Shown in pieces: positions 1-64,000 of a stretch of DNA of 64,000 bases. The position numbers and the translations under genes were made by a program. The number at the start of each line of letters is the position of its first letter. The first letter of the stretch is position 1. The stretch covers positions 930,001 through 994,000 of the forward strand of contig NZ_QXTG01000001.1 in the NCBI RefSeq assembly GCF_003581425.1, read 5' to 3'. This DNA comes from Amnibacterium setariae (GTDB lineage: Bacteria; Actinomycetota; Actinomycetes; Actinomycetales; Microbacteriaceae). A model generated the notes under the pieces. It was not told where the DNA came from, did not search any database, and worked only from the letters and a program-made list of their open reading frames with translations.

Positions 1-1086
1 CGCCGCCTGACCGGTCGTGACGTGCTCGGCGTCGGCGACGCGTCCGGCATGTTCCCGATCGACGCCGCGACGCACGAGTACGACGCGGCTCTCGTGGAGC
101 GGTTCGACGCGCTCGTCGCGGACCGGGCGCCGGGGCTGTCGCTGCGCGCGCTGCTGCCCGACGTCCTGGACGCGGGCCGGCCGGCGGGCGAGCTCACCGC
201 GGAGGGCGCGGCGTTCCTCGACCCGAGCGGCGCGCTCGCGCCCGGCGCCGTCGCGGCGCCGCCCGAGGGCGACGCCGGCACCGGCATGGTCGCGACGAAC
301 TCCGTCGCGCCCCGCGAGGGCAACGTCAGCGTCGGCACCAGCGTCTTCGCGATGGTCGTGCTCGAGGGGCCGCTCGCGCAGCAGCACCACGAGCTCGACC
401 TCGTCACCACGCCGGCCGGCGACCCGGTCGCGATGGTCCACTGCAACAACGGCGCGAGCGAGCTCGGCGCGTGGGCGGGCCTGTTCACCCGGTTCGCCGC
501 GGCCTCCGGCTCCGGCCTCGCCGCCGACGACGTCTTCGGCGTGCTCTTCCGCGAGGCGCTGGACGGCGACGGCGACGCGGGCGGCCTGCTCGCGTACAAC
601 CTCCTGTCCGGCGAGCCGGTGATCGGCCTCGAGGAGGGACGGCCGCTCGTCGTCCGCACCCCCGACAGCCGCTTCACGCTCGCGAACTTCATGCGGGCGC
701 AGATCTATGGCGTCTTCGGCGCGCTGGCCGTCGGGATGCGCGTGCTCGCGTCGGAGGGCGTCCGGCTCGACCGGATGCTCGCCCACGGCGGGCTGTTCCG
801 CACGGAGGGCGTCGCCGAGCGCTTCCTAGCGGGCGCGCTCGCGGCCCCCGTCGCGGTCGGCGAGACCGCCGCGGAGGGCGGCGCCTGGGGCGTCGCGGTG
901 CTCGCGGCCTACACGGCCTCGGGCGCGGAGACGGACCTGAGCACGTGGCTCGGCGAGCGCGTCTTCGCGGACGCGGCGTTCCGCACGGTCGAGCCGGAGG
1001 AGGCCGACGTGCAGGCCTTCGCCGCGTACCTCGAGCGGTACGAGGCGGGCCTCGCGCTCGAGCGGACGGCGATCACGGCGCTCTGA
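1..1086 (+). CDS. FGGY-family carbohydrate kinase, C-terminal part (start lies before the window)
   Basis: This is the last 361 residues of a gene whose start lies before the window; the frame is open from base 1. FGGY kinases phosphorylate pentoses, hexoses or their keto forms with ATP in the cytoplasm. The visible part carries the ATPase-side half of the fold: a GNVSVGTS turn and the MVHCNNGASELGAW stretch are typical of a subgroup often labelled xylulokinase or ribulokinase. The N-terminal sugar-binding half is missing, so the substrate cannot be fixed. It differs clearly from the xylulokinase at 13743-15170. The next gene, a LacI regulator, follows in the same direction after 183 bases that contain a palindromic repeat, so the two are probably separate transcripts. 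Confidence 0.85.
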   Translation, partial: RRLTGRDVLGVGDASGMFPIDAATHEYDAALVERFDALVADRAPGLSLRALLPDVLDAGRPAGELTAEGAAFLDPSGALAPGAVAAPPEGDAGTGMVATNSVAPREGNVSVGTSVFAMVVLEGPLAQQHHELDLVTTPAGDPVAMVHCNNGASELGAWAGLFTRFAAASGSGLAADDVFGVLFREALDGDGDAGGLLAYNLLSGEPVIGLEEGRPLVVRTPDSRFTLANFMRAQIYGVFGALAVGMRVLASEGVRLDRMLAHGGLFRTEGVAERFLAGALAAPVAVGETAAEGGAWGVAVLAAYTASGAETDLSTWLGERVFADAAFRTVEPEEADVQAFAAYLERYEAGLALERTAITAL

Positions 1087-1106
1087 GACGGGCCGGACGT
1101 GAAGAT

Positions 1107-1174
1107 GCGCGCTGCAGTCGCAGTTGCGCGCGAGCGCTCGCACGCAACTGCGACCGGAGCGCGCAATTCCGGGC
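1107..1174. repeat. Dispersed palindromic repeat, family 2, copy 1
   Basis: The element begins GCGCGCTGCAGTCGCAGTTG and ends in the near-complementary CGCAACTGCGACCGGAGCGC followed by GC, around a GCGAGCGCTCGC centre. A related copy lies at 63852-63909 at the other end of the window. It is intergenic and could fold into a long stem, so it may also end transcription of the kinase gene. No coding function is seen. Confidence 0.75.
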
Positions 1175-1269
1175 GCGGGCCGCGCGCGCCGCGCGCAAGG
1201 GCTGACCGCGGGCTCCGGGCGGGCGCTAGCATCGCGGCACCTTCCGCGTCGCGACGCACGAGGAGCCCC

Positions 1270-2313
1270 ATGCGCGATCCCGACGGCCGATCCAGGCCTC
1301 CGTCGATCCGCGACGTCGCCGAGCGGGCGGGGGTGTCGTACCAGACGGTCTCGCGCGTGCTCAACGCGCACCCGAGCCTGCGCGCGGAGACGGTCGAGCG
1401 CGTGCGCAGCGCGATCGACGCCCTCGGCTACCGCCCGAACCGGGCGGCCCGCGCGCTCGTCACCTCCCGCAGCCGCACGATCGGCGTGCTGCTGTCGGCA
1501 CGGGCGCTCTACGGGCCCTTCAGCTCGTTCCTCACGATCGTCGAGGCGGCGAAGGACCGCGGGTACAGCGTCACGACGGTGCCGAACTCGAGCGACGAGC
1601 CGCCCGACATCCTCGCCGGGCTCGACGAGCTGATCGCGCACGGGGTCGAGGGCATCGTCGCGATCGCGCCGCAGGACCGCGCCCGGGAGGCCGTGCGCGC
1701 CAGCGGCGCCGACGTGCCGGTGCTGACCCTGCAGGGCGGCCCGGACGAGGTGCACGACTTCGGCTTCGACCAGCAGGAGGGCGCCCGGCTCGCCGTGCGG
1801 CACCTGCACGCGCTCGGCCACCGCCGGATCCTCCACCTGCCGGGCCCCTCCGGCTGGGCCGAGGCGGAGGAGCGGCAGCGCGGCTACGAGGCGGCGATGC
1901 GTGAGCACGGCCTCGTCCCCGTCGTCGGGCCCGACGGCGACTGGACGTCCGACAGCGCGCGGGAGATCGCGACGCGGTTCCTGCCCGTCGAGCAGCCGAC
2001 CGCGGTGTTCACGGCGAACGACGACATGGCGATCGGCCTGCTCGCCGCGGCGCACGACCTCGGGCTGCGCGTGCCCGACGACCTCAGCGTCGTCGGCTTC
2101 GACGACGTGCCGTACGCGCGCCACCTGCGACCGGCCCTGACGACGGTCCGGCAGGACTTCCACGAGCTGGGCCGCAGGGCCATCGGCGTGCTCCTCGACG
2201 AGGTCGAGGGCACGGTCGCGCCGTGGCGGCCGCCCCGCGTCCTGCCCCGTCTCGTCGTGCGCGACAGCACCGCCGCGATCACGATCGGGCGGCTTCCGGC
2301 GCGCCCCGCTTGA
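1270..2313 (+). CDS. LacI-family transcriptional regulator of the galactoside locus
   Basis: A DNA-binding repressor of 347 residues, the usual length for the family. The N-terminal helix-turn-helix reads IRDVAERAGVSYQTVSRVLN, followed by the hinge region and a periplasmic-binding-protein-like effector domain (IGVLL about residue 70, then HLHALGHRRILHLPGP, TAVFTANDDMAIGL and LSVVGFDDVPYARHL). ATG 1270 is chosen because AGGAG lies four bases upstream and the HTH starts about 14 residues in; the frame is open further upstream but without family similarity. A TAGCAT hexamer at 1227-1232 is a candidate -10. The gene precedes a binding protein, permeases, GH36 and GH2 genes, so it probably senses an alpha- or beta-galactoside and represses that operon; the ligand is inference. 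Confidence 0.93.
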   Translation: MRDPDGRSRPPSIRDVAERAGVSYQTVSRVLNAHPSLRAETVERVRSAIDALGYRPNRAARALVTSRSRTIGVLLSARALYGPFSSFLTIVEAAKDRGYSVTTVPNSSDEPPDILAGLDELIAHGVEGIVAIAPQDRAREAVRASGADVPVLTLQGGPDEVHDFGFDQQEGARLAVRHLHALGHRRILHLPGPSGWAEAEERQRGYEAAMREHGLVPVVGPDGDWTSDSAREIATRFLPVEQPTAVFTANDDMAIGLLAAAHDLGLRVPDDLSVVGFDDVPYARHLRPALTTVRQDFHELGRRAIGVLLDEVEGTVAPWRPPRVLPRLVVRDSTAAITIGRLPARPA

Positions 2314-2347
2314 CGCGCCGCGCACTGCGCGACGATGATGCCGCCGA

Positions 2348-2370
2348 GCGATGTGAACGTTTCGCATCGC
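2348..2370. promoter_or_regulatory. Candidate LacI-type operator before the galactoside operon
   Basis: An imperfect palindrome with arms GCGATG and CATCGC around TGAACGTTTCG, ending 76 bases before the binding-protein start. The AACGTT core is what LacI-family proteins commonly bind and resembles the perfect site at 22087-22104. Binding by the adjacent LacI protein is inference. Confidence 0.5.
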
Positions 2371-2446
2371 GTGGGGCCTCCCTGACGAGGCGCGCCCGGA
2401 GACGGGCGCCGGCGAGGCCGCAAGAGACGCACGAAGGAGTGGGTTC

Positions 2447-3748
2447 ATGGCAGCACATCCCGGCGGGTTCGAGCTGAACCGCCGCAGTCTCATCCGCGGC
2501 GCCGGCATCGGCGCGGTCGGTCTCGCGGGCACGCAGCTGCTCGCCGCGTGCTCGGGCGGCTCGTCCGGCGGCGGCGGTGCGGGAGGCGGCGGCAGCGCGA
2601 CCTTCGGATCGAACGCCTCGGACGAGGTGCCCAAGAAGGCGTACGCCGCGTTCGTGTCGGCCTTCGAGAAGAAGTCCAAGGACACGATCCAGACGAAGAC
2701 GAGCGACCACAACGGGTTCCAGGAGAAGATCAGCAACTACCTCCAGGGCAGCCCCGACGACGCGTTCACCTGGTTCGCCGGGTACCGCATGCGCTACTAC
2801 GCGAAGAAGGGCCTCGTCGGCGACGTGTCCGACGTCTGGTCGAAGATCGGCTCGAACTACTCCGACGCCCTGAAGCAGGCGTCGACCGGCGACGACGGCA
2901 AGCAGTACTTCGTCCCGAACTACAACTACCCGTGGGGCTTCTTCTACCGGAAGTCGTTCTGGCAGTCGAAGGGCTGGGAGGTGCCGGGCACCTTCGACGA
3001 GCTCGTCGCGCTCGCCAAGAAGATGAAGACCGCCGGGATCATCCCGATCGCGTTCGCCGACAAGGACGGCTGGCCCGCGATGGGCACGTTCGACTACCTG
3101 AACATGCGCATCAACGGCTACCAGTTCCACGTCGACCTGTGCGCGCACAAGGAGGCCTGGAATTCCTCGAAGGTGCAGGAGGTGTTCGACACCTGGAAGG
3201 AGCTCCGCACCTACCAGGACCCGAGCGCCCTCGGCCTGACGTGGCAGGAGGCGGCCCAGAAGCTCGGCAACAAGCAGGCGGGCATGTACCTGCTCGGCTC
3301 GTTCGTGACCCAGCAGTTCACGGACAAGGCCGTGCTCGACGACATCGACTTCTTCCCGTTCCCCGAGGTCAAGGTCGAGGGCACCGATTCGGTCGAGGCC
3401 CCGATCGACGGCCTGATGCTGTCGAAGAAGGGCGCCCAGAACCAGGCGGCGAAGGACATGCTCGCCTACCTCGGCACCGGCGAGGGCCAGCTCGCGTACT
3501 GGAAGGTCGACTCCTCCAACATCATGACGGCGAAGGACGCCGACACCTCCGGCTACAGCGCCTTCAACAAGAAGCTGGGCGACGTGATCGCGAACGCGAA
3601 GCACATCAGCCAGTTCTTCGACCGCGACGCGCTGCCGGCGATGGCGTCGAACGTCATGATCCCCGCGCTGCAGAACTTCACGAAGTCCGGCTCCATCGAC
3701 CTCGCGAACCTCGAGACGCAGGCGAAGTCGCTCTACGCCAACCAGTAG
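2447..3748 (+). CDS. Sugar ABC transporter substrate-binding lipoprotein (CUT1 family)
   Basis: Extracellular solute-binding protein of family 1, 433 residues, anchored to the outer face of the membrane, that captures an oligosaccharide and passes it to the permeases encoded next. The N-terminus has a twin-arginine signal (NRRSLIRG, R12-R13) and a lipobox LLAAC with lipidated C35, then a Gly/Ser linker. The mature part shows the usual binding-protein pattern (YNYPWGFFYRKSFW, GTFDELVALAKKMK, WPAMGTFDYLNMRI). ATG 2447 follows AAGGAG with seven bases between. It is the first gene of the run 2447-10715, where GH36 and GH2 enzymes suggest alpha- and beta-galactosides as cargo. The locus has no ATPase gene. 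Confidence 0.93.
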   Translation: MAAHPGGFELNRRSLIRGAGIGAVGLAGTQLLAACSGGSSGGGGAGGGGSATFGSNASDEVPKKAYAAFVSAFEKKSKDTIQTKTSDHNGFQEKISNYLQGSPDDAFTWFAGYRMRYYAKKGLVGDVSDVWSKIGSNYSDALKQASTGDDGKQYFVPNYNYPWGFFYRKSFWQSKGWEVPGTFDELVALAKKMKTAGIIPIAFADKDGWPAMGTFDYLNMRINGYQFHVDLCAHKEAWNSSKVQEVFDTWKELRTYQDPSALGLTWQEAAQKLGNKQAGMYLLGSFVTQQFTDKAVLDDIDFFPFPEVKVEGTDSVEAPIDGLMLSKKGAQNQAAKDMLAYLGTGEGQLAYWKVDSSNIMTAKDADTSGYSAFNKKLGDVIANAKHISQFFDRDALPAMASNVMIPALQNFTKSGSIDLANLETQAKSLYANQ

Positions 3749-3757
3749 GGATACCCC

Positions 3758-4729
3758 GTGTCCGGAATCCAGCCGATCGGCTTGAGCCCGGCGACCACGC
3801 CCGGGCCGGAGGGCACCCGCCCTCCGGCCCGGGCGCGCGGCCGCCTGCGCGCACTCACCCGTCGGGACGCCGTCGTCCTGGCCGTCATGGTGGCCATCCC
3901 CACCCTCATCCAGCTCGTGCTCGTGTGGCTGCCCACGGTCGCGTCGATCGTGCTGTCGTTCTTCCGCTGGGACGGGCTCACCCTCGGCGGGTTCCAGTTC
4001 GTCGGCGCCGCGAACTACCGGTTCGTCTTCGCGGAGTCGCCGGCGTTCTGGCCGGCGGTGCTGCACAACGTCGTCTGGCTGCTGTTCCTCGCCGTGATCG
4101 GCACGCCCCTCGGGCTGCTGCTCGCGGTGCTGCTCGACCAGCCGATCCGCGGCAGCCGCATCTACCAGAGCATCTTCTTCGTGCCGGTCATGCTGTCCGT
4201 CGCGCTGATCGGCATCATCTGGCAGCTCTTCTACTCGCAGGACAACGGCCTGCTGAACAGCCTGCTCGGCACCGCCGGCACGCCGCGGGCGGTCGACTGG
4301 TTCGGCAACTCGAACGTGAACCTCTGGGCGGCGCTCGTGGCGGCGACCTGGCGGCACGCCGGCTACATCATGATCCTGTACTTGGCGGGGCTGAAGGGGG
4401 TCGACCCGTCGCTGCGGGAGGCGGCGGCGCTCGACGGGGCGAACGCCCGGCAGATCTTCTTCCGCGTCGTGTTCCCGGCCATGGCGCCGACGAACGTGAT
4501 CATCGTGGTGATCACGATCATCGAGTCGCTGCGCGCCTTCGACATCGTCTACGTGATCAACGGTGCGACGAACGGCCTGGAGCTCGTGTCCGCGCTCGTC
4601 ATCCAGTACCTCGTGGGCGAGGGGCAGGTCATCGGCATCGGGTCCGCGTTCGCGGTCGTGCTGCTCGTGATCTCGCTGGTGCCGATCGTGTTCTACCTCT
4701 CCCGCACGTTCTCGACGAAGGAGCGGTGA
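3758..4729 (+). CDS. Sugar ABC transporter permease (MalF/UgpA-like)
   Basis: Membrane subunit of the CUT1 importer begun by the gene just upstream, 323 residues with six predicted membrane segments. The cytoplasmic EAA loop that docks the ATPase is clear: REAAALDGANARQIFFRVVF. The hydrophilic Pro/Arg-rich N-terminal tail of about 40 residues precedes the first membrane helix. The start is GTG 3758, nine bases after the binding-protein stop. Together with the permease at 4732 it should form the heterodimeric channel; the ATPase must be encoded elsewhere, as is common for CUT1 systems in Gram-positive bacteria. Confidence 0.93.
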   Translation: MSGIQPIGLSPATTPGPEGTRPPARARGRLRALTRRDAVVLAVMVAIPTLIQLVLVWLPTVASIVLSFFRWDGLTLGGFQFVGAANYRFVFAESPAFWPAVLHNVVWLLFLAVIGTPLGLLLAVLLDQPIRGSRIYQSIFFVPVMLSVALIGIIWQLFYSQDNGLLNSLLGTAGTPRAVDWFGNSNVNLWAALVAATWRHAGYIMILYLAGLKGVDPSLREAAALDGANARQIFFRVVFPAMAPTNVIIVVITIIESLRAFDIVYVINGATNGLELVSALVIQYLVGEGQVIGIGSAFAVVLLVISLVPIVFYLSRTFSTKER

Positions 4730-4731
4730 CC

Positions 4732-5667
4732 GTGACGACGACGACGACCACCACCACCGGCGCGACCGCGCCGGCCCGGGCGGCCGCGACGACCGCCGCG
4801 GCGACCCGGACGCGGCGCGGGCCGCGGCACCTCGGCACGTACCTGTTCCTCACCGTGATGGCGGTGATGTGGCTGATCCCGCTGCTGTGGGCCGTCTACA
4901 CGTCGCTGCGGCCGAAGGCGGACACCGACCGGTACGGCTACTTCTCGATCGCGGGGCGCTTCGACCTCGGGAACTACTTCGCGGCGTGGAACCAGGGCGG
5001 CTTCGCCGGCTACTTCCTGAACTCGACGCTCGTCACGATCCCGACCGTGCTGCTCACGCTGTTCTTCGCGTCGATGATGGCGTTCGCGGTGAGCCGGTTC
5101 AGCTGGCGGTTCAACACGACCCTGTTGATCATGTTCACGGCGGGCAACCTCCTGCCGCCGCAGGTGCTCGCGGCGCCGGTGTTCGAGCTGTTCAAGCTGA
5201 CGCAGCTGCCGTACTCGATCTCGGACTCCGGCACGCTGCTGAACCAGCTGTTCGGCGTCGTCGCGATCAACACGGCGTTCCAGATCGGGTTCTGCACCTT
5301 CGTGCTGTCGAACTACATGAAGGCGCTCCCGCTCGAGCTGTCGGAGGCGGCCCGGGTCGACGGCGCGGGGGTCTGGCGGCAGTACATCGGCGTGGTGATG
5401 CCCCTCACGCGGCCGGCGCTCGCGGCGCTCGGCACGCTGGAGGTGATCTTCATCTACAACGACTACTTCTGGCCGCTCGTGCTGATCCAGTCCGGCGACC
5501 GGCTGCCGATCACGACCGCGATCAACAACCTGCAGGGCCAGTTCCTGTCGAACTACAACCTCCTCGCGGCGGGGGCCGTGATCATCGTGATCCCGACGCT
5601 CGTGATCTACCTCGCGCTGCAGCGGCAGTTCGTGGCGGGTCTCACGCTCGGGGCCAACAAGGGCTGA
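4732..5667 (+). CDS. Sugar ABC transporter permease (MalG/UgpE-like)
   Basis: Second membrane subunit of the galactoside-locus importer, 311 residues, six membrane segments, EAA loop SEAARVDGAGVWRQYIGVVM near residue 205. GTG 4732 is preferred to the in-frame GTG 4726, which overlaps the previous stop, because the AAGGAG at 4718-4723 lies eight bases from 4732 but only two from 4726. The N-terminal tail is unusual: eight consecutive Thr residues and a Thr/Ala/Arg-rich stretch encoded by near-tandem ACG/ACC codons (about 4735-4815) before the first helix. It looks like a low-complexity cytoplasmic tail rather than a frameshift, since the frame stays open and joins the conserved part. Confidence 0.92.
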   Translation: MTTTTTTTTGATAPARAAATTAAATRTRRGPRHLGTYLFLTVMAVMWLIPLLWAVYTSLRPKADTDRYGYFSIAGRFDLGNYFAAWNQGGFAGYFLNSTLVTIPTVLLTLFFASMMAFAVSRFSWRFNTTLLIMFTAGNLLPPQVLAAPVFELFKLTQLPYSISDSGTLLNQLFGVVAINTAFQIGFCTFVLSNYMKALPLELSEAARVDGAGVWRQYIGVVMPLTRPALAALGTLEVIFIYNDYFWPLVLIQSGDRLPITTAINNLQGQFLSNYNLLAAGAVIIVIPTLVIYLALQRQFVAGLTLGANKG

Positions 5668-5676
5668 TTCACCAGG

Positions 5677-5713
5677 GGCGGCGGGCACCGGACGCGATCC
5701 GGTGCCCGCCGCC
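5677..5713 (+). terminator. Strong hairpin between permease and alpha-galactosidase genes
   Basis: A perfect 16-bp stem, GGCGGCGGGCACCGGA paired with TCCGGTGCCCGCCGCC around CGCGA, starts 10 bases after the permease stop. There is no clear T run. It may end or reduce transcription between the transporter genes and the glycosidase genes, or protect the upstream mRNA. Confidence 0.65.
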
Positions 5714-5736
5714 CTGCGCACGGAAGGACGCACCGC

Positions 5737-7845
5737 ATGGCCGGACAGCACTACCTCGAGGCGGGCGGCGTCGGGCTGCTCGTCGACCTCGCCGGCGACG
5801 ACCCGGTCGTCGTCCACTGGGGCGCGCCCCTCGGGGCCGACCTGCCCGACCCGGGCGTGCTCGCGGCGACCGCCGTGCCGCCGTCGACCTTCGACGCGCC
5901 GGTCCGCCCGTCGCTGCTGCCGCAGCGCGCGCGGGGCTGGCGCGGCCGGCCCGCGATCCGCGGGAGCCGCCCGGACGGCAGCGCCTTCTCGCCGAGGCTC
6001 GCGCTGACCGGCGCCGAGCAGGACGGCGCCGCGCTGACCCTCCGCCTCGCGGACGATGAGGCCGGCCTCGCGGTCGAGGTCCGCCTCGCGATCGCGCCCT
6101 CGGGGCTGCTGCTCCTCGACGGGTCGCTCGAGAACACGGGCGCCGGCGACTACGCGCTCGAGCGCTTCGACCTCGTGCTCCCCGTGCCGCCGGAGGCCGC
6201 GGAGTCGTTCGACACGACCGGCCGCTGGGCGCGGGAGAAGCAGCCGCAGCGGCGCCGCATCGACCAGGGCACGTGGGTGCGCAGCGGCCGGCACGGGCGC
6301 ACCGGGCACGACGCCCCGGTCGTGATCGCGGCGGGCGAGCCGCGGTTCGGCTGGCGCAGCGGCGCCGTGTGGGCGATGCACCTCGGCTGGAGCGGGGACC
6401 ACGAGTCGTTCGTCGACCGGCTGCCGAGCGGGCAGACCGTGCTCGGCGCCGGCGAGCTGCTCGACCCCGGCGAGGTCGTGCTCGCGCCGGGGGAGCGGTA
6501 CGTCGCGCCGACCGCCTACGCCGCCTGGTCCGCGGAGGGGCTCGACGGGGTCAGCGCGCGGCTGCACGACTGGATCCGCGCCCGGCCGCAGCACCCCGCG
6601 ACGCCGCGCCCGGTCGTCCTGAACACGTGGGAGGCGGTCTACTTCGACCACGACCTCGACGTGCTGCGCGGGCTCGCCGACACCGCGGCGGAGCTCGGCG
6701 TCGAGCGGTTCGTGCTCGACGACGGCTGGTTCGGCAACCGCCGCGACGACCGGGCGGGGCTCGGCGACTGGTGGGTCGACCCCGCCGTGTGGCCGGACGG
6801 GCTCACCCCGCTCATCGAGCACGTGCGCGGCCGCGGCATGCAGTTCGGGCTCTGGGTCGAGCCCGAGATGATCAACGAGGACTCCGACCTCGCCCGCGAG
6901 CACCCCGACTGGATCGCGCGGCCGGGCGGGCGCACGTCGCTCGAGTGGCGGCACCAGCAGGTGATCGACCTCGTGCACCCGGAGGCGTTCGCGCACGTGC
7001 TCGAGCGGCTCGACGCGCTGCTGACCGAGAACGACATCGCGTATCTGAAGTGGGATCAGAACCGCGACCAGCTCGAGCTCGGGCACGACGGCCGCGCCTC
7101 GACGCACGCGCAGACGCTCGCCGCCTACCGGCTGTTCGACGAGCTGAAGCGGCGCCACCCCTCGGTGGAGATCGAGTCGTGCTCGTCCGGCGGCGCGCGA
7201 GTCGACCTCGGGATCCTGCAGCGCACCGACCGGGTCTGGACCTCCGACACGAACGACGCGCTCGAGCGGCAGGCGATCCAGCGCTGGACGGAGCTGCTGC
7301 TGCCGCCGGAGCTCGTCGGCGCGCACGTCGGCCCGACCACCTCGCACAGCACGGGTCGCACGCACGACATCGGCTTCCGCACCGCGACCGCCCTGTTCGG
7401 CCACTTCGGCATCGAGTGGGACGTGCGGAGCGCGACGGACGAGGAGCGCCGCGGTCTCGCCGCCGCGATCGACCTCTACAAGCGCTGGCGCGGCGTGCTC
7501 CACACCGGGCGGCTCGTGCGGGGCGACTCGCCCGACCCGGCCGTGCAGCTCACCGGCGTGGTCGCGGGCGACGGCGGGAGCGCGCTCTACTCGTGGGCGC
7601 AGCTCACGACCTCCGAGTTCGAGTCCCCCCTGCCGGTCCGGCTGCCGGGGCTCGACCCGGACCGGCGGTACCGGGTGGCGCTCGCCCTGCAGGTGACCGA
7701 GCACGACACGACCCAGCGGCTCGCGCCCGGGTGGCTCGCGGAGGGCGCGGTGCTGTCGGGCCGCGCGCTCGCGGTCCTCGGGCTGCCGATGCCCGTCCTG
7801 AACCCGGAGCACGCGCTCCTGATCACCGTGGAGGCGGAGGCATGA
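5737..7845 (+). CDS. Alpha-galactosidase, glycoside hydrolase family 36
   Basis: Retaining exo-alpha-galactosidase of 702 residues, the normal size for the bacterial GH36 group, removing terminal alpha-galactose from raffinose, melibiose or galactomannan oligomers. It has an N-terminal beta-sandwich (to about residue 290), a TIM barrel and a C-terminal beta domain. The nucleophile is D440 in KWDQNRD and the acid/base D504 in WTSDTNDA; the DDGWFGNR motif and the SCSSGGARVD motif of the substrate pocket are both present. There is no signal peptide, so it acts in the cytoplasm on imported sugar. The start ATG 5737 follows GGAAGG. The 3' end overlaps the GH2 gene by four bases (ATGA), implying co-translation. 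Confidence 0.95.
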   Translation: MAGQHYLEAGGVGLLVDLAGDDPVVVHWGAPLGADLPDPGVLAATAVPPSTFDAPVRPSLLPQRARGWRGRPAIRGSRPDGSAFSPRLALTGAEQDGAALTLRLADDEAGLAVEVRLAIAPSGLLLLDGSLENTGAGDYALERFDLVLPVPPEAAESFDTTGRWAREKQPQRRRIDQGTWVRSGRHGRTGHDAPVVIAAGEPRFGWRSGAVWAMHLGWSGDHESFVDRLPSGQTVLGAGELLDPGEVVLAPGERYVAPTAYAAWSAEGLDGVSARLHDWIRARPQHPATPRPVVLNTWEAVYFDHDLDVLRGLADTAAELGVERFVLDDGWFGNRRDDRAGLGDWWVDPAVWPDGLTPLIEHVRGRGMQFGLWVEPEMINEDSDLAREHPDWIARPGGRTSLEWRHQQVIDLVHPEAFAHVLERLDALLTENDIAYLKWDQNRDQLELGHDGRASTHAQTLAAYRLFDELKRRHPSVEIESCSSGGARVDLGILQRTDRVWTSDTNDALERQAIQRWTELLLPPELVGAHVGPTTSHSTGRTHDIGFRTATALFGHFGIEWDVRSATDEERRGLAAAIDLYKRWRGVLHTGRLVRGDSPDPAVQLTGVVAGDGGSALYSWAQLTTSEFESPLPVRLPGLDPDRRYRVALALQVTEHDTTQRLAPGWLAEGAVLSGRALAVLGLPMPVLNPEHALLITVEAEA

Positions 7846-10715
7846 CGGACGCCCTCGAGACCGAGCGGATCGACGAGCGGCACCTCGTCGGCGACGGCTG
7901 GATCGCGCCCCGCGCGCGGTTCGACACGGATGCGCCGCTGCTGCCGCTGAACGGCGAGTGGGCGCTCCGGATCTCCGCCTCGCCGGCGGCGGCGCCCGAC
8001 GACCTCGCCGGGGACGGGCCGGACACGGCGGGCTGGGACCGCATCCCGGTCCCGTCGAGCTGGCCGATGCAGGGGCACGGCGCGCCCGCCTACACGAACA
8101 CCCGGTTCCCGTTCCCGGTCGATCCGCCGCACGTGCCGGACGCGAACCCGGTCGGCGACCACGCGCGGTCCTTCACGTGGGAGCACGAGGACACCCGGGC
8201 GCTGCTGCGCCTCGACGGGGTCGACGCGGTCGGCGAGGTCTGGCTGAACGGGCGGTGGCTCGGCTCGACGGCGGGCAGCCGGCTCGTCCACGAGTTCGAC
8301 ATGAGCGGCGTGCTCGTGCGCGGCGAGAACCGCCTCGTGCTGCGGGTGACGCAGTGGGCGGCGACGAGCTACCTCGAAGACCAGGACATGTGGTGGCTGC
8401 CGGGCGTCTTCCGCGACGTCGCGGTGCAGGCCGCGCCGGCGGGCGGTCTGCAGGACGTGCGCGTCCACGCCGACCTGGTCGACGGGCGCGGATGCCTCCT
8501 CGTCGAGGCCGACGTGCGGGACGGTGCCGAGGCCGTGGTCGACGTCCCGGCGCTCGGGCTCGAGGGCCTGCCGGTGGGCGTCGCGCACGAGGGGCTGGAC
8601 GTGCCGGCGTGGACGGCGGAGACGCCGGACCTCGTCGACGTGGTCGTCCGCACGGCGACCGAGCGGGCGAGCCTGCGGGTCGGGTTCCGCACGATCACGA
8701 TCGAGGACGCGCAGCTCAAGGTGAACGGGCGCCGTATCCGGATCCGCGGCGTCAACCGCCACGAGCACCACCCCGACCTCGGCCGCGTCGTGCCGCCGGA
8801 GGTGGTCCGGCAGGAGCTGCTGCTGATGAAGCGGCACCACGTCAACGCGATCCGCACCTCCCACTACCCGCCGCACCCCGACCTGCCCGCGCTCGCGGAC
8901 GAGCTCGGCTTCTACCTCGTCGACGAGTGCGACCTCGAGACGCACGGCTTCGTGCACGTCGGCTGGCGGCGCAACCCGAGCGACGACCCGCAGTGGGAGC
9001 CCGCCTACCTCGACCGGATGCGGCGCACCGTCGCCCGCGACCGGAACCACGCGAGCGTGATCCTCTGGTCGCTCGGCAACGAGGCCGGCACGGGGCGGAA
9101 CCTCGAGGCCTCCGCGCGGCTCGCGAAGGAGCTCGACCCGAGCCGGCCGGTCCACTACGAGGGCGACTGGTCGAGCACCTACGTCGACGTCTACTCCCGC
9201 ATGTACGCGCACCAGGACGAGGTCGCCGCGATCGGCCGGCAGGAGGAGGCGCCGCTGCCGGACCCGGCCGCCGACGCGCACCGCCGGTCCCTGCCCTTCA
9301 TCCAGTGCGAGTACGTGCACGCGATGGGCAACGGCCCGGGCGGGATGAGCGAGTACGAGACGAGCTTCCGCACCTACCCGCGCACGCAGGGCGGCTTCGT
9401 CTGGGAGTGGCTCGAGCACGGCATCCGGCGGCGGACCGCCGACGGGCGCGAGTTCTTCGCCTACGGCGGCGACTTCGACGAGGAGATCCACGACGGCAAC
9501 TTCGTGGCCGACGGGCTCGTCGACGCGGACCGGAACCCGCGGCCCGGCCTCCTCGACTACGCGAAGGTGATCGAGCCGATCGAGCTGGCGGTCGTCGACG
9601 GACGGGTGCAGGTGACGAACCGGTACGACTTCGTCGACCTCGGGGCCTTCGAGCTCGTCTGGTCGCGCGGCGACGCCCATGGCTTCATCGGCATGCCGCA
9701 CGTCGCGCCCGGGACGACCGCGGTGGTGCCGCTGCCGGCGGAGGCGGAGGGCGACGGCGTGCTGACCGTGTCGGCCGTGACCCGCGAGGAGTCCGACTGG
9801 GCGACCGACGGGCAGGAGGTCGCGTGGGTGCAGCACGGCGCGCTCGCCGTGCCGGCGCCGGTCAAGCCGTCCGGCGCCGTCCACGAGGAGGGCGGGACGA
9901 TCCGCCTCGGGCCGGGCGCCTTCGACGCGGCGACCGGCCGACTGACCGAGCTCGGCGGCCTGCCCGTCGACGGGCCGACGGTCGCGCTGTGGCGCGCGCC
10001 GACCGACAACGACCGCGGCATCGCCGACAACAAGCAGGAGGGGCTGAGCGACGCGGAGCGCTGGGCGCTCGCCGGGCTCGACCGCCTCCACGCCCGGGTC
10101 GTCGCCGTCCGCGTCGAGGACGCGGCGCTCGAGGTCGAGACCGTGGTCGCGCCGGCCGCCGCCGACCACCGGCTCCGCGTGGTCGCGCGCTGGACGACGG
10201 ACGGCGAGGCCCTCGGCCTGGAGGTGTCGCTCACGCCGGAGGGCCCGTGGTCGTCGGGCTGGGCCCGCGCCGGGCTCGAGCTCGCGCTGCCGTGGGCGCC
10301 GGACGACGTCGCCTGGGACGGGTACGGGCCGGGGCAGCGCTACCCCGACACGGGCCAGTCGCAGCGCCTCGGCGCGTTCCGCGTCGACGGCGTGCGCGCC
10401 CTCCACACCGACTACGTGAAGCCGCAGGAGAACGGCTCGCGCTCCGGGGTCGTGCGCGTCGCGCTCGGCCGGGAGGGCCGCGGGTTCGCGGTCGAGGGCG
10501 ACGGGTTCGCGTTCACCGCGAGCCCGTGGACCTCCGCGGAGCTCGACGCCGCGGCGCACCCGACCGACCTGCCGGAGGCGGCCGATCGCGCCCGCCTGGT
10601 GCTCGACCTCGCGCAGCACGGCATCGGCACGGCGTCCTGCGGCCCCGGCGTCCTGCCGCAGCACCGGCTCGACGCGCGTCCCGTCCGCGGCGTGCTCGCC
10701 TTCCGGCCGTTCTGA
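7842..10715 (+). CDS. lacZ: Beta-galactosidase, glycoside hydrolase family 2 (LacZ type)
   Basis: Cytoplasmic exo-beta-galactosidase of 957 residues, close to the LacZ length. Domains in order: jelly-roll sugar-binding domain (about 30-210), Ig-like domain, TIM barrel (about 300-590), and beta-galactosidase small-chain domain with PTDNDRG and YGPGQRYPDTG signatures near the C-terminus. The acid/base is E414 in SLGNEAGTG and the nucleophile E490 in QCEYVHAMGN; the 76-residue spacing equals that in the E. coli enzyme. GVNRHEHHP and RTSHYPP are conserved. The start ATG 7842 overlaps the GH36 stop. With its partner it would strip both anomers of galactose from imported oligosaccharides. It ends in a hairpin facing the acyltransferase gene. 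Confidence 0.95.
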   Translation: MTDALETERIDERHLVGDGWIAPRARFDTDAPLLPLNGEWALRISASPAAAPDDLAGDGPDTAGWDRIPVPSSWPMQGHGAPAYTNTRFPFPVDPPHVPDANPVGDHARSFTWEHEDTRALLRLDGVDAVGEVWLNGRWLGSTAGSRLVHEFDMSGVLVRGENRLVLRVTQWAATSYLEDQDMWWLPGVFRDVAVQAAPAGGLQDVRVHADLVDGRGCLLVEADVRDGAEAVVDVPALGLEGLPVGVAHEGLDVPAWTAETPDLVDVVVRTATERASLRVGFRTITIEDAQLKVNGRRIRIRGVNRHEHHPDLGRVVPPEVVRQELLLMKRHHVNAIRTSHYPPHPDLPALADELGFYLVDECDLETHGFVHVGWRRNPSDDPQWEPAYLDRMRRTVARDRNHASVILWSLGNEAGTGRNLEASARLAKELDPSRPVHYEGDWSSTYVDVYSRMYAHQDEVAAIGRQEEAPLPDPAADAHRRSLPFIQCEYVHAMGNGPGGMSEYETSFRTYPRTQGGFVWEWLEHGIRRRTADGREFFAYGGDFDEEIHDGNFVADGLVDADRNPRPGLLDYAKVIEPIELAVVDGRVQVTNRYDFVDLGAFELVWSRGDAHGFIGMPHVAPGTTAVVPLPAEAEGDGVLTVSAVTREESDWATDGQEVAWVQHGALAVPAPVKPSGAVHEEGGTIRLGPGAFDAATGRLTELGGLPVDGPTVALWRAPTDNDRGIADNKQEGLSDAERWALAGLDRLHARVVAVRVEDAALEVETVVAPAAADHRLRVVARWTTDGEALGLEVSLTPEGPWSSGWARAGLELALPWAPDDVAWDGYGPGQRYPDTGQSQRLGAFRVDGVRALHTDYVKPQENGSRSGVVRVALGREGRGFAVEGDGFAFTASPWTSAELDAAAHPTDLPEAADRARLVLDLAQHGIGTASCGPGVLPQHRLDARPVRGVLAFRPF

Positions 10716-10717
10716 CG

Positions 10718-10760
10718 CGGACCCGGTCGTGCGCCCGAGGAGGCGCGCGACCGGGGTCCG
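10718..10760. terminator. Bidirectional terminator hairpin between convergent genes
   Basis: CGGACCCGGTCG pairs imperfectly with CGACCGGGGTCCG between the end of lacZ (plus strand) and the end of the acyltransferase gene (minus strand). The position between convergent stops fits a shared terminator. Confidence 0.6.
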
Positions 10761-10761
10761 G

Positions 10762-11820
10762 TCAGGAGGGGCTCAGGCGGCGGAGCGCCCAGTCGGGCTC
10801 GGTCAGCGGCTTCAGCAGGCGGCCGACGAGGTCGTTGCCGAGGCCGACGACGAGCACCACGGCGAGCAGGGCCGCGAGCAGCAGCGCGAGCGGGCCGCTC
10901 GGCACGGCGTCGTCGAGCGGGGTGCGGCGCAGCAGCTCGATGACCGGCCCGTGCAGCAGGTAGACGGTCAGCGTGTGCTGCCCGACGCTCGACCAGCGGA
11001 ACCGGGTACGCGGCGCCAGCACGAGCAGCGCGAGCGTCATCACGGCGGCGATCACGAGGACCGTGCCGCGCAGCGCGACGCCCTCCACGGCGTCGAGATC
11101 CATGCCCGCGTAGCCGCGGCGCCAGAACAGCAGCTGGGTCGTCCACGCGTCCTGCCGCATCAGGAGCACGATCGCGCCGGCCGCGACGGCCATCGCGGCT
11201 CCCGCCGCGGCGCGTACGCGGACCGACGGGGCGAGGAACCACGCCGCGCGGTCGAGCCCTCGGCCGCGCAGCCACCAGCCGAGCAGGAAGAACGGCAGCA
11301 GGCAGATCGTGCGGCTCGCGGAGAACGCGGTGCCGACGTCGAGCAGCCCGACGCCGAGCGTCGCGACGACCGCGAGCACGAGCGGCGCCCGGAGGCGGGC
11401 GAGGTAGGGGAGCAGCAGCCGCATCAGGAAGAGGGTGACGAGGAACCACAGGGTCCAGCTCGGCACGACGAGGAACGAGCCGGGGAACGGCGGCTCCCCG
11501 GTCGCGAGGCGCAGCACGACCCAGCCCGCCTCCGCGAGCAGCCAGGTGACGAGCAGCCGGGACGTGCCGAGCAGCGCCTTCGCGTCGAGTCGGTCGGCGC
11601 GCGCGAACCAGCCGGAGACGAACAAGAAGGCGGGCACGTGGAAGGCGTAGACGACCGCGTAGACGACGTCGACCGACGTCGAGCCGCGCATGCTCTCGAG
11701 CCCGTGGCCGAACACGACCAGCCCGATCAGGAGCGCTCGCGCGTTGTCCCAGAGCGCGATGCGACCGCCGGGAGCGGGTCGGACCGCGACGGCCGGTCGG
11801 ATCGTCGAGGCGGTGGTCAC
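10762..11820 (-). CDS. Acyltransferase family 3 membrane protein (fucose 4-O-acetylase-like)
   Basis: Integral membrane protein of 352 residues with about ten hydrophobic segments. The N-terminal WDNARALLIGLVVFGHGLES pattern, with His in the first membrane helix, marks the acyltransferase-3 family (COG3594-like), which transfers acetyl or similar groups to cell-surface sugars. QHTLTVYLLHGPVIELL near the C-terminus is also typical. The acceptor is unknown. It is convergent with lacZ and divergent from the repeat-rich region 11821-12168, so it seems not to belong to the sugar operons around it. The ATG at 11820 is chosen as the first start before the conserved segment. Confidence 0.85.
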   Translation of the reverse strand: MTTASTIRPAVAVRPAPGGRIALWDNARALLIGLVVFGHGLESMRGSTSVDVVYAVVYAFHVPAFLFVSGWFARADRLDAKALLGTSRLLVTWLLAEAGWVVLRLATGEPPFPGSFLVVPSWTLWFLVTLFLMRLLLPYLARLRAPLVLAVVATLGVGLLDVGTAFSASRTICLLPFFLLGWWLRGRGLDRAAWFLAPSVRVRAAAGAAMAVAAGAIVLLMRQDAWTTQLLFWRRGYAGMDLDAVEGVALRGTVLVIAAVMTLALLVLAPRTRFRWSSVGQHTLTVYLLHGPVIELLRRTPLDDAVPSGPLALLLAALLAVVLVVGLGNDLVGRLLKPLTEPDWALRRLSPS

Positions 11821-11910
11821 CCTCCGATGCTCACCCGGGCCCGCGCTCGCCCCGGGGAATGACCCCGCGCGTCCCCCGAACGAGGGTCACGGATCGAGTG
11901 CCCGTTCGCC

Positions 11911-12054
11911 GGTCGAGGTGCGAGCGCAGCGAGCCTCGCTGGTCCTCCAGGCCGCCACTCATCGCCGTCCCCGCTGGTCGAGGTGCGAGCGCAGCGAGCC
12001 TCGCATCCGCCTTCTCCGCTGGTCGAGGTGCGAGCGAAGCGAGCCTCGAGACCA
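11911..12054. repeat. Three direct copies of a short dispersed repeat, family 1
   Basis: Units starting GGTCGAGGTGCGAGCGCAGC and continuing GAGCCTCG lie at 11911-11938, 11976-12003 and 12021-12054; the third continues to AGACCA. One internal half-palindrome, GCGAGC-GCAGC-GAGCC, allows small hairpins. An inverted copy lies at 13566-13600, on the other side of the HNH gene, and further copies at 63810-63833 and 63926-63958. The remainder of the gap 11821-12168 shows no gene I can support. Confidence 0.85.
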
Positions 12055-12168
12055 CCCTGAAGACCGCTGTCGTCCAATCCGGAATCAGCAGGACACGCCG
12101 TTCCGTTGAGCGGAAAAACCCTGGCAGAAACGGGATGCAGTGTCAGTGCCCCGTGCTCGAATACACGC

Positions 12169-13545
12169 ATGAACCGGAACGCGGAGGCGGTGCTCGCGCA
12201 GGCGTCCGCCTACGCGCGCGGCTTCGACCGCGTCTCCGCGAGCGGCCGCTTCGACGGCGCGTCGTCGGACGGCCCGGTCCGGCTGCTGTCCGATCAGGAG
12301 CTGCTCGAAGCGACCGATTCGGTGAGCCGACTCATCCGTCTCGCCGAGTCCGAGCGCGCGAAGCTCGCCGGCGAGATCGCCCGACGCAGCGAGATCCGCG
12401 ACGAGACGAACCTCGCCCGCACCATGGGCGCGGCGAGCCCGGCGGCACTGCTGGCCCAGGTCGCGGGCATCCCGCGCGAGGAGGCCGGCACGCTGACCGC
12501 CCTCGCGGCTGCGGTCCGTCCCCGCGAGGCGATCGACGGAACGCGACTGCCGGCGAAGCGCGCTCATGTCGCAGCAGCCCTCGAGGCCGGCTGCCTCGAC
12601 GTCTCCGTCGCAGCGGCGCTCGTCCGGGCGTTGAAGGAGGTCGAGAACGGCCTCACCCCGCTCGAGCTGGAGGAGCTCGAACGCCAGCTGGTGGAGCGGT
12701 CGCAGGAGGGCTACACCGCCGACGAGCTGCTGGAGCACTTCCGCCTGGTGCCCGCGTACGCGCACCCGGAGGGCAACGGGCCGCGTGACGGCGAGCTGGC
12801 AGGCCAGGCGACGGTGACGAAGCGGAAGCTCGACAACGGGCTCACCCGGTGGGTGCTCGATCTCGACCCGCTGACGGCGGGCTTCTTCGAGACCGCCCTC
12901 GACGCCAACACGTCCCAGCGTCGATTCCAGCTCGTCCTGGATGACGCACCGAAGCTCGACGACAAGGACCTCCGCCCGCTGAACAAGCGCCGCGTCGACG
13001 GTGTTCAGCGGATCGCGAAGAAGGTCCTGAAGATCGACGACGGGCGCGTCGCCGGCACCGCCGTGACGATGCTCGTCACGATCAGCGAAGAGGCATTGCG
13101 GAGCGGGATCAGCCACGCCCTGCTGCCCGGGTGCATGGAGACGATCCCCGCCGCGACCGCGCGCATGCTCGCCGAGGAGGCGGAGATCATCCCCGTCGTC
13201 CTCGGTGGCGACAGCCAGCCCCTGGACCTCGGAACCGGCCGTCGGTTCTTCTCCGAGGCGCAACGGCGTGCGATGGCGGTCCGGGACCAAGGGTGCGCGG
13301 GCCCGAACTGCGACGCACCCTTGTCCTGGTGCGACGCCGCGCACATCGACCCCGCCGGATACGGATCCACCTCGATCGAGAACGGGATCCTCCTCTGCTG
13401 GCGATGCCACCGACTCCACGACGAGCACGGATGGCAGGTGCAACGCGAAGACGGCAGGTGGTGGTGGACACCGCCACCCCACGTCGATCCACGAGGCAGG
13501 CGCAGGCCCGGCGGCCCCGTGCCGCCGGTGAACCTCTCCGCCTGA
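12169..13545 (+). CDS. DUF222 domain protein with C-terminal HNH endonuclease domain (13E12 repeat family)
   Basis: A protein of 458 residues with an N-terminal DUF222 region (about 30-330) and a C-terminal HNH nuclease: CAGPNCDAPLSWCDAAHIDP followed by NGILLCWRCHRLHDEHGW. The His of AHI, the Asn of ENG and the HRLHD His form the HNH core, and CAGPNC plus CWRC supply Cys pairs of the zinc-ribbon kind. These proteins, first met as the 13E12 repeat family of Mycobacterium, occur in many copies per genome in Microbacteriaceae; their role is not established. ATG 12169 is chosen over the in-frame 12106 because the family similarity begins there. The gene is bracketed by inverted copies of repeat family 1 (11911-12054 and 13566-13600). 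Confidence 0.9.
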   Translation: MNRNAEAVLAQASAYARGFDRVSASGRFDGASSDGPVRLLSDQELLEATDSVSRLIRLAESERAKLAGEIARRSEIRDETNLARTMGAASPAALLAQVAGIPREEAGTLTALAAAVRPREAIDGTRLPAKRAHVAAALEAGCLDVSVAAALVRALKEVENGLTPLELEELERQLVERSQEGYTADELLEHFRLVPAYAHPEGNGPRDGELAGQATVTKRKLDNGLTRWVLDLDPLTAGFFETALDANTSQRRFQLVLDDAPKLDDKDLRPLNKRRVDGVQRIAKKVLKIDDGRVAGTAVTMLVTISEEALRSGISHALLPGCMETIPAATARMLAEEAEIIPVVLGGDSQPLDLGTGRRFFSEAQRRAMAVRDQGCAGPNCDAPLSWCDAAHIDPAGYGSTSIENGILLCWRCHRLHDEHGWQVQREDGRWWWTPPPHVDPRGRRRPGGPVPPVNLSA

Positions 13546-13565
13546 CCGAGCTCGAAGGTGCGTGC

Positions 13566-13600
13566 TGGTCTCGAGGCTCGCTGCGCTCGCACCTCGACCA
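13566..13600. repeat. Family 1 repeat, inverted copy after the HNH gene
   Basis: GGTCTCGAGGCTCGCTGCGC continuing CTCGCACCTCGACC is the reverse complement of the units at 11911-12054, placed 20 bases after the HNH stop. The HNH gene therefore sits between oppositely oriented repeats. Confidence 0.85.
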
Positions 13601-13609
13601 ACGGGACAC

Positions 13610-13650
13610 GGTGGTTGAGCCGGGCGCTCCGCGCCCGTGCCGAAACCACC
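13610..13650. repeat. Short palindromic repeat next to the family 1 copy
   Basis: GGTGGTT and AACCACC enclose a GGGCG-CTC-CGCCC type inner hairpin. It is a compact imperfect palindrome that could form a cruciform or mRNA hairpin. Only one copy is seen in the window. Confidence 0.6.
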
Positions 13651-13694
13651 TCGCGAGCGGGCGGAATCAGCGCGTCAGTGGGAGCGCCGTGAGC

Positions 13695-13736
13695 CGCGGC
13701 TCGGTGGGGCGGCGGGCGCCGCTCCACCGAGCCGCG
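13695..13736. terminator. Terminator hairpin between HNH gene and xylB
   Basis: A perfect 13-bp stem CGCGGCTCGGTGG / CCACCGAGCCGCG lies just beyond the xylB stop on the minus strand and also beyond the HNH gene on the plus strand, so it could serve both. Confidence 0.7.
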
Positions 13737-13742
13737 CGGAGG

Positions 13743-15170
13743 TCAGACGGCGCGGGCTGCCGCGGCCCGGTAGGCCTCGAGGATCTCCGGGTGGTGATCC
13801 GGCGCGGGCGACGCCACGTCGGGCACCGGCCACTGCGGACGGCTGCCGCTCAGCGCCCAGCCGGCCTGCACGGCGGCGCCCGCCGCGACGTACTCGCCCG
13901 GCTGCGGCACGACGACCGGCTCCGCGAACACCTGCGCGGCCACGGCCTGCACGGCCGGGTTCAGCGCGGCGCCGCCGATCAGCAGCAGCCGCTCCGCGGT
14001 CACCCCCTGCCCCTGCACGGCGGCGAGCCCGTCGGCGAGCGCGCAGAGCAGGCCCTCGACAGCGGCGCGGGCGAGGTTCTCCCGGGTCGTCGACCCGAGG
14101 GTCATCCCGACCAGGGACGCCGTCGCGTCCGGCAGGTTCGGCGTGCGCTCACCCGCGAAGTACGGCACGAGCACGAGGCCGCCGGAGCGCGGCTCCGCGG
14201 CGAGCGCCAGCCGGCCGAGCTCGTCGTGGTCCACGCCGAGCAGGCGGGCGGTCACGTCGAGGATGCGCGCCGCGTTCAGCGTCGCGATGAGCGGCAGGAA
14301 CTCGCCCGACGCGGAGGCGAAGCCCGCGACCGTGCCGGAGGCGTCGTGCGTCGGGGTCGGGCTGACCGCGAACACGGTGCCGGAGGTGCCGATCGAGACG
14401 ACGACGTCGCCGGCGCTCGCGCCGAGACCGAGCGCCGCGCCCGCGTTGTCGCCCGCACCCGCGCCCACGACGATGCCGGCGGGGATGCCGGGCAGCCCGT
14501 CGACGGTGCGCCCGGCGACCTCGGACGGGCCGAGCACGCGCGGCAGCACCACGTCGTGCCCGAGCGCGAGCTCGAGCATCCCGCGGTCGTAGCGGTTCCG
14601 GACCGAGTCGAAGTACCCGGTGCCGGAGGCGTCTGACCGGTCGGTGGTCAGCGCCTCGAGCACGGGGCCGGAGGGGGAGACCGCCTCCGGCCCGTACCCG
14701 AGCAGACGCCACGTCAGCCAGTCGTGCGGCAGCGCGACGGCGGCGACGCGGGCCGCGTTGTCCGGCTCCGCGTCGCGCAGCCAGCGCAGCTTCGTCGACG
14801 TGATCGACGCGACCGGCACCGTGCCGGTGCCGTCGGCGAGCGCCTGGGCGCCCGCCTCCTCGATCAGGTCGAGCGCGGCCTGCGCCGAGCGCGTGTCGTT
14901 CCACAGCAGCGCCTTGCGCACGACCTGGCCCTCGCCGTCGAGCGCGACCATGCCGTGCTGCTGCCCGCCGATCGCGATCGCGGCGACGTCGGCGAGCCCT
15001 CCGGCGTCCTCGATGGCGGCGTTCAGCGCCGTCCACCAGGACTCGGGGTCCACCTCCGTGCCGTCCGGGTGCGACGCCCGACCCGAGCGCACGACGGCGC
15101 CCGAGTCGAGGTCGCGGACGACCACCTTGCAGCTCTGGGTCGACGAGTCGACCCCGGCGACGAGCGTCAT
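13743..15170 (-). CDS. xylB: Xylulokinase
   Basis: FGGY-family kinase of 475 residues that phosphorylates D-xylulose to xylulose 5-phosphate for the pentose phosphate pathway. The N-terminal [15 protein letters not shown] phosphate-binding turn, the [12 protein letters not shown] motif with the family His pair region, the catalytic-base Asp of [13 protein letters not shown] and the [10 protein letters not shown] glycine-rich segment are all visible, and the length fits bacterial XylB. It is the second gene of a two-gene minus-strand unit, 27 bases after xylA. A terminator follows at 13695-13736. Regulation is probably through the palindrome in front of xylA. Confidence 0.96.
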
Positions 15171-15197
15171 GCCGGCGTTGCTCTCAGCGGAGGGCGA

Positions 15198-16388
15198 TCA
15201 GCGGGCGCCGAGCAGGTGCTCGAGCGCGAGCTGCTGCAGGCGCACGAAGCCGAAGCCCTTGCCGTTGAAGTACGCGTTCGCGTCGAAGTCCTCGAACGCG
15301 CTGCGGTCGGCGAGGAAGGTGTCGTAGGTCTCGCCCTCGCCGAGCGTCGGGGTGCTCAGCTCGGTGACCTTCGACGCCTGCAGCGCCTCCTGCACCTCGG
15401 GGTCGGCGCGGAAGGCCGCGGCGCGCTCCTTCAGCAGCAGGTAGGTGCGCATGTTCGCGGCGGCCGAGTCCCAGACGCCGGTCTCGTCCTCGGTGCGGCT
15501 CGGCTTGTAGTCGAAGTGGCGCGGGCCGTCGTACGTCGGGCCGCCGTCGGGGCCGCCGTTCTCCAGCAGGTCGACGAGCGCGAACGCGTTCTGCAGGTCG
15601 CCGTGGCCGAAGACGAGGTCCTGGTCGTACTTGATGCCGCGCTGGCCGTTGAGATCGATGTGGTACAGCTTCCCGGCGTACAGGGCCTGGGCGACGCCGG
15701 CCGCGAAGTTCAGGCCCGCCATCTGCTCGTGGCCGACCTCCGGGTTGATGCCGACGAGCTCGGGGCGCTCGAGAGTCTCGATGAAGGCGAGGGCGTGGCC
15801 GAGCGTCGGCAGCAGGATGTCGCCGCGGGGCTCGTTCGGCTTCGGCTCGATCGCGAAGCGGATGTCGTAGCCCTTGTCGGTCACGTACTGGCCGAGCAGA
15901 TTGACGGCCTCGCGGTAGCGCTCGAGCGCGGCGCGGATGTCCTTGGCGGAGTCGTACTCGGCGCCCTCGCGGCCGCCCCACATGACGAACGTCTTCGCGC
16001 CGAGCTCGGCGGCGAGGTCGATGTTGCGGAGCACCTTGCGCAGCGCGAAGCGGCGGACGGCGCGGTCGTTGGAGGTGAAGCCGCCGTCCTTGAAGACGGG
16101 CGCGCTGAAGAGGTTGGTCGTGACCATCGGCACCTCGATGCCGGTGTCGCTCATCGCCTGCTTGAGGCGGTCGATCTCGGTCTGGCGCTCGGCGTCGGTC
16201 GAGCCGAAGGCGAACAGGTCGTCGTCGTGGAACGTGAGGCCGTAGGCGCCCAGCTCGGCGAGCTTCTCGACCACGTGCACCGTGTCGAGGTGCGCGCGGG
16301 TCGGGCCGCCGAACGGGTCCGAGCCGTTGTAGTTGACGGTCCAGAGACCGAAGGAGAACTTGTCGTCGCGGGTCGGCTTCTCGGCCAT
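15198..16388 (-). CDS. xylA: Xylose isomerase
   Basis: Cytoplasmic metal-dependent isomerase converting D-xylose to D-xylulose (class I, actinobacterial type), 396 residues, standard length. Catalytic H54 and D57 stand in [10 protein letters not shown] at the positions known from Streptomyces enzymes. The metal-site segments [41 protein letters not shown] and the MWGGREG segment are intact. Transcribed on the minus strand ahead of xylB. The promoter region carries an inverted repeat at 16419-16437 overlapping a TATGTT -10 candidate, indicating repression in the absence of xylose. Confidence 0.97.
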
Positions 16389-16418
16389 GAGAGGCTCCGT
16401 TTCCTCGTTGAAGCGAAA

Positions 16419-16437
16419 ATGTTGCAGGTCACAACAT
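16419..16437 (-). promoter_or_regulatory. Inverted-repeat operator over the likely xylA -10 region
   Basis: ATGTTG-CAGGTCA-CAACAT, a perfect 6-bp inverted repeat with 7-bp spacer. On the minus strand TATGTT (16438-16433) is a plausible -10. Related 19-mers lie before 23278 and 43791. TTG...CAA symmetry with this spacing recalls ROK-type xylose repressor sites; that assignment is inference. Confidence 0.65.
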
Positions 16438-16444
16438 ACGGGTT

Positions 16445-16486
16445 CGCCCGGCCCCCGGCAAGCGTCGGCACGCCGGGGTCCGGGCG
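16445..16486 (-). terminator. Terminator of the beta-glycoside operon
   Basis: CGCCCGGCCCCCGGC pairs with GCCGGGGTCCGGGCG with one mismatch, immediately downstream of the GH3 stop on the minus strand and just upstream of the xylA promoter, which it would insulate. Confidence 0.75.
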
Positions 16487-16490
16487 ACGG

Positions 16491-18824
16491 TCAGGATGCG
16501 GCGGAGACGTCCGTCCGGTCGACGCGGACGGTCGCCGAGCGGCCGTCCTCGGGGCCGACCTCGTGCACGGGGCCGGTGATCTCGAGCGTCGCGACGGTCT
16601 CCTCCTCGGCGCACGACGGGCCCGCCCAGAGGCGCACCTCGCCGGGCTCGACGATCCGCACGAACCGGCGGTCGCTGAAGGCGAGCAGGGCGGTCGGGAC
16701 GGAGAACGTCACGGTCGCCTCCTCGCCCGGCTCCAGGTCGACGCGGCGGAACGCGAGCAGCTGCGCGACCGGCCGCGTGACCGAGGCGACGACGTCGTTC
16801 GCGTAGAGCTGCACGACGTCGGTGCCCGCGCGGTCGCCGGTGTTCCGCACGCGCACGGTCGCCTCGATCGTGCCGCCGGCGGCGACCCGCCCCGCCACCT
16901 GCAGGTCCTCGTGCGCGAACGTCGTGTAGCCGAGGCCGAAGCCGAACGGCCGCACCGGGGTCGGGTCGACGCTCGTCACCTCGGAGGGGCCGCCGAGCAC
17001 CGGGTGCAGGTAGGAGTACGGCTGCGCGCCGGCGCTCCGCGGCAGCGAGATCGGCAGGCGGCCGGACGGCGCCGTCGTGCCGGACAGCACGCGGGCGATC
17101 GCGGTGCCGCCCTCCTCGCCGGGGAAGAACGCCTGCACGACCGCAGCCGGCCGGGCCGGGCCGTCGAGCGCCCACTCCATCGCGTAGGGGCGGCCGGTCA
17201 GGAGCACGAGCACCGTCGGGGTGCCGGTCGCGACGACCGCCTCGACGAGCTCGCGCTGCACGCCGGGCAGGTCGAGCGACTCCGCGTCGTTGCCCTCGCC
17301 GACCGTGCCGCGGCCGAACAGGCCCGCCTGGTCGCCGGCGACGACGATCGCGACCGCCGATTCCCGTGCGGCGGCGACGGCCTCCTCGAACCCGGAGCGG
17401 TCGTCGCCCTCGACCGCCGAGCCCGCGGCGAAGCGGAGCTCGGCACCCGGCAGCTCGGTGCGCAGCGACTCGAGCACGGAGGGGATCTCGAACCCGAGCG
17501 GGACGCCCGGGTGGTGCGCGAGCACGTGGTTCGCGAACGAGTAGCAGCCCATGAGCGCCTCGGACCGGTCCGCGTTCGGGCCGATCACCGCGATCCGGGA
17601 GCGCGCGTCGCCGGCCAGCGGCAGGGCGCCGTCGTTCGCGAGCAGCACGACGGACTCCTCCGCCAGCGCGAGCGCGGCGGCCCGGTGCGCGGGGGAGTCG
17701 AGGTCGACCGGCTCCGGCTCGGCGTCGAACGTCTCGTCGAGCAGGCCGAGCGACTCCTTCTGCGCGAGCACGCGCAGCACGGCGAGGTCCACCGCGTCCG
17801 TGCCGGCGAGCCCCGCCTCGATCCGCTCGGCGAGCGGCGCGAGGTACGCGTCGCCGGTCGGCAGCTCGACGTCGATGCCCGCCTCGAGCGCGAGCGCCGC
17901 GGCCTCGCCGCGGTCCGCCGCCACGCGGTGCATCACCGCGAGGAAGGCGACCGCGAAGTAGTCGGAGACGACCACGCCGTCGAAGCCCCACCGGTCGCGG
18001 AGCAGGTCCGTGAGCAGGGCGCGGGAGGCCGCGACGGGCTCGCCGTCGAGCTCCGTGTACGAGTTCATGACCGACCGCACGCCGCCGTCGCGGACCGCGG
18101 TCTCGAACGGCGGCAGGAACACGTCCTGCAGCTCGCGCCGCCCGATCGAGACCGGCGCGTGGTTCCGGCCCGCCCGGGAGGCGGAGTAGCCCACGAAGTG
18201 CTTGAGCGTCGCGTGCACGCCCGCCGACTGCAGCCCGCGCACGTAGGCCGTGCCGATCGTGCCGACGACGACCGGGTCCTCGGCGATGCACTCGTCGACC
18301 CGGCCCCAGCGGGGGTCGCGGATGACGTCGAGCACCGGGGCGAGGCCCTGGTGCACGCCGAGCGAGCGCATCGAGTCGCCGATCAGCGCCGCCATCCGCT
18401 CGACCAGCTCCGGGTCGAAGGAGGCGCCCCAGGCGAGCGGCGTCGGGAAGGTCGCGGCCTGCCACGCGGCGAGGCCGGTGAGGCACTCCTCGTGCACGAG
18501 CGCGGGGATCCCGAGCCGCGTCTCCGCCTTCAGCCGCCGCTGCTCGGTACGCAGCCAGCGCGCCCGCTCCAGCGGGTCGACGGGACGGGTGCCGTAGACG
18601 CGGGTGAGCTGGCCGAGCCCGTGCCGGGTCGCCTCCTCGTACGCCGGCGACGGCGCCATCTCGCCCTGCATCGGCGCGACGGCCTCGCCGCCCTGGTCGA
18701 CCCAGAAGCCGACCAGCTGGGCGAGCTTCTCGTCCAGCGTCATGCGGGAGAGCAGGTCCAGCACCCGCTCGGAGAAGGCGGACGCTTCCGCCGGTGCTGC
18801 TGCGCTGCCGGTCACGGTCGTCAT
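16491..18824 (-). CDS. Glycoside hydrolase family 3 beta-glucosidase/beta-xylosidase
   Basis: Retaining beta-glycosidase of 777 residues without signal peptide, so cytoplasmic. The N-terminal TIM barrel holds the nucleophile D288 in GVVVSDYFAV, with LAPVLDVIRDPRWGR, KHFVGYS and GRREL as the usual GH3 substrate-site motifs; the alpha/beta sandwich (from about 430) and a C-terminal fibronectin III-like domain follow. Beta-glucosidase and beta-xylosidase activities cannot be separated by eye; the neighbouring xylA-xylB and two xylanases make xylo-oligosaccharides a reasonable substrate. It is the last gene of the minus-strand operon that starts at 22004, and its ATG overlaps the permease stop (ATGA at 18824-18821). 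Confidence 0.94.
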   Translation of the reverse strand: MTTVTGSAAAPAEASAFSERVLDLLSRMTLDEKLAQLVGFWVDQGGEAVAPMQGEMAPSPAYEEATRHGLGQLTRVYGTRPVDPLERARWLRTEQRRLKAETRLGIPALVHEECLTGLAAWQAATFPTPLAWGASFDPELVERMAALIGDSMRSLGVHQGLAPVLDVIRDPRWGRVDECIAEDPVVVGTIGTAYVRGLQSAGVHATLKHFVGYSASRAGRNHAPVSIGRRELQDVFLPPFETAVRDGGVRSVMNSYTELDGEPVAASRALLTDLLRDRWGFDGVVVSDYFAVAFLAVMHRVAADRGEAAALALEAGIDVELPTGDAYLAPLAERIEAGLAGTDAVDLAVLRVLAQKESLGLLDETFDAEPEPVDLDSPAHRAAALALAEESVVLLANDGALPLAGDARSRIAVIGPNADRSEALMGCYSFANHVLAHHPGVPLGFEIPSVLESLRTELPGAELRFAAGSAVEGDDRSGFEEAVAAARESAVAIVVAGDQAGLFGRGTVGEGNDAESLDLPGVQRELVEAVVATGTPTVLVLLTGRPYAMEWALDGPARPAAVVQAFFPGEEGGTAIARVLSGTTAPSGRLPISLPRSAGAQPYSYLHPVLGGPSEVTSVDPTPVRPFGFGLGYTTFAHEDLQVAGRVAAGGTIEATVRVRNTGDRAGTDVVQLYANDVVASVTRPVAQLLAFRRVDLEPGEEATVTFSVPTALLAFSDRRFVRIVEPGEVRLWAGPSCAEEETVATLEITGPVHEVGPEDGRSATVRVDRTDVSAAS

Positions 18825-19702
18825 CCTTTCACCGCGCCTGTGAGGCCGCCGACGATGCGTCGCTGGAAGATCGAGAAGAAGATCAGCGCCGGGAGCATCG
18901 AGAGGGACGTGAACGCGAGCACCCGCGCGGTGTCCACGGAGTACTGCGACGAGAACTGCTGCACGCCGAGCGGCAGCGTGAACGTCGACGGGTTGTTCAG
19001 GATGAACAGCGGCAGCAGGTAGCCGTTCCAGCTGCCGATGAACGCGAGGATGCCGACCGTCACGACGCCGGGCAGCGACAGCGGGACGACCATGCGCCAG
19101 AAGAAGCCGAGCCGGCTGGCGCCGTCGATCTCCGCCGCCTCCTGGATCTCCACCGGGATGGCCCGGAGGAACGGCACCAGGATGATGATCGTGGTCGGCA
19201 GGCCGAACGCGATCTGCGGCAGGATCACGCCGGCGAGCGTGTTCGTCAGGCCGAGGTTCTTCACCACGATGTAGAGCGGCGTGATCGCGACCGTGACGGG
19301 GAACATCAGACCGGCCGCGAACAGCGCGTACATCGCGCCGCGCAGCCGGTACTCGTACCGCGCGATCGCGAAGCTCGCCATCAGGCCCAGCACCACCACG
19401 CCGAGCGTGGTGAGCAGGCCGACGATCAGCGAGTTGCCGACGAGCCGCCAGAACAGGCCGCCCGTGAGCACGTCGACGTAGTTCTTCGCCACCCACGGCG
19501 CCGGGAAGCCGGCGGGGGAGTCGGTGATCTGCGAGTTCGTGCGGAAGCCGCCGATGACGATGTACGCGACCGGCGCGAGCATGAGCACGATCACGACCGC
19601 CGCGACCACGTAGACGACGCCGTTGGAGGCGGCGCTGTGCCCGGTCGGCCGGGATCGTCGGGGGCGCCGGAGCGCGTTCGAGGGGAGGGCTTCGACGGCC
19701 AT
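18821..19702 (-). CDS. Sugar ABC transporter permease (MalG-like)
   Basis: CUT1 permease of 293 residues with six membrane segments and the EAA loop QEAAEIDGASRLGFFWRMVV. An Arg/Ser-rich N-terminal tail of about 25 residues precedes the first helix. ATG 19702 shares one base with the stop of the upstream permease (TGATG), and its own stop overlaps the GH3 start, so the four genes form a tightly coupled operon. Cargo is probably a beta-linked oligosaccharide cleaved by the GH3 enzyme. Confidence 0.93.
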   Translation of the reverse strand: MAVEALPSNALRRPRRSRPTGHSAASNGVVYVVAAVVIVLMLAPVAYIVIGGFRTNSQITDSPAGFPAPWVAKNYVDVLTGGLFWRLVGNSLIVGLLTTLGVVVLGLMASFAIARYEYRLRGAMYALFAAGLMFPVTVAITPLYIVVKNLGLTNTLAGVILPQIAFGLPTTIIILVPFLRAIPVEIQEAAEIDGASRLGFFWRMVVPLSLPGVVTVGILAFIGSWNGYLLPLFILNNPSTFTLPLGVQQFSSQYSVDTARVLAFTSLSMLPALIFFSIFQRRIVGGLTGAVKG

Positions 19703-20709
19703 CAGCGGCCCTTTCCGGTCAGCGCGCCCTCCGTGTCCCGGCGCAGCACGAAGCGCTGGTACACGAGGGCGACGATCAGGGAGATGACGAACAGGACGAC
19801 CGCGACGGCGTTGCCGTACCCGTAGCTGCCGGCGTTGCGGCCGTTGACGACCAGGTAGGTCGCCATGGTCGAGGTGCCGGCGGTGGAGGCGACGTACTGG
19901 CCCCAGATGATGTAGACGAGGTCGAACAGCTGGAGCGCGCCGATCACGGACAGGAACGCCCAGATGCGCAGCGTCGGGCCGAGCAGCGGCAGCGTGATGC
20001 GGCGCTGGATCTGCCAGAACGTCGCGCCGTCGATCGAGGCGGCCTCGGTCAGCTCCTCCGGGATGCCCTGCAGGCCGGCGAGGAAGAGGATCACGGCGAA
20101 GCCGACGTACTTCCAGGTGATGATCCCCATCAGCGTCCAGATGGCGACATCGGGGTTCGCGAGCCAGTCGACCTTCAGCGCGCCGAGCCCGACGGCCTGC
20201 AGCGCGCTGTTCAGCGCGCCGGAGGTCTGCAGGATCAGCGACCAGCCGGTGCCGACGACGACCTCGGAGATCACGTAGGGGATGAAGATCAGGACCCGGA
20301 TGAGGGTCTGCCCGCGCATCTTCCGGTTGAGCAGGAGCGCGAGCAGGACCGCGATCGGGCCCTGGAGGACGAGCGACAGCACGACGATCACGGTGTTGTG
20401 GCCGAGCGCCGCGAGGAACGTGGGGTCCTGGACGATCGTGACGTAGTTCTGCAGGCCGACGAACTGCGTCGGCACGCCGTAGCCGGCCCAGCGGTAGAAG
20501 CCGTAGTAGGCGGCCGCCAGGACCGGGAAGATCACGAAGAGGAGGAAGACGGCGAGGGCCGGGCCCGTCAGCACCGCGATCTCGAGCCGGCTGCGCCACG
20601 AACCCGTGGAGCGGCGGCGCGCCACGGGGAGCGGCGAGGTGACGCCGCCCCCCGTGGTCGAGCGCGGTCCGGACGAGCGACCCGTGGGGAGCTGCTCGCG
20701 GACGGTCAT
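19702..20709 (-). CDS. Sugar ABC transporter permease (MalF-like)
   Basis: CUT1 permease of 335 residues. The first 45 residues are hydrophilic and Arg/Ser/Thr-rich; six membrane segments follow with the EAA loop TEAASIDGATFWQIQRRITL. The ATG at 20709 lies 11 bases after the binding-protein stop. It is the partner of the permease at 18821-19702; no ATPase is encoded nearby. Confidence 0.93.
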   Translation of the reverse strand: MTVREQLPTGRSSGPRSTTGGGVTSPLPVARRRSTGSWRSRLEIAVLTGPALAVFLLFVIFPVLAAAYYGFYRWAGYGVPTQFVGLQNYVTIVQDPTFLAALGHNTVIVVLSLVLQGPIAVLLALLLNRKMRGQTLIRVLIFIPYVISEVVVGTGWSLILQTSGALNSALQAVGLGALKVDWLANPDVAIWTLMGIITWKYVGFAVILFLAGLQGIPEELTEAASIDGATFWQIQRRITLPLLGPTLRIWAFLSVIGALQLFDLVYIIWGQYVASTAGTSTMATYLVVNGRNAGSYGYGNAVAVVLFVISLIVALVYQRFVLRRDTEGALTGKGR

Positions 20710-20720
20710 GATCGGTGCGC

Positions 20721-22004
20721 TCAGCCCTTCTTGGCCGCGTCGTTCGTCGCGCTGACGATGCCGGCGGCGTCGCTCTTGCCCGCGAGCAGGTTGACCACGC
20801 CGACGTTCAGCGCGTTGCCCACGTTCTGGCCGTAGACGGTGTCGAGCCACTGCGAGACGAACGGGGCCTTGTTGTAGGTCGCCACGACGTCCTGCAGGTA
20901 GGGCTCCGTGACGGCCTTCTGGGCCTCGGTGTTGACGGGCGGCGAGTTGTAGGCCTTGTAGTACGCCGTCTGCTGCTCGGTCGTCGCGATGTAGTTCAGG
21001 AAGTCGACGCAGGAGTCGGGGGCGTTCTGCGAGCAGGAGTACCCGTCGACGCCGCCGAGGATCGAGCCCGGCTTGCCGTTGCCGCCGGAGATCTCCGGGA
21101 ACGGGAACCAGCCGAGGTCGGGCAGCGGCTTCTCGTCCTTCGTGAGGGACGCGATCACGCCCGGGTCCCACGCGCCCATGAGCTCCATCGCGGCCTTGTG
21201 GTTCGCGACGAGGCCGGCCGAGCTGCCGGCGCCCTGCTGGGCGGCGGTGGTGAGGAAGCCCTGGTTGAACGGCTTCGTGTCGTTGAACCGCTGCAGGTCC
21301 TGACCGGCCTTCAGCCAGCACGGGTCGTCGAACGACTTCGACTTCGCGGCCTTCTCGAGCGCGGCGGGCGCGCACTCGCGCAGCGCGAAGTTGTAGTACC
21401 AGTGCGCGGCGGGCCACGCGTCCTTCGCGCCGAGCGCGACGGGCGCGATGTCCTTGGCCTTCAGCTTCGCGATGTCCGCGTTCAGCTCGTCGAGCGTCGT
21501 GGGCGTGCCGTCGATGCCGGCCTCCTTGAAGAGGTCCTTCGAGTACCAGATGCCGGAGGGCAGCACCGAGAGCGGCATCGCGTAGACCTTGCCGTCGAGC
21601 GACTCGGCGCCGAGCGACGCGGCCGGGACGACCTTCTTCGTCGCGGCGGTGATGCCGCCGGTGATGTCCTTGACCTGGCCGGCCTCGACCATGGCCTGCA
21701 GCTTGCCGCCGCCGCGCTGGAGGAAGATGTCGGGCGCGTCGCCCGAGTTCATCGCGGTCTGGAGCTTGCCGTCGAAGTCCTCGTTCTGGACCGTCTGGAC
21801 GTCGATGGTGACGCCCTTGTGCGTCTTCTCGAAGCTCTTGGCCGCGTCCTTCCAGAACTGGAGGCCGGGGCCGGTGGTGGAGTTCTGCCAGAGCGTCAGC
21901 GTCTGCGGGCCGTCGGAGGAACCGCCGGATCCGCTGCAGCCCGTGAGCGCGGCTGCGCTCGCGAGCAGGACGGCAGAGGCGGCGATGAGGCGTGAGGGTC
22001 TCAC
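20721..22004 (-). CDS. Sugar ABC transporter substrate-binding lipoprotein
   Basis: Solute-binding lipoprotein of 427 residues, first gene of the beta-glycoside operon. A Sec-type signal (RPSRLIAASAVLLASAAA) ends in the lipobox LTGC with C23, followed by a Gly/Ser linker; unlike the binding proteins at 2447 and 33363 it lacks a twin-arginine motif. GTG 22004 is chosen because the signal peptide then begins normally and AGGTG lies six bases upstream; the frame extends to an ATG at 22079, which would add a hydrophilic stretch crossing the operator. Features such as WKDAAKSFEKTHKGVTIDVQ and QRGGGKLQAMVEAGQ match family 1 binding proteins. Confidence 0.92.
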   Translation of the reverse strand: MRPSRLIAASAVLLASAAALTGCSGSGGSSDGPQTLTLWQNSTTGPGLQFWKDAAKSFEKTHKGVTIDVQTVQNEDFDGKLQTAMNSGDAPDIFLQRGGGKLQAMVEAGQVKDITGGITAATKKVVPAASLGAESLDGKVYAMPLSVLPSGIWYSKDLFKEAGIDGTPTTLDELNADIAKLKAKDIAPVALGAKDAWPAAHWYYNFALRECAPAALEKAAKSKSFDDPCWLKAGQDLQRFNDTKPFNQGFLTTAAQQGAGSSAGLVANHKAAMELMGAWDPGVIASLTKDEKPLPDLGWFPFPEISGGNGKPGSILGGVDGYSCSQNAPDSCVDFLNYIATTEQQTAYYKAYNSPPVNTEAQKAVTEPYLQDVVATYNKAPFVSQWLDTVYGQNVGNALNVGVVNLLAGKSDAAGIVSATNDAAKKG

Positions 22005-22086
22005 TGGTGCACCTGTCTTCTCTTCGTTGAGGGATGCCGAGGGGATCGCGGCGCCATGAGGTTGCGCGACCGGTCGCATTCAGTCA

Positions 22087-22104
22087 AACGTTTTCGAAAA
22101 CGTT
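22087..22104. promoter_or_regulatory. Perfect 18-bp LacI-type operator in the divergent promoter region
   Basis: AACGTTTTCGAAAACGTT is a perfect palindrome between the binding-protein gene (minus) and the LacI gene (plus). It covers the expected -35 of the LacI promoter (a TACCAT -10 lies at 22115-22120) and abuts a TTGACT -35 candidate (22087-22082) reading toward the operon. One repressor dimer could thus control both directions. Confidence 0.85.
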
Positions 22105-22126
22105 CTTCGCTCGTTACCATCGCCTC

Positions 22127-23134
22127 GTGCAGCACAGGGCGACGATCGGCGACGTGGCCGCGGCGGCCGGCGTCTCGGTGGCGACCGTGTCGAAGGCGAT
22201 CAACGGCCGGTACGGCGTCGGCAGCGACACGGCGGCCCGCGTGCTCGCCGTCGCGAACGAGCTCGGCTACGCCTCGAGCCTCGGCGCGAGCAGCATGCGG
22301 TCGTCCCGCACCGGCGTCGTCGGCGTCTTCATCGCGGCGTTCGAGCCGTTCTCGACCGAGGTCATGAAGGGGATCGGCGTCGCCCTCGGGGGCAGCGGCA
22401 GCGACCTGCTCGCCTACAGCAGCCTGACCGGCAACGAGCACGACGGCTGGGAGCGCCGCTCGCTGTCGCGGCTCTCCGGCACCCTCGACGGCGCGATCCT
22501 CGTGGCGCCGACGGTCGTCGACCTGCCGGGCGCCATCCCGCTCGTCGCGATCGACCCGCACACCGGCCCGGCCGGTCTGCCGACCGTCGACTCGGACGGG
22601 TTCGCCGGCGCCCGCCTCGCCGTGTCCCACCTCGTGGAGCTCGGCCACCGGCGGATCGGGTTCGTCGCGGGCCGCCCCGACCTCCGCTCCGCGCTGCTGC
22701 GCGAGGCGGGCTACCGCCGGGCGCTCGAGGACGCGGGCATCCCCTTCGACGCCTCCCTCGTGCGGCAGGGCAACTACGAGCAGAAGACGAGCCGCGAGGC
22801 CGCGACCGCGCTGCTCGACCTGCCGGAGCGGCCGACCGCGGTGTTCGCCGCGAACGACCTCTCCGCCATCGCGACCGTGCAGGTCGCGCAGACGCGCGGG
22901 CTGGTCGTGCCTCGCGACCTGTCGGTCGTCGGCTTCGACGACGTACCCGAGGCGGCGCGGGCCGATCCGCCGCTGACGACCGTGCGGCAGTCCATGCAGC
23001 AGCTCGGGAACGAGGCCGTGGCGATGCTGCTCGCGCTCATCGCGGGCCAGGAGCTGCGGCGCCCGCACGTCACCCTCGCGACGCGGCTGGTCGAGCGCCG
23101 CACGACCGCGCCGCCCTCTGCGCCCCCGAGCTGA
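22127..23134 (+). CDS. LacI-family transcriptional regulator of the beta-glycoside operon
   Basis: Repressor of 335 residues starting at GTG 22127. The HTH IGDVAAAAGVSVATVSKAIN begins only a few residues after the start, then hinge and effector domain (TGVVGVFIAAFEPFS, HLVELGHRRIGFVAG, TAVFAANDLSAIATV, LSVVGFDDVPEAARA). A TACCAT -10 ends six bases before the GTG and no Shine-Dalgarno is visible, so the mRNA is probably leaderless. The adjacent perfect palindrome strongly suggests autoregulation and control of the divergent operon. The ligand is probably a breakdown product of the imported beta-glycoside. Confidence 0.93.
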   Translation: MQHRATIGDVAAAAGVSVATVSKAINGRYGVGSDTAARVLAVANELGYASSLGASSMRSSRTGVVGVFIAAFEPFSTEVMKGIGVALGGSGSDLLAYSSLTGNEHDGWERRSLSRLSGTLDGAILVAPTVVDLPGAIPLVAIDPHTGPAGLPTVDSDGFAGARLAVSHLVELGHRRIGFVAGRPDLRSALLREAGYRRALEDAGIPFDASLVRQGNYEQKTSREAATALLDLPERPTAVFAANDLSAIATVQVAQTRGLVVPRDLSVVGFDDVPEAARADPPLTTVRQSMQQLGNEAVAMLLALIAGQELRRPHVTLATRLVERRTTAPPSAPPS

Positions 23135-23186
23135 TCCGCGCCCGAGCTGAGCCGCGCCCGCGCCGAGCCGTGCCCGCACCCCGCGA

Positions 23187-23205
23187 ATGTTGTGGTTCGC
23201 ACCAT
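23187..23205 (+). promoter_or_regulatory. Candidate operator/-10 region related to the xylA site
   Basis: ATGTTGTGGTTCGCACCAT matches the minus-strand xylA site ATGTTGTGACCTGCAACAT at 14 of 19 positions, and AATGTT (23186-23191) is a possible -10. It lies about 90 bases before the next gene. Confidence 0.5.
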
Positions 23206-23277
23206 ATCCGCGTGGTTGGATGGGGCGGTCCGCCGATCGAAGCCGGATCGGCCAGTCGGAGTGCGAAGGAGCGCCCT

Positions 23278-24036
23278 ATGCCTCGAGGTCCCGTGTCCGT
23301 CCAGCTGTACTCGGTCAGGGACCGGCTCTCCGAGGACCTCGAGGGCACGCTCCAGCGCCTCGCCGACCTCGGCTTCACGAGCGTCGAGCCCTACGGCGCG
23401 TTCGTCGTCGGGTCCGACGCGTACGTCGCCGCGCTGGCCAACACCGGCCTCTCGGCGCCCTCCGCCCACGCGGGCGTGCTCACCCTCGACGACCCGTCGC
23501 CGGCGTTCGAGGCGGCGCGCGCCATCGGCGTGCGCACCCTGATCGACCCGGCGCACCGCACGGACGACTGGGAGTCCATCGACGGCGTCGCGCGGATCGC
23601 GGAGCGCATCAACCGGGCCGCCGAGCAGGCGCGCGAGTACGGCCTGACCTTCGGCTACCACAACCACTGGTGGGAGCTCGAGGCCCGCCCGAACGGCACC
23701 CCCGCGCTCGAGCTGCTCGCCGAGCGCCTCGACGACTCGGTCGTGCTCGAGGTCGACACGTACTGGGTCGAGGTCGGCGGCGTGAGCGCGCCGGACCTCC
23801 TCGCGCGCCTCGGCGACCGCGTGCAGCTGATCCACGTCAAGGACGGCGACAAGAGCCGCGACGTCAAGGCGCAGCAGCCGGCCGGCGAGGGCGCGATGGA
23901 CATCCCCGCGGTGCTCGCCGCCGCGCCGCAGGCCGTGCGCGTGCTCGAGTTCGACGACTACGCGGGCGACACGGTCGACGGCCTCGCCGCCTCCCTCGCC
24001 TACGTCAACACGGTGGACGCGGGGTCGGGCGAGTGA
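23278..24036 (+). CDS. Sugar phosphate isomerase/epimerase family protein (TIM barrel)
   Basis: Xylose-isomerase-like TIM-barrel protein of 252 residues (AP-endonuclease-2 superfamily). Metal-binding elements can be seen in order: VEPYGAF, HAGVLTL, GYHNHWWELE, LEVDTYWVEVGG and HVKDGD. Members isomerise or epimerise free or 3-keto sugars or inositols, and some cleave 3-keto-glycosides. GAAGGAG at 23265-23271 fixes the ATG. It overlaps the following Gfo/Idh gene by four bases (GTGA), and a third gene overlaps in turn, so the three form one operon. The substrate is not known; the pairing with two NAD-dependent dehydrogenases suggests oxidation and rearrangement of a carbohydrate. Confidence 0.88.
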   Translation: MPRGPVSVQLYSVRDRLSEDLEGTLQRLADLGFTSVEPYGAFVVGSDAYVAALANTGLSAPSAHAGVLTLDDPSPAFEAARAIGVRTLIDPAHRTDDWESIDGVARIAERINRAAEQAREYGLTFGYHNHWWELEARPNGTPALELLAERLDDSVVLEVDTYWVEVGGVSAPDLLARLGDRVQLIHVKDGDKSRDVKAQQPAGEGAMDIPAVLAAAPQAVRVLEFDDYAGDTVDGLAASLAYVNTVDAGSGE

Positions 24037-25172
24037 GCACGACGAGCGGGACGGTCGGGGTGGGCGTCATCGGCGCCGGCGTCATCAGCGCGCAGTACCT
24101 CGGCAACCTGACCACGTTCCCGGACCTCGAGGTCCGCTTCGTGGCCGACATCGACCTGGAGCGCGCGAAGGCGCGGGCCGACGAGTTCGGCGTGCCCGCC
24201 TCCGGCACGGTCGAGCAGCTGCTCGCCGACGACGGCATCGACATCGTCGTCAACCTGACGCTGCCCTCCGTGCACGCCGAGGTGGACCTGGCGATCCTCG
24301 CCGCCGGGAAGCACGTGTGGAGCGAGAAGCCGATCGCGACGAACGCGGAGGACGCCCGGCGCGTGCTCGCCGCCGCCGAGGAGGCGGGCCTCCGCGTCGC
24401 GGTCGCGCCCGACACCCTGCTCGGGGCCGGCCTGCAGACCGCGTTCCGCGCGATCGCGGACGGCCGCATCGGCGACCCGCAGACCGCGACCACGATGGTG
24501 CTGAACCCGGGGCCGGACCGCTGGCACCCGGCGCCCGAGTTCCTGTTCCAGGCCGGCGGCGGCCCGCTGCTCGACCTCGGCCCGTACTACCTGTCGACGC
24601 TCGTCACTGTGTTCGGCTCGGTCGTGCGCGTGTCCGCCATCGGCTCGATCGCCCGCCCCGAGCGGGTCGTCGAGTCCGGGCCGCGCGCCGGTACGACGTT
24701 CGAGGTGACCGTGCCCACGCACTCGGCGCTGCTGCTCGAGTTCGAAGGCGGCGCCTCCGCGCAGGCGACGTTCTCCTTCCAGTCCGCGATCCCGCGCCCG
24801 GGCTTCTTCGAGATCACCGGGACGACCGGCGCGATCGTGCTGCCCGACCCGAACATGTTCGAGGGCGACAGCGAGCTGTGGACGCTCGCGTCGTGGAAGG
24901 GCGTCACCGGCCACGACCGGCCGACGCCCGAGCGCATCCCCGCCGAGGGCGCCACGCAGTCGCGCGGCCTCGGCGTGCTCGAGCTCGCCCGCGCGATCCG
25001 GGCCGGCGTGCCCGAGCGCGCGTCCGGCGCGCTCGCCGCGCACGTGCTCGACGTGATGCTCGCAGCGGCGGAGGCGTCCGAGACGCACCGCGCGGTCGAG
25101 GTCGCGAGCCGGGTCGCGGCGCCCGCGCCGCTGCCGGCCGACTGGAACCCCACCGAGAGGACCCTCGCATGA
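24033..25172 (+). CDS. Gfo/Idh/MocA-family oxidoreductase
   Basis: NAD(P)-dependent sugar or polyol dehydrogenase of 379 residues. The Rossmann fold starts GVIGAGVISAQYLGN; the catalytic-domain motif SEKPIATNAEDARR includes the conserved EKP Lys, and the GPLLDLGPYYLSTL segment carries the Asp/Tyr region of the active site. GTG 24033 overlaps the stop of the isomerase gene. It is clearly related to the next gene (both have VISAQY and the GGPLLD-GPYYL block), suggesting a tandem duplication with divergence or a heteromer. Confidence 0.92.
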   Translation: MSTTSGTVGVGVIGAGVISAQYLGNLTTFPDLEVRFVADIDLERAKARADEFGVPASGTVEQLLADDGIDIVVNLTLPSVHAEVDLAILAAGKHVWSEKPIATNAEDARRVLAAAEEAGLRVAVAPDTLLGAGLQTAFRAIADGRIGDPQTATTMVLNPGPDRWHPAPEFLFQAGGGPLLDLGPYYLSTLVTVFGSVVRVSAIGSIARPERVVESGPRAGTTFEVTVPTHSALLLEFEGGASAQATFSFQSAIPRPGFFEITGTTGAIVLPDPNMFEGDSELWTLASWKGVTGHDRPTPERIPAEGATQSRGLGVLELARAIRAGVPERASGALAAHVLDVMLAAAEASETHRAVEVASRVAAPAPLPADWNPTERTLA

Positions 25173-26281
25173 CGGACGCCCCCACCACCGCCCCGCTCCG
25201 CATCGGGGTCATCGGGGTGGGCGTGATCAGCGCCCAGTACTTCGCCTCCTTCCCGTCGCTGCCCGGGCTCCGGCTCGTCGCGGTGGCCGACCTCGACATG
25301 GCGCGCGCCGCGCAGGTCGCCGAGGAGCAGGGCGTCGAGGCGCGGACGGTGGACGAGCTGCTCGCCTCCGACGACGTCGACGCGGTGCTGAACCTCACGA
25401 TCCCCGCGGTGCACGTCGAGGTCGGCACCCGGATCCTCGAGTCCGGCAAGCACGTCTTCGCGGAGAAGCCGCTCGCGCTCAGCCCGGACGAGGCGGCGCC
25501 CATGCTGGCGCTCGCCGAGGAGCGGGGCCTGCGGGTCGGCAGCGCGCCGGACACGGTCCTCGGCACGGGCATCCAGACGGCCCGTCGGCTGATCGACGAC
25601 GGCGCGATCGGGCAGGTGCTCACGGCGGACGCCCACTGGAGCGCCCCCGGCCACGAGCGCTGGCACCCGAACCCGTTCTTCTACTACCTGCCGGGCGGCG
25701 GGCCGCTGCTCGACATGGGCCCGTACTACCTGACCGCGCTCGTCACGATGCTCGGCCCGGTCGTCCGCGTCTCGGGCGTCAGCATCCGGTCGCCGCGCGA
25801 GCGCACCGTGGGCACCGGCTCGCGGGCGGGCGAGGCGGTGCCGGTGTCCGTCGACACGGGCGTCTCCGGCATCCTCGAGCACGCGAGCGGCGCGGTCTCC
25901 CGCGTCTCGTTCTCGTTCGACACCTGGGCGACGCGCACGCCGCTGTTCGAGGTGCACGGCACCGAGGGCACGATCGCCGTGCCGGACCCCAACCGGTTCG
26001 ACGACCCGGTGGAGGCGTGGACGACGGCCGACCAGGAGTGGCGGACCGTCGAGCCGAACGCCGGCTACGCCGGCGCCGGCCGCGGCTACGGCCTCGCGGA
26101 CATGGCGCGCGCGATCGCGACCGACCGGCCGCACCGCGCCTCCGGGGCGCTCGCGCAGCACGTGCTCGAGATCATGGACGCGATCCCGCGCAGCTCGACC
26201 GAGCATGCGGTGATCACGCTGACGACGACGGTCGACCGCCCCGAGGCGGTCCCGGAGGGCGCGACCCCCGACTCCTGGTAG
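25169..26281 (+). CDS. Gfo/Idh/MocA-family oxidoreductase, paralogue of the preceding gene
   Basis: Second NAD(P)-dependent dehydrogenase of the operon, 370 residues, with GVIGVGVISAQYFAS, the AEKPLALSPDEAAPM catalytic Lys motif and GGGPLLDMGPYYLTAL. The ATG overlaps the upstream stop (ATGA). The overall likeness to 24033-25172 indicates gene duplication. A perfect 23-bp hairpin follows the stop and would end the operon. Confidence 0.92.
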   Translation: MTDAPTTAPLRIGVIGVGVISAQYFASFPSLPGLRLVAVADLDMARAAQVAEEQGVEARTVDELLASDDVDAVLNLTIPAVHVEVGTRILESGKHVFAEKPLALSPDEAAPMLALAEERGLRVGSAPDTVLGTGIQTARRLIDDGAIGQVLTADAHWSAPGHERWHPNPFFYYLPGGGPLLDMGPYYLTALVTMLGPVVRVSGVSIRSPRERTVGTGSRAGEAVPVSVDTGVSGILEHASGAVSRVSFSFDTWATRTPLFEVHGTEGTIAVPDPNRFDDPVEAWTTADQEWRTVEPNAGYAGAGRGYGLADMARAIATDRPHRASGALAQHVLEIMDAIPRSSTEHAVITLTTTVDRPEAVPEGATPDSW

Positions 26282-26288
26282 CCGCGCG

Positions 26289-26351
26289 GTTCCTTCCTCC
26301 ATCCGGGGATCCGGGCGCTTCGTGCGCAGATCCCCGGATGGAGGAAGGAAC
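26289..26351. terminator. Perfect 23-bp bidirectional hairpin
   Basis: The left arm 26289-26311 (starting GTTCCTTCCTCC) is the exact complement of 26329-26351 (ending GGAGGAAGGAAC), with a 17-base loop. It sits between two convergent genes and nearly fills the 72-base gap, so it should terminate both. Confidence 0.85.
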
Positions 26352-26353
26352 GG

Positions 26354-27505
26354 CTAGAGGGTGACCCAGTCGCCGCGGCTGTCCTCGATCGCCGCGAGGA
26401 TCTTCTGCACCGCGAGGCCGTCGGCGAACGACGGCTCGGGGGCGCGGCCCTCGACGATCGCGTCGGTGAAGTCCTTCACCTCGTGCGTGAAGGTGTGCTC
26501 GTAGCCGAGGCCGTGCCCGGCCGGCCACCAGGCGCCCACGTAGGGGTGCTCGGGCTCCGTGACGAGGATGCGGCGGAAGCCGCTCTCGACCGCCGGCTCG
26601 GTGAAGTCGAGGAACTCCAGCTCGTTCATCCGCTCGAAGTCGAACGCGAGCGAGCCCTTCGAGCCGTTCAGCTCGATCCGCATCGCGTTCTTCCGGCCCG
26701 CAGCGAACCGGGTCGCCTCGAAGGTGGCGAGCGCGCCGCCGTCGGTGCGGCCGACCCAGACGGCCGCGTCGTCGACCGTGACCTCGCCGCGCTCCTCGGA
26801 GCCCCGGGCGGTGAGGCCGCCGGTCTGCTCCGCCAGCTTCGGCCGGGTCTTCACGAACGTCTCCGTGATGCCGGTCAGCCCGGTGAGGCGCTGCCCGGTC
26901 AGGAACGTCGCGAGGTCGATGATGTGCGCGCCGATGTCGCCGAGCGCGCCGGAGCCCGCCGCGTCCTTGTCGAGCCGCCACACGAGCGGGAACTCCGGAT
27001 CGGCGATCCAGTCCTGCAGGTACACCGCGCGGATGTGCCGGATCTCGCCGATCCGCCCCTCGTCCACGAGCCGCTTCGCGTACGCGAGCGCGGGCGTGCG
27101 GCGGTAGGAGAACCCGGCCATCGACCGGACCCCGCGGGCGCTGGCGGCCTCGGCCGCCGCGACCATGCGCTCCGCGCCCGCCACCGAGTTCGCGAGCGGC
27201 TTCTCGCACAGCACGTGCTTGCCCGCCTCCAGCGCGCCGATGGCGATGTCGACGTGGCTGTCGCCCGGCGTGCACACGTCGACGACGTGGATGTCCGGAT
27301 CGGCGACCGCGTCGCGCCAGTCGGCGAGCACGTTCGGGATCCCGAACGCGTCCGCGAAGGCCTGCGTGTTCTTCCGGTTCCGCCCGATCACGTGCGTGAC
27401 GCGGGCGGGCGTGCCGAAGAACTTCGCGGCCTGCGCCCAGCCGGCCGTGTGGATGCGGCCCATGAAGGCGTAGCCGGCGACGGCGACGTTCAGCGTCTCG
27501 GGCAT
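26354..27505 (-). CDS. Gfo/Idh/MocA-family oxidoreductase
   Basis: NAD(P)-dependent dehydrogenase of 383 residues with N-terminal VAVAGYAFMGRIHTAGW, CEKPLANSVAGAERM for the catalytic Lys, and the GSGALGDIGAHIIDLATFL segment with the active-site Asp and His. The last gene of the minus-strand group GMC, ThuA, TIM-barrel isomerase, Gfo/Idh. It starts two bases after the isomerase stop, so the two are surely co-translated. In 3-keto-glycoside pathways such enzymes interconvert sugars and 3-keto sugars; that role is inferred from the neighbours. Confidence 0.92.
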   Translation of the reverse strand: MPETLNVAVAGYAFMGRIHTAGWAQAAKFFGTPARVTHVIGRNRKNTQAFADAFGIPNVLADWRDAVADPDIHVVDVCTPGDSHVDIAIGALEAGKHVLCEKPLANSVAGAERMVAAAEAASARGVRSMAGFSYRRTPALAYAKRLVDEGRIGEIRHIRAVYLQDWIADPEFPLVWRLDKDAAGSGALGDIGAHIIDLATFLTGQRLTGLTGITETFVKTRPKLAEQTGGLTARGSEERGEVTVDDAAVWVGRTDGGALATFEATRFAAGRKNAMRIELNGSKGSLAFDFERMNELEFLDFTEPAVESGFRRILVTEPEHPYVGAWWPAGHGLGYEHTFTHEVKDFTDAIVEGRAPEPSFADGLAVQKILAAIEDSRGDWVTL

Positions 27506-27507
27506 GG

Positions 27508-28512
27508 TCACGCCTTCGTGGAGAAGGCCGCGTCGAACGCGGCGGCGGGCGGCTGGATGGTGTTCAGCTTCCGGACGATCTCGAGCGCCTCGGGCGCACC
27601 GACGGTGCGCTCCATGCCGGCGTCCTCCCACTCGACCGAGGTCGGGCCGTCGTAGCCGATCGCGTTCAGCGTGCGGAAGATGCGCTCCCACGGCACCTCG
27701 CCGTGGCCGACGGACACGAAGTCCCAGCCGCGGCGCGGGTCCGCCCAGGGCAGGTGGCTGCCGAGGCGGCCGTTGCGGCCGTCGAGGTGCGTCACCGACT
27801 CCTTGCAGTGCACGTGGAAGATCCGGTCCGCGAAGTCCTGGAGGAACATCGACGGGTCGAGCTGCTGCCACACGAAGTGCGACGGGTCGAAGTTGAACCC
27901 GAACGCCGGGTGGTCGATCGCCTCGAGCGCCCGCTTCGCCGTCCAGTAGTCGTAGGCGATCTCGGTCGGGTGGATCTCGAGCGCGAACCGCACGCCGTTC
28001 TCCTGGAACGCGTCGAGGATCGGCGTCCAGCGCGTGACGAAGTCGTCGAAGCCCTTCTGCACGAACGCGTCGGAGGCGGGCGGGAACATCGCGACCGCGT
28101 GCCAGATCGACGAGCCGGTGAAGCCGGTGACCGTCTTCACGCCCATCGCCTTCGCGGCCTTCGCCGTCGTGATCATCTCCGCGGCCGCGCGCTGCCGCAC
28201 GCCCTCGGGGTCGCCGTCGCCCCACACGCGGTCGGACAGGATGTCGCGGTGCCGCTCGTCGATGGGGGAGTCGCACACGGCCTGGCCGAGCAGGTGGTTG
28301 GAGATCGTCCAGACCTGCAGGCCGTTCCGCTCGAGGATCGCCTTGCGGTCGGCGACGTAGTCGGGGTCCTCCGCTGCGCGGACGACGTCGAGGTGGTCGC
28401 CCCAGCTGGCGATCTCGAGGCCGTCGTAGCCCCACTCGCCCGCCATCCGCGCCACCTCCTCGAACGGCAGATCGGCCCACTGGCCGGTGAACAGGGTCAC
28501 GGGTCGCGTCAT
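27508..28512 (-). CDS. Sugar phosphate isomerase/epimerase family protein (TIM barrel)
   Basis: A TIM-barrel protein of 334 residues, longer than the isomerase at 23278. It has [14 protein letters not shown], the metal-ligand segments [42 protein letters not shown] and SVEWEDAGM. Long relatives are found next to ThuA, GMC and Gfo/Idh genes, where isomerisation or C3-epimerisation of keto sugars is assumed. A strong AGGAGAAGGAGG-type ribosome site precedes ATG 28512. It is separated from ThuA by 52 bases and overlaps nothing, but directly leads into the Gfo/Idh gene. Confidence 0.88.
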
Positions 28513-28564
28513 CGCGCTCCTCCTTCTCCTCTTTCTCTGGGTATGGGTGGGTCGGCGGACGGGA

Positions 28565-29275
28565 TCAGTCCGCGGCCGGGCGGGCGGCCCAGAGCAGGCC
28601 CTGCTCGATGATCTTCCGGACCGACGGGTCCTGCACGATCTCGAGCCGGTGGCCAGGCGTCGAGACGACGATCCGGCCCTTCCCCCACTGGCGGGTCCAC
28701 ACGGCCGGGAAGGTGACGGGGCGGTCCCAGGCGTCCCAGTCGCGCTTCGCCTGCGTGGTCGTCGCGAGCACCTGGTTGTACTCGTCGGACAGCACCCAGT
28801 ACTGCTCCGTGGTGAGCTCGAAGTCGTCGACGCCCGCCGTGACGGGGTGGCTGCGGCCGAGGTCCGTGATGTTCACGGTGTAGTCCTCGTAGTTGTCGGA
28901 CTGCTCGCCCGTCGCCTCCTCCGGCGGCCGGACGGAGGCGTGGTGCGCGAACTGCCCGCCGATCAGCTGCAGGTAGTCGGCGCTGTTCCGGTAGGAGTCG
29001 GCGATGCCGCCGTGCCAGCCGACCATCCCGGTGCCGGCGCGGACCGTCGCGATGAGGCCGGCGAGCGCCTCCTTCGAGATCTCGGACATCGTGACGACCT
29101 GCACGATCAGGTCGACCCCGGCCATGCGCTCGGCGTCGGCGTAGACCTCGTTCGACTCCTCGATCACGACGGAGAAGCCGTGGTCCTCGAGGAAGCCGAC
29201 GAACGAGTCGGTGGTCTCGACGGGCATGTGCCCGTCCCAGCCGCCGCGGACGATCAGGGCGTTGCGCGTGGTCAT
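28565..29275 (-). CDS. ThuA domain protein
   Basis: ThuA-like protein of 236 residues, a class I glutamine-amidotransferase-like fold. Motifs: [14 protein letters not shown] at the start, [23 protein letters not shown], and [20 protein letters not shown] toward the C-terminus. ThuA proteins are required for use of trehalose and related disaccharides in rhizobia together with ThuB, a dehydrogenase, through 3-keto derivatives; the chemistry is not settled. The start ATG overlaps the GMC stop by four bases, so the pair is co-translated and probably acts on the GMC product. Confidence 0.9.
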
Positions 29276-31302
29276 GCGGTCCTTCCTGCGGCGCCGGCCG
29301 GCCAGGCCGACACCAGGTGCTCGGCGACGCGGAACGCGTTCGCCACGATCGTCAGCGTCGGGTTGACGCTGCCGTTGGTCGGGTGCAGCGACGAGTCGCA
29401 CACGACGATCCGCCGCGAGCCCCACGGCCGGCCGAACGGGTCGGTCGCGCTGTCCGCGGGGTCCTTCCCCATCCTGGCCGTCCCGCATGAGTGCTCGCCC
29501 GCGGCCGACGCGGTGGCGGTGCCGCGCTGGCGGAACACGTCCCCGGCGCCCGCGGCGAGCAGCCACTCCTCGCCGTGCACGGCCATGCCGTCCTCCACCT
29601 CGACGGAGGCGCGGTGGACGAGCTTGCGGAGCGCGGCGCCCGGCCGCCCCCACCGGTCGCGCACGTCGGCGAGCGTCACGCGCGAGGTCGGCATCGGCAC
29701 CTCCTGCCCCATGCCGAAGACGCCGAAGACGTTGGCGCGGTCGCCCGCCATCCACGACTTGTGGCCCGCGCCCCAGCGGGGCACGCCGGGCAGCGGGTTC
29801 GACGCCCAGGTGAGCGGCAGCAGCCCCATCAGGTCGACGAGCACGCCGCCGCCCCACGGGATCGTCTCGGCGTGCACGTGGTCGAGCGTCGCGACGGAGT
29901 GGCCGGGGCCGATGTACGGCTTCACCGGCCGCTGCACCGTCCCGAGCATGGTGACGAACCGGTGGTCGTGCAGGTGCCGGCCCATGTGGTCGTTGCCGAT
30001 GCCGCTCGCGAGCAGCAGCCTCGCCGTCTCGACCGCGCCGGCGGCGACCACGACGACCTCGGCGTCCACCTCGAGCTCGACGGGGGTCCCGGAGGCGCCC
30101 GCCATCACCGTGACGGCGGCCCGGTCGGCGCCGTCGCGCACCTCGACCACCTCGGAGTCGTAGAGCACGTCGAGGTTCCCGGTCGCGGCCGCGCGGGGGA
30201 GGAAGGTGTTGTGGCTGCCGTTCTTCGCGTTCACCGGGCAGGCGTGGCCGACGCACTGCGGGCAGCGGACGCAGGCGGGCCGGCCGGCGTGCGGCACGCT
30301 GTTCAGCGCGAGCGGGATCGGCCCCCAGCCCCAGCCGAGGCGGTCGGCCGCGTCGGCGAGCAGCTCGCGGGCGGGTTCGGTGCCGAACGGCGGCATCGGG
30401 TAGCCGGCGGTGCGCGGGGTCCGCGCGGTGAGCGCGCCCTCCTCGCCGGCGACGCCGAGCTCCTGCTCCGCGCGGAAGTAGTAGGGCTCCATCTCGTCGT
30501 AGGAGACGGGCCAGTCGACGAGGCTCGCACCGTCGGGGTTCCCGTAGACCGACCGCATCCGGAAGTCGTCGGGCATGAACCGCCAGGCCATGCCCTGCCA
30601 GATGCGGGTGCCGCCGCCCATGATGTCGGCGTTCAGCCCGTACAGCCAGGCGTCGTCGGTGCCGTCGAGCACGCGATCGCCCTCGGGCAGGATCGCGACG
30701 CGCGGGTGGCCGGCGCCGGGGCCGGCGGTCGGGCGGTAGACGGCGTTGCGCTTGCCCCGGAGGTGGTCGCCGCGGAGCGCGGCGTTCGGCACCCGGGCCG
30801 CGCGCTCGATCACGAGGACGCTGCGGCCGGCCTCGGTCAGCAGCTGGGCGGCCACGCCGCCGCCCGGCCCGCTGCCGATCACGACCGCGTCGTACGAGCG
30901 GCGGACGCCGCCCGGGCCGACGTCGGGCACGAGGTCCGGCTCGACCGGCGTGACGCCGACCGGCACCGCGCGGAAGCCGACGAGGTCGAGGCCGGCGGGT
31001 GCCGCGCCCTCGCGCGCCGCGTAGTAGCCCTCGAAGGTCACGCGGCGCAGGGCCGCGAAGTCGTCGTCGTGCTCGATCCCGCGCAGCAGCTCGTCCTGCC
31101 GCGCGGGCGGGAGGTCGGCGAACGGCCGATCGCCCGCGAGGCCGTCGAGGCGCTCCGCGAGACGGGCGAGCGCGGGCTCGGCCCAGGCGAGGTCGGGGGA
31201 GTCGGCGAGGTAGGCGTCGACGCCGCCCTCCCAGCCGCCGGGCCACCGGTCGGCGGGGATGACGCGGTCGACGGCGGCGCGAATCGCGTTCGGGACGTGC
31301 AC
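29272..31302 (-). CDS. GMC oxidoreductase with fused N-terminal gluconate 2-dehydrogenase subunit 3-like domain
   Basis: FAD enzyme of 676 residues. Residues 1-130 (NAIRAAVDRVIPADRWPGG, ... LLRGIEHDDDFAALRRVTFEGYY) resemble the small subunit 3 of gluconate 2-dehydrogenase; the FAD-binding GMC part begins VVIGSGPGGGVAAQLLTEAG near 150 and ends with HSCGTARMG and HPTNGSVNPTLTIVANA, which hold the C-terminal active-site region. A CX2CX2CX4CP cluster (C344, C347, C350, C355) recalls the iron-sulphur site of FAD sugar dehydrogenases. No signal peptide is visible, so it should be cytoplasmic. GTG 31302 is chosen because GGAG lies seven bases upstream and the frame before it enters a repeat. Likely role: oxidation of a sugar or glycoside, possibly at C3. 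Confidence 0.88.
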   Translation of the reverse strand: MHVPNAIRAAVDRVIPADRWPGGWEGGVDAYLADSPDLAWAEPALARLAERLDGLAGDRPFADLPPARQDELLRGIEHDDDFAALRRVTFEGYYAAREGAAPAGLDLVGFRAVPVGVTPVEPDLVPDVGPGGVRRSYDAVVIGSGPGGGVAAQLLTEAGRSVLVIERAARVPNAALRGDHLRGKRNAVYRPTAGPGAGHPRVAILPEGDRVLDGTDDAWLYGLNADIMGGGTRIWQGMAWRFMPDDFRMRSVYGNPDGASLVDWPVSYDEMEPYYFRAEQELGVAGEEGALTARTPRTAGYPMPPFGTEPARELLADAADRLGWGWGPIPLALNSVPHAGRPACVRCPQCVGHACPVNAKNGSHNTFLPRAAATGNLDVLYDSEVVEVRDGADRAAVTVMAGASGTPVELEVDAEVVVVAAGAVETARLLLASGIGNDHMGRHLHDHRFVTMLGTVQRPVKPYIGPGHSVATLDHVHAETIPWGGGVLVDLMGLLPLTWASNPLPGVPRWGAGHKSWMAGDRANVFGVFGMGQEVPMPTSRVTLADVRDRWGRPGAALRKLVHRASVEVEDGMAVHGEEWLLAAGAGDVFRQRGTATASAAGEHSCGTARMGKDPADSATDPFGRPWGSRRIVVCDSSLHPTNGSVNPTLTIVANAFRVAEHLVSAWPAGAAGRTA

Positions 31303-31324
31303 AGCAGCTCCAGGAGGTGGCGCC

Positions 31325-31424
31325 GATCCGCAGAAACGGACCGACACGCCGCGGAGTCGGGGCGACCCCGCGGCGTGTCGGTCGGGTTCTGCGGATCCGC
31401 GGAGGAAATGCGGATCCGCGGAGG
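31325..31424. repeat. Structured dispersed repeat, family 3, copy 1
   Basis: About 100 bp with outer GATCCGCA/TGCGGATC boxes and a perfect inner stem ACCGACACGCCGCGG / CCGCGGCGTGTCGGT, followed by GGAGGAAATGCGGATCCGCG. It separates the permease gene from the GMC gene. Other copies: 58942-59046 (inverted) and 60018-60117 (same orientation). Confidence 0.88.
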
Positions 31425-31426
31425 TG

Positions 31427-32311
31427 CTAGCGGCCGGCGAGCGACCCGCCGATGCCCCCGACGCTGAAGTAGCGGTTGAGGAACACGAACAGCAGGACGG
31501 GCGGCAGCATCATCACGACCGCGACGGCCATGACGGATCCCCAGTCGGCCGCGTTCTGCTGGAAGAACGTGTTGAGGCCGATCGGCAGGGTGTACTTCGT
31601 GGAGTCCTGCAGGAAGAGCAGCGCGATCAGGTAGTCGTTCCAGGCCAGCAGGAACGAGAAGATCGCGGTGGACAGGATGCCCGGCAGGGAGTTGCGCAGC
31701 ACGATGCGGCGGAAGCCGCCGAACACGCTGGCGCCGTCCATCCACGCCGCCTCCTCGAGGGAGATCGGGATGGAGTCGAAGTAGGCCGCCATCATCCAGA
31801 TCGCGACCGACATCGTCGACCCGATGTAGACGATCGCGACGCCCGGGAGCGTGTTGATCAGCCCGAGCACCGAGAAGGTGATGAACAGCGGGATCGCCGC
31901 CGTCACGACGGGCAGCGCCTGGACGATGAACAGGACCAGCGAGTACCCCGACACCAGCCGGTTCCGGAGCCGCGAGAGCACGTAGCCGGCCGGCGCGGCG
32001 ATCGCCACGGCGACCACCACGGTGACGACCGCGACGAGCAGGCTGTTGCCGAGCCACAGCAGCACGTCGGTGCCGGTGAACACGCGCTCGAAGTTCTCGA
32101 AGGTGAAGCCGGTCTGGGTGCTGCCCTGGCCGGGCTGCACCGAGAGCAGGAACACGACGAAGATCGGCACGATCACGATCGCGGTGATCACGAGGATCAG
32201 CGCGAAGCGCCACCACTGGCCCTTCTGCTCGCGCTCGCGGACCGACCGGCGCTTGACCTGGCCGAGCGTCGCCGAGGTGGCGCCGCCGACCGCGATGGGC
32301 TGTCCGCTCAT
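31427..32311 (-). CDS. Sugar ABC transporter permease (MalG-like)
   Basis: CUT1 permease, 294 residues, six membrane segments, EAA loop EEAAWMDGASVFGGFRRIVL. Its ATG overlaps the stop of the upstream permease (ATGA). The stop codon lies two bases from the family 3 repeat, so the repeat forms the 3' end of the transporter transcript. It belongs with the binding protein at 33363-34688; cargo could be the glycoside oxidised by the GMC enzyme downstream. Confidence 0.93.
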   Translation of the reverse strand: MSGQPIAVGGATSATLGQVKRRSVREREQKGQWWRFALILVITAIVIVPIFVVFLLSVQPGQGSTQTGFTFENFERVFTGTDVLLWLGNSLLVAVVTVVVAVAIAAPAGYVLSRLRNRLVSGYSLVLFIVQALPVVTAAIPLFITFSVLGLINTLPGVAIVYIGSTMSVAIWMMAAYFDSIPISLEEAAWMDGASVFGGFRRIVLRNSLPGILSTAIFSFLLAWNDYLIALLFLQDSTKYTLPIGLNTFFQQNAADWGSVMAVAVVMMLPPVLLFVFLNRYFSVGGIGGSLAGR

Positions 32312-33282
32312 TCGATGTTCACCTTCTTGATCTGCTGGTACAGCACGGTGGAGATGATCACCAGCACGGCGGTCATCAGGAACGCGATCGCCGTCGCGGG
32401 TCCCGTCTGCAGGTTCTGGAACGCGAACTGGTACGCGAGCACGATCAGCGAGCTCGTCGCGCCGACGGGGCCGCCCTGGGTCAGCAGGAAGATCGTCGGG
32501 AAGTCGTTGACGCAGAAGATCGTCATGAGGACCCAGCTGATGTAGGTCGTCCTCGAGATGATCGGCAGGGTGACGCCGGTGAACGCCTGCCACCCGGTGG
32601 CGCCGTCCATCTTTGCGGCCTCGTAGACGTTGGTGTCCACCGACGCGAGCGCCGACGACATCATCATCATCATGAACGGGAAGCTGATCCACACCTTGAA
32701 GACGCAGACCACGACCTGAGCGAGCACGGGGTCGCCGAGGAAGTTCGCGTCGCCGAGGCCGAAGTTGCCGAGGATCGTCGGGATCGGCGACTGCGGCGTC
32801 GCGACGAGCCAGTTCCAGCTCGTCGCCGAGACGACGACGGGCACGATCCAGGGCAGCAGGAGCAGCACCTTGAAGACGCCGCCGCCCGGGATGCGGGTGC
32901 GCAGCAGCAGCGCGAGCCCGAGCCCGATGGCCCACGAGCCGAACACGCCCGTGATCGTGAAGATCAGCGTGAAGATCGCGCTCGCACGGAACTGGTCGGA
33001 CGTGAGCACGTCGACGTAGTTCTGCAGCCCGACGAACGGCGCGTCCGTCGGCAGGGTCGACGGCGTCCCGTTCTGCAGCGACTGCAGCAGGGAGTAGACG
33101 ACCGGGAAGACGTTGAGCAGGACGAGCAGGATCAGGGACGGCAGCGCGAAGAGCGTCAGCGTCAGGCCTGCGCGGCCGAGCGGCGAGCTCGGCCTCTTGG
33201 AACGTGGTTGCGGCCCGCGGCCGCCCGGCGCGACGCCGCGCCGAGCCTTCTGGAGCCGTTCGGGGAGGGTGTCAGTCGACAA
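32308..33282 (-). CDS. Sugar ABC transporter permease (MalF-like)
   Basis: CUT1 permease, 324 residues. A basic, Pro/Arg-rich N-terminal tail of about 35 residues is followed by six membrane segments and the EAA loop YEAAKMDGATGWQAFTGVTL. Transcribed from the minus strand after the binding-protein gene, with an intervening hairpin at 33302-33338 that would lower its expression relative to the binding protein. Confidence 0.93.
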   Translation of the reverse strand: MSTDTLPERLQKARRGVAPGGRGPQPRSKRPSSPLGRAGLTLTLFALPSLILLVLLNVFPVVYSLLQSLQNGTPSTLPTDAPFVGLQNYVDVLTSDQFRASAIFTLIFTITGVFGSWAIGLGLALLLRTRIPGGGVFKVLLLLPWIVPVVVSATSWNWLVATPQSPIPTILGNFGLGDANFLGDPVLAQVVVCVFKVWISFPFMMMMMSSALASVDTNVYEAAKMDGATGWQAFTGVTLPIISRTTYISWVLMTIFCVNDFPTIFLLTQGGPVGATSSLIVLAYQFAFQNLQTGPATAIAFLMTAVLVIISTVLYQQIKKVNIE

Positions 33283-33301
33283 GGGTGCCTCTTCTCGAAC
33301 G

Positions 33302-33338
33302 CCGGGTGGCGGGACCCCGCTGGGGCCCCGCCACCCGG
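33302..33338 (-). terminator. Attenuator-like hairpin between binding-protein and permease genes
   Basis: CCGGGTGGCGGG pairs exactly with CCCGCCACCCGG (33327-33338), loop 13 bases. Hairpins at this point often allow more binding protein than permease to be made by partial termination or mRNA stabilisation. Confidence 0.65.
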
Positions 33339-33362
33339 TCCGGTCTCGGAACGATCAGCGGA

Positions 33363-34688
33363 TCAGGCGGCCGACTCGAGCGCCTTCTGCAGCGTCTCGA
33401 GGGCGGCCTTCGCCGTCACCTTGCCGCCGAGGACGGCCTGGGCGAAGTTGATCGTCGGCTGCGTGCCGTCGACCTTCGTGACGTTCAGGAACACCGTGTT
33501 CTGACCCGGCGCACCCCACGTCTTCGAGATGGGCTGCCAGACGTCGAGGATCTTCTTGTTGTCGACGTCGTTCTTGTACGCCTCATCCGCGATGGACTTG
33601 AGCACCGGCAGGCCGATGCCGGTCTTCTTGGTCCAGAGCGTCTTCATGTTCTGGTAGTAGTACGTCAGGAACGCCTCCGAGGCCTCCTGGCTCGGGGTGT
33701 TCTTGTACATCATGATGTTGTTCGGGAAGTAGAGCGCGCCCTTCTTCCCGGTCGGCCCGGTCAGCGGGTCGGCGACCACGAGGTCCTTCGCGACGTCGGC
33801 CTTGATGTTCGGCTTCGCACCCGCGCCGTCCCAGATGCCGGCGAACTTCTTCGCGCTGACCTGCGCGTAGAAGTTGTCGCTCGTGTAGGTGGCCGCGCGC
33901 GGGTCGGAGTAGCCGTTCTTCACGAGGCTGATCACCCAGTCGACCGCCTGGATGTTCGCCTCGGTGACGACGTCCGGCTTCTGGTCGGCGTTGAAGAGAC
34001 CGCCGCCGTTGTTGATCATGTGCGCCACGATCTGGTGGAAGCCGGTGAAGGCGCCCGCGCCGGAGCGCGTGCCGTAGCCGTAGACGCCGAGCTTCTTGAC
34101 CTTGCGGCACATCTCCTCGTAGGAGTCCCAGTCCGTCGGGGTGTCCGCGCCGGCCTGCTCGAGCAGCGCCTTGTTGTACCAGAGGACGCGCATGTCGAGG
34201 TTGTAGGGGACGGCCGCGTAGCCCTTGTCCGACTTCAGGGTGTCCACGACGCCCGGCAGGAAGTCGTCGTAGATGCCGTTCTTCTTCCACGAGTCGAGCA
34301 GGTCGTCCGCGTACGCGATCTTGCCCTGGCTCTCGAACAGGAAGGCCTGGGTGCCGCCGCCGGAGGAGACGGCCGGGCCGTTGTTCGCGGCGACCGCGGT
34401 GGAGAACGACTGGATGAAGTTCGCCCACTGGATCTGCTGGTACTGGACCGAGCCGAAGCCGCTCTTCGGCTTGTAGGCCGCGGCGATCCGCTTGTCCTCG
34501 GTGAGGAACGCCGGGGGGCCCCACGGCATGTTCCAGAACTTCAGCGGCTTGCTGGCGTTGCCGCCGCCACCGCCACCGCCACCACCGTTCGAGCTGCAGG
34601 CGGCGAGGAAGCCGACTGCGGCCGCGCTGACGCCCGCGCCGAGCAGCGTGCGCCTGGTGAAGCCGGATCCGGAGGGAAGAGATGCCAT
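33363..34688 (-). CDS. Sugar ABC transporter substrate-binding lipoprotein
   Basis: Solute-binding lipoprotein of 441 residues with a twin-arginine signal (FTRRTLLGAG, R12-R13), lipobox FLAAC with C31, and an unusual run of nine Gly after SSN as linker. The mature protein is a family 1 binding protein (SSGGGTQAFLFESQGKIAYA, DMRVLWYNKALLEQ). ATG 34688 is chosen to place the Tat motif correctly; the frame is open for 44 more codons upstream over the promoter. A TTGACA -35 (34820-34815, minus) and a CGAAA-type operator lie upstream. Cargo unknown; the operon context with GMC and ThuA suggests a glycoside or disaccharide. Confidence 0.92.
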   Translation of the reverse strand: MASLPSGSGFTRRTLLGAGVSAAAVGFLAACSSNGGGGGGGGGNASKPLKFWNMPWGPPAFLTEDKRIAAAYKPKSGFGSVQYQQIQWANFIQSFSTAVAANNGPAVSSGGGTQAFLFESQGKIAYADDLLDSWKKNGIYDDFLPGVVDTLKSDKGYAAVPYNLDMRVLWYNKALLEQAGADTPTDWDSYEEMCRKVKKLGVYGYGTRSGAGAFTGFHQIVAHMINNGGGLFNADQKPDVVTEANIQAVDWVISLVKNGYSDPRAATYTSDNFYAQVSAKKFAGIWDGAGAKPNIKADVAKDLVVADPLTGPTGKKGALYFPNNIMMYKNTPSQEASEAFLTYYYQNMKTLWTKKTGIGLPVLKSIADEAYKNDVDNKKILDVWQPISKTWGAPGQNTVFLNVTKVDGTQPTINFAQAVLGGKVTAKAALETLQKALESAA

Positions 34689-34814
34689 CGTCGGTGTCCT
34701 CTCCGACGCCCGGTGCTTCTTCGCCCGGTGCGTCGTCGTTCGTCGTCGAACTGCTGTGCTTCGCCGGGACCACGGCGGTCCGGCGGGGGTCAGTTTTGTT
34801 GCGGTTCCCGACGA

Positions 34815-34832
34815 TGTCAACGAAAACTTCCG
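34815..34832 (-). promoter_or_regulatory. Promoter -35 and degenerate CGAAA/TTTCG operator before the binding-protein gene
   Basis: On the minus strand TTGACA (34820-34815) is a good -35, with AAAACT 17 bases on as a weak -10. Directly upstream CGAAAACTTCCG (34821-34832, plus) is a degenerate form of the palindrome at 35950-35960 before the LacI gene. Confidence 0.5.
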
Positions 34833-34853
34833 CGAGTCGACATCTCGATCCGG

Positions 34854-35900
34854 TCACGACGGGGCGGCTGCGAGGGCGGCCCGAGCGGGCGCCGCCGTGC
34901 TGTCGCGCACCACGAGGTGCGTCGCGAGCTCGAGCCGCGGCTGGTCCACCGGCTCGCCCGCCGCGTACTTCAGCACGATCCGGGTCGCCTCCTCGGCCAT
35001 CCGCCGGATCGGCTGGTGCACGCTCGTGAGCCGCGGCCGCGCCCACGTCGCGACCTGGGTGTCGTCGTAGCCGACGACCGAGAGGTCCTCCGGCACGCGC
35101 AGCCCGCGCTCGGCCGCGACCTCGATGACGCCGAGCGCCTGCAGGTCGTTGCCGGCGAACACCGCGGTGGGCCGGTCGGCCCCCGCGAGCAGGCGCTCCG
35201 CGGCGGCGCGTCCGCCGGTCGGGAGGAAGTCGCCCATGAGCACCTCGTGCTCGAGCACCGGCAGCCCTGCGGAGGCCATGGCCGACCGGAACCCGTCGAG
35301 CCGCGCCCACGAGCAGAGCATGTGGGTGTGGCCGCTGACCGCGGCGATCCGCGTGTGCCCGAGCTCGATGAGGTGCCGCGTGGCCGCGAAACCGCCCGCC
35401 CAGTTGGTGGAGCCGACGGACGGGACGTCCGGCGGCAGCTCGCCGGCGGGATCGATCACGACGACCGGGATGCCGCGCGAGGTGAGGCGGTCCTTCATCT
35501 TCGGCGTGGGGTCGGTCGAGACGAGCAGCACGCCGGCGGGCCTGCGGCGCAGCACGCCGCTCAGCCAGTGCGGCGCGGGCGCGTGGTGCTCCCCGCTCGG
35601 CGAGAGCACGAGGCTCATGCCGGCCCGGTGGGCGACCTCCTGCACCCCCGACATGATCTCGGAGCCCCACGGGTTCGAGAGGTCGGAGAAGACGAGCTCG
35701 AGCAGGGTGGAGCCTTTCGAGACGGACCCGCGGCGCTGGTAGTCGTGCTCGTCGAGCAGGGCCTCGATGCGCTGCCGCGTCGTCGGCGCGACGTCCGCGT
35801 GCCCGTTCAGCACCTTCGAGATCGTCGACAGGGAGACGCCGGCCTCCTCGGCCAGCATCGCGAGCGTCGTCCGCCCGCCGTCGGCCGCGTCGCCGCTCAT
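34854..35900 (-). CDS. LacI-family transcriptional regulator
   Basis: Repressor of 348 residues with HTH LAMLAEEAGVSLSTISKVLN and an effector domain typical of the family (LLELVFSDLSNPWGSEIM, HLIELGHTRIAAVSG, TAVFAGNDLQALGVI, LSVVGYDDTQVATWA). ATG 35900 is chosen over an in-frame start at 35972 because the HTH then begins about 15 residues in. It is transcribed toward the binding-protein/permease/GMC genes but has a separate 165-base gap with its own promoter. It is closely similar to the LacI at 45103, sharing the SVVGYDD block and the opening VLVVS-like effector fold, so the two may see related ligands. Confidence 0.93.
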   Translation of the reverse strand: MSGDAADGGRTTLAMLAEEAGVSLSTISKVLNGHADVAPTTRQRIEALLDEHDYQRRGSVSKGSTLLELVFSDLSNPWGSEIMSGVQEVAHRAGMSLVLSPSGEHHAPAPHWLSGVLRRRPAGVLLVSTDPTPKMKDRLTSRGIPVVVIDPAGELPPDVPSVGSTNWAGGFAATRHLIELGHTRIAAVSGHTHMLCSWARLDGFRSAMASAGLPVLEHEVLMGDFLPTGGRAAAERLLAGADRPTAVFAGNDLQALGVIEVAAERGLRVPEDLSVVGYDDTQVATWARPRLTSVHQPIRRMAEEATRIVLKYAAGEPVDQPRLELATHLVVRDSTAAPARAALAAAPS

Positions 35901-35949
35901 GGTGTGCTCCCACCCCCGCGCGTCGGCGCGGGTCTTCCGGTCATTGTGT

Positions 35950-35960
35950 CGAAACTTTCG
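35950..35960. promoter_or_regulatory. Candidate autoregulatory operator of the LacI gene at 34854
   Basis: CGAAACTTTCG is a perfect odd-centred palindrome next to a CACAAT -10 candidate on the minus strand. Similar motifs stand at 47775-47786 and 51340-51351. Confidence 0.55.
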
Positions 35961-36091
35961 GTCCTCGATCAAGAGCGACTCGCGGGCATTCCGGCGGGAC
36001 CGGTCGCGCAGCCCTCAGCGGAGCGGTCCGGCGGCGGGTGATGATGGGCGCGGCGGTCGCCCGGACCGGCTCGCGGAGTGGAGGCGCAGAC

Positions 36092-37264
36092 ATGCGGATC
36101 ACCGGCTTCGACACGGTGCTCGTCGACTTCTACCGGACCAACCTCGTCCTCGTGGTCCTCACGACGGACGAGGGCGTGACGGGGGTCGCGGAGGCGACGC
36201 TCGAGGGTCAGGAGCACGCGGTCGTCGGCGCGGTCCGCCTCCTCGCGGAGAAGGTCGTCGGCCTCGACCCCACGCGGATCCACGCCACGGTGTACGAGCT
36301 GCTCCGGGACGGCTACTGGCGGGGCGGCCCGGTCACCATGACCGCGCTCTCCGCCCTCGAGACCGCCATGTGGGACGTGTCGGCCCGAGCGCTCGGGGTG
36401 CCGGTGCACCGCCTGCTCGGCGGCCGCGGCCGGGACCGGGTGCGCGCCTACGCGAACGGGTGGTTCTCCGGGGCGAAGGCGCCCGAGGACTTCGCCGCCG
36501 CGGCCGTGCGGACGGTCGAGCAGGGCTTCAAAGGCCTCAAGTGGGACCCGTTCGAGGCGGCCGACCTCACCGTCGCGCCGCGGGACCTGCGCCGCATGCT
36601 CGAGCCCGTCGCCGCGGTGCGCGAGGCGGTCGGCGACGACGTCGAGCTCTTCATCGACGCGCACGGCCGCTTCGACGTGCCGACCGCGATCCGCGTCGCA
36701 CGGGCGCTCGAGCCCTACGGCATCGTGTTCCTCGAGGAGCCGACGCCGCCGCTCGGCATCGACGCGCTCGCCGAGGTGCGCTCGAAGTCCCCGGTCGCGA
36801 TCGCCGCGGGGGAGCGCCTCTTCGGCCGCGACGCGTTCGTGCCCCTGCTCGCGCGGGGCGCGGTCGACTACGTGCAGCCCGACGTCACGCATGCCGGCGG
36901 CGTCTCGGAGCTGTCCTTCATCTCGACGCTCGCGTCGGCGTACTCGGTGCCGTTCGCGCCGCACAACCCGAGCGGCCCGCTCAGCACCGCGGCGACGCTG
37001 CAGGTGGGCGCGGCGGTGCCGAACTTCCGCTACCTCGAGATCATGGCGGTCGACGTGCCCTGGCGCGGCGACATCTCGGACGAGCACCTCGTGCTCACGC
37101 CCGAGGGCGACGTGCTGATCCCCGACCGTCCGGGGCTCGGCATCGAGCTCGACCTCGACGCCATCGCCCTGCACCCCTTCACCCCGCACCCGATGCGCAT
37201 CTTCGACGACGCGGTCGCGGACATCCGGCCGCCGGACGCCCGCTCGTACTTCCACGCCGAGTGA
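36092..37264 (+). CDS. Enolase-superfamily sugar acid dehydratase (mandelate racemase/galactonate dehydratase-like)
   Basis: Mg-dependent enzyme of 390 residues that would abstract the alpha proton of an aldonic acid and lose water to give a 2-keto-3-deoxy acid. Metal ligands D189 (FIDAHGRFD), E215 (FLEEPTPP) and E241 (AAGERLF) and the catalytic H291 (FAPHNPSGP) are intact; the N-terminal capping domain ends near 125. The HNPSGP block and GLKWDP segment resemble galactonate and arabinonate dehydratases more than racemases. ATG 36092 is chosen since GGAGG precedes it and the frame upstream is unlike the family. It overlaps the TetR gene by four bases. It could feed the oxidative pentose route encoded at 58-62 kb. 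Confidence 0.88.
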   Translation: MRITGFDTVLVDFYRTNLVLVVLTTDEGVTGVAEATLEGQEHAVVGAVRLLAEKVVGLDPTRIHATVYELLRDGYWRGGPVTMTALSALETAMWDVSARALGVPVHRLLGGRGRDRVRAYANGWFSGAKAPEDFAAAAVRTVEQGFKGLKWDPFEAADLTVAPRDLRRMLEPVAAVREAVGDDVELFIDAHGRFDVPTAIRVARALEPYGIVFLEEPTPPLGIDALAEVRSKSPVAIAAGERLFGRDAFVPLLARGAVDYVQPDVTHAGGVSELSFISTLASAYSVPFAPHNPSGPLSTAATLQVGAAVPNFRYLEIMAVDVPWRGDISDEHLVLTPEGDVLIPDRPGLGIELDLDAIALHPFTPHPMRIFDDAVADIRPPDARSYFHAE

Positions 37265-37842
37265 CGGAGCCCGGCGTCCCGAGCGCGGCGCGGCAGCGCC
37301 TGCTCGACCGCATCGCGGACCACGTGCTCGAGCACGGCCGGTCGGACCTGAGCCTCAGCGAGCTCGCTCGGGCCGTGGGCTCGAACAACCGCATGCTGCT
37401 CTACTACTTCGGCTCGAAGGAGGAGGCGCTGCGGCTGGCGGCGGACGTCGCCTTCGCCCGCTTCCCCCACCTCGAGGGCGCGCTGCGCCGCTTCGCCGAC
37501 GAGGAGCCCGGCCTCCGCGACCGGCTGCGGCGCGTGTGGGACGACATCGCCCACCCGGAGAACCGCCCGTTCCTCGCGCTGTTCTTCCAGCAGTTCGGCG
37601 TCGCGCTCTACCGGCCCGAACGGCACGAGGAGCTGCTCGTGCGGCTCGGCGCCGAATGGGTCGCCGAGGTCCGCGCGGTGCTCGAGCGGGAGGGCTGCGG
37701 GGACGCCGCCGACGAGCTCGCGACCCAGCTCGTCGCGGCCTGGCGCGGGCTGCAGTTCGCGCTCCTCTCCGGGACGGACCCCGCGCTGCTGCGCGGCGCG
37801 CACGAGCGCCTCGTCGACGCCTTCCCGGCGCCCGGCCGGTAA
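37261..37842 (+). CDS. TetR-family transcriptional regulator
   Basis: Regulator of 193 residues with N-terminal HTH: DHVLEHGRSDLSLSELARAV then GSNNRMLLYYFGSKEEALR, the classic TetR YYxFxSKE motif. The remainder is all-helical ligand-binding and dimer domain. GTG 37261 overlaps the dehydratase stop. A palindrome 29 bases beyond its stop, at the promoter of the flavin reductase gene, is its most likely target. The ligand is unknown. Confidence 0.9.
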   Translation: MTEPGVPSAARQRLLDRIADHVLEHGRSDLSLSELARAVGSNNRMLLYYFGSKEEALRLAADVAFARFPHLEGALRRFADEEPGLRDRLRRVWDDIAHPENRPFLALFFQQFGVALYRPERHEELLVRLGAEWVAEVRAVLEREGCGDAADELATQLVAAWRGLQFALLSGTDPALLRGAHERLVDAFPAPGR

Positions 37843-37864
37843 CCCGGCGGAAACACCGCCTCCC

Positions 37865-37886
37865 TAGCCTTGAACCGTCCGGTTCA
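37865..37886 (+). promoter_or_regulatory. Promoter with TetR-type operator before the flavin reductase gene
   Basis: TAGCCT (37865-37870) fits a -10; TGAACCG-TC-CGGTTCA (37871-37886), a palindrome with 7-bp arms, covers the expected transcription start. Repression by the adjacent TetR protein is the simplest reading. Confidence 0.65.
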
Positions 37887-37901
37887 GACGGAGGAGGTCC
37901 C

Positions 37902-38414
37902 GTGACGCGGCTCACCGAGCTCGGCGACGACGCGGCGGCGCTGCGCCGCACCTTCGCCCTCTTCCCCTCCGGCGTCGCGGCGATCGCGGCGGAGGTGGAC
38001 GGGGTGCGGCGGGTGCTCGTCGCGTCCTCGTTCCAGGTCGGGATCTCCGCCGACCCGCCCCTCGTCCTGTTCGCCGTCCAGCGGACGAGCGAGTCGTGGC
38101 CCGTCCTGCGGCGGGCCGAGCGGCTCGGCGTGTCCGTGCTCGGCGAGGCGCACGAGGACGCTTGCCGACAGCTCGCCGCCCGCGAGCCGGACCGCTTCGC
38201 GGGCATCCCCGTGACCCGCACCGCCCGCGGCGCCGTGCTCGTCGACGGGGCGCCGGTGCACCTCGAGTGCTCGGTCGAGGGCGAGACGCCGGCCGGCGAC
38301 CACGACCTCGTGCTGCTGCGGGTGCACGCCCTCGCGACCGATCCGGCGGCGTCGCCGCTCGTCTTCCACGGCTCGACCTTCCGCCGCCTCGAGCCCGCGC
38401 GCACGGCGGCCTGA
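37902..38414 (+). CDS. Flavin reductase-like FMN-binding protein
   Basis: Split-barrel FMN-binding protein of 170 residues of the flavin reductase family (HpaC/NtaB-like). LRRTFALFPSGVAAIAAEVDG is the conserved opening, VASSFQVGISADPPLVLFAV the flavin-binding loop, and SVLGEAHEDACRQLA the following helix. Such proteins supply reduced flavin to a monooxygenase or bind FMN as part of an enzyme; no monooxygenase is present nearby, so the partner is unknown. GTG 37902 follows GAGGAGG with four bases between. The operator-overlapped promoter suggests induction by a small molecule. Confidence 0.85.
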   Translation: MTRLTELGDDAAALRRTFALFPSGVAAIAAEVDGVRRVLVASSFQVGISADPPLVLFAVQRTSESWPVLRRAERLGVSVLGEAHEDACRQLAAREPDRFAGIPVTRTARGAVLVDGAPVHLECSVEGETPAGDHDLVLLRVHALATDPAASPLVFHGSTFRRLEPARTAA

Positions 38415-38484
38415 GCGCGTCGCCGACGGCCGCCGGCGGGGAGGCGGTCGCGGCGCCGGACCGCCCGGTCCCTAGACTGCCGCC

Positions 38485-39663
38485 GTGCTGACGACCGACG
38501 CGAGCGCCCGCTCCGGCGGCGCGGAGCGGCGGCGCAACCTGGCCCTGGTGCTGCAGCGGGTGCACGTGGCGCCCGCGACGCGGAGCGAGCTGACGCGGGA
38601 GAGCGGGCTGAACCGCTCGACGGTCGGCACCCTCGTCGCGGACCTCGCCGCCCGCGGCCTCGTCGTCGAGGACGAGCCCGCGGCGGGCGGCCAGGTGGGT
38701 CGGCCGAGCCCGGTCGTCCGCGCCGGCGAGCTGCCGGTCGCGGTCGCGATCAACCCCGAGCTCGACGCGGTCACCGTCGCGCTCGTGCACCTCGGCGGCG
38801 AGGTGCTCGCGGTGGAGCGCGCGCCGTTCCGCGCCGCGCCCTCCGTCGAGGACACGGTCCGCACCGGTGCCGACGCCGTGCGGCGGCTGCTCGCGCAGGC
38901 GCCCGAGCGCCGGCCGGTCGGCGCCGGCCTCGCGGTGCCGGGCGTCGTCCGCCCGGCGGACGGCTTCGTCCGGCTGGCGCCGCACCTCGGCTGGCGCGAC
39001 GTGCCGCTCGCCGACCGGTTCGCGGACGCGCTCGGCCTGCCGACCGCCGCCGCGAACGACGCGGCGCTCGGGGCGCGGGCGGAGGGGCTCTTCGGCGCGG
39101 GCCGCGGCGTCGCCGACCTCGTCTTCCTGAACGGCGGCGCGAGCGGCATCGGCGGCGGCGTGATCGCGGGCGGCGTCCCGCTGACCGGCGCGGCCGGCCA
39201 CGCCGGCGAGTTCGGGCACATGATCATCGGGACGCCGGGCGGCGTCGACACCCTGGGCGTGCACGGCACGCTCGAGGCCGCGGTGTCGCGGGCGGCGCTG
39301 CTGCGCGCGCTGCGGCTCGAGCACGCGACGCCCGAGCAGCTGGAGGCCGCGCTCGTGGCCTCGACCGACGCGGACGTCGCCCGCACGGTCGCCGTGCAGG
39401 TCGACGCGCTCGCGTCCGCGCTCGCCAACGTCGTCAGCGTGCTGAACCCGGCCCGCGTGATCCTCGGCGGCTTCCTCTCCGCGCTCGCGGCCGTCGCGGG
39501 GGAGCGCCTCGACGCGCTCGTCGCCGACCGGGCGCTGCCCGGCATCGGCGAGCGGCTCGAGGTGCGCCGCAGCGAGCTGGGCTCCCGGATCATGCTGATC
39601 GGGGCCGCCGAGCTCGCGTTCGCGCCGCTGCTCGCGGACCCCTCCGCCTATCAGCCCCGCTGA
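38485..39663 (+). CDS. ROK-family transcriptional regulator (XylR/NagC-like)
   Basis: Repressor of 392 residues: an N-terminal winged helix (TRSELTRESGLNRSTVGTLV) joined to a ROK sugar-kinase-like domain (VGAGLAVPGVVRPADGFVR, AANDAALGARAEGLFG, LNGGASGIGGGVIAGG, GHAGEFGHMIIG). The kinase ATP-binding and the zinc-binding Cys cluster are degenerate: no CxCGxxGC is seen, unlike the ROK at 50082, so it is a regulator rather than a kinase. TAGACT (38473-38478) ends six bases before the GTG, with no Shine-Dalgarno, indicating a leaderless mRNA. It is a candidate for binding the ATGTTG...CAACAT sites before xylA and the xylanase gene. Confidence 0.9.
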   Translation: MLTTDASARSGGAERRRNLALVLQRVHVAPATRSELTRESGLNRSTVGTLVADLAARGLVVEDEPAAGGQVGRPSPVVRAGELPVAVAINPELDAVTVALVHLGGEVLAVERAPFRAAPSVEDTVRTGADAVRRLLAQAPERRPVGAGLAVPGVVRPADGFVRLAPHLGWRDVPLADRFADALGLPTAAANDAALGARAEGLFGAGRGVADLVFLNGGASGIGGGVIAGGVPLTGAAGHAGEFGHMIIGTPGGVDTLGVHGTLEAAVSRAALLRALRLEHATPEQLEAALVASTDADVARTVAVQVDALASALANVVSVLNPARVILGGFLSALAAVAGERLDALVADRALPGIGERLEVRRSELGSRIMLIGAAELAFAPLLADPSAYQPR

Positions 39664-39684
39664 GCCGCCGGCCCCGCCGGGCGG

Positions 39685-41412
39685 TCAGCCGCGGAACGCG
39701 GAGGCGAGCGCCGCGGGCAGCAGCCAGGGCGCCCGGCCGCCCGCGAACCCGGTGAGCAGGCGCCCGGTCGTCGCGGCCGTCCGCGCCGTCACGAACCACG
39801 GCGGGCGCGGCGACAGCGCGCGCTCCCCGGCGAGCACGGACGCGGGGAAGGGGCGGAACGGTCCGTGCAGCACGGTCCGCTCCGCGCCGTCGACGAGCAG
39901 GGCGTTGTGCACGACGCCGATCCCGCTGCCCGCGTCCTGCAGCGTGCCGCCGGGGAACGCGCCCCAGGGCGTGGCCGCGAGCAGGAAGCCGAGCCCCGTC
40001 CACGCGTTGATCGCGATCGTGCCGTAGCGCAGCGCCGCGATCGCGCGCCCGAACCCGGCGCCGAGCGCGGCGCGGTCCTCGGGCCGGATCAGCACGTTCG
40101 CGCCGAGCGTGCCGACGAGGCCGTCGTTCGCGCGGCGGACCGCCTCGTCCAGGAACGCCTGTCCGGTGCCGGGCACGTCGACGACGCCGAGCACGGGCGC
40201 GAACCACTCGGTGCGCTCCATCGCCGTCGCGTCGCGGTCGCCGACCTCGATCAGCAGGCGGTCGCCGTCCGGTCCCAGCCGCTCCGCGCCGGGGTAGGCG
40301 CGGACGGCGGCGGCGCAGCGGTCCGCGCTGCCCGGGTACCAGTCGGGTCGCGGGGGAGCGGCGGCGAGGGCGCCGCGGACGGCGTCGAGGAACGCCTCGC
40401 GCTGCGGCCAGTCCGCGGCGAGCAGCAGCACCTGCCCGGCGATGCAGTTGTAGCCGCCGTTGTGCAGCCGCATCGTGGCGACGTGCTCGGCCTGGAAGGC
40501 GAGCTCCGACGCGGTCCACTCGCCGGGCACGACGATGATCGGCGAGGCGCCGCCGAGCTCGCTCGTGATGGGCGCGTCGAGCAGCGGCGTGCCGGCCCGG
40601 CGCCGCTGATCCGCCTCGGGACCGGTGCCCCAGACGATCGCGTCGTGGCTGACGATGCTGCCCGTGATGTGCACGTGCCGCACGAGCGGCCGGTGCGCGA
40701 GGAAGCCGCCGACCGCGGCCCCGCCCTGCACGACGCGGAGCAGGCCGGCGTCGACGAGCGGCGCGAACGCCGCCTCGAACGGGCCGGCGAGGTCCGCGAG
40801 GACCGGGTTCAGCTTCAGGACCGCGGCCCGGTTCTCCGCGACGAGGCCGTACAGCACGTCGAGCGGCGGGATCGAGGTGATGTTCCCGGCGCCGAGCACG
40901 AGGCCGACGCCGGCCGACTCGCCGACCCGCAGGGCGCCGAGCCCGGCGGTGAGCTTCGCGCGCTGGTCGGTGACGCCGGGCGGGAACCAGACCTCGGCGC
41001 GGAAGCCGTGCAGCAGCAGGCCCTCCACGGCGCCGAGCGGCATGACGTCGACCGCGCGCCGGCCGCCGGGCGCCGCGTGGAACGCGAGGTCGCGCAGCGG
41101 GCTGCGCCCCTCGGCGAGCGCGTCGAGGGTCCGTGCGAGGCGGTCGATCGCGGTGAGCACGGCGTAGGGGCCGGAGAGCCACTCCTCGCCGACGAGCGGC
41201 GACGCGGGGTCGAGCCCCTTGATCCGCGCCGCGGTCAGCGCCCAGTCCTCGGCGTGCTCCGCGACCGCCGCGTGCGTGCGGCGCAGCAGCGCGGCCCGCT
41301 CCGGCAGCGGGGTCACCGCCCAGCGCTCCGCGCCCGCGTCGAGCTCGCCGAGCAGCCGGTCGAGCACCGCCTCGTCGACCCGGTCCTCGACCCCTGCGGT
41401 GCCCACGCCCAT
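39685..41412 (-). CDS. Aldehyde dehydrogenase family protein
   Basis: NAD(P)-dependent aldehyde dehydrogenase of 575 residues, about 80 longer than usual. The catalytic C323 stands in GGYNCIAGQV and the general-base Glu in TSELGGASP; the VLGAGNITSIPPLDVLYGL segment replaces the usual cofactor-binding NFP motif, so its substrate spectrum may be unusual. The extra length lies at the C-terminus (after about 490). The substrate is not evident; oxidation of a sugar-derived or lignocellulose-derived aldehyde is plausible. It is divergent from the alditol oxidase gene, with 135 bases between, and stands alone on the minus strand. Confidence 0.85.
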   Translation of the reverse strand: MGVGTAGVEDRVDEAVLDRLLGELDAGAERWAVTPLPERAALLRRTHAAVAEHAEDWALTAARIKGLDPASPLVGEEWLSGPYAVLTAIDRLARTLDALAEGRSPLRDLAFHAAPGGRRAVDVMPLGAVEGLLLHGFRAEVWFPPGVTDQRAKLTAGLGALRVGESAGVGLVLGAGNITSIPPLDVLYGLVAENRAAVLKLNPVLADLAGPFEAAFAPLVDAGLLRVVQGGAAVGGFLAHRPLVRHVHITGSIVSHDAIVWGTGPEADQRRRAGTPLLDAPITSELGGASPIIVVPGEWTASELAFQAEHVATMRLHNGGYNCIAGQVLLLAADWPQREAFLDAVRGALAAAPPRPDWYPGSADRCAAAVRAYPGAERLGPDGDRLLIEVGDRDATAMERTEWFAPVLGVVDVPGTGQAFLDEAVRRANDGLVGTLGANVLIRPEDRAALGAGFGRAIAALRYGTIAINAWTGLGFLLAATPWGAFPGGTLQDAGSGIGVVHNALLVDGAERTVLHGPFRPFPASVLAGERALSPRPPWFVTARTAATTGRLLTGFAGGRAPWLLPAALASAFRG

Positions 41413-41547
41413 GCGAACCCCTCCGTGCGCTCGCGAGAACGGTAGTCCTGAAGTCCCGGACGCGTCCCGGGTCGTCCCGCGACGGCGCGCGTCGGTCGAC
41501 CGCGCCGCCATCCGCGAGGATGGGTGGACAAGGACGAGGAGGTTCAC

Positions 41548-42801
41548 GTGCGGAACTGGTCGGGCACCTACGAGTACCGGGCGCAGTCGGTGGAGGCGCC
41601 GACGACCGTGGAGGAGGTGCAGGCGCTCGTCGCCCGCTCCCCGAGGATCCGCGCGCTCGGCACGCGGCACTCCTTCAACGACCTCGCGGACACGGACGGC
41701 GTGCTTGTCACGACGACGGAGATCGCGCCGGAGTTCGCGATCGACGAGGAGCGCCGCGTCGTCACGATCGGCGCCGGCACGCGCTACGCGGCGGTCGCCA
41801 CCTGGCTGACGGAGCAGGGCTGGGCCCTGCACAACATGGGGTCGCTGCCGCACATCTCCGTCGGCGGCGCGATCTCGACCGGCACGCACGGTTCCGGCGA
41901 CCTCAACGGCAACCTGTCGTCCGCGGTGCGCGGGCTCCAGCTCGTCGGCCCCGACGGCGACCTGCGCTGGGTCCGCCACGGCGACCCGGACTTCGCGGGG
42001 TCCGTCGTCGCGCTCGGCCTGCTCGGCGTGCTCGTGCGGCTCGAGCTCGCGATCGAGCCGACGTACCTCGTGCGGCAGGACGTCTACAAGGGCCTGCCGT
42101 GGGCGACGCTGCTCGCCGACGTCCCCGCCGTCACCTCGGCGGGCTACAGCGTCAGCGTGTTCACCGACTGGGTGACCGACCCCATCGGGCAGGTCTGGGT
42201 GAAGCGGAGGCTGGCCACCGCGGACGAGCCGGTGCCCGACGAGCTCGCGGGCGCGCAGCGGGACCCGGGGAACGCGTCGCAGATCCTCGAGTCCGAGGAC
42301 GACAACACGACGCAGCAGGGGGTCGCGGGCGCCTGGTCCGCCCACCTGCCGCACTTCCGCATCGAGTCCACGCCGAGCAACGGCGACGAGATCCAGACCG
42401 AGTACTTCGTCGCGCACGCCGACGCGGCGGCGGCGCTCGCGGCCGTCCGCGAGCTCGGCCCCGACATCGCGCCGCACCTGCTGATCACGGAGCTGCGCAC
42501 GATCGCGGCGGACGACCTGTGGATGAGCACGGCGTACGGCCGCGACTCGCTCGCGATCCACTTCACGTTCAAGAACGACACCGCGGCCGTGGAGGCCCTC
42601 TGCCCGCGGATCGAGGCGGCGCTGGAGCCGTTCGCGCCGCGCCCGCACTGGGGCAAGGTGAACACGGTCGCGCCGGAGGTGCTCGCCTCGCGCTACCCGC
42701 GGTTCGCGGACTTCGCCGACCTGGTGCGCCGCGTCGACCCCGACGGCAAGTTCGTCGGCCGCTCCACCGCCGGCCTGCTCGCCGCGGCGGTGTCCGCGTG
42801 A
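41548..42801 (+). CDS. Alditol oxidase (xylitol/sorbitol oxidase, FAD-dependent)
   Basis: FAD-linked oxidase of the vanillyl-alcohol oxidase family, 417 residues, nearly the length of Streptomyces coelicolor AldO (418), to which the N-terminus is very similar (NWSGTYEYRA, RALGTRHSFNDLADTDGVLV, LPHISVGGAISTGTHGSG, YSVSVFTDW). The His in THGSG is the covalent FAD attachment site in AldO. It oxidises terminal hydroxyls of xylitol or sorbitol to aldoses with H2O2 release, so it could return xylitol to xylose. GTG 41548 is chosen since AGGAGG lies five bases upstream; an in-frame GTG 24 bases earlier has no ribosome site. It overlaps the aldose epimerase gene (GTGA). Confidence 0.93.
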   Translation: MRNWSGTYEYRAQSVEAPTTVEEVQALVARSPRIRALGTRHSFNDLADTDGVLVTTTEIAPEFAIDEERRVVTIGAGTRYAAVATWLTEQGWALHNMGSLPHISVGGAISTGTHGSGDLNGNLSSAVRGLQLVGPDGDLRWVRHGDPDFAGSVVALGLLGVLVRLELAIEPTYLVRQDVYKGLPWATLLADVPAVTSAGYSVSVFTDWVTDPIGQVWVKRRLATADEPVPDELAGAQRDPGNASQILESEDDNTTQQGVAGAWSAHLPHFRIESTPSNGDEIQTEYFVAHADAAAALAAVRELGPDIAPHLLITELRTIAADDLWMSTAYGRDSLAIHFTFKNDTAAVEALCPRIEAALEPFAPRPHWGKVNTVAPEVLASRYPRFADFADLVRRVDPDGKFVGRSTAGLLAAAVSA

Positions 42802-43700
42802 GCGCCGCGCTGCCGATCAGCGGCACCCCGATCGCGCTCCGTCGCGGCGCCTACGCCGCGGAGGTCGTCTCCGTCGGGGCCGCCCTGCGCGCGCTGACCC
42901 ACGCCGGCCGCGACCTCGTCGTGCCGTTCGCGGAGGGGGAGGTGCGGCCGCTCTTCCGCGGCGTGACCCTGGTGCCGTGGCCGAACCGCGTCGTCGACGG
43001 CCGCTACGAGTTCGACGGCGTCGTGCAGCAGCTCGCGATCACCGAGCCCGACCGCGGCCACGCGCTCCACGGCCTCGCCGCCTGGAGCGACTACCGCGTC
43101 GTCACCCGCTCCTCCGACGCGGTCGTGCTCGAGACCGAGATCGTCGCGCAGGCCGGCTATCCGCACCGGCTGCGCGTGCGCGTCGAGCACCGCCTCGGCG
43201 ACGACGGCCTCACCACGACGATCACGACGACGAACACCGGCCCGACGCGCGCGCCCTACGGGTCGTCGGGGCACCCCTACCTCGTCGGCGGTCCCGGCCG
43301 CGTCGACGACTGGACGCTCGAGCTCGCGGCGGACCGGGTGCTCGAGGTCGACGAGCGGCTCGCCCCGCGCGGCCTCGCCGACGTGCCCGGCGGGACCTTC
43401 GACTTCGCCGAGGCCCGCCCCATCGGCGACCTCTTCATCGACCACGCCTTCACCGGCCTCCGCGCGCACCGGGCGACCGTGCGCGCCGCGGACGGTCACG
43501 GGGCGGAGCTGCGCTGGGACGCCACCGCGCCGTGGGTGCAGATCCACACGGCGGACCGGCCGGAGCCCGAGTACGACCGGGCGGGCCTGGCCGTCGAGCC
43601 GATGACCTGCCCGCCGGACGCCTTCAACTCGGGCACCGATCTCGTCGTGCTCGAGCCCGGTGCATCGCACGGGCTCGCCTGGACCATCGCCGCCGTCTGA
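42798..43700 (+). CDS. galM: Aldose 1-epimerase family protein
   Basis: Mutarotase-like protein of 300 residues that interconverts alpha and beta anomers of aldoses. Motifs: PWPNRVVDGRYEFDG, RGHALHGLA, the catalytic His of SSGHPYLVGG, and the catalytic Glu within LAVEPMTCPPDAFNSG. Translationally coupled to the alditol oxidase gene by a four-base overlap, which suggests the epimerase supplies or clears the aldose made by the oxidase. The exact sugar (xylose, glucose or galactose) cannot be told. Confidence 0.92.
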   Translation: MSAALPISGTPIALRRGAYAAEVVSVGAALRALTHAGRDLVVPFAEGEVRPLFRGVTLVPWPNRVVDGRYEFDGVVQQLAITEPDRGHALHGLAAWSDYRVVTRSSDAVVLETEIVAQAGYPHRLRVRVEHRLGDDGLTTTITTTNTGPTRAPYGSSGHPYLVGGPGRVDDWTLELAADRVLEVDERLAPRGLADVPGGTFDFAEARPIGDLFIDHAFTGLRAHRATVRAADGHGAELRWDATAPWVQIHTADRPEPEYDRAGLAVEPMTCPPDAFNSGTDLVVLEPGASHGLAWTIAAV

Positions 43701-43745
43701 CGCCGCCGTCCGGCGTCTCCGGAGGAGCGCGCCGGTCGGGGCGAC

Positions 43746-43765
43746 TATGTTGGAGGGCACCACAA
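43746..43765 (+). promoter_or_regulatory. Promoter with operator related to the xylA site, before the cytoplasmic xylanase
   Basis: TATGTT (43746-43751) fits a -10, inside ATGTTGGAGGGCACCACAA (43747-43765). Its reverse complement agrees with the xylA site at 15 of 19 positions. It ends 25 bases before the start codon. Confidence 0.55.
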
Positions 43766-43790
43766 ACCTCCCCCTCGGAAGGCGGCTGCG

Positions 43791-45065
43791 ATGACGCAGG
43801 ACGATCGGACCGTGCAGCACCGGCGAGCCCGGACCGAGGTGACGGTCGAGGACGCGGCCGGTCGCCCGCTGGCCGACGCGGAGGTGGTGGTCGAGCAGAC
43901 GGGCCACGCCTTCGGCTTCGGCAACATCGGCTTCGACTTCCTGCCGCTCGTCGGCGGCCCGGCGCCCGAGGGCGCCGACGAGGTGGAGGCGTTCGGCACC
44001 GCGGAGGGGATCGGCCTCGAGACGCTGGCCGACGCCTACGTCGGGATCTTCAACCAGACGACGCTGCCCTTCTACTGGGGCCGCTACGAGCCGCGGCGCG
44101 GGCACCCCGACGAGGCGCGCCTCCGGGCGACGGCCGAGTGGTTCGTGGCGCGCGGGGTGACCGTGAAGGGGCACCCGCTCCTCTGGCACACGGTCCAGCC
44201 GGCCTGGCACGCGGACCTGCCGCTCGACGAGGTCGAGGCGCTGCAGCGCGCGCGCAGCCGCGACCTCACCGCCGGGTTCCGCGGGCTGATCGACGTCTGG
44301 GACGCCATCAACGAGGCCGTGATCATGCCCGTGTTCGAGAACGGCGCGAACCGCATCACCGACCTCGCGAAGGAGCGCGGGCGGCTCGGGATGATCCGGA
44401 TGGCGTTCGACGAGGCGCGCGCCGGCAACCCGGACGCCGTGCTGCTCATCAACGACTTCGACCTCTCGCCCGCCTACGAGCGCCTGCTCGAGGAGGTGCT
44501 GGAGGCCGGCGTGCGGATCGACGCGATCGGCCTGCAGACGCACATGCACCAGGGCTTCCGCGGCGAGGAGGCGATCACGGCGATCCTCGACCGGTTCGCC
44601 CGCTTCGGCCTGCCGCTGCACATGACGGAGACGACCCTCGTCTCCGGGCACCTCATGCCGCCGGAGATCGAGGACCTGAACGACTACCGGATCCCCGAGT
44701 GGCCGTCGACGCCGGAGGGGGAGGAGCGGCAGGCGGACGAGATCGTCCGGCACTACCGCACGCTCGTCGGGCACCCCGCGGTGCAGGTCGTCAACTACTG
44801 GGGTCTCACCGACGCCGGCTCGTGGCTCGGCGCGCCCTCCGGGCTGCTCCGCGCCGACGGGTCGCGGAAGCCCGCCTACGAGGCGCTGCGGTCGCTGGTC
44901 CGCGAGGAGTGGTGGCACGCCCCCACGACCGTGCGCACGGACGGCGAGGGCCGGGTGGCGGTCGAGGGCTTCACCGGCGCGTACCGCGTCACCGCGGGCG
45001 ACACGGCCGCGGCCTTCCCGCTCCGGCACGACGAGCCGCGCTCGCAGGTGCGCCTGCCGGCCTGA
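43791..45065 (+). CDS. Endo-1,4-beta-xylanase, glycoside hydrolase family 10, without signal peptide
   Basis: A GH10 enzyme of 424 residues lacking any export signal, so it should cut imported xylo-oligosaccharides in the cytoplasm. An N-terminal beta extension (RTEVTVEDAAGRPLADAEVV) precedes the barrel. The acid/base is E175 in WDAINEAVIM and the nucleophile E280 in HMTETTLVSG; KGHPLLWHT and NDFDLSPAYE are also conserved. TETT rather than the common TELD after the nucleophile marks a distinct GH10 branch, which may act on short or substituted oligomers. A C-terminal beta tail (about 370-424) follows the barrel. Start ATG 43791 follows GGAAGG. Confidence 0.93.
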   Translation: MTQDDRTVQHRRARTEVTVEDAAGRPLADAEVVVEQTGHAFGFGNIGFDFLPLVGGPAPEGADEVEAFGTAEGIGLETLADAYVGIFNQTTLPFYWGRYEPRRGHPDEARLRATAEWFVARGVTVKGHPLLWHTVQPAWHADLPLDEVEALQRARSRDLTAGFRGLIDVWDAINEAVIMPVFENGANRITDLAKERGRLGMIRMAFDEARAGNPDAVLLINDFDLSPAYERLLEEVLEAGVRIDAIGLQTHMHQGFRGEEAITAILDRFARFGLPLHMTETTLVSGHLMPPEIEDLNDYRIPEWPSTPEGEERQADEIVRHYRTLVGHPAVQVVNYWGLTDAGSWLGAPSGLLRADGSRKPAYEALRSLVREEWWHAPTTVRTDGEGRVAVEGFTGAYRVTAGDTAAAFPLRHDEPRSQVRLPA

Positions 45066-45102
45066 TCCGGGCGCGGGCGCGCGCCTCGCTACGCTCGGGC
45101 CC

Positions 45103-46140
45103 ATGTCGATGAAGGACCCGGACGGCGAGGCCGCGTCGGCGACGCTGTCGGAGATCGGCGCGCTCGCCGACGTGTCCATCTCGACCGTCTCGAAGGTGCT
45201 GAACGGCAGGCCGGGCGTCTCCGACGAGACCCGCGCGCGGATCGAGGCGCTGCTCCAGGAGCAGGGGTACAGCCGGCGGCAGGCGGCGCAGCGGCCGACC
45301 TCCCTGGTCGAGGTGCTCGTCTGGGAGATCGACAGCACGTGGGCGGTCGAGCTCATCGCCGGCGTCGAGCGCATCGCCCGCGAGCACGGGCTCGGGATGG
45401 TCGTCTCGAACACGCAGGACCGCAAGGTGTCCGACGCGCGCTGGCTGGAAGGCGTGATCGCGCGCCGGCCGGTCGGGGTGCTGCTCGTCGGCGCCGAGCT
45501 GCCGGAGTCGCAGCAGCGGCAGCTGCAGTCGCGGCAGATCCCCGTCGTCGCCATCGACCAGGGCGGCCGGACCGGCCTCGCGGAGCACTCCGTCGGGTCC
45601 GCGGACTGGAGCGGCGCCTTCGCCGCGACGCGCCACCTGCTCGACCTCGGGCACCGGCGCATCGCGATCATCACGGGCCCGGACGACATGATCGCCTCGG
45701 TCGCGCGGGTGTCCGGCTTCCGCGCGGCGCTCGACGCCGCCGGCGTGCCGCTGCCGGAGGAGTACGTGCGGCACGGCGAGTTCCACCGGCAGGACGGCCT
45801 CGAGCAGGGCCGGGCCCTGCTCGAGCTCGCGGCGCCGCCCACCGCGGTGTTCGCGTCGAACGACCTGCAGGCCCTCGGGGTCTACGAGGCCGCGCGGGCG
45901 CTCGACGTGCGCATCCCCGAGCAGCTCTCGGTCGTCGGCTACGACGACCTCAAGGCCGCGGCGTGGGTGGTGCCCGCGCTGACGACGATCCGCGTCCCCC
46001 TCGCCGAGATGGCGGAGCAGGCGACCCGGCTGCTGGTGCGGCTGCGGGACGAGCCCGGCTTCGCCGTCTCGCACATCGACCTCGCGACGTCCCTGGTCGT
46101 CCGGCAGTCCACCGCGCCCGCGCCGGACGCCGCGGGCTGA
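45103..46140 (+). CDS. LacI-family transcriptional regulator
   Basis: Repressor of 345 residues with HTH LSEIGALADVSISTVSKVLN and the usual effector domain (VLVWEIDSTWAVELIAGVER, HLLDLGHRRIAIITG, TAVFASNDLQALGVY, LSVVGYDDLKAAAWV). Two in-frame ATG codons, 45103 and 45109, could serve; the TACGCT hexamer at 45090-45095 ends seven bases before the first, with no Shine-Dalgarno, which favours a leaderless transcript starting at 45103. It follows the xylanase gene by 37 bases. It is closely similar to the LacI at 34854. Confidence 0.93.
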   Translation: MSMKDPDGEAASATLSEIGALADVSISTVSKVLNGRPGVSDETRARIEALLQEQGYSRRQAAQRPTSLVEVLVWEIDSTWAVELIAGVERIAREHGLGMVVSNTQDRKVSDARWLEGVIARRPVGVLLVGAELPESQQRQLQSRQIPVVAIDQGGRTGLAEHSVGSADWSGAFAATRHLLDLGHRRIAIITGPDDMIASVARVSGFRAALDAAGVPLPEEYVRHGEFHRQDGLEQGRALLELAAPPTAVFASNDLQALGVYEAARALDVRIPEQLSVVGYDDLKAAAWVVPALTTIRVPLAEMAEQATRLLVRLRDEPGFAVSHIDLATSLVVRQSTAPAPDAAG

Positions 46141-46162
46141 GCCCCGCCCACGGGCCCCGCGC

Positions 46163-46615
46163 TCAGGCGCGGTCGGTGCCCGCGCCGTGCGGCAGGCGCA
46201 GCCCGAGGACCGCGAGGTCGTGGTCCCCGCCGGTCTCGAGCCCGGAGATCGCGAGCACGCCCACCTGGGCGCCGCGGACGCGGATCGGCACCGCGCCCTC
46301 GCCGACGGCGAACCGCGCGCGCGGCAGCGCGAACACCTCGTAGAACTCGGGCCGGTCGTCGACGCCGTAGTGCTCCGCGACCGCGGCCGAGGAGCGGTCG
46401 AAGCGCCGCACCACCGCGGCCTTCCGCTCCGCCCAGACGTCGTTGTCGGCGGTGGCGCCCGGCAGCGCCGCGTGGAAGACGCGCTGCTCGCCGAGCGTGA
46501 TGTCGATGACGACGGGCAGGCGCTCCGCCCGGCAGTGCTCGACGAGCGCGCTCCCGACGCGCCACGCGTCGTCGTGGTCGAACCGGTCGAAGTCGGGCAG
46601 GTCCTCGTCGCTCAT
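46163..46615 (-). CDS. UPF0303/GlcG-HbpS-like heme-degrading domain protein
   Basis: A small protein of 150 residues of the UPF0303 group: LPVVIDITLGEQRVFHAALPGATADNDVW, then ERKAAVVRRFDRSSAAVAEHYG, then VGEGAVPIRVRGAQVGVLAISGL. It is related to the GlcG/HbpS fold, which binds heme or small ligands; the function of this group is unknown. It follows the aldo/keto reductase gene on the same strand after 67 bases and may be co-transcribed. The convergent LacI gene ends 22 bases away. Confidence 0.85.
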   Translation of the reverse strand: MSDEDLPDFDRFDHDDAWRVGSALVEHCRAERLPVVIDITLGEQRVFHAALPGATADNDVWAERKAAVVRRFDRSSAAVAEHYGVDDRPEFYEVFALPRARFAVGEGAVPIRVRGAQVGVLAISGLETGGDHDLAVLGLRLPHGAGTDRA

Positions 46616-46682
46616 GCGGTGCTCCTCGGGTGTTCGGTCGCGGGTCGGTCGGGGTCGATCAGGGGACGGTCGGCGGGGTCGG

Positions 46683-47678
46683 TCAGGCCGCCGGGGCGTC
46701 GAGCCACACGGCGGGGTCCGGCAGCAGGGCGGCGGCGCGGTCCCAGAACGCCTGCGGGATCGGCGCGGTCAGCGCCGCGAGCAGGCGCGGCACGCGGTCC
46801 GGCTTCGAGAAGCCGACGACCGTCGCGTCGATGCGGGGGTCGCGCACCGAGTGCTGCACGGCGGCGTCGGCGAGCGCGACCCCGAGCTCGTCGGCGAGGT
46901 CGTGCAGCGCGGCGGCGGCCGCGAGCACCTCCGGGCGGGCGGGGCGGAAGCCGTAGAGCGGCTTCGCGCCGCGGGACGCGAGCAGGCCGCCGCCCAGCAC
47001 GGCGGCGTTGATCACGCCCAGCCCGTCGGCGCGGGCCCGGTCGATCAGCGGGTCGGCGGACCGGTCGAGCAGCGTCGCGCGCGAGTGGGTGAGGACGACC
47101 TCGAACGCGCCCGTGTCGAGCAGCCGCTCCATCGTGGGCACGTGGCCGGCGGCGAGGCCGATGTGCCCGACGACGCCCTCGTCGCGCAGCGCGAGGAGGG
47201 CCTCGATCGCGCCTCCTGGCCGGTCGAACCCCGCGTCGGGGTGGAACTCGGGGTCGTGGAGGTGGACGAGCGGCAGGTGCGCCAGGCCGAGCCGGGCGCG
47301 GCTCTCCTCGACCGAGGCGCGGACCCGGGCGCCGGAGAAGTCGCCGTCCCTCGCGTCGACCTTCGTCGCGACGAGCAGGCCGCTGCCCGGGAGGTCGCGC
47401 AGCGCGGCGCCGATGCGCTCCTCGCTCCGACCGCCCGAGTAGCCGTTCGCCGTGTCGATCATCCGGATCGGGCTCGCGGCGAGGTCGCGCACCAGCGCGA
47501 CCGCCCGGTCCTCGGGGGTGTCGTACCCGAAGAGCTCGGGCATCCCGCCGAGCGGGCCGCCGCCCGCGGCGACGGCGGAGACGGTGAGCCCCGTCGCGCC
47601 GAGGGGTCGGAGCCACGCGGCGGAGTCCGGGCCGATCGGCGGGGTCGGCGGCACGGGCGCAGCCGGCGCGGTCGTCAT
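46683..47678 (-). CDS. Aldo/keto reductase family sugar dehydrogenase
   Basis: NAD(P)-dependent TIM-barrel oxidoreductase of 331 residues. The catalytic tetrad is seen as DTANGY (Asp, Tyr), VATKVDA (Lys) and LVHLHDPEF (His); IGLAAGHVPTMERLL and TVVGFSKPDRVPRLL are later barrel motifs. It is a paralogue of 57119-58087. Relatives include L-fucose and D-threo-aldose 1-dehydrogenases, so oxidation of an aldose to a lactone is likely, but the sugar is unknown. ATG 47678 is preferred because an Ala/Pro-rich lead of about 25 residues then joins the conserved LGATGLTVSAVA. It is divergent from the DUF1080 gene. Confidence 0.88.
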   Translation of the reverse strand: MTTAPAAPVPPTPPIGPDSAAWLRPLGATGLTVSAVAAGGGPLGGMPELFGYDTPEDRAVALVRDLAASPIRMIDTANGYSGGRSEERIGAALRDLPGSGLLVATKVDARDGDFSGARVRASVEESRARLGLAHLPLVHLHDPEFHPDAGFDRPGGAIEALLALRDEGVVGHIGLAAGHVPTMERLLDTGAFEVVLTHSRATLLDRSADPLIDRARADGLGVINAAVLGGGLLASRGAKPLYGFRPARPEVLAAAAALHDLADELGVALADAAVQHSVRDPRIDATVVGFSKPDRVPRLLAALTAPIPQAFWDRAAALLPDPAVWLDAPAA

Positions 47679-47774
47679 CGGGCCTCGTCTCCAGGGCCGG
47701 CGGCGTCGTCGGCGGTGCCCCGGCTCGGTCATCGACCCTAGGGCGGGAGCGTCGGACTTAGCAACAGCGCGTGA

Positions 47775-47786
47775 AGAAAGGTTTCG
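47775..47786. promoter_or_regulatory. Candidate operator between divergent AKR and DUF1080 genes
   Basis: AGAAAGGTTTCG differs at one base from the reverse complement of the palindrome at 51340-51351 (CGAAACCTTTCG). It lies in the 177-base divergent gap, 97 bases from the AKR start and 70 from the DUF1080 start. Confidence 0.5.
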
Positions 47787-47855
47787 CGATCCACGCCGCT
47801 CGTGTAGGACGGGAGCGACGGGCCGGGCGGCCCTGCGGAGGGAGGGCCGGGTCCC

Positions 47856-48719
47856 GTGATGGACGACGACGCGCACGACGAGACCGGGTTCCGGGCGATC
47901 TTCGACGGGCGCACGCTCGACGGCTGGCACGCCGCCCCGCGCGTGTACGGCACGGTCCGGCCGGGCGGCCCGATGCTCGCCGACGTGAGCGACGAGCCCC
48001 TGCCCGACCCCGCGGAGGCGGTGCGGCACGCGGCCGTCTGGCGGGTGGAGGACGGCGCGATCGTGGGGGAGCAGGATGCGCCGGGGAGCGGGTTCGGGGG
48101 CTACCTCGTGAGCAACGAGGCGTTCGGGGACATCGAGCTCCGGCTGCAGATGCGGCCGGACTGGCCCGCCGACACCGGCGTCATGCTGCGCCGGCTCCGC
48201 GACTCGTGGGAGGGGCTGCAGGTCCTCGTCGACCACCGCCGGTCCGGCTCGATCGGCGGCTTCTACGGCAACGGGCTCGCGGGCTTCCACGCGGTGCCGT
48301 TCTCGATCGACGCCGGTCTCGACGCCGCCGGCCGGCCCGACCGGCTGGTGCTCCAGGACCCGGCGACGAGCGTCGAGCCGCTGACGCCCGAGAAGCGCGC
48401 GCTGCTGACGCGGGCGGGGGACCCGGACGCCTTCCTCGCCGCCTGGCGCTTCGGCGACTGGAACGACCTGCGGGTGCGCTGCGTCGGCGCCCTGCCCGTG
48501 CTGACCACCTGGGTGAACGACGTGCTGGTCGCGGAGCTGGACGTGGCCGCGATCACCTGGCCCGGCTTCGACCCCGCGGCGGTGCTCGCCGCCCTGGGGC
48601 CGCGCGGCCACATCGCCTTCGAGGTGCACGACAACGACCCGCTGCTCGGCGAGGAGCGCTGGGGCGTCGGCGCGGCCTGCCGCTGGCGCGACGTCCGGGT
48701 GCGGGACCTCGCGGGCTGA
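47856..48719 (+). CDS. DUF1080 family protein (3-keto-disaccharide hydrolase-like)
   Basis: A beta-jelly-roll protein of 287 residues. FRAIFDGRTLDGWH at the N-terminus is the hallmark of DUF1080 (PF06439), and SNEAFGDIELRLQMRPDWPADTGVMLR and GSIGGFYGNGLAG match its core. Members have recently been linked to cleavage of 3-keto-glycosides; most known ones are exported, but no signal peptide is seen here. Start is GTG 47856 or ATG 47859, which cannot be distinguished. It stands between an AKR and a Gfo/Idh gene. Together with the GMC-ThuA operon it supports a 3-keto-glycoside pathway. A perfect 15-bp hairpin overlaps its stop codon. Confidence 0.87.
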   Translation: MMDDDAHDETGFRAIFDGRTLDGWHAAPRVYGTVRPGGPMLADVSDEPLPDPAEAVRHAAVWRVEDGAIVGEQDAPGSGFGGYLVSNEAFGDIELRLQMRPDWPADTGVMLRRLRDSWEGLQVLVDHRRSGSIGGFYGNGLAGFHAVPFSIDAGLDAAGRPDRLVLQDPATSVEPLTPEKRALLTRAGDPDAFLAAWRFGDWNDLRVRCVGALPVLTTWVNDVLVAELDVAAITWPGFDPAAVLAALGPRGHIAFEVHDNDPLLGEERWGVGAACRWRDVRVRDLAG

Positions 48720-48732
48720 GGTCCCGCACCCG
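48696..48732. terminator. Hairpin overlapping the DUF1080 stop codon
   Basis: CGGGTGCGGGACCTC (48696-48710) pairs perfectly with GAGGTCCCGCACCCG (48718-48732). The TGA (48717-48719) lies at the loop/stem edge. It is also just beyond the stop of the convergent Gfo/Idh gene and may serve both. Confidence 0.7.
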
Positions 48733-48753
48733 GCGCCGGGCGGCCCCGGCTCG

Positions 48754-49926
48754 TCAGGCCCGGGCCCAGGGCTTCTCGCCGGTGGGCACGGGCTGCCCCG
48801 ACCGCGCGGACTCCTCGATCGCGAGGCCGACGTGGTGGTCGTGCATCCCGTCGGCCAGCGGATAGGGCGCCGGGCCCTCCTCCCGCGCCCACGCGCCGGT
48901 GCGGGCGAGCAGCTCCGCGGTCCCGATCTCGTCGTCGGAGAGGCCGGCGCCCTGGAACCGGTTCCGGAAGACGAGGCGGCCCTCGAAGGGCAGGTGCGTC
49001 AGGTCGACGCCCTGGTAGTCCATGCCGATGCCCGTCACGGCCCGCTCGATCCGGGAGGCGACCGGCGTCACCGGGTCGAGCATCCGCACGACGGCCTCGT
49101 CGTGGATCTCCCCGGTCGACCCGCGCACGGTGAGGTGGTCGGGGCGCACGGGGTTCCACCACTGGTTGTCGGTGAAGTCGTAGAGGCCGGACCGCCCGGC
49201 GCCGAAGTCGATCGTCGAGAGGATCGTCCGCGCCGGCTTCTCCGCGGCGTCGTGCGTCCAGCCCTCCGGCGTGATCGGGTCGACGAGCGGTGCGGTGAAG
49301 GTCCGCGAGACCGCGGTCGTCGGCTCGCGCCCGACGTCGAGGAACGCGCGCATCATCGCGACCACGTGGTACAGGTGCGTGGAGCTGACGTGCACGGAGC
49401 CCGGGGTGCCGATCAGGCCCTCCCGCGTGAGCGCGAGCCGCGCGGCGTGGAGCGGCATGAAGGCGTACTGCTCGGCGACCTGGACGAGCCCGGCGGCGCC
49501 GACGTCGGCCCACAGCGCCCGCATGCCGTCGAGGTCCGGCGCGGGCGGCGTCTCCGCGAGCACGGGCACGCCCGCGGCCACGAGGTCGCGCGTCAGCACG
49601 GGCGTCACTGGCCATGGCACGCTCAGGACCACGAAGTCGGGGCGGTCGGCGGCGAGCAGCTCGTCGACGCTGCGGTGCGTCGGGACGCCGTACTCGCGCT
49701 CGACCCGCTCGCCCGACTCGGCGCGCCGGGTCACGACGCCGGTCGCCTCGAACACCTCGGGGAGGAGGCGGGCGAGGCGCAGGTAGGCCGTGGAGCGCCA
49801 GCCGGAGCCGACGAGCGCGTACCGGCTGCGCGCCGGCCGCTCGATCCCCTTCGTGCGGACCGCGGCGGTCATCGGCAGGGGGCGGAGGGGGTCCGCCGAG
49901 CGGGATCCCTCGTCGTCGTGCGTCAT
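48754..49926 (-). CDS. Gfo/Idh/MocA-family oxidoreductase
   Basis: NAD(P)-dependent dehydrogenase of 390 residues. The Rossmann region YALVGSGWRSTAYLRLARLL is the divergent form seen in a subgroup of the family; AETPPAPDLDGMRAL replaces the usual EKP motif, so the catalytic Lys is absent at its standard place (TPP instead of KP), which suggests altered chemistry or a non-catalytic role. The first 40 residues before it are hydrophilic. ATG 49926 is chosen because GGAAGG precedes it; the frame is open 47 codons further upstream. It is divergent from the ROK gene at 50082 and convergent with DUF1080. Confidence 0.85.
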   Translation of the reverse strand: MTHDDEGSRSADPLRPLPMTAAVRTKGIERPARSRYALVGSGWRSTAYLRLARLLPEVFEATGVVTRRAESGERVEREYGVPTHRSVDELLAADRPDFVVLSVPWPVTPVLTRDLVAAGVPVLAETPPAPDLDGMRALWADVGAAGLVQVAEQYAFMPLHAARLALTREGLIGTPGSVHVSSTHLYHVVAMMRAFLDVGREPTTAVSRTFTAPLVDPITPEGWTHDAAEKPARTILSTIDFGAGRSGLYDFTDNQWWNPVRPDHLTVRGSTGEIHDEAVVRMLDPVTPVASRIERAVTGIGMDYQGVDLTHLPFEGRLVFRNRFQGAGLSDDEIGTAELLARTGAWAREEGPAPYPLADGMHDHHVGLAIEESARSGQPVPTGEKPWARA

Positions 49927-50081
49927 GCGTGGTTCCTTCCCGCCGGCCTCCTCGGCCGGCCGTGTCGGTGTCGGGGGCTGCGGGCGGGCCCGGTCGCGGC
50001 GGTGGCCGCGGCCCGGCGCCGGTGTAGATTCCGTCGACCTCCCCGGCGTGTCGGACCGGGCGACCACGGCTGGAGCGAGGC

Positions 50082-51305
50082 ATGAGCGGAACCGCGGAGA
50101 CGACGCCGACGCTGCGCGGCCGGTCGTCCGCCGAGACGCGCAGCGCCGTGCTCGACCTGATCCGCACGAGCGGCGGCATCAGCCGGGTCGACCTCGCCCG
50201 GCGCTCCGCGCTCACCGAGGCGACGATCTCGAAGATCGTGCGGGAGCTGCTGACGGCGGGGATCGTCGTGGAGTCCGGCTACGCGCAGTCGACCGGTGGG
50301 AAGCGCCCGGTGCTGCTGCGCCTGAACGGCGGCGGCGCGCACGCGCTCGGCCTGACGCTCGACTTCCACCGCTGCGTGATCGTGCTCAGCGGGGCCGACG
50401 GCACCGAGCTCGCGCGGAGCGAGGCGCAGGGCACGGGCTTCGACGAGCCCGGCGTCGCGCTCGACCGGCTGGCCGCCGCCGTCGACGGCCTGCTCGAGCG
50501 CGAGGGCGTCGACCGGGCGTCGGTCGCCGGGATCGGCGTCGCCGCCGCAGGTCGGCGCGGGTCGCCGCTCGCCGGCGTCGTGGACACGTCGTTCTTCGAC
50601 GTGTGGGAGCCCTACCCGCTGGAGGCCGAGCTCGAGCTGCGCACGGGCCTCCCGGTGCTGCGCGAGAACGACGCCGACGCCGCCGCGCTCGGCGAGTACT
50701 GGACGAGCCCGCAGGCCTCCCGCGACTTCGTCGCGGTGTACATGTCGCACGGGATCGGCGCCGGGATCGTGATCAACGGCGCCATCTACCGGGGCGCGTC
50801 CGGCAACGCCGGCGAGATCGGCCACACGACGGTCGACCCGGACGGCCTGCCGTGCTGGTGCGGGTCGCGGGGCTGCCTCGAGACCGTGTCGAGCCCCCGC
50901 GCGATCGTGCGGACCGCGCTCGCCGACGACGCGCTGCGCGGCCGCCTCGGCGTCGACGAGGGCACGCCGCCGGACCGCGTCTACGGGCGGTTCCTCGAGC
51001 TGGCGGCGGGGGAGGACCAGCAGGCCGCGGCGATCCTCGACCGGGCCGCGGAGTCCTTCGCCGCGGCGGTCGTCGCGCTCGTCAACACGCTCGACCTCGA
51101 TCTCGTCGTGCTCTCCGGGCCGGGCTTCGCGGGCGCCGGCGAGGCGTTCCTGACCGCGGCCCGCGCGCGCGTCGAGCGCACCGCCTTCATGCGGGAGCTG
51201 CACCCGATCGTCGTGCGGCAGTCGGTCGCTGGACCCGACACGGCGGCGCTCGGTGCGGCCTCCGTCGTGCTGCACCGGCATCTGACGCCCCATCGCTCCG
51301 TCTGA
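50082..51305 (+). CDS. ROK-family transcriptional regulator
   Basis: A 407-residue ROK protein with N-terminal winged helix (GGISRVDLARRSALTEATISKI) and an intact kinase-like part: ENDADAAALGEYW, SHGIGAGIVINGAIYRG, GNAGEIGHTTV and the zinc motif CWCGSRGCLET. The HTH makes it a regulator, although the ROK domain is better preserved than in 38485-39663. A TAGATT hexamer at 50035-50040 and a GGAG ribosome site fix the ATG. It precedes the fourth ABC transporter by 152 bases in the same direction and is its likely regulator; the ligand is probably a xylose- or glucose-type sugar. Confidence 0.92.
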   Translation: MSGTAETTPTLRGRSSAETRSAVLDLIRTSGGISRVDLARRSALTEATISKIVRELLTAGIVVESGYAQSTGGKRPVLLRLNGGGAHALGLTLDFHRCVIVLSGADGTELARSEAQGTGFDEPGVALDRLAAAVDGLLEREGVDRASVAGIGVAAAGRRGSPLAGVVDTSFFDVWEPYPLEAELELRTGLPVLRENDADAAALGEYWTSPQASRDFVAVYMSHGIGAGIVINGAIYRGASGNAGEIGHTTVDPDGLPCWCGSRGCLETVSSPRAIVRTALADDALRGRLGVDEGTPPDRVYGRFLELAAGEDQQAAAILDRAAESFAAAVVALVNTLDLDLVVLSGPGFAGAGEAFLTAARARVERTAFMRELHPIVVRQSVAGPDTAALGAASVVLHRHLTPHRSV

Positions 51306-51338
51306 GCCGCAGGGCGGCACGACAGGTCACGAAAACAC

Positions 51339-51391
51339 ACGAAACCTTTCGTTCGCAAGTGTTGCTTTGTGCCCGTCGGCGCTCCTAGGCT
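51339..51391 (+). promoter_or_regulatory. Operator and promoter of the fourth ABC transporter operon
   Basis: ACGAAA-CC-TTTCGT (51339-51352) is a perfect-arm palindrome. TTGCTT (51362-51367) and TAGGCT (51386-51391) with 18 bases between make a plausible promoter 66 bases ahead of the binding-protein gene. The palindrome lies upstream of the -35. Confidence 0.55.
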
Positions 51392-51457
51392 GCCGCCCAC
51401 ACAGCCCCGTGGACGTGGCGCGATGCGATCCGTCCACACCCCGACGGACGGAAGACG

Positions 51458-52831
51458 ATGCGGTTTTCTCCTCACTCGACGATGAAGGCGGTGGTCGCCG
51501 CCGCGAGCGTGGCGGTCCTCGCCGCGGGCCTGGTCGGCTGCAGCAGCGGCTCGGGCGGCGGTGACGGCGGGTCCGCCACCAAGGGCGAGATCACCTGGTG
51601 GAGCTGGACCCCGGACAACAACGTGGCGGACGCGGAGATCGCGGCCTTCAATGAGAAGTACCCGGACATCAAGGTCAACTACCGCAAGGTGCCGATCGAC
51701 AACTACGCGGCGCTGCTCCGGCCCGCGCTCGCGTCGAACGACGGCCCCGACGTGTTCTCGGTCAACGCGACCGGCTCCTTCTCGGCGAAGACCTTCGCCG
51801 CCTACGCGGTCGACCTCACGCCGGACATCACGAAGCTCCTCGGCGACGACTGGAAGTCGAAGGTGTTCGACGGCGGCACGAAGGCCTTCACCATCGACGG
51901 CCGCCTCGTCGCGGGCCAGTTCGCGAAGGTCGGCGCCGGCATCATGTGGATCAACAAGGCGACCTTCGACAAGTACAAGGTCACGCCGCCGAAGACCTAC
52001 GACGAGTGGGTCGCCGCCTGCAAGACGTTCCGCGCGAACGGCCTCGGTTGCTTCCGCGAGGGCATGGCGGGCAGCGCCGGCTTCATCGTCGACACGATGC
52101 ACTCGATCGTCGACAGCGTCGAGCCCGGCCTGTGGGCGAAGGCCCTCGCCGGCAAGGCGAAGTGGAACGACCCCGGCTTCGTGAAGTCGTTCGAGATCCT
52201 GCGCAAGATGCAGGACGACGGCATCCTCGACAAGGGCTCGACCGGCATCATGCAGTACCCGGACGTCAACAACGCCTTCCTCACCGGCAAGGTCCCGATG
52301 GTCCAGATGGGCACCTGGTACTCCCAGTACTCCGTCAAGAAGAACCTCGCCGCCGCGGTGGAGGGCGCCGGCGGGTCCTCCGGCGGCGACTCGGTCGTCG
52401 AGCTCCCGATCCCGTTCCCGGACGTGGCCGGCCAGGGCAACCCGTCGACCGTGTTCTCCGACGTCGACGCCGGGCACGCCGTCAACGCGAAGAGCAAGAA
52501 CCGCAACGCGGCGATCACCTTCGCGCTCTGGATGGGCCACACGAAGGACGGTCAGCAGGCCGTCGTGAACGGCCTCGACTCCGTCGCCACCCTGAAGGGC
52601 GTGCAGCCGGACTTCGACAAGATCGAGCTGGTCGCCCCCGACGTGCAGCGCCCCGAGCTGGAGAAGCTCGCGACCTCGCTCGACGGCAAGCTCGACCCGC
52701 GGTACGGCACGACGCTGTCGGCCGAGGTGAGCCAGGCGATCATCGACGCCAGCCAGGCGATGGTGAGCACGAGCAAGTCCGCGACCGACGTCGCGAACGA
52801 CCTCCAGTCCGTCGCGGACTCGCAGGGCTGA
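51458..52831 (+). CDS. Sugar ABC transporter substrate-binding lipoprotein
   Basis: Solute-binding lipoprotein of 457 residues. A Sec signal (MKAVVAAASVAVLAAG) ends in lipobox LVGC with C28, followed by a Ser/Gly linker; no twin arginine. The mature N-terminus GEITWWSWTPDNNVADAEIA is that of family 1 binding proteins. ATG 51458 has GGAAG upstream; an in-frame ATG at 51482 would start exactly at the signal peptide and is possible. First gene of an operon with two permeases, tautomerase and sugar dehydrogenases, so the cargo is probably a sugar that is oxidised rather than phosphorylated. Confidence 0.92.
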   Translation: MRFSPHSTMKAVVAAASVAVLAAGLVGCSSGSGGGDGGSATKGEITWWSWTPDNNVADAEIAAFNEKYPDIKVNYRKVPIDNYAALLRPALASNDGPDVFSVNATGSFSAKTFAAYAVDLTPDITKLLGDDWKSKVFDGGTKAFTIDGRLVAGQFAKVGAGIMWINKATFDKYKVTPPKTYDEWVAACKTFRANGLGCFREGMAGSAGFIVDTMHSIVDSVEPGLWAKALAGKAKWNDPGFVKSFEILRKMQDDGILDKGSTGIMQYPDVNNAFLTGKVPMVQMGTWYSQYSVKKNLAAAVEGAGGSSGGDSVVELPIPFPDVAGQGNPSTVFSDVDAGHAVNAKSKNRNAAITFALWMGHTKDGQQAVVNGLDSVATLKGVQPDFDKIELVAPDVQRPELEKLATSLDGKLDPRYGTTLSAEVSQAIIDASQAMVSTSKSATDVANDLQSVADSQG

Positions 52832-52872
52832 TCGATGGCGACGACGGCGACATCGACCGAGCGGGGACGGGC

Positions 52873-53817
52873 ATGACGACGTCGGCGACGACGAACAACG
52901 CCGCCGGCGTGGCGACCGAGAGGTCGTCACGCCGGCGGGGCGGCCTCTCCCGGCCGCCCGGGCTGCCCTGGGTGCTGCCGGCCCTCGTGGTCTCGGTCGG
53001 CGTCCTCTACTACTGCATCGGGTACACCGGCTACCTCTCGACCCTGAAGTGGGACGGCGCGTCGCCCCTGCAGCTGCCGGTCGGGCTCGCGAACTACGCG
53101 ACGATGGTCAAGGACCCGATCTTCTGGCGGGCCATCGGGAACACGGCGGTCTTCTACGTCGTGACCTTCTCGGTCCAGGTGGTGCTCGGGGTGGTGCTCG
53201 CCTCCCTGCTGCACTCGCGGCTGTACCTGAAGACGCTCTACAAGGTGTTGATCTTCATCCCCGTGGTGCTGGCGCCGGCGACCACCGCCCCGGTCTTCCG
53301 CGAGATCTACGCCCCGACCGGCACGCTCAACACCCTGCTGCAGGGCGTGGGGCTCGGCGGGCTCTCGACGGCCTGGTTCGCGAACGGCACCTTCTCGCTG
53401 ATCATCATCATGTCGGTGCAGATCTGGCAGTCGACGGGCGTCGTCTTCATCCTCTACTTCGCCGCGATCGGCCAGATCGAGCCGGAGATGGTGGAGGCCG
53501 CGCGCATCGACGGCGCCGGCGACCTGCGGATCCTCGGCTCGATCGTCTGGCCGAGCGTGCGGGGGACCACGATCGCGATCGCGATCCTGTCCGCGATCGG
53601 CTCGTTGAAGACGTTCGACATCCCGTTCCTCATCACGAGCGGGGGACCGACGTACGCGACCGAGTTCCTCGGCACCCGGATCTACCGGATCAGCGTGCAG
53701 TACTCGAACGTCGGCCTCGGCGCCGCGTTCTCCATCGTGCTGCTCGTGCTCGCGGTCGGCACCGCCGTGCTGATCCAGGCGGGCGCCCGTCGACGGGAGG
53801 CGAGGAGCGGTGTTTGA
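52873..53817 (+). CDS. Sugar ABC transporter permease (MalF-like)
   Basis: CUT1 permease, 314 residues, six membrane segments, EAA loop VEAARIDGAGDLRILGSIVW. The N-terminal 35 residues are Thr/Ala/Arg-rich and cytoplasmic. The chosen ATG 52873 has only a weak GGGGAC upstream, but no better start exists between the binding-protein stop and the first helix. It overlaps the next permease gene by eight bases. Confidence 0.91.
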   Translation: MTTSATTNNAAGVATERSSRRRGGLSRPPGLPWVLPALVVSVGVLYYCIGYTGYLSTLKWDGASPLQLPVGLANYATMVKDPIFWRAIGNTAVFYVVTFSVQVVLGVVLASLLHSRLYLKTLYKVLIFIPVVLAPATTAPVFREIYAPTGTLNTLLQGVGLGGLSTAWFANGTFSLIIIMSVQIWQSTGVVFILYFAAIGQIEPEMVEAARIDGAGDLRILGSIVWPSVRGTTIAIAILSAIGSLKTFDIPFLITSGGPTYATEFLGTRIYRISVQYSNVGLGAAFSIVLLVLAVGTAVLIQAGARRREARSGV

Positions 53818-54598
53818 GACGCGACGCCTGCGGACCCGCATCGGGCTGCAGCTGCTGCTGACGGTGCTCGTCGTGCCGTTCGTGTTCCCGCTGTACGCGA
53901 TGGTGCAGGGCTCGCTCGCCGGCCTCGGCTGGGGCAACTACGCGACCGTGCTCTCGCTGCCCGTGCTGCCGCGGTTCTTCATCAACAGCGCGCTGATCTC
54001 GGCGGCCGTGATCGTGATCGTGATGTTCTGCACCATGACCGCGGCCTTCGGCTTCTCGAAGCTGCACATCCGGTTCAAGGAGGTGTACTTCTGGCTGCTG
54101 CTGATCTGCCTGACGCTGCCGGGCGTCGTGCTGATCGCGCCGCTGTTCGCGACGGTGACGAAGGTGGGGGCCTACAACACCCTCTGGGCCGTGATCATCC
54201 CGGTCGCGGCGCTGCAGATCCCGTTCACGACGCTGCTCGCGCGGAACTTCGTGGACGGCATCCCGAGCGAGCTGATCGAGGCGGCGCGGGTCGACGGCGC
54301 GAGCATCGTCCGGGTCTTCTGGAACGTGCTGCTCCCGCTCAGCCGGCCGATCATGGCGGCGGTGCTGGTGCTCGTGTTCATCAACTCGTGGAACGAGTTC
54401 CTGCTCGCGCTCCTGTTCCTGCAGACCCCCGACCAGCAGACGATCACCCTCGTGCCGTCGTTCTTCGTCGGGCAGTACAACAACGACCAGACCAAGGTGC
54501 TCGCCGCCGCCGTCCTCACCGGGCTGCCCGTCGTCATCGCCTACATCGCCCTCCAGCGCTTCTTCGAGCGCGGCCTCGCGGCCGGCGCCCTGAAGTAG
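53810..54598 (+). CDS. Sugar ABC transporter permease (MalG-like)
   Basis: CUT1 permease of 262 residues, somewhat shorter than its counterparts because the N-terminal tail is only about 12 residues. Six membrane segments and the EAA loop IEAARVDGASIVRVFWNVLL. GTG 53810 lies inside the previous gene's end with GAGGAG upstream. Pairs with 52873-53817. No ATPase gene follows; a tautomerase gene begins 98 bases later. Confidence 0.92.
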   Translation: MFETRRLRTRIGLQLLLTVLVVPFVFPLYAMVQGSLAGLGWGNYATVLSLPVLPRFFINSALISAAVIVIVMFCTMTAAFGFSKLHIRFKEVYFWLLLICLTLPGVVLIAPLFATVTKVGAYNTLWAVIIPVAALQIPFTTLLARNFVDGIPSELIEAARVDGASIVRVFWNVLLPLSRPIMAAVLVLVFINSWNEFLLALLFLQTPDQQTITLVPSFFVGQYNNDQTKVLAAAVLTGLPVVIAYIALQRFFERGLAAGALK

Positions 54599-54696
54599 CC
54601 GCCCGGACCGACCCCGACCGACCCCGCACGACCCCATCGGCGCACCGGCGCTCCCGCCGCCGCGCCCGCGAACTCCCGCATCGAAAGGAACCACCC

Positions 54697-55077
54697 ATGC
54701 CGCACGCCCGGATCGACCTCCACGAGCACCACCGGCCCCGCCTCGCCGAGTACAGCGCCGCCATCCTCAAGGGGATGGTCCGCGGGCTCGAGATGCCGGA
54801 GTGGGACCTCTTCCAGTCCTTCCGCGTCCACCAGCCCGGCGAGCTCGTCTTCAACCGCACGTTCCCGGGCGTGCAGCGCGACGACATCATCTTCATCGAG
54901 CTGCTCGCGCAGGTCGGGTACACCGACGAGCAGAAGCAGGCCGGCATGCGCGCGATCGTCGAGGAGCTGGAGGCGATCGGCGTGAAGCGCGACGACGTGA
55001 TGCTCGACTTCCTCGAGGTGCACGGCGCCGCCTGGTACCCGCTCGCGACCGCCGACGACGTCGCGGCCGAGGGCTGA
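54697..55077 (+). CDS. Tautomerase-superfamily protein
   Basis: A protein of 126 residues with Pro directly after the initiator Met, the catalytic base of the tautomerase superfamily, and PEWDLFQSF, RTFPGVQRDDIIFIEL and GYTDEQKQAGMRAIVEELE of the longer (PF14552-like) members. These isomerise keto/enol forms of 2-keto acids or act as dehalogenases or hydratases. In this operon of sugar dehydrogenases it could handle a keto-acid or enol intermediate; that is inference. ATG 54697 follows GAAAGGAA. Confidence 0.82.
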   Translation: MPHARIDLHEHHRPRLAEYSAAILKGMVRGLEMPEWDLFQSFRVHQPGELVFNRTFPGVQRDDIIFIELLAQVGYTDEQKQAGMRAIVEELEAIGVKRDDVMLDFLEVHGAAWYPLATADDVAAEG

Positions 55078-55088
55078 CGGCCCCGCGC

Positions 55089-55970
55089 ATGGCGCACTTC
55101 CGCACCCTCGCGCCCGGCCAGACGGCCCGCGTCCACGTGCACGACGCCGTGACGGGCGAGGACGTGGTGGTCCACGAGAGCACCGACGTGCTGCTCGAGG
55201 CGCCGAACTGGACCGCCGACGGAGCCGCGCTGCTCGTGAACGGGCAGGGCGTGCTCTGGTCCCTCGCACCCGAGCCGGGCGCCCGGCCCGTCCGCATCGA
55301 GCACGAGGACCTGCCCGAGATCAACAACGACCACGTCCTCGACCCCGACGGCGCGCACGTGTACCTGTCCGCGATGGACGGGCACATCCACCGCGCGCCG
55401 ATCGCGGGCGGCCGGGCGGCGCGCATCACGCGCGACGACGGCGTCTGGCACTTCCTCCACGGCGTCTCGCCGGACGGGCGGCGGCTCGCGTACGTGCGGA
55501 TGGCGTCCTTCGAGGAGCCCGGCCGGCTGGCCGTGATCGCGAGCGACGGCGGCGACTCGACGATCGTCGACACGGGGGAGGGGCACATCGACGGCCCCGA
55601 GTGGAGCCCGGACGGCACCTGGCTGTACTTCAACACCGAGCGCTGGGCCACCGCGCCCGGGCACGCGCAGCTCGCCCGCGTCCCGGACGGCGGCGGCGGC
55701 GAGGTCGAGCGGCTGCACTCGAGCGGCACCGTCGACTGGTTCCCGCACCTCGCGCCGGACGGCCGCACCGCCGTGTACATCGAGTTCCCGCCGGGGACGG
55801 AGGGGCACCCGGCCGACAAGGACGTGGCGCTCGTCGTCGTCGACGTCGCGGACTGGAGCGCACCGCGGAAGCGGATCCGCATCCCGGGCGGGCAGGGCAC
55901 CGTCAACGTGAACAGCTGGGCCCCGGACTCGCGCCGGTTCGCCTACGTGTCGTACCCCGTGTCGGGCTGA
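55089..55970 (+). CDS. TolB-like beta-propeller protein
   Basis: A protein of 293 residues made of repeated WD40-like PD40 blades: EAPNWTADGAALLVNG, VLDPDGAHVYLSAMDG, GVSPDGRRLAYVRM, EWSPDGTWLYFNTE, LAPDGRTAVYIEFP and SWAPDSRRFAYVSY. There is no signal peptide, unlike periplasmic TolB, so it is cytoplasmic. The biochemical role is unknown; relatives lie in carbohydrate loci and a few beta-propellers are lyases or lactonases, so a lactonase for the aldonolactone made by the neighbouring dehydrogenases is possible but not shown by any residue pattern. It begins 11 bases after the tautomerase gene. Confidence 0.78.
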   Translation: MAHFRTLAPGQTARVHVHDAVTGEDVVVHESTDVLLEAPNWTADGAALLVNGQGVLWSLAPEPGARPVRIEHEDLPEINNDHVLDPDGAHVYLSAMDGHIHRAPIAGGRAARITRDDGVWHFLHGVSPDGRRLAYVRMASFEEPGRLAVIASDGGDSTIVDTGEGHIDGPEWSPDGTWLYFNTERWATAPGHAQLARVPDGGGGEVERLHSSGTVDWFPHLAPDGRTAVYIEFPPGTEGHPADKDVALVVVDVADWSAPRKRIRIPGGQGTVNVNSWAPDSRRFAYVSYPVSG

Positions 55971-55987
55971 CGACCCCACCAGGACCA

Positions 55988-56014
55988 CCGGGCCCCCGGA
56001 CCGCGGGGGCCCGG
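55988..56014 (+). terminator. Hairpin within the operon, before the epimerase gene
   Basis: CCGGGCCCCCG pairs perfectly with CGGGGGCCCGG (56004-56014), loop 5. It may partially end transcription after the propeller gene, or process the mRNA. Confidence 0.6.
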
Positions 56015-56063
56015 CTCGACGATCGATCCCGGGCCGGTCGGCCCGGCCAGGAAGGACCAGACC

Positions 56064-57122
56064 ATGCTGGAGCAGGACGAGGCGGCGCTGACCGTCCTCT
56101 ACATCGGCGGCACCGGGACCATCAGCGCCTCGTGCGTGCGGCTCTCGGTCGAGAGCGGCATGCGCGTCGCCGTGCTGAACCGGGGCAACAACACGAAGCA
56201 GCGGGACCTGCCCGACGACGTCGAGTGGATCACCGCGGACGTGACCGACGAGGCCGCGCTCGCCGCGGCGCTCGAGGGCCGGTCGTTCGACGCGATCGTG
56301 AACTTCCTGTCCTACGACCGCGACGACGCCGAGCGGGCCGTCCGCGTGCTCGGGCCGCTGACCCGGCAGTACGTCTACATCTCCTCCGCCTCCGTCTACG
56401 GCAAGCCCGTGCTGCAGACGCCGGTCACCGAGTCGACCCCGACCCACAACCGGTTCCTCGCCTACGCGCGGGCGAAGCTCCGCGCGGAGCGGGTGCTGCA
56501 GGACGCGTACGCGGAGCACGGCTTCCCGATGACGATCGTGCGGCCCTCGCACACCTACGACGACGCGAACCCGCCCCTGCCCGGCGACTGGACCGTGGTC
56601 GACCGGATCGCGAACGGCGACGAGATCCCCGTCCACGGCGACGGCACCTCGCTCTGGACGCTGACGCACGCGGAGGACTTCGCGGTCGGCCTCGTCGGCC
56701 TGCTCGGCAACCCGCGCGCGATCGGCGAGGTCTTCCACATCACGGGCGACGACGTGTGGACGTGGGACCAGATCTACACGACCATCGCCGAGGCGCTCGG
56801 GGTGCCGGCGAAGCTCGTGCACGTGCCGAGCGAGCTCTACCCGGTCGTGGCGCCGGACTGGTTCTGGTCCGAGCTGCTGGTCGGCGACCTCGCCCACAGC
56901 GCGGTGTTCGACAACACGAAGATCAAGCGGTTCGTCCCCGCGTTCGGGCAGCGCCTCACCTTCCACCGCGCCGTGCGCCGCATGCTCGCGTGGCGTGCCG
57001 AGCACCCGGAGCTGACCGGGCGGGACGCCACCACGGACGCCGTGCTCGAGCGGATCGTGGCCGCCTACCACGCGGGCCGTGCGGCGTTCGCCGAGCACGC
57101 GCCTGCCACCGTGGACGCGTGA
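56064..57122 (+). CDS. NAD-dependent epimerase/dehydratase family protein
   Basis: Extended short-chain dehydrogenase of 352 residues. The NAD-binding turn YIGGTGTIS, SSASVYG, and the catalytic Y134-K138 pair in YARAKLRAE are present. HNRFLAYARAK and RPSHTYDD recall enzymes that act on sugar or on sugar nucleotides; some homologues occur in carbohydrate catabolic clusters as sugar C-epimerases or dehydratases. Its exact reaction is not clear. It overlaps the AKR gene (GTGA) at the 3' end. Confidence 0.85.
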   Translation: MLEQDEAALTVLYIGGTGTISASCVRLSVESGMRVAVLNRGNNTKQRDLPDDVEWITADVTDEAALAAALEGRSFDAIVNFLSYDRDDAERAVRVLGPLTRQYVYISSASVYGKPVLQTPVTESTPTHNRFLAYARAKLRAERVLQDAYAEHGFPMTIVRPSHTYDDANPPLPGDWTVVDRIANGDEIPVHGDGTSLWTLTHAEDFAVGLVGLLGNPRAIGEVFHITGDDVWTWDQIYTTIAEALGVPAKLVHVPSELYPVVAPDWFWSELLVGDLAHSAVFDNTKIKRFVPAFGQRLTFHRAVRRMLAWRAEHPELTGRDATTDAVLERIVAAYHAGRAAFAEHAPATVDA

Positions 57123-58087
57123 GCACGACGCCGCCGATCGCACCCCGTCCGCTCGGGCGGACGGGGCTCGCGGTCACGCCGATCTGCGTGGGCACGAGCC
57201 CGCTCGCCTCCATGCCCCGGCTCTACGGGTACGAGGTGGACGACGACCGCGCGGTCGCGACCGTGGAGGCCGCCTTCGCCGGGCCGTTCGACTTCGTCGA
57301 CACCTCCAACGGCTACGGCGACCACGGGGAGGCCGAGGTCCGGATCGGCATCGCGATCCGGCGCGCGGGCGGGCTGCCCGCCGGCGTGGTCCTCGCGACG
57401 AAGGTCGACCCGGCGCCCGGGTCGAGCGACTTCTCCGGCGACCGGGTGCGGCGCTCGTTCGAGGAGAGCCTCGAGCGCCTCGGCGTCGACCGCGTGCCCC
57501 TGCTGCACCTGCACGACCCCGAGCGCATCTCCTTCGAGGAGGGCGTCGCGCCGGGCGGTCCGCTCGAGGCGCTCGTCGCCCTCCGCGAGCAGGGACTCGT
57601 CGACCGGATCGGCGTCGCCGGAGGACCGGTGCCGCTGCTCCAGCGCTACCTGGACACAGGGGCCTTCGACGTCGTGCTGAGCCACAACCGGTACACGCTG
57701 CTCGACCGCTCGGCCGAAGGGCTCTTCGCCGCCGCCGCAGCGGCGGGGATCGGCGTGATCAACGCGGCCCCCTACGGCGGCGGGATGCTCGTCAAGGGCC
57801 CCGACGTGCAGACGAAGTACGCGTACGGCGAGCGGGACGAGGGGATCGCGGCCGCGGCCCGCGCGATGGCCGCGGCGTGCGCTCGGTACGACGTGCCGCT
57901 GCCGGCGGCCGCGCTCCAGTTCTCGCTGCGCTCGCCCCACGTGCACTCGACCGTGGTCGGGATGTCGTCGCCGGAGCGCGTCGCCGCGACGGCCGGGCTC
58001 GCCGCCGTACCGGTGCCGGACGACCTGTGGGCGGAGCTCGAGGCGCTCGTGCCGGCCGCCGACGGGTGGCTCGACCCGCCCGCCTGA
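57119..58087 (+). CDS. Aldo/keto reductase family sugar dehydrogenase
   Basis: A TIM-barrel oxidoreductase of 322 residues with the tetrad in DTSNGYGDHGEAE (Asp, Tyr), ATKVDPAPG (Lys) and LLHLHDPER (His). It is paralogous to 46683-47678 (shared RPLGxTGLxV start, LHLHDPE, VGMSSPERVAAT versus VVGFSKPDRVPRL). The likely role is oxidation of an aldose at C1 (L-fucose or D-threo-aldose dehydrogenase type). GTG 57119 overlaps the epimerase stop. Confidence 0.88.
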   Translation: MSTTPPIAPRPLGRTGLAVTPICVGTSPLASMPRLYGYEVDDDRAVATVEAAFAGPFDFVDTSNGYGDHGEAEVRIGIAIRRAGGLPAGVVLATKVDPAPGSSDFSGDRVRRSFEESLERLGVDRVPLLHLHDPERISFEEGVAPGGPLEALVALREQGLVDRIGVAGGPVPLLQRYLDTGAFDVVLSHNRYTLLDRSAEGLFAAAAAAGIGVINAAPYGGGMLVKGPDVQTKYAYGERDEGIAAAARAMAAACARYDVPLPAAALQFSLRSPHVHSTVVGMSSPERVAATAGLAAVPVPDDLWAELEALVPAADGWLDPPA

Positions 58088-58142
58088 TCCGCGCCGCCGC
58101 CCGCCTCCTGGCCCGCCTCCCGATCCGGACGAAGGGGTCCGC

Positions 58143-58925
58143 ATGACCGACACCGCCGCAGAAGCCGCCTACGCCGTCTACCCGAGCCTCGCCGGCCGGA
58201 CCGCCTTCGTCTCCGGGGGCGCGTCCGGCCTCGGCGCGGAGTTCGTGGAGCAGCTCGCCGCCCAGGGGGCGCGGGTCGGCTTCGTGGACGTCGACGAGGA
58301 GCGGGGGCGCGCGCTCGAGCGGCGGCTCTCGGACGCCGGGCGGACCGTGCGGTTCCTGCCCTGCGACGTGCGGGACGTGCCGGCGCTGCAGGCGGCGATC
58401 CGGGAGGTCGCGGCGGCGCTCGGTCCCGTCCGGGTGCTCGTGAACAACGCCGCGAACGACCACCGCGACAGGGTCGCCGACATGGACGAGGCCCTGTGGG
58501 ACGACCGCATCGCCGTCAACGTGCGGCACCACTTCTTCGCGACGCAGGCGGCGGCGGAAGGCATGCGCGACGCCGGCGGCGGATCGGTGATCAACCTCGG
58601 GTCGATCAGCGCGCACATCGACCTGATGGACCTGCCGGGCTACATCACGGCGAAGGCCGGGGTGGAGGGCCTGACGCGGACGCTCGCCCGCGAGTACGGC
58701 CCCTGGGCGATCCGGGTGAACTGCATCATCCCGGGCTGGATCATGACGGAGAAGCAGCTCACCGAGTGGGTCACGCCCGAGGCGGAGGAGTCGATCGCCC
58801 GGAACCAGTGCCTGCCGCAGAAGCTCTACCCGGACGACGTCGCCCGCATGCTGCTCTGGCTCGCGGCGGACGACTCCCGCTCCTGCACCGCGCAGCGCTG
58901 GATCGTCGACGGCGGCTGGATGTAG
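58143..58925 (+). CDS. Short-chain dehydrogenase, D-xylose/sugar 1-dehydrogenase-like
   Basis: Classical SDR of 260 residues. GGASGLG cofactor turn, VLVNNAAND, the catalytic S154 of LGSISAH and Y167/K171 of YITAKAG are intact. The whole sequence follows the Caulobacter crescentus xylose dehydrogenase closely as I recall it: YPSL-G at the start, NxNDxR-like ANDHRDRVADM, GGGSVINLGSIS, and the C-terminal QCL...DDVARMLLWLAADDSRSCTAQRWIVDGGW. The reaction would be NAD-dependent oxidation of xylose or another pentose to the lactone, the first step of the Weimberg route. It ends the plus-strand operon; a family 3 repeat follows 17 bases later. Confidence 0.88.
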   Translation: MTDTAAEAAYAVYPSLAGRTAFVSGGASGLGAEFVEQLAAQGARVGFVDVDEERGRALERRLSDAGRTVRFLPCDVRDVPALQAAIREVAAALGPVRVLVNNAANDHRDRVADMDEALWDDRIAVNVRHHFFATQAAAEGMRDAGGGSVINLGSISAHIDLMDLPGYITAKAGVEGLTRTLAREYGPWAIRVNCIIPGWIMTEKQLTEWVTPEAEESIARNQCLPQKLYPDDVARMLLWLAADDSRSCTAQRWIVDGGWM

Positions 58926-58941
58926 CCCCGCCCCGGGCTCC

Positions 58942-59046
58942 TTCGCGGATCCGCATTTCCTTCGCGGATCCGCAGTTCCTTCGCGACACGCCGATGCCGT
59001 CGGGTCAGGACGCGGCGTGTCGGCGAGTTCTTGCGGATCCGCGAAG
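58942..59046. repeat. Structured dispersed repeat, family 3, copy 2 (inverted)
   Basis: Reverse orientation relative to the copies at 31325 and 60018, with GATCCGCATTTCC then GATCCGCAGTTCC then CGACACGCCG and its partner CGGCGTGTCG. It overlaps the 3' end of the minus-strand AbiEi-like gene, providing its last dozen codons and stop. Confidence 0.85.
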
Positions 59047-59937
59047 CCAGACCCGGCGGATCGTCTCCACGACCCACTCGGTCTCCCGGACGGCCTGGTT
59101 CTGCGTGAAGCGGAGGGGGTGCTGGCCGAACTGCGCGACGGTCGCGTCCCGCACCCGGTCCCGCTCGACCGCGTCCCGACCGGCGTGCGTCTCCATGCCG
59201 TCGATCTCGACCGGGAGCCAGCCGTCGACCAGGCCGTCCGTCCGGTAGCCACTCGTGAGGCGCGGGTTCGGGACGAAGGGGACCCCCGCGTCCTCGGCGG
59301 CGAGCCGCACCATCGTCTCCCCGGAGGTCTCGGACCGCGGATCGCTGCGGTCGACGGCCGAGCGCAGGTGCTCGGGGAGCAGCGACCGGAGCCGCGACAG
59401 GTCGGAGTCGGGCAGCAGCGGCTCGCGCCGCGCGGGGCATCGCGCGGAGTCGATCGCGGCGACGAGCCACCGCCACTCGACGCAGGCGGCGAGCTGCAGG
59501 ATCGCGTCGACGGGAGAGACGCGCCAGCCCCGGATCGGGTCGGTCCGACGCTCCCAGTGCCATCGGACGTCGGGCTGCGAGGACGCCCACGCCCGGCGGC
59601 TGGCGTCGTCCGAGCGGCGGAGGCGCGTCGTGCCGGGCTCGATCGCGACCTCGAGCCGATGGTCGGGGTGCTCCGGGACCGCGATGCCCCACGACGCGGC
59701 GGCGCTGACGCAGCCGAGGACGCCGCCGACCCGGACCGCCTCCACGCCGGCCGCCGGGGTCGCCGGATCGACGTACCAGCCGATGCGCGGGCGGAGGAGC
59801 ACGCCGAGGTGCCGGAGCCGCGCCACCTCGGTGCGGGCGAGGCCCGCCTCGAGGAACCGCTGCAGGTGGGCGACGCCGTCGTGCGCCGCGAGCACGGCGC
59901 GGGCGGCCCGGAGGAGCGGCGCGAGGTCGGTGGTCAC
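59005..59937 (-). CDS. AbiEi-like antitoxin-domain protein with C-terminal DUF559/Vsr-like nuclease-fold region
   Basis: A protein of 310 residues. Residues 1-90 form a winged-helix-type AbiEi antitoxin domain (LEAGLARTEVARLRHLGVLLRPRIGWYVDP); residues 210-300 (VRLAAEDAGVPFVPNPRL, LVDGWLPVEIDGMETHAGRDAVERDRVRDATVAQFGQHPLRFT) carry the E-x-D-G...D-R-x-R-D pattern of DUF559/Vsr-fold domains. Such proteins are very common in actinobacteria without a linked AbiEii toxin; none is seen here, so a toxin-antitoxin role is uncertain. The last 11 or so residues (GSARTRRHAAS) are encoded inside a dispersed repeat. The gene sits between inverted repeat copies at 58942 and 60018. Confidence 0.82.
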   Translation of the reverse strand: MTTDLAPLLRAARAVLAAHDGVAHLQRFLEAGLARTEVARLRHLGVLLRPRIGWYVDPATPAAGVEAVRVGGVLGCVSAAASWGIAVPEHPDHRLEVAIEPGTTRLRRSDDASRRAWASSQPDVRWHWERRTDPIRGWRVSPVDAILQLAACVEWRWLVAAIDSARCPARREPLLPDSDLSRLRSLLPEHLRSAVDRSDPRSETSGETMVRLAAEDAGVPFVPNPRLTSGYRTDGLVDGWLPVEIDGMETHAGRDAVERDRVRDATVAQFGQHPLRFTQNQAVRETEWVVETIRRVWLRGSARTRRHAAS

Positions 59938-60017
59938 GGCCGAGCAGCATCCGCGGGTCGAGCCCGTCGCGCACCTCCACCGCGTGGGGAGGGAGCGATC
60001 GCGGGCTCGGCGATGAC

Positions 60018-60117
60018 GCGGATCCGCAGAAATCGGCCGACACGCCGTCCCGAGCGGTGCTCGGAGCGGCGTGTCGGCCGAGAACTGCGGATCCGCGGAG
60101 GAAGTGCGGATCCGCGA
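60018..60117. repeat. Structured dispersed repeat, family 3, copy 3
   Basis: GATCCGCAGAAATCGG, then a perfect stem CGGCCGACACGCCG (60034-60047) / CGGCGTGTCGGCCG (60067-60080), then TGCGGATCCGCGGAGGAAG and TGCGGATCCGCG. Same orientation as copy 1 (31325), opposite to copy 2. In the 189-base divergent gap between the AbiEi-like gene and the ALDH 3' end. Confidence 0.88.
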
Positions 60118-60126
60118 ACGTGCGGG

Positions 60127-61578
60127 TCAGGGGTGCTGGACGCCGTCCACGCGCTGCGGGACGCGCCACGGGTTCGCGTCCTGGAGGGGCTCCGGCAGCA
60201 GCGCCTCGGGGAGGTCCTGGTAGGCCACGGGGCGGAGGAAGCGCTCGATCGCCGCGGTGCCGACGCTCGTCGTGCCGACGGCGGTCGTCGCCGGGTAGGG
60301 GCCGCCGTGCTGCTGCGCGTACGTCACCGAGACGCCCGTCGGCCAGCCGCCCCAGAGCACGCGACCCGCGCGCTCGGTCAGCACCTCGAGCAGTGCCGGC
60401 ACGACCTGGTCGTCCGGCTCGCCCTGCACGGTCGCGGTCAGCTGCCCCTCGAGCACCCGAGCGGCAGCGAGGAGCTCCTCGTCGTCCCGGTACTCGACCA
60501 CGAGCGCGGCGGGGCCGAAGACCTCGGCGGTCAGGGGTCGCGGGTCCGCGAGGACCTCGGCGGCGCTCGTGCGCAGCAGCACGGGTGCCGGGTCGTCCGC
60601 CGGGTCGACCGTGCCCTCGAGCACCTCCACGACCTCGTGCGACGCGAGCGTCCTCAGCGCGGACTCGTACCCGGAGCGGATCCGGTCGTTCAGCATCGGC
60701 GCGCCGGCGACCTCGCGGAGGCGCTCGGCGACGAGGCCGGGCACGGGGGAGTCGGCCGGCACGAACAGCAGGCCGGGCTTGGTGCAGAACTGGCCGACGC
60801 CGAGCGACATCGAGCCGGCGAAGCCCGCCGCGATCTCCTCGCCCCGCGCGGCGACGGCCGCCGCCGTCACGAACGCCGGGTTCGTGCTGCCGAGCTCGCC
60901 GTAGAACGGGATCGGCACCTCGCGGCCGCTCGCCAGGTCGAACAGCGCGCGGCCGCCGCGCAGCGAGCCCGTGAAGGCGCCCGCCGCGACCCGCGGGTCC
61001 TGGATGAGGGCGCGGCCGGTCTCCTGGCCCTCCACGACGGCGAAGATCCCGGAGGGGGCGCCCGCGCCCTCGAGGGCCGCGACGAGCACCGCCGCGGTCG
61101 CGCGGGACAGCTCCGGGTGCCCCGGGTGCGCGACGAGCACGACCGGGCAGCCGGCGGCGAGGGCGGAGGCGGTGTCGCCGCCCGCGACCGAGAACGCGAA
61201 CGGGAAGTTGCTCGCGGCCCACACCGCGACGGGGCCGAGCGGCACGAGCACGCGCCGGAGGTCCGGCCGCGGGCCCATGCCCCAGTCGGGGTCGGCGTGG
61301 TCGACCACGGCGTGGAGGTAGGCGCCCGCGTCGACCTCGTCGGCGAAGAGCCGCAGCTGGAACGTGGTCCGCTTCAGCTCGCCGGTGAGGCGCGGCAGCG
61401 GCAGCCGGCTCTCCTGGCGCGCGAGCGGCAGGAGGCGGTCGGCGGCGCCGTCGAGCGCGTCCGCGGCGGCGCGCAGCCAGCCCGCGCGCTCGGCCGGCGG
61501 GCGGCCCTTCAGCACCGCGGCCGCGGCGACGGCGTCGTCGAGCAGGCGGTCGAGCTCGTCCGGGGCGGTGTCGGTCAT
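60127..61578 (-). CDS. Aldehyde dehydrogenase, 2-oxoglutarate semialdehyde dehydrogenase type
   Basis: NAD(P)-dependent aldehyde dehydrogenase of 483 residues. The nucleophile C265 in [11 protein letters not shown] and base E228 in [10 protein letters not shown], with the [23 protein letters not shown] cofactor segment, are characteristic of alpha-ketoglutarate semialdehyde dehydrogenases rather than of general ALDHs. This enzyme would give 2-oxoglutarate in the last step of oxidative pentose or hexarate degradation. Its ATG overlaps the FAH-fold gene by four bases, so both are made together: dehydratase then dehydrogenase, exactly the final two steps. Confidence 0.92.
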
Positions 61579-62456
61579 CGGGCTCCTCCAGCGGCGCGGC
61601 CGCGCAGGTCGGTGCCGACCTCGCGGACGGGGTTCTCCAGCACGCCGACGCGGTCGATCGTCACGCGGACGACGTCGCCGGCGGCGAGCGTGAACGACTC
61701 GGGCGGGACGATGCCCGTGCCGGTCAGCAGCACGGCGCCCGCCGGGAACGGCATCGCGGCGAACAGCCACGCGCCGAGGTCCTCGGCGGTCCGGGTGATC
61801 GTCGAGGTCGACGTCGTGCCCTCGAACGCCGTCGCGCCGTCGCGCTCGATCTCGAGCCGGATGTCGAACGGGCCCTCGACCTCCCAGGCCGGGACGATGG
61901 CGGGGCCGAGCGCGCAGGCGGCCTCGTAGACCTTCGCCTGCGGCAGGTACAGCGGGTTGTCGCCCTCGATGGAGCGGCTCGACATGTCGTTGCCGGGCAC
62001 GTACCCGAAGAGCTCGCCGCGGCTCGTGAAGACCAGGCCGAGCTCGGGCTCCGGCACGTCCCAGTCGGAGTCGACGCGGATGCCGACGGGCTCGCCGGGC
62101 GCGACGACGCGGCCCGCGGGCGCCTTGAAGAACACCTCCGGCCGCTCGGCGACGTACACGCGGTCGTAGATCGACGCCTCCGTCGACTCGGCCATCCGCT
62201 CGTCGCGGCTGCGCTCGTAGGTCACGCCCGCTGCCCAGACCTCCTGCAGGTCGACCGGGGCGGCGACGCCCGTGCCGGCGTCGGTCGGCGTCGCCGCGTC
62301 GAGCCGCGCCCGCGCCTCGTCGAGCGGCAGCGCCAGCAGGTCCGCGAGGCCCCCCTCGATGAGCCGGTCCTCCCCGTCGCGGCGCACGACCCACCGGTCG
62401 CCGTCGGCGGTCAGGACGTGCCGGATCGCGCCCTGGGGCACGTCAGCGGGACTCAC
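61575..62456 (-). CDS. Fumarylacetoacetate hydrolase-family protein, 2-keto-3-deoxy sugar acid dehydratase-like
   Basis: FAH-fold Mg-dependent enzyme of 293 residues. Metal and active-site segments: [44 protein letters not shown] (acidic ligands), [27 protein letters not shown] and [23 protein letters not shown]. In the oxidative pentose pathway a protein of this fold dehydrates 2-keto-3-deoxypentonate to 2-oxoglutarate semialdehyde (XylX/KdaD). GTG 62456 has GGAGG upstream and joins the family start. It overlaps the ALDH gene. Acylpyruvate hydrolase activity is the alternative for this family, but the partner gene argues for the dehydratase. Confidence 0.88.
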
Positions 62457-62590
62457 GGGGTTCCTCCGATCCGCCCGGCGGCATCGCGCGGGCACCTCAA
62501 GCCTGGCGCATCCTCCCCGAGTGCGCACCCGGTGCCGGGCGGCTCCGGCGCGTCCTTCGAAACCCGATCGAAACCGTTGACAGGGGCTAT

Positions 62591-62605
62591 GGAAAACGTT
62601 TCTCC
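62591..62605 (+). promoter_or_regulatory. AACGTT-core operator-like sequence before the secreted xylanase
   Basis: GGAAAACGTTTCTCC, with an AAACGTTT palindromic core, resembles the half-site GAAAACGTT of the perfect operator at 22087-22104. It lies 82 bases before the xylanase start and nine bases after a TTGACA hexamer (62577-62582) that lacks a convincing -10. Confidence 0.45.
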
Positions 62606-62672
62606 TTCTGGTCAACCGCCGCCGGCGCCGGCCCCGGTCACGATGAAGTCGACCACCGCTAGGAGCACGTCC

Positions 62673-63773
62673 ATGTCCTTCCGCCCACCCCTCGCGCGGC
62701 GCTCCGCCGCCGTCTCCGCCGCCGCGGTGCTCGCCGTCGCCCTCGCAGCAGGAGGCGCGATGAACGCCTCCGCCGCCACCGAGGGCACCGGCCGCACAAC
62801 GCTGCGCGCCCTCGCCCAGCCGACCGGCCTCCGCATCGGCACCGCCATCAACACCGACGAGCTCGGGTCGAACGCCCGCTACGACCGGATCGCCGCGAGG
62901 CAGTTCAGCTCCGTCACGCCCGAGAACGTCATGAAGTGGGACGCGGTCGAGCCGCAGCGGGGGCAGTTCGACTACGCCGACGCCGACGAGCTGATCCGCT
63001 TCGCGAAGAAGAACCACCAGCTCGTCCGCGGCCACACGCTCGTCTGGTACAACCAGCTGCCCCAGTGGCTGGTGGAGCTCGGGCCGAGCCTGACGAAGAA
63101 GCAGGCCACCGCGATCCTGAAGCAGCACGTCATCGACGAGGTGACGCACTTCAAGGGCCGGATCTGGCAGTGGGACGTCGTCAACGAGGCGTTCGAGGAG
63201 GACGGGACGCTGCGCAACAGCCTCTGGCTGCAGAAGATCGGCCCGAGCTACATCGAGAAGGCGTTCCGGTGGGCCCACGAGGCCGACCCGAAGGCGCTCC
63301 TCTTCTACAACGACTACAACATCGAGTACGGCGGCCCGAAGCAGGACGCCGCCTACGCGCTGGTGAAGGGCCTGAAGAAGAAGGGCGTGCCGATCGACGG
63401 CGTCGGCTTCCAGACGCACCTCGACACGCAGTACGGCATCCCGGACCTCGAGACCACGATGAAGAAGTTCGCGAAGCTCGGGCTGAAGACCGCGGAGACC
63501 GAGGTCGACGTGCGCACCACCCTGCCGGTGACCCCGGTCGAGCAGTCGGCGCAGAACGCCGGCTACAGCGAGACGCTGCAGGCCTGCCTGCTGGTCAAGG
63601 CCTGCATCTCGTACACGGTGTGGGGCTTCGGGGACGAGTACTCGTGGATCCCCGGCGTCTTCCCCGGTGAGGGCGCGGCCGACCTCTACGACGAGAACCT
63701 CGTCGCGAAGCCGCAGTACACCGCCCTGCAGACCGTGCTCCGCACGGCGAAGGGCGTTCCGCACCGCCGCTGA
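62673..63773 (+). CDS. Secreted endo-1,4-beta-xylanase, glycoside hydrolase family 10
   Basis: GH10 endo-xylanase of 366 residues with a Sec signal peptide ([27 protein letters not shown]) ending near residue 35, so it acts outside the cell on xylan. The barrel has the acid/base E172 in [14 protein letters not shown] and the nucleophile E277 in [24 protein letters not shown] and [13 protein letters not shown] are standard GH10 blocks. ATG 62673 is chosen because AGGAG lies seven bases upstream; in-frame ATGs at 62589 and 62643 would add a non-conserved lead. No carbohydrate-binding module is attached. It likely supplies the xylo-oligosaccharides for the cytoplasmic GH10 and GH3 enzymes. Confidence 0.95.
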
Positions 63774-63809
63774 GCGGCGGCTCGCGCCCCGCGGGCCTCG
63801 GGACCGGCC

Positions 63810-63833
63810 GGTCTCGAGGCCCGCTGCGCTCGG
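63810..63833. repeat. Family 1 repeat, partial copy
   Basis: GGTCTCGAGGCCCGCTGCGC continuing TCGG matches the first two-thirds of the unit at 13566-13600 with one change. Confidence 0.7.
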
Positions 63834-63851
63834 CAGGGGCGGGGCGGAGCT

Positions 63852-63909
63852 GCGCGCTCCAGTCGCAGTTGTCCGGGAGCGCTCCGGCGCAACTGGGACT
63901 GCGGCGCGC
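63852..63909. repeat. Family 2 palindromic repeat, copy 2
   Basis: Begins GCGCGCTCCAGTCGCAGTTG and ends CAACTGGGACTGCGGCGCGC around GGGAGCGCTCC. Same family as 1107-1174, with changes in both arms. Confidence 0.75.
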
Positions 63910-63925
63910 AAGTGTCGTCGTCGGT

Positions 63926-63958
63926 GGTCTCGAGGCGCGCTGCGCTCGCACCTCGACC
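63926..63958. repeat. Family 1 repeat, full copy, with an inverted fragment after it
   Basis: GGTCTCGAGGCGCGCTGCGC continuing CTCGCACCTCGACC. A fragment GAGGTGCGAGCGCAG (63966-63980) in the opposite direction follows eight bases later, so the pair could form a long stem. Confidence 0.8.
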
Positions 63959-64000
63959 GGCGGGGGAGGTGCGAGCGCAGACGGCGTCAGTGGGGTCAGT

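What the first reader, a model, noticed from the sequence alone, without database searches (positions are those of the whole stretch)
58942..60117. AbiEi-like gene framed by inverted family 3 repeats, one supplying its C-terminus
Copies 2 and 3 of the family 3 repeat face each other around the AbiEi-like gene; the stop codon and last codons lie inside copy 2. The arrangement resembles a small transposable unit, with the gene as cargo, or a gene whose end was replaced by a repeat insertion. No transposase is seen.
Basis: partly seen in the sequence, partly recalled or inferred. Interest (0 to 1): 0.5.

Follow-up and report, generated by a model that had tools for sequence, protein, structure and literature searches.

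The report
Nuclease gene with its own repeats
A bacterial DNA-cutting-enzyme gene sits between two copies of a hairpin-forming repeat that is scattered about forty times or more over the same genome, and related bacteria carry other versions of the gene each paired with its own matching repeat, which suggests that gene and repeat work together as a previously undescribed kind of repeat-spreading system.

Summary
In detail: gene 59005-59937(-), in an Amnibacterium genome, lies between inverted ~102-bp palindromic repeats, and its last 12 codons and stop lie inside one of them. The gene is probably not cargo. The repeat occurs at 43 or more sites genome-wide: invariant arms, variable loop, hairpin-forming. 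Homologous genes in the genus and in Naasia are flanked the same way (17 of 18 loci; control genes 2 of 205), each by a different repeat that follows the gene lineage, not the genome (Mantel r 0.78). A second such gene in this genome has its own species-specific repeat (104 half-sites; at most 4 in any other species). Several copies are absent from the orthologous site in A. kyonggiense. At one chromosomal site different species carry different gene-plus-repeat cassettes, swapped near the repeats' outer edges. The protein is predicted to be an AbiEi-like DNA-binding module fused to a Vsr/I-Bth0305I-type nuclease; no Y1 (RAYT) transposase was found in seven species. Best reading: a REPIN/RAYT-like system with an unrelated nuclease as partner. 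The association is shown here; mobilisation by the nuclease is inferred. Outside these two genera the pairing is detectable at only part of the homologues.

The parts
59005..59937 (-). ORF of 310 aa: AbiEi-like N-terminal module plus Vsr/DUF559-type nuclease domain
59344..59937 (-). residues 1-198: winged-helix and AbiEi antitoxin-like fold
   Evidence: 6y8q matched over model residues 7-198, Z 8.0, rmsd 5.3 over 163 residues; Foldseek E 1.9e-4
59032..59328 (-). residues 204-302: Vsr-like / EDxHD homing-endonuclease-like catalytic domain; conserved E207, D234, E244, D246
   Evidence: 3r3p Z 11.6, 3hrl Z 11.6, 1cw0 Z 8.6; profile against 3hrl E 2.6e-9; conservation
59005..59043 (-). last 12 codons and stop of the gene, read inside repeat copy 2
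58942..59043 (-). repeat copy 2: palindromes GCGGATCCGC at 58945, 58964 and 59032-59033; inner stem CGACACGCCG 58984-58993 / CGGCGTGTCG 59013-59022
   Evidence: DNA fold z -5.4
60017..60123 (+). repeat copy 3, inverted relative to copy 2, upstream of the gene
   Evidence: DNA fold of 60017-60118 z -10.3
31321..31427 (+). repeat copy 1, a dispersed copy without such a gene beside it; shared with A. kyonggiense at the orthologous place
   Evidence: DNA fold z -8.2

Best explanation
The unit is one instance of a repeat-nuclease partnership. The gene encodes a protein with an AbiEi-like DNA-reading half and a Vsr/homing-endonuclease-like cutting half. Its cognate target is the 50-110-bp palindromic element that flanks the gene on both sides and is dispersed through the genome as conserved arms around a variable loop. 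Shown here: recurrent inverted flanking, one repeat type per gene lineage, genome-wide multiplication, absence of several copies at orthologous sites in a sister species, and cassette exchange bounded by the repeats. Inferred: the protein binds its own palindrome (as duplex, cruciform or single-stranded hairpin), nicks or cuts it, and repair or transposition copies the element into new gaps at gene ends, so that the repeats depend on the nuclease and carry it along. It works like a REPIN population with its RAYT, but the enzyme is unrelated.
For: Flanking: 17 of 18 loci in Amnibacterium and Naasia score 64-139 against 2 of 205 ordinary genes at 40 or more and none at 64. Specificity: repeat similarity tracks protein similarity over 18 loci (Mantel r 0.78, 0 of 5000 permutations), and paralogues in one genome carry unlike repeats. 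Multiplication: the second gene's repeat gives 104 hits in this genome and 0-4 in six other species, control 0. Insertion: empty orthologous sites for T2 copies L203 and L206 and T3 copy L020; same loop in two copies at different places, L206 and L213. Cassette exchange at site A between flanks 80-81% identical. Co-decline: intact gene in G000 and apparently in G003, remnant in G001, no strict-pattern repeat in the four others. Other genera: the CGGAAAYTCAGGA repeat lies on both sides of a listed gene in G026, G042 and G085 and is clustered round the gene in G042 (13 of 21 sites within 60 kb, 0.8 expected) and G026 (8 of 20; 0.7 expected). Fold: DNA-binding module plus Vsr-type nuclease. No Y1 transposase in 7 of 7 genomes.
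Against: No biochemistry. The variant GCGGATCCGGA is abundant in all 7 genomes, including G000 (45) and G005 (32), in which I found no variant-flanked gene, so pairing is not strict or genes were lost. In the family survey only 13 of 40 loci reach the score of 40 and 15 of 28 of the higher-scoring places; L004 in this very genome has no flanking pair. Shared T3 copies keep near-identical arms while flanks and loops diverge, which could equally mean selection for a host function. No target-site duplication was recognised. Half of the classified repeats sit between convergent genes, as terminators would. Loop covariation beyond the arms is weak.
Confidence: 0.62

Rival explanations
1. The protein is a regulator: the AbiEi-like half binds palindromic operators. 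The flanking copies give autoregulation, the dispersed copies are operators or protein-bound terminators at gene ends, and the copies spread by ordinary recombination, not by the nuclease.
For: AbiEi-like fold; 22 of 42 classified copies lie between convergent genes against 84 of 379 background gene pairs, and only 1 of 42 between divergent genes; arms conserved at shared sites; very stable hairpins.
Against: Most copies lie at 3' ends, not at promoters; a nuclease domain with conserved acidic residues is kept; copies are species-specific and numerous; cassettes are exchanged near repeat edges.
Confidence: 0.2
2. A RAYT or other transposase acting in trans moves the repeats; the DUF559/AbiEi gene is a passenger caught between two copies.
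For: Repeat architecture is REPIN-like, and copies are absent at several orthologous sites.
Against: Y1_Tnp (PF01797) is absent from all 7 genomes of the genus while controls ring; the same gene family is flanked again and again by different repeats. Other transposase families were not searched.
Confidence: 0.07
3. The repeats are ordinary intrinsic terminators or hairpins that accumulated at gene ends, and their facing each other around this gene is coincidence.
For: Convergent placement and hairpin energies.
Against: Exact sequence conservation of arms with 0 control hits; 17 of 18 homologous loci flanked by lineage-specific repeats against 2 of 205 genes.
Confidence: 0.03
4. Repeat and gene form a toxin-antitoxin or anti-phage unit: the AbiEi-like part represses and the nuclease attacks invading DNA; the repeats are only its operators.
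For: Weak PADLOC AbiEi matches, 6 of 11 proteins for the best model.
Against: I saw no partner gene encoded inside the unit; no plasmid in PLSDB encodes a relative of the window protein at E 1e-5; dispersed repeats are not explained.
Confidence: 0.08

Closest known systems
REPIN-RAYT systems (REPtrons) of Pseudomonas, E. coli and others (PMC3116915, PMC8049555, PMC3733652; passages read)
   Same: Short dispersed palindromic elements with invariant ends, variable spacer and hairpin-forming ability in extragenic space; a gene in the genome flanked by the matching element; several gene-repeat pairs per genome; vertical inheritance at orthologous sites.
   Different: The partner gene here is not a Y1/HUH tyrosine transposase (none in 7 genomes) but an AbiEi-like module fused to a Vsr-type nuclease; the GTAG tag of classical REPs is not in the arms of the two families counted here; some families are clustered around the gene.
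EDxHD / Vsr-fold homing endonuclease I-Bth0305I (PDB 3r3p)
   Same: Catalytic domain fold (Z 11.6) and weak sequence relation (E 0.0046).
   Different: The gene is free-standing, not in an intron or intein; the sites linked to it are many dispersed palindromes that flank the gene, not one vacant allele.
AbiEi antitoxins (type IV TA; PDB 6y8q)
   Same: Fold of residues 7-198; Pfam describes AbiEi_4 as a transcriptional regulator.
   Different: Fused to a nuclease domain; no AbiEii-type partner gene noticed in the unit.
CGTC-tagged REPs without a known transposase (PMC3733652, passages read)
   Same: Palindromic repeats for which that paper found no dedicated transposase gene.
   Different: Whether any of those repeats flank DUF559-type genes was not tested.

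Membership tests
REPIN-RAYT (REPtron) | Partner gene encodes a Y1 (HUH) tyrosine transposase | tested here: not met
   PF01797 absent in 7 of 7 genomes with controls positive; the gene's domains are DUF559/Vsr and AbiEi-like
REPIN-RAYT (REPtron) | Dispersed palindromic elements with conserved ends, variable spacer, hairpin-forming | tested here: met
REPIN-RAYT (REPtron) | Partner gene flanked by cognate elements | tested here: met
REPIN-RAYT (REPtron) | Elements mobilised by the partner enzyme | not testable with these tools
   only presence/absence of copies could be shown
DUF559 / Vsr-like nuclease superfamily | Vsr-like fold with conserved acidic residues | tested here: met
   Pfam PF04480 21.5 bits against cut-off 20.6; 3r3p and 3hrl Z 11.6; E207, D234, E244, D246 invariant in 11 sequences
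AbiEi antitoxin family | AbiEi fold and AbiEii partner in an operon | tested here: inconclusive
   fold match Z 8.0 with rmsd 5.3; AbiEi_4 below cut-off; no partner seen between the repeats, wider neighbourhood not searched systematically
MITE / small IS with cargo | Terminal inverted repeats, target-site duplication, transposase in cis or trans | tested here: inconclusive
   inverted flanks present; no TSD recognised by eye in the ten junctions aligned; only Y1 transposases were searched

The most novel reading that the evidence does not exclude
A new class of bacterial selfish or domesticated element: a Vsr/homing-endonuclease-type nuclease fused to an AbiEi-like DNA reader that spreads its own palindromic recognition site as a population of 50-110-bp elements, so that each nuclease lineage has its private repeat, and several such nuclease-repeat pairs live side by side in one genome.
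Probability: 0.45. Interest if true: 0.93.

Novelty: new variant of a known kind. Interest (0 to 1): 0.84.

Why it matters
REP/REPIN repeats were so far tied to one enzyme class, the RAYT transposases. A second, unrelated enzyme class with the same genomic signature would show that repeat-nuclease partnerships arose more than once, would give a partner to repeat families that lack a transposase, and would suggest a role for uncharacterised DUF559/AbiEi proteins. It also gives a simple test bed: paralogous enzymes in one genome, each predicted to read a different, already known DNA sequence.

Tried and rejected
Chance or composition: rejected by the reversed-pattern controls, the shuffles and two sets of control genes (2 of 205 and 0 of 47 at a score of 40 or more; the window gene itself is not in the printed list of best controls and was apparently not picked up by the crude gene caller). 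The 812 control window pairs overlap one another and are not independent. The best control gene, L231:507-1472 (score 58), turned out to be a weak relative by the A2 profile (E 1.2e-7 in a two-sequence search, 3.3e-4 in the six-frame set) with no Pfam nuclease match, so I treat it as a lead only.

RAYT in trans: rejected for PF01797. Known RNA family: nothing near a gathering score in 58800-60250 (sub-threshold miRNA and sRNA matches are hairpin chance). Plasmid-borne relatives: none. Strict coupling of the GCGGATCCGGA variant with a variant-flanked gene: not supported. Strong covariation in the loop: not supported. Outside Microbacteriaceae, 6 of the 118 other genomes gave weak, mostly partial matches; their flanks were not tested.

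Selection and rows left out: the 20 T2 copies fetched were taken from places with at least one exact arm, so arm conservation is overstated; L204 (50 bp) was left out of that table. For empty sites I aligned 10 junctions (7 T2, 3 T3) out of 48 copies compared with 800 kb of G001. T2: L203 and L206 clean empty, L198, L207 and L216 empty with other local change, L205 shared, L217 occupied by a different hairpin with CGACACGCCG. T3: L006 and L017 shared, L020 empty. L199, L201, L202 and L208 also had both flanks but were not aligned. In one search, 6 of 48 copies (4 inside an ORF call, 2 unclassified) were dropped before counting 42. In one search, G026 used 44 of its 50 hits, the rest being unlisted.

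Papers: PMC3116915, PMC8049555, PMC3733652 and PMC3710099 were read as passages only; the others were seen in search listings. The statement that I found no report of this pairing rests only (PMC open-licence library, no bioRxiv collection).

Full report
What is there. The window gene 59005-59937(-) is flanked by two inverted copies of a repeat of about 102 bp. The repeat reads GCGGATCCGCA - 9 nt - CGACACGCCG - 18-20 variable nt - CGGCGTGTCG - 9 nt - TGCGGATCCGC, followed on one side by a further GCGGATCCGC 19 bp on. At least 43 sites exist in the genome. The copies have near-invariant arms and different loops and fold as strong DNA hairpins (three window copies, z -5.4 to -10.3).

The C-terminus. 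The last 12 codons and the stop lie inside copy 2. In the G003 orthologue (74% identical) the frame also runs into the repeat, but in another register; homologues at another site end before or at the repeat. The tail is therefore real but probably incidental.

The gene is repeatedly paired with a repeat. I aligned the flanks of 18 homologous loci in Amnibacterium and Naasia: 17 have inverted matches scoring 64-139, L004 does not. Of 205 ordinary genes of 600-1200 bp in 800 kb of A. kyonggiense and the window, 2 reach 40 and none reaches 64. The repeats differ: GCGGATCCGCA (L001, L095), GCGGATCCGGA (L096, L097, L098, L100), TTCCGGAGTT (L099), CACGGATCAGGA-like (L101, L102, L110, L111), CCGTTTTGAAGGAGTTCT (L002), GCATTTTGAAGGGG (L103), a CCTACAAAACGGAGAGTGC hairpin (L104), CGAGCAGGACG (L003). 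Repeat similarity follows protein similarity (Mantel r 0.78, 0 of 5000 permutations), and paralogues in one genome carry unlike repeats (this table left out L004, which has no flanking match, and L101-type repeats count once per locus).

Genome-wide families. The repeat of the second gene of this genome (L002) has 104 half-sites here, 3 in G001, 4 in G002 and none in four other species, with control 0. Of 20 copies read, 19 of equal length carry 18 different loops; the two copies that share a loop (L206, L213) lie on different contigs with different flanks. For the window's repeat, the strict pattern gives 59 hits in G000 (gene intact), 43 in G003 (gene apparently intact), 29 in G001 (gene reduced to a 67-aa remnant) and 0 in the four other species. 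The seven species are related, so this is not seven independent points. Against a strict pairing, the GCGGATCCGGA variant is common in all seven genomes (13-82 hits).

Insertion and cassette exchange. Flanks of 48 copies were compared with 800 kb of A. kyonggiense, and ten junctions were aligned. Copies L203, L206 and L020 are cleanly absent there, L198, L207 and L216 are absent with further local differences, L205, L006 and L017 are shared with different loops, and L217 faces a different hairpin. At site A, G006 (L096) and G002 (L103) have flanks 80-81% identical up to L096:1278 and again from 2532, while the repeats lie at 1277-1380 and 2413-2518 and gene and repeats inside are of different types. 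The whole unit was thus exchanged near the repeats' outer edges.

Other genera. An A2 profile finds homologues in 61 of 90 Microbacteriaceae genomes. Of 40 lower-ranked places (one of them, L172, in Amnibacterium), 13 have a flank match of 40 or more, against 3 of 812 window pairs and 0 of 47 genes from the same stretches; of 28 top-ranked places (one in Naasia), 15 do. CGGAAAYTCAGGA, seen at flanks in several genera, has hits in 16 of 90 genomes; all 14 genomes with three or more hits carry a homologue (hypergeometric p 0.0025), and in G026, G042 and G085 it lies directly on both sides of a listed gene. In G042 13 of 21 sites, and in G026 8 of 20, lie within 60 kb of that gene (expected 0.8 and 0.7); in G085 2 of 8 do.

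The protein. An AlphaFold2 model (mean pLDDT 85) matches AbiEi antitoxin 6y8q over residues 7-198 and the catalytic domain of homing endonuclease I-Bth0305I, 3hrl and Vsr over 200-302; a profile search agrees for the nuclease part. E207, D234, E244 and D246 are invariant in 11 sequences. That they are catalytic is inferred from the fold, not tested. No Y1 transposase gene was found in the seven genomes.

Placement. Of 42 classified copies, 22 lie between convergent genes (background 84 of 379, p 2e-5) and 1 between divergent genes (83 of 379), judged with a crude gene caller. This fits insertion where it harms least, or a terminator role.

Judgement. The association of each nuclease lineage with its own dispersed palindrome is well supported in Amnibacterium and Naasia and extends to part of the family. 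That the nuclease moves or maintains the repeats is inferred by analogy with REPIN-RAYT systems, whose described features (conserved ends, variable spacer, hairpin, flanked gene; PMC3116915, passages) it shares without sharing the enzyme. The regulator/terminator rival remains open. I found no report of such a pairing in the searches listed under Tried and rejected.

Noticed in passing
window 11907-12056, 13566-13605, 63923-63969: Another dispersed repeat, GGTCGAGGTGCGAGCGCAGCGAGCCTCGAGACC, in five copies in both orientations; similar sequence also lies beside T2 copies L211 and L214.
   Followed up: no
L231:507-1472 (A. kyonggiense): A gene picked out blindly by its inverted flanking repeats is a very distant relative of the nuclease family by profile, which hints that the system reaches beyond DUF559-like genes.
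   Followed up: partly
L096 (G006): The site-A gene of this species has an in-frame TAG yet keeps both flanking repeats.
   Followed up: no
L217 / G001 C1 83473-83601: The same gene junction holds different hairpin families in two species, as if it were a preferred target.
   Followed up: no
   Followed up: no
G000 C1:803460-803576: One copy of the window repeat has three GCGGATCCGC units in tandem 19 bp apart on one side, so the asymmetric tail can expand.
   Followed up: no
L003:1262-1345 (G000): A third flanked homologue in this genome has a CGAGCAGGACG repeat on both sides; its genome-wide number was not counted.
   Followed up: partly
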